This document shows positions 1 to 5,236 of a stretch of DNA of 5,236 nt, piece after piece. This DNA comes from Rickettsiales bacterium (GTDB lineage: Bacteria > Pseudomonadota > Alphaproteobacteria > Rickettsiales > 21-14-0-20-44-7). The translations under genes and the position numbers were made by a program. The stretch covers positions 1 to 5,236 of the forward strand of contig JALZVI010000058.1 of the NCBI GenBank assembly GCA_023301015.1, written 5' to 3'. Numbering within the stretch: position 1 is the stretch's first letter; every line of letters begins with the position of its first letter. The notes below the pieces were generated by a model that searched no databases, was not told where the DNA came from, and worked only from the letters and a program-made list of their open reading frames with translations.

Positions 1-554
1 ATGTCTTTTGCCGTTACGCCAAGCGAAAGCTCGCCGTCAACTTGCACAAGCATGTTTTTTGATTTTGTCTGCATCAACGTTTGTGTGGCAAGCACGTGCT
101 CAACTTCGCTCGTTCCAATTCCGTGCGCCAGCGCGCCAAACGCGCCGTGAGTTGATGTGTGAGAATCGCCACAAACAATGGTCATTCCCGGCTGAGTCAT
201 CCCCTGCTCTGGGCCAACGATGTGAACAACGCCTTGGCGAATGTCGAGCAAGTCCAAATATGGCACGCCGAATTCTTTGCAATTATTTGCTAGCGTATCC
301 ACCTGCAACTTTGCAACTTCGTCCTTAATCCCAGTCGCGCGGCCTTCGGTTGGCACGTTATGGTCAGCCACGGCAAGCGTTGCTTCTGGACGGCGAACCT
401 TGCGGCCAGCATTGCGCAAACCTTCAAATGCTTGCGGCGATGTCACCTCATGCACCAAATGGCGGTCGATATAAAGAGTGGAAACGCCGTTCTCATCTGT
501 GTTCACAACGTGAGAGGCGAAAATTTTATCGTATAATGTAGTTTTGTCTGTCAT
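1..554 (-). CDS. leuC: 3-isopropylmalate dehydratase large subunit, 5' part (runs off the left edge)
   Basis: LeuC, with the small subunit LeuD, isomerises 2-isopropylmalate to 3-isopropylmalate in cytoplasmic leucine biosynthesis, using a [4Fe-4S] cluster. Reading the minus strand from the ATG at 554 gives 184 codons with no stop before the window edge. The translation begins [17 protein letters not shown]. It carries LeuC/aconitase-family landmarks: [20 protein letters not shown] (about residues 28-47), DHNVPT (64-69), [13 protein letters not shown] (113-125), and [20 protein letters not shown] (128-147) followed by [12 protein letters not shown]. The cluster-binding cysteines of the family lie further downstream and are outside the window, so catalytic integrity cannot be judged. 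No good Shine-Dalgarno precedes the ATG; the start is chosen because the N-terminus matches the usual LeuC start. LeuD and LeuB may follow to the left, as is common in alphaproteobacteria, but are not visible. Confidence 0.96.
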
Positions 555-574
555 AGGATATTTTTTACTACGTT

Positions 575-603
575 TAGTGAACAAATCAAGTTTTTGTGTT
601 CAA
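575..603 (-). promoter_or_regulatory. candidate leuC promoter
   Basis: On the minus strand, TTGAAC (603-598) is followed after 17 nt by TCACTA (580-575), about 20 nt before the leuC ATG. The -35 box is good and the -10 box is poor. A second weak option is TTGATT (589-584) with TAAAAA 16 nt further on. No leader peptide rich in leucine codons and no attenuator hairpin was seen in the short gap. Confidence 0.25.
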
Positions 604-609
604 TTTTCA

Positions 610-638
610 TTGACCAGCCAGTTAAACTTTATTAATCT
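610..638 (+). promoter_or_regulatory. sigma70-type promoter for the 106-aa gene
   Basis: TTGACC (610-615), a 17-nt spacer and TAATCT (633-638) form a good housekeeping-type promoter. The -10 box ends six bases before the ATG at 645, so transcription would be expected to start at about the A of the start codon. It is divergent from the leuC promoter region, with the two -35 boxes only a few bases apart, so the two genes may compete for or share regulation. Confidence 0.55.
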
Positions 639-644
639 AACTAA

Positions 645-965
645 ATGACAAATGAAAAAACAAATTGGCTGGACGCAGAGAGATCTAGATTTAACGCAGA
701 GTACGAAGAAAGGCGGGAGCTAGCACCTGATTTTCACGGCCCTTTTGGCGATGCAGCTGAAGAAATAAACAACTACGCTAGAGATGAATATGCAAAGCAC
801 CCTGCTGGCAGATGCAAACCTGAAATGCTACAAAGCCTTGCGGACAGAAAATTCCCAAAAGGAGAGACTGTTGACAAAAGTGCCGCGACTTCGGCGCTAA
901 GAGCTGATGTGATTTTGCGCGCACGTGCCGCTAGAGACGCCGACGACAAAAATAATGCCAGATAA
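645..965 (+). CDS. hypothetical protein, 106 aa, highly charged
   Basis: I do not recognise this protein. It starts MTNEKTNWLDAERSRFNAEY and is rich in Glu, Asp, Arg, Lys and Ala throughout, with no signal peptide, membrane segment or cysteine-rich motif (a single Cys near residue 57). It is predicted soluble and largely helical: an acidic N-terminal half (DAAEEINNYARDEYAKHP, about residues 36-53) and a basic C-terminal stretch (RADVILRARAARDADDKNNAR). It has its own promoter just upstream but no Shine-Dalgarno, which fits a leaderless transcript starting at the ATG. It is divergent from leuC and converges with the rplS cluster across a 42-bp gap. Support for it being real is the promoter placement, the clean fit in the gap between neighbours, and a plausible amino-acid composition. 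Function is unknown. Confidence 0.7.
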   Translation: MTNEKTNWLDAERSRFNAEYEERRELAPDFHGPFGDAAEEINNYARDEYAKHPAGRCKPEMLQSLADRKFPKGETVDKSAATSALRADVILRARAARDADDKNNAR

Positions 966-978
966 TAGCAAACATTGG

Positions 979-1009
979 GATAAAAAAATTTTGTAGGGCA
1001 ATTTTTATC
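979..1009. terminator. possible bidirectional AT-rich hairpin between convergent genes
   Basis: GATAAAAA (979-986) and TTTTTATC (1002-1009) form an 8-bp inverted repeat with a 15-nt loop. It lies between the stop of the plus-strand 106-aa gene and the stop of the minus-strand 88-aa gene, just overlapping the latter. Each arm ends in an A/T run, so it could act on both strands. The stem has only two G-C pairs and is weak, so this is a tentative call. Confidence 0.3.
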
Positions 1010-1274
1010 AGCGCTGCTTTTTTTCCAACGCGCCTGCATCTATCTCTTTCTGTATTAAGTCCACCCAATCGAGCAACCCTCTGTCGGCATTGGTATCTTT
1101 CATCCTTTCAACCACTAGCTTTGTTGCTTTTGCAGCAAAGCCCTTCCCGCGCTCTATATTTTCACCAATAACCATCTGGGTTACAGAACCTACCAAGCGA
1201 TCTTTTATCGCTGGAGGAATATAGCTACTACTTGGACTTGATTTTTTTACCATACGCTCTTTGTTTTTTGCCAT
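1008..1274 (-). CDS. hypothetical basic protein, 88 aa, last gene of the rplS cluster
   Basis: Unrecognised. With the chosen ATG at 1274 the protein starts MAKNKERMVKKSSPSSSY. It has a basic, Ser/Pro-containing N-terminus (residues 1-22), then a predicted helical body (AIKDRLVGSVTQMVIGENIERGKGF, 22-46; AAKATKLVVERMKD, 47-60) and an amphipathic end (DWVDLIQKEIDAGALEKKQR). There is no signal peptide, membrane segment or cysteine, so it is probably cytoplasmic. The start is uncertain. An in-frame ATG at 1301 would give 97 aa, placing it 9 nt after the upstream lipoprotein stop, with an odd MTMRFCYGI prefix. An ATG at 1253 has a short GAG just ahead of it. None has a convincing Shine-Dalgarno. 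The spacing suggests co-transcription with rplS and the lipoprotein gene. Alternation of charged and hydrophobic residues supports a real protein. Confidence 0.65.
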   Translation of the reverse strand: MAKNKERMVKKSSPSSSYIPPAIKDRLVGSVTQMVIGENIERGKGFAAKATKLVVERMKDTNADRGLLDWVDLIQKEIDAGALEKKQR

Positions 1275-1310
1275 AATACCATAACAAAAACGCATAGTCA
1301 TTAATTATTT

Positions 1311-1631
1311 TTAATCCAATAGCTCCAGCGGAACTTTTTGCTGCTTCTGGGATGGGTCAACTTTTCTGACTGAACCGATATAGACCTTATTCATTTTTCT
1401 GAGAAGCTGCGGTTGATAGAACCCGCTGCGCCCACATCCAGCTGAAACAAAAATTGGCGTATTTAAAACCAGCCCCGTTTTCAACTCTTCCGCAGGGCAA
1501 TGCAAATCCTTTGCAGCAAAGCGCGCAATTTCATCATAGGTTTCCTGCTGCGAAAGCTTCAGCGCAGGCTTAACGCATGCCGATAGGGTCAATGTTAGTG
1601 ATATTATAAGAAACAGACGAGCAAAACTCAT
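1311..1631 (-). CDS. small lipoprotein with a Cys pair, 106 aa
   Basis: The N-terminus is a classic lipoprotein signal: a short start with an Arg at residue 5, a hydrophobic core (LFLIISLTLTL, 6-16) and the lipobox L16-S17-A18-C19. The product should therefore be lipid-modified at Cys19 and anchored in the cell envelope. The mature part contains DLHCPAEEL (Cys45) and SAGCGRSGFY (Cys66). This spacing of a 'CP' and a 'GCGR' motif is, as I recall, shared by many short uncharacterised proteobacterial lipoproteins, and a Cys45-Cys66 disulfide is plausible in the periplasm. The gene starts 9 nt after the rplS stop, with GAG just before the ATG, and is very probably co-transcribed with rplS. The association with a ribosomal protein gene looks positional rather than functional. 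Exact role unknown. Confidence 0.85.
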   Translation of the reverse strand: MSFARLFLIISLTLTLSACVKPALKLSQQETYDEIARFAAKDLHCPAEELKTGLVLNTPIFVSAGCGRSGFYQPQLLRKMNKVYIGSVRKVDPSQKQQKVPLELLD

Positions 1632-1640
1632 CAGCTCAGA

Positions 1641-2204
1641 TTACTCAGCGGCTGGAGCTTCAGCTGCGGCAGCTGCTTCTTTTGCGGCTTTTGCTGCTTT
1701 TGCTGCGTCAGCTTTTAGCTTTTTTTGCTCTTCAGCACGCACTTTCTTAGCTGCATCACGCTCAACTTTGCGAGCTGCATTTGCTGCCAAACGCTCTTCT
1801 TTAGTAAGCTTCTTAGGCGTTGCTGCCAATTCTTCAGCAGTTTTAACAACGATACGCTCTTTAATACGCGCTTTCTTACCAGTCAAACCACGCATGTAAT
1901 ATAGCTTAGCACGACGAACATCACCTTTGCGAACAACTTCAATTGACTCAAGCAATGGAGAGTAAAGTGGGAACAAACGCTCAACACCTTCACCGTTAGA
2001 AATTTTACGAACAACGAAGCTTGAATTGATGCCGCGTGTTTTACGAGCAATACAAACACCCTCAAAAGCCTGAATACGCTCGTTCGCGCCTTCCTTAATA
2101 CGTACATTCACACGTACAGTATCACCAGCTTTAAACTCAGGAACATTGTTCCCTTCTTTAGCTGTTTCTAGGTTTCTTGCTTCAAATTTTTGTAGTTCGT
2201 TCAT
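1641..2204 (-). CDS. rplS: 50S ribosomal protein L19 with a long Ala/Lys/Glu-rich C-terminal tail
   Basis: L19 sits at the 30S-50S interface of the ribosome. The first ~116 residues are the normal L19 core: [30 protein letters not shown] (21-39), [22 protein letters not shown] (42-63), [20 protein letters not shown] (65-84), and the family end [25 protein letters not shown] (93-117). Residues ~118-187 are an extra 70-residue low-complexity tail of Ala, Lys and Glu, highly charged and probably a long helix or disordered; typical L19 ends near residue 115-130. The start is the ATG at 2204, with GAGA 6 nt upstream. A TTG two codons earlier (2210) is in frame but would leave the GAGA directly adjacent to the start. 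rplS usually follows trmD directly; here a 2.2-kb opposite-strand gene separates them, so rplS needs its own promoter, for which there is a good candidate. Confidence 0.97.
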
Positions 2205-2210
2205 GACCAA

Positions 2211-2214
2211 TCTC
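2211..2214 (-). promoter_or_regulatory. Shine-Dalgarno of rplS, decides the start
   Basis: GAGA on the minus strand, 6 nt before the ATG at 2204. This spacing favours the ATG over the in-frame TTG at 2210, which would leave no gap. Confidence 0.5.
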
Positions 2215-2237
2215 GATTAAATTTATATTGAGGAAGG

Positions 2238-2266
2238 CTTTTAGCAGATGTTGATTAGCAATGCAA
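2238..2266 (-). promoter_or_regulatory. candidate rplS promoter
   Basis: TTGCAT (2266-2261), a 17-nt spacer and TAAAAG (2243-2238), the latter preceded by TGC (extended -10-like), on the minus strand. It predicts a 5' leader of roughly 25-30 nt before the rplS start. The placement is sensible because the opposite-strand amidase gene cuts rplS off from the usual trmD transcript. One arm of the 10-bp inverted repeat (2247-2256) falls within the spacer. Confidence 0.5.
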
Positions 2267-2329
2267 CTTGATTTTTACTGAAAAAAACATCATTAACCAC
2301 AAACAAATAACTTAATAAAAATCAACATC
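2247..2329. repeat. 10-bp perfect inverted repeat in the rplS/amidase intergenic region
   Basis: GATGTTGATT at 2247-2256 and its exact reverse complement AATCAACATC at 2320-2329, 63 bp apart. One arm lies in the spacer of the rplS promoter and the other lies upstream of the amidase promoter. It could be a paired operator for divergent regulation, or a long-range hairpin. No known regulator consensus was recognised. Confidence 0.5.
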
Positions 2330-2347
2330 GTAATAAAATCGTAATAA
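2313..2347 (+). repeat. AT-rich short direct repeats upstream of the amidase promoter
   Basis: ATCGTAATAA occurs at 2327-2336 and again at 2338-2347, a period of 11 bp (about one helical turn). A related TAATAAAAATC lies at 2313-2323. They end just before the candidate -35 box at 2351, so they could be an activator site or an UP-like AT-rich element. AT-rich low complexity is the simpler alternative. Confidence 0.4.
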
Positions 2348-2350
2348 TTC

Positions 2351-2379
2351 TTGTGTATGTTTGTATTTAAGGATAATTA
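2351..2379 (+). promoter_or_regulatory. candidate promoter of the amidase gene
   Basis: TTGTGT (2351-2356), a 17-nt spacer and TAATTA (2374-2379), which would start transcription about 10 nt before the ATG at 2396. The boxes are partial matches in an AT-rich stretch. The short leader would still include the GGA at 2387-2389, a minimal Shine-Dalgarno core 6 nt before the ATG. Confidence 0.35.
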
Positions 2380-2397
2380 ATTTTACGGATTTATTAT
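2378..2397 (+). repeat. left copy of a direct repeat bracketing the amidase gene
   Basis: A 20-nt sequence containing TACGGATTTAT runs into the amidase ATG. Its partner at 4559-4579 matches at 19 of 20 aligned bases, with one extra base. The left copy includes the presumed Shine-Dalgarno GGA. Confidence 0.5.
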
Positions 2398-4561
2398 GGC
2401 AATAGTACCAGTGGGAAGCATTAAAGTGGTTGACGGAAAAATTGTAGCACGCGATACGAGCGAAAGCCCGCGCACACCAAGCCGCAGCTCGGGGGGAAGC
2501 TCAAGCAGCAAGCCTGACAGCACTCCATCATATACACCAAGCAAAAGCGCGCCGTCATATTCACCAGGAAGAGACACTGGGCACGACTATTCAACAAGCG
2601 CAACGGGCACGGATATTGAGCAGCTTGATTTTAATGGAATTAAGCGCGAGCTTAAAGAGCTGGACGATTACGCAAAAACTACGCAGGGCAGACCTACAGC
2701 GCCAGGATTTAATATTTTAATCGGACATGCCAGAAATTATCGTGGCGGGAATGACTTAGGTGCAGAACATAATGGCCTTAATGAGGTTGAAATTAATATC
2801 GCATTAGCGCACCACGTTATTACGCGCGCTAAAGATGCAGGGTACAATGTTTACATCATCAATGACCATGAAGACATGACATCAAAATCCATGCCCAAAG
2901 AAAGTGGCCCCCATAGACTCAGTGAGGCGCATCAAAACCTATCTAAGCATGGCGGCAAAGGGATGACGATTGAGTTGCATAGTAATGATACTGCAAGATA
3001 TCTAACAAATTCAAAAGGACAATACCTTAGAGATTCTGACGGAGACAAGATACCTAACCCGAGAAGAAGTGTTGCCAGTGGTTTTTCTACGCATGCTAAA
3101 CCCGGAACAGAAGGGTGGAAACTGGCTGACGATATATTGAAAAATGTGGAGAACACAAACACGTTCCCTAGCCGCGGCATAAGTAACCTTGGAGTTACAA
3201 CAGTTGCGAGAAGTCGAGCTGATGAAGCATATACGCTAATTGAAACTGGCTTTGTTGTTGCAGATTACAAGCGTTTCAATAATGAGAACATGGAAAAAGT
3301 TGCCGCTGGAATTCTTGACGGGGCAATTCAATATAGCCAACGCCATGGCCATAATCTTAACCCTGAAGTTACAGCACCTGGGCATTTTTTAGCAAAGCTG
3401 AACAGCTCTCAAGCAACTCCCTCTGAAACAATGATGGCATCAAACTTCCAAGGCGATGAGGCTCTTAAATATGGCCCACCTAGAGAAGAAAACGCGATTG
3501 GGCATAATTTAGACGGCCTATCTGCAGAGGACTTGGTTCCTGGCGGCAACTTGTCTTTAGCTGAGGCAAGAGCAGTTTCGGCGCAAGCAAACCCCGTAGC
3601 TGGACAGCCTCAAGACTTCGGAGTGCCTGGATCGCCCTCAACTATGGTTGCGGCGGCAGCACTACCAACATTCACTCCACCTAAAGACCTTATATTACCG
3701 GCAATTCCTGACATTCAAATCGCTGCAAAATTCAGTGAAGAGGTTGTTGCGCCCGCAGTGCCATCGCCTCCTGCCGTAGAGGCAGTTAAAGAGACCGTGA
3801 TCGCGAAGGCTGAAAAAGTTACAAAAGATGCACCAGCGCAAGAAAAAGCTGAAGCAATTGCAAAGGCAGCGCCCGCGCAATCTAGCCCAGCAAACAGCAT
3901 TCCTGCGATGCCCGAAGCGGCAAAAGCTCAAGCACGAAGCGCAGTAGCAGCAATGAAGCCAGCTGCCACCGAGTTTGACAAACCAGCTGTTGGCACAAAT
4001 ACGGAGCAACTTGAAGTAGGCAAATTGCAGTTAGCAGATGTGCCTGAGTTCAACGAGCCAAAGGCAGCGCCAACTCCAAGTGCGACAGAAAAAGTGCAGG
4101 AAATGTTCGCACGCTTTAACGGCGAAAGTGGCAAGCCTGTTTATGTCTATAAAACTAGCGACAAGCTGTCGGCGAAGCAAGTTGAAGCTGCAACTTTTGT
4201 GCAGAGAGTATACAATGAAATACTTGGCGCTGAGATCCCAACAGAAGAATTGGGACATGTTGCAGGTGGAAAAACCGCAAGCCTAACCAAGCAATATCAA
4301 GAGCAAAACAGCCTTAAGGGCGATGGAATTGTTGGCCCAGATACATACGACAAAATGGAATCTGACATCTTGACACTGATAGCAAAAAACACAGAGATAT
4401 CGGACACGATGATGGCTATGGCTGATGACATCAAGGTTAAGGCGTTGGCCGAGAAGATCAATGAAGACAAAGGGACCCTCCCAGGAACTTCTGGTGCAAA
4501 ACCTAGCGAACTTATTGCTCAGGCTTCTCAGACACAAGATCCGGACGTCGCTCGTTCGTAA
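2396..4561 (+). CDS. large modular zinc amidase (Amidase_3-type N-acetylmuramoyl-L-alanine amidase) with PG-binding-like C-terminus
   Basis: Predicted to cleave the amide bond between N-acetylmuramic acid and the L-Ala of peptidoglycan stem peptides. Residues 1-75 are Ser/Pro/Thr-rich and disordered, with no Sec or Tat signal peptide. Residues ~103-318 are an Amidase_3 domain: IGHARNYRGGNDLGA (zinc ligand His111), GLNEVEINIALA (zinc ligand Glu130), IELHSND (zinc ligand His195, in place of the usual SIHAN) and LIETGF (catalytic Glu283). All key residues are present. Between His195 and Glu283 there is an insert with a Ca-binding-like loop, DSDGDKIPN (213-221). Residues ~330-565 are a Pro/Ala/Glu/Lys-rich linker. 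Residues ~592-655 resemble PG_binding_1 (ASLTKQYQEQNSLKGDGIVGPDTYDKM), a wall-anchoring module. The 721 aa are far longer than a simple amidase. It lies opposite and between trmD and rplS and overlaps trmD by 50 bp. It could be an endolysin-like enzyme, a non-Sec secreted effector or a lineage-specific wall hydrolase. The enzyme family is confident; the biological role is not. Confidence 0.9.
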   Translation: MAIVPVGSIKVVDGKIVARDTSESPRTPSRSSGGSSSSKPDSTPSYTPSKSAPSYSPGRDTGHDYSTSATGTDIEQLDFNGIKRELKELDDYAKTTQGRPTAPGFNILIGHARNYRGGNDLGAEHNGLNEVEINIALAHHVITRAKDAGYNVYIINDHEDMTSKSMPKESGPHRLSEAHQNLSKHGGKGMTIELHSNDTARYLTNSKGQYLRDSDGDKIPNPRRSVASGFSTHAKPGTEGWKLADDILKNVENTNTFPSRGISNLGVTTVARSRADEAYTLIETGFVVADYKRFNNENMEKVAAGILDGAIQYSQRHGHNLNPEVTAPGHFLAKLNSSQATPSETMMASNFQGDEALKYGPPREENAIGHNLDGLSAEDLVPGGNLSLAEARAVSAQANPVAGQPQDFGVPGSPSTMVAAAALPTFTPPKDLILPAIPDIQIAAKFSEEVVAPAVPSPPAVEAVKETVIAKAEKVTKDAPAQEKAEAIAKAAPAQSSPANSIPAMPEAAKAQARSAVAAMKPAATEFDKPAVGTNTEQLEVGKLQLADVPEFNEPKAAPTPSATEKVQEMFARFNGESGKPVYVYKTSDKLSAKQVEAATFVQRVYNEILGAEIPTEELGHVAGGKTASLTKQYQEQNSLKGDGIVGPDTYDKMESDILTLIAKNTEISDTMMAMADDIKVKALAEKINEDKGTLPGTSGAKPSELIAQASQTQDPDVARS

Positions 4562-5189
4562 TTTCTACGGATTTATCATATCGCCATTTCTCAATCTTAG
4601 CATGGTCACCACCGCGCAAAACTTCTGGGACTTCCCTGCCCTTCCACTCGGCGGGACGTGTATAGTGCGGATATTCTAGCAAGCCGTTTGAAAAGCTCTC
4701 CTCTTCATGCGTCCCCGCATTGCCCACAACGTCTGGCAGCAAACGCACCACAGCGTCCATCAACACAAGTGCAGCAGACTCACCGCCTGATAATATATAA
4801 TCACCGATCGAAATTTCCTCCACGTCATATTCCTCAAGCACCCGCTCATCAATACCCTCAAAACGCCCGCAAATAATCGTCAGCTCGGCCTCACCTACCA
4901 GCTCCACAGCTTTCGCCTGAGTTAGCGGCTTTCCGCGCGGGGACATATATATGGTTTTTTTCGGCTTGATTGAATCAATCGCCTCGCCCAGCACATCGGC
5001 CTTCAGCACCATGCCAGCACCGCCACCATAAGGAGAGTCATCAACTTGACGGTGTTTGCCCTGCCCGAACTCTTTGAGGTCAACAGCATTCAACTCCCAC
5101 AAGCCCTTTTCCAAAGCCGCCCCCGCCAGCGAGTGACCGAGCGTTGAAGGAAACATTTCGGGGAATAATGTAATTATGTTGAATTTCAT
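4512..5189 (-). CDS. trmD: tRNA (guanine-N1-)-methyltransferase
   Basis: TrmD methylates N1 of G37, 3' of the anticodon, using S-adenosylmethionine, and so prevents +1 frameshifting. The 225-aa product shows the whole family pattern: MKFNIITLFPEMF (1-13), the basic/Gly loop DDSPYGGGAGMV (50-61), and the SAM-binding trefoil-knot segments YMSPRGKPLTQ (81-91), CGRFEGIDERV (107-117) and EISIGDYILSGGE (125-137). It ends with EEESFSNGLLEYPHYTRP (162-179), VPEVLRGGDHAKIEKWR (187-203) and ERRPDL (213-218). The residue matching the catalytic Asp of gammaproteobacterial TrmD (Asp-Ser-Phe) is Glu164 here, which I believe is common in alphaproteobacteria. The ATG at 5189 is preferred over an in-frame TTG at 5228 because it matches the family N-terminus and has GGGAG 10 nt upstream. 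The last 50 bp overlap the 3' end of the opposite-strand amidase gene. Confidence 0.97.
   Translation of the reverse strand: MKFNIITLFPEMFPSTLGHSLAGAALEKGLWELNAVDLKEFGQGKHRQVDDSPYGGGAGMVLKADVLGEAIDSIKPKKTIYMSPRGKPLTQAKAVELVGEAELTIICGRFEGIDERVLEEYDVEEISIGDYILSGGESAALVLMDAVVRLLPDVVGNAGTHEEESFSNGLLEYPHYTRPAEWKGREVPEVLRGGDHAKIEKWRYDKSVEITNERRPDLVSEKPEQ
4559..4579 (+). repeat. right copy of the direct repeat, starting at the amidase stop codon
   Basis: The 21-nt copy starts with the TAA stop of the amidase gene and lies inside trmD, where the other strand encodes Lys-Ser-Val-Glu-Ile (about residues 206-210). It shares the 11-bp core TACGGATTTAT (4566-4576) and most flanking bases with the left copy. 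Confidence 0.5.
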
Positions 5190-5236
5190 TGTAAATTTTC
5201 TCCCTAGCAGCAATAATTTGTTAACCAATTCAGTTC
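5190..5236 (-). other. trmD leader, possibly the very end of an upstream gene
   Basis: On the minus strand this holds the trmD Shine-Dalgarno GGGAG (5204-5200). Two frames entering from the right edge end in stop codons, TGA at 5232-5230 and TAG at 5206-5204, so the last codons of an upstream gene could be here. rimM is the usual neighbour, but fewer than a dozen codons are visible and it cannot be identified. Confidence 0.4.

Follow-up and report, generated by a model that had tools for sequence, protein, structure and literature searches.

How does an enzyme that would cut peptidoglycan reach its substrate when it carries no export signal, and how did its gene come to lie antisense between trmD and rplS? 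Both questions are raised by the window analysed here, a stretch of 5,236 nucleotides from a Rickettsiales bacterium (contig JALZVI010000058.1), in which a sequence-only reading had recognized a large zinc amidase gene. The features of this locus and two wall-hydrolase genes of the nearest genome are listed in Table 1.

Table 1. Features of the window and, with locus prefix, of the nearest genome G001
Feature	Position	Strand	Basis
Aconitase-family (leuC-like) gene	3-554	-	
Small ORF between rplS and leuC-like gene	645-965	+	
Small ORF between rplS and leuC-like gene	1008-1301	-	
Lipoprotein-like ORF, 106 aa, directly downstream of rplS	1311-1631	-	
rplS (ribosomal protein L19)	1641..2204	-	Pfam E 1.6e-47
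Divergent intergenic region, rplS / amidase gene	2205..2395	.	
Signal-less Amidase_3 protein, 721 aa, cysteine-free	2396..4561	+	
Ser/Pro/Thr-rich N-terminal linker, residues 20-95, probably disordered	2453..2680	+	Sequence reading
Amidase_3 domain, residues 109-309	2720..3322	+	Pfam and fold
H111, predicted zinc ligand	2726..2728	+	Alignment column invariant
E130, predicted zinc ligand	2783..2785	+	Alignment column nearly invariant
H195, predicted zinc ligand	2978..2980	+	Alignment column invariant
E283, predicted catalytic glutamate	3242..3244	+	Alignment column invariant
Ala/Pro-rich linker, residues 330-555	3383..4060	+	Sequence reading
PG_binding_1-like stretch, residues 624-654, under Pfam cut-off	4265..4357	+	
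Antisense overlap, 50 bases, 3' ends of amidase gene and trmD	4512..4561	.	
trmD	4512..5189	-	Pfam E 4.3e-57
Giant wall hydrolase of G001, 2,124 aa, no signal peptide	L177:3246-9620	-	
Amidase_3 protein of G001, 687 aa	L083:14234-16297	-	

The window gene encodes a predicted zinc-dependent amidase

In a Pfam profile search the window protein matched Amidase_3 (PF01520) with 45.4 bits against a curated cut-off of 27, and the domain has the amidase fold; identity to the aligned relatives is just 15-24%. The complete catalytic set that had been claimed for the protein was borne out by this score, by the agreeing fold and by the alignment, where H111, H195 and E283 are invariant and E130 nearly so. 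We take the roles of the H, E and H residues as zinc ligands, and of the last glutamate as the catalytic residue, to be those known from the Amidase_3 family. By family, fold and active-site residues, it is near certain in silico that the protein is a zinc-dependent N-acetylmuramoyl-L-alanine amidase. The claimed PG-binding-like C-terminus fared less well: PG_binding_1 (PF01471) reached 19.3 bits, short of the 23-bit cut-off, and the structural model of the C-terminus was uninformative. Pfam gave no RTX match in the protein, and no AMIN domain at E up to 1, a domain that occurs in AmiB and AmiC. From AmiA, AmiB, AmiC, CwlD and CwlV, which belong to the same family, the window protein differs by having neither a signal peptide nor an AMIN match, and by its long linkers and length of 721 aa.

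The ORF upstream of the amidase gene is rplS, on the opposite strand, and the lipoprotein-like ORF lies beyond rplS; promoter-like matches in the divergent region between the two genes were no more than expected by chance. The aconitase-family gene is presumably leuC, in line with the leuC-like gene that neighbours rplS in many loci. The three small ORFs at 645-965, 1008-1301 and 1311-1631 matched no family significantly and lack a good homologue among the loci compared. The last of these, the lipoprotein-like ORF, was considered as an immunity protein but is not supported in that role, being separated from the amidase gene and giving no match better than E 0.09 in the loci compared; no immunity gene for the amidase could be named in the window.

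trmD and rplS are split in two genomes

In a survey of 80 named genome loci for L19, rplS and trmD were both present in 75. Their matches are spaced by at most 281 bases in 72 of these, and by 663, 1,111 and 1,202 bases in the other three; no amidase homologue was detected by tblastn at E 0.001 in any of the 80 loci. A survey of relatives of G001 covered 55 genomes including G001 itself, of which 42 have trmD and rplS on one contig and strand; in the remaining 13, the genes are on separate contigs (seven), only the L19 match is missing (two) or both matches are missing (four). The two genes are adjacent, 8-244 bases apart, in 38 of the 42 genomes and far apart in G003 and G008. The spacing is 902 bases in G047, with a 233-aa ORF inside on the trmD strand that is by reading not an amidase, and 6,607 bases in G001.

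G001 (L001, PCXJ01000100.1; Alphaproteobacteria bacterium CG11_big_fil_rev_8_21_14_0_20_44_7), a draft assembly broken into more than 100 contigs, is the nearest genome found. Its TrmD is 72-73% identical to that of the window, and in a tree of 54 rows the two are sisters with support 99/92. The gene of a giant wall hydrolase, with a TTG start, sits antisense between trmD and rplS of this genome, both of which were confirmed. In Pfam the giant has Amidase_3 and Peptidase_M23 over the cut-off, Lipase_GDSL barely over it and PG_binding_1 below it, and its sole database match is itself. The 687-aa protein is encoded next to trmD on the side opposite the giant; it has no N-terminal signal, and its single hydrophobic stretch lies inside the protein, around residue 288. 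These signal-less proteins are the only two Amidase_3 matches in G001. By eye, the N-terminus of the 687-aa protein looks RlpA-like.

In two genomes, then, a wall-hydrolase gene on the opposite strand separates trmD from rplS. The sequence-only reading had proposed a lineage-specific insertion into a normally adjacent pair; the adjacency in 38 of 42 genomes supports this, whereas a one-genome event does not fit, as G001 shares the arrangement. Because G001 carries a signal-less antisense wall hydrolase at the same spot, the insertion probably predates the split between the window and G001 and, on the basis of these two genomes, is lineage-specific rather than private to one of them. The domains are very diverged, with 10 changes per column on the terminal branch of the window amidase. 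Since this is too much divergence to demonstrate orthology, the claim is limited to a shared slot and a shared type of enzyme: by position and family, the trmD-rplS gap is in two genomes a fast-changing slot for signal-less wall hydrolases.

Export signal and composition

Signals were called by hydropathy and motif reading. This reading found no N-terminal signal peptide in the window protein, in agreement with the earlier claim that Sec and Tat signals are absent: the best 11-residue hydrophobic mean ahead of the domain is 1.90, and the first 80 residues contain no twin-arginine motif. The frame has no upstream extension. For the classical amidases of relatives (30 loci, 25 of them locatable by motif), the hydrophobic mean exceeds 2.2 in 24 of the 25, and the remaining one, at 2.11, has a plain signal-like stretch. 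A signal-bearing orthologue in relatives had been named as evidence that would refute the claim; both amidases of G001 likewise lack an N-terminal signal. A non-Sec destination of the window protein is likely.

Cysteine is absent from all 721 residues of the window protein, where about five would be expected at the median of long G001 frames. This median fraction is 0.0067 in 109 unmasked frames of at least 600 aa, and 0.0065 with six masked frames included. Because eight of the 109 frames are also cysteine-free, some of them flagellar-looking, the absence of cysteine is suggestive but not specific. A composition filter, which excluded frames with a strong hydrophobic stretch, more than a trace of cysteine or many large hydrophobics, retained five of 420 G001 frames of at least 350 aa, among them the 687-aa amidase; the window protein passes the same limits and the giant narrowly fails, on cysteine. 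The filter is descriptive, because its thresholds were chosen after these proteins had been seen. No terminal signal common to the candidate effectors was found.

Secretion systems and host lineage

The genes of an rvh-like type IV secretion system (T4SS), VirD4 among them, are present in G001. One contig carries VirB9, VirB10, a VirB11-like ATPase and VirD4 together, a second has two VirB2 and a 613-aa VirB4, and a third has VirB3 and a 799-aa VirB4; the amidase genes are on other contigs than the T4SS genes. Among the 55 genomes searched, which include G001, 54 contain VirB4 and 41 contain at least two copies of it. According to PMC9352585, an rvh T4SS with duplicated components is characteristic of Rickettsiales, and virB4 was duplicated already in their last common ancestor. 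The paper also describes proteins with PG-binding domains in Mitibacteraceae and puts forward a T4SS that kills bacteria, with cell-shape remodelling as an alternative use of these proteins; PMC11077975 repeats this account, and PMC10847448 adds further basal families and states that the basal families have FhaBC proteins. The G001 assembly is not named in the main text of any of these three papers. We infer that G001 and the window fall among basal Rickettsiales, and the window organism appears to be a free-living relative of Rickettsia. A single-profile search found no VipB/TssC (type VI) in G001.

A candidate T4SS effector and the alternatives

The best reading of these data, which we hold tentatively and at somewhat less than even chance, is that the window protein is a candidate antibacterial effector delivered by the Rickettsiales-type (rvh) T4SS. 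The amidase, predicted from family, fold and active-site residues to cut peptidoglycan, would be harmless in the producer cytoplasm for want of a Sec or Tat signal. It would leave through the rvh T4SS via the VirD4 coupling protein and, once in the periplasm of a neighbouring bacterium, would strip stem peptides and weaken the wall. The trmD-rplS gap of the lineage, judged from position and family in two genomes, hosts such quickly changing enzymes. T4SS delivery is the best single route, likewise at somewhat less than even chance because all T4SS evidence comes from other genomes: the rvh T4SS with VirD4 was read in the sister genome. It is possible, although less likely than not, that a deep-branching, free-living Rickettsiales-like lineage keeps in the fast-changing trmD-rplS slot a set of signal-less, often multi-enzyme wall hydrolases that its rvh T4SS injects into rivals.

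The protein could instead be a phage-derived or domesticated endolysin, kept in the cytoplasm and freed at lysis by a prophage, a gene transfer agent or programmed lysis. This is unlikely, although the missing signal would suit it, viral amidases such as the phage Amidase_3 endolysins PlyPSA (1xov) and CD27L (3qay) have the same fold, and a single HK97-type capsid gene lies elsewhere in G001, on a separate contig. PHROG endolysin profiles match as well (phrog_435, E 1.4e-07 for the window protein and 1e-26 for the giant), but they may mirror domains only, because they are placed on the Amidase_3 and PG-binding-like parts. Unlike these endolysins, the window protein is much larger, and the 5.2-kb window shows no phage context: its gene is flanked by rplS and trmD, with the leuC-like gene and small ORFs as further neighbours and no lysis cassette around it, and PHROG profiles matched none of the four other window ORFs scanned at E up to 0.1, within the limited view of 5.2 kb. 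By reading, no holin was recognized among the ORFs around the G001 genes; an IMG/VR pattern scan found no relative, and the lengths (721 and 2,124 aa) and long linkers of the two proteins also speak against an endolysin. The effector route is better backed than a holin-dependent lysin because G001 has a VirD4-bearing T4SS, and the lysin route is less backed because the four scanned ORFs lack a phage-family match.

Since the only two Amidase_3 matches of G001 are signal-less, against a high-scoring classical one in 37 of the 55 genomes searched, the enzyme might replace a missing AmiC-type amidase in division or growth of the producer's own wall, through an unrecognized export route. We consider this quite unlikely: the classical gene may simply be absent from the draft, 16 of the 55 genomes have no Amidase_3 match at all, division amidases work in the periplasm and the relatives' versions carry signals, and the divergence of the amidase domains is unlike that of a conserved division enzyme. 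Secretion through a type I system, or along some other non-Sec path, would suit a cysteine-free protein with few large hydrophobics, which are features frequent in exported proteins, and a 684-aa, cysteine-free RTX-repeat protein of G001 (L217:6335-8386, +) suggests the possible presence of a type I system. This route appears very unlikely, as the window protein has no RTX match and single-profile searches found neither a type I HlyD nor a PrtD-type ABC protein over the cut-off in G001; the lone HlyD match falls within the giant's M23 part, and the best PrtD-type match is an ABC protein truncated by the contig start, with no adjoining adaptor gene recognized. Because G001 is a draft, its missing type I and type VI genes prove little. 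A VirB1-like role in wall remodelling for the T4SS is highly improbable; VirB1 of X-T4SSs is likewise signal-less according to PMC6536674, but the fold here is that of an amidase, not SLT, and the amidase genes of G001 are apart from its T4SS contigs.

Comparison with known effector systems

The C-terminus of the window protein gave no XVIPCD-like match in Pfam, which we take to include an XVIPCD model; its last 120 residues comprise the PG-binding-like stretch and seven Gln, three of them in the last 60. X-Tfe effectors of the bacteria-killing T4SS of Xanthomonadales, as described in PMC6536674, end in an XVIPCD of about 120 residues with a Gln-rich tail, and an upstream gene encodes the cognate inhibitor, usually a lipoprotein. 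The window protein resembles them as a signal-less wall hydrolase whose gene, as far as the sister genome indicates, is distant from T4SS genes, and X-Tfe producers likewise have a VirD4-bearing T4SS, here in the nearest available genome. It differs in having no XVIPCD and no recognized lipoprotein inhibitor gene upstream, and in the rvh-like type of the T4SS. Because the XVIPCD is missing and no inhibitor gene was identified, we do not class the protein as an X-Tfe; by analogy, we propose that it may work as an X-Tfe effector would.

The PG-binding-domain proteins of basal Rickettsiales, which have been proposed as rvh substrates (PMC9352585), offer a closer parallel in lineage, their carriers probably belonging to the same order as the window, and in the combination of a PG-binding-like stretch, here sub-threshold, with an rvh-like T4SS, here in the sister genome. 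The available passages name no amidase or locus for them, and the word "amidase" is missing from the main text of that paper, whereas the window protein has a predicted catalytic site and a fixed genomic site. For the role of the Rickettsiales T4SS before it served host infection, the bacteria-killing proposal rested on the presence of PG-binding-domain proteins (PMC9352585). The proteins named here combine an intact catalytic site and a missing export signal with a VirD4-bearing system in the sister genome; the proposal therefore becomes testable with cloned proteins, even though metagenomes are the only source of these organisms here. If true, the reading of the trmD-rplS slot as a store of wall hydrolases for injection into rivals would provide genomic evidence that the machine rickettsiae now direct at cells of animals and protists was originally an antibacterial weapon.

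Other candidate genes in G001 and relatives

G001 also encodes a two-partner secretion pair, a TPS-domain protein with an ShlB/FhaC protein (L083:1-4598, -), which is another possible bacterial-competition system, and a 236-aa Amidase_2 protein with a PG-binding-like C-terminus (L290:2948-3655, -). A frame without cysteine, at least 1,173 aa long and with no recognized signal (L216:5206-8724, +; best Pfam E 0.09), runs off its contig. Second Amidase_3 genes were noted in two relatives. That of G047 (L176:2365-3624, +) encodes a signal-less protein of 419 aa with a Pro-rich N-terminus and lies, by eye, between ispA-like and tlyA-like genes. That of G029 (L175:2887-3966, -) is on the strand of rplS and about 180 bases downstream of it, and its product has a hydrophobic N-terminus.
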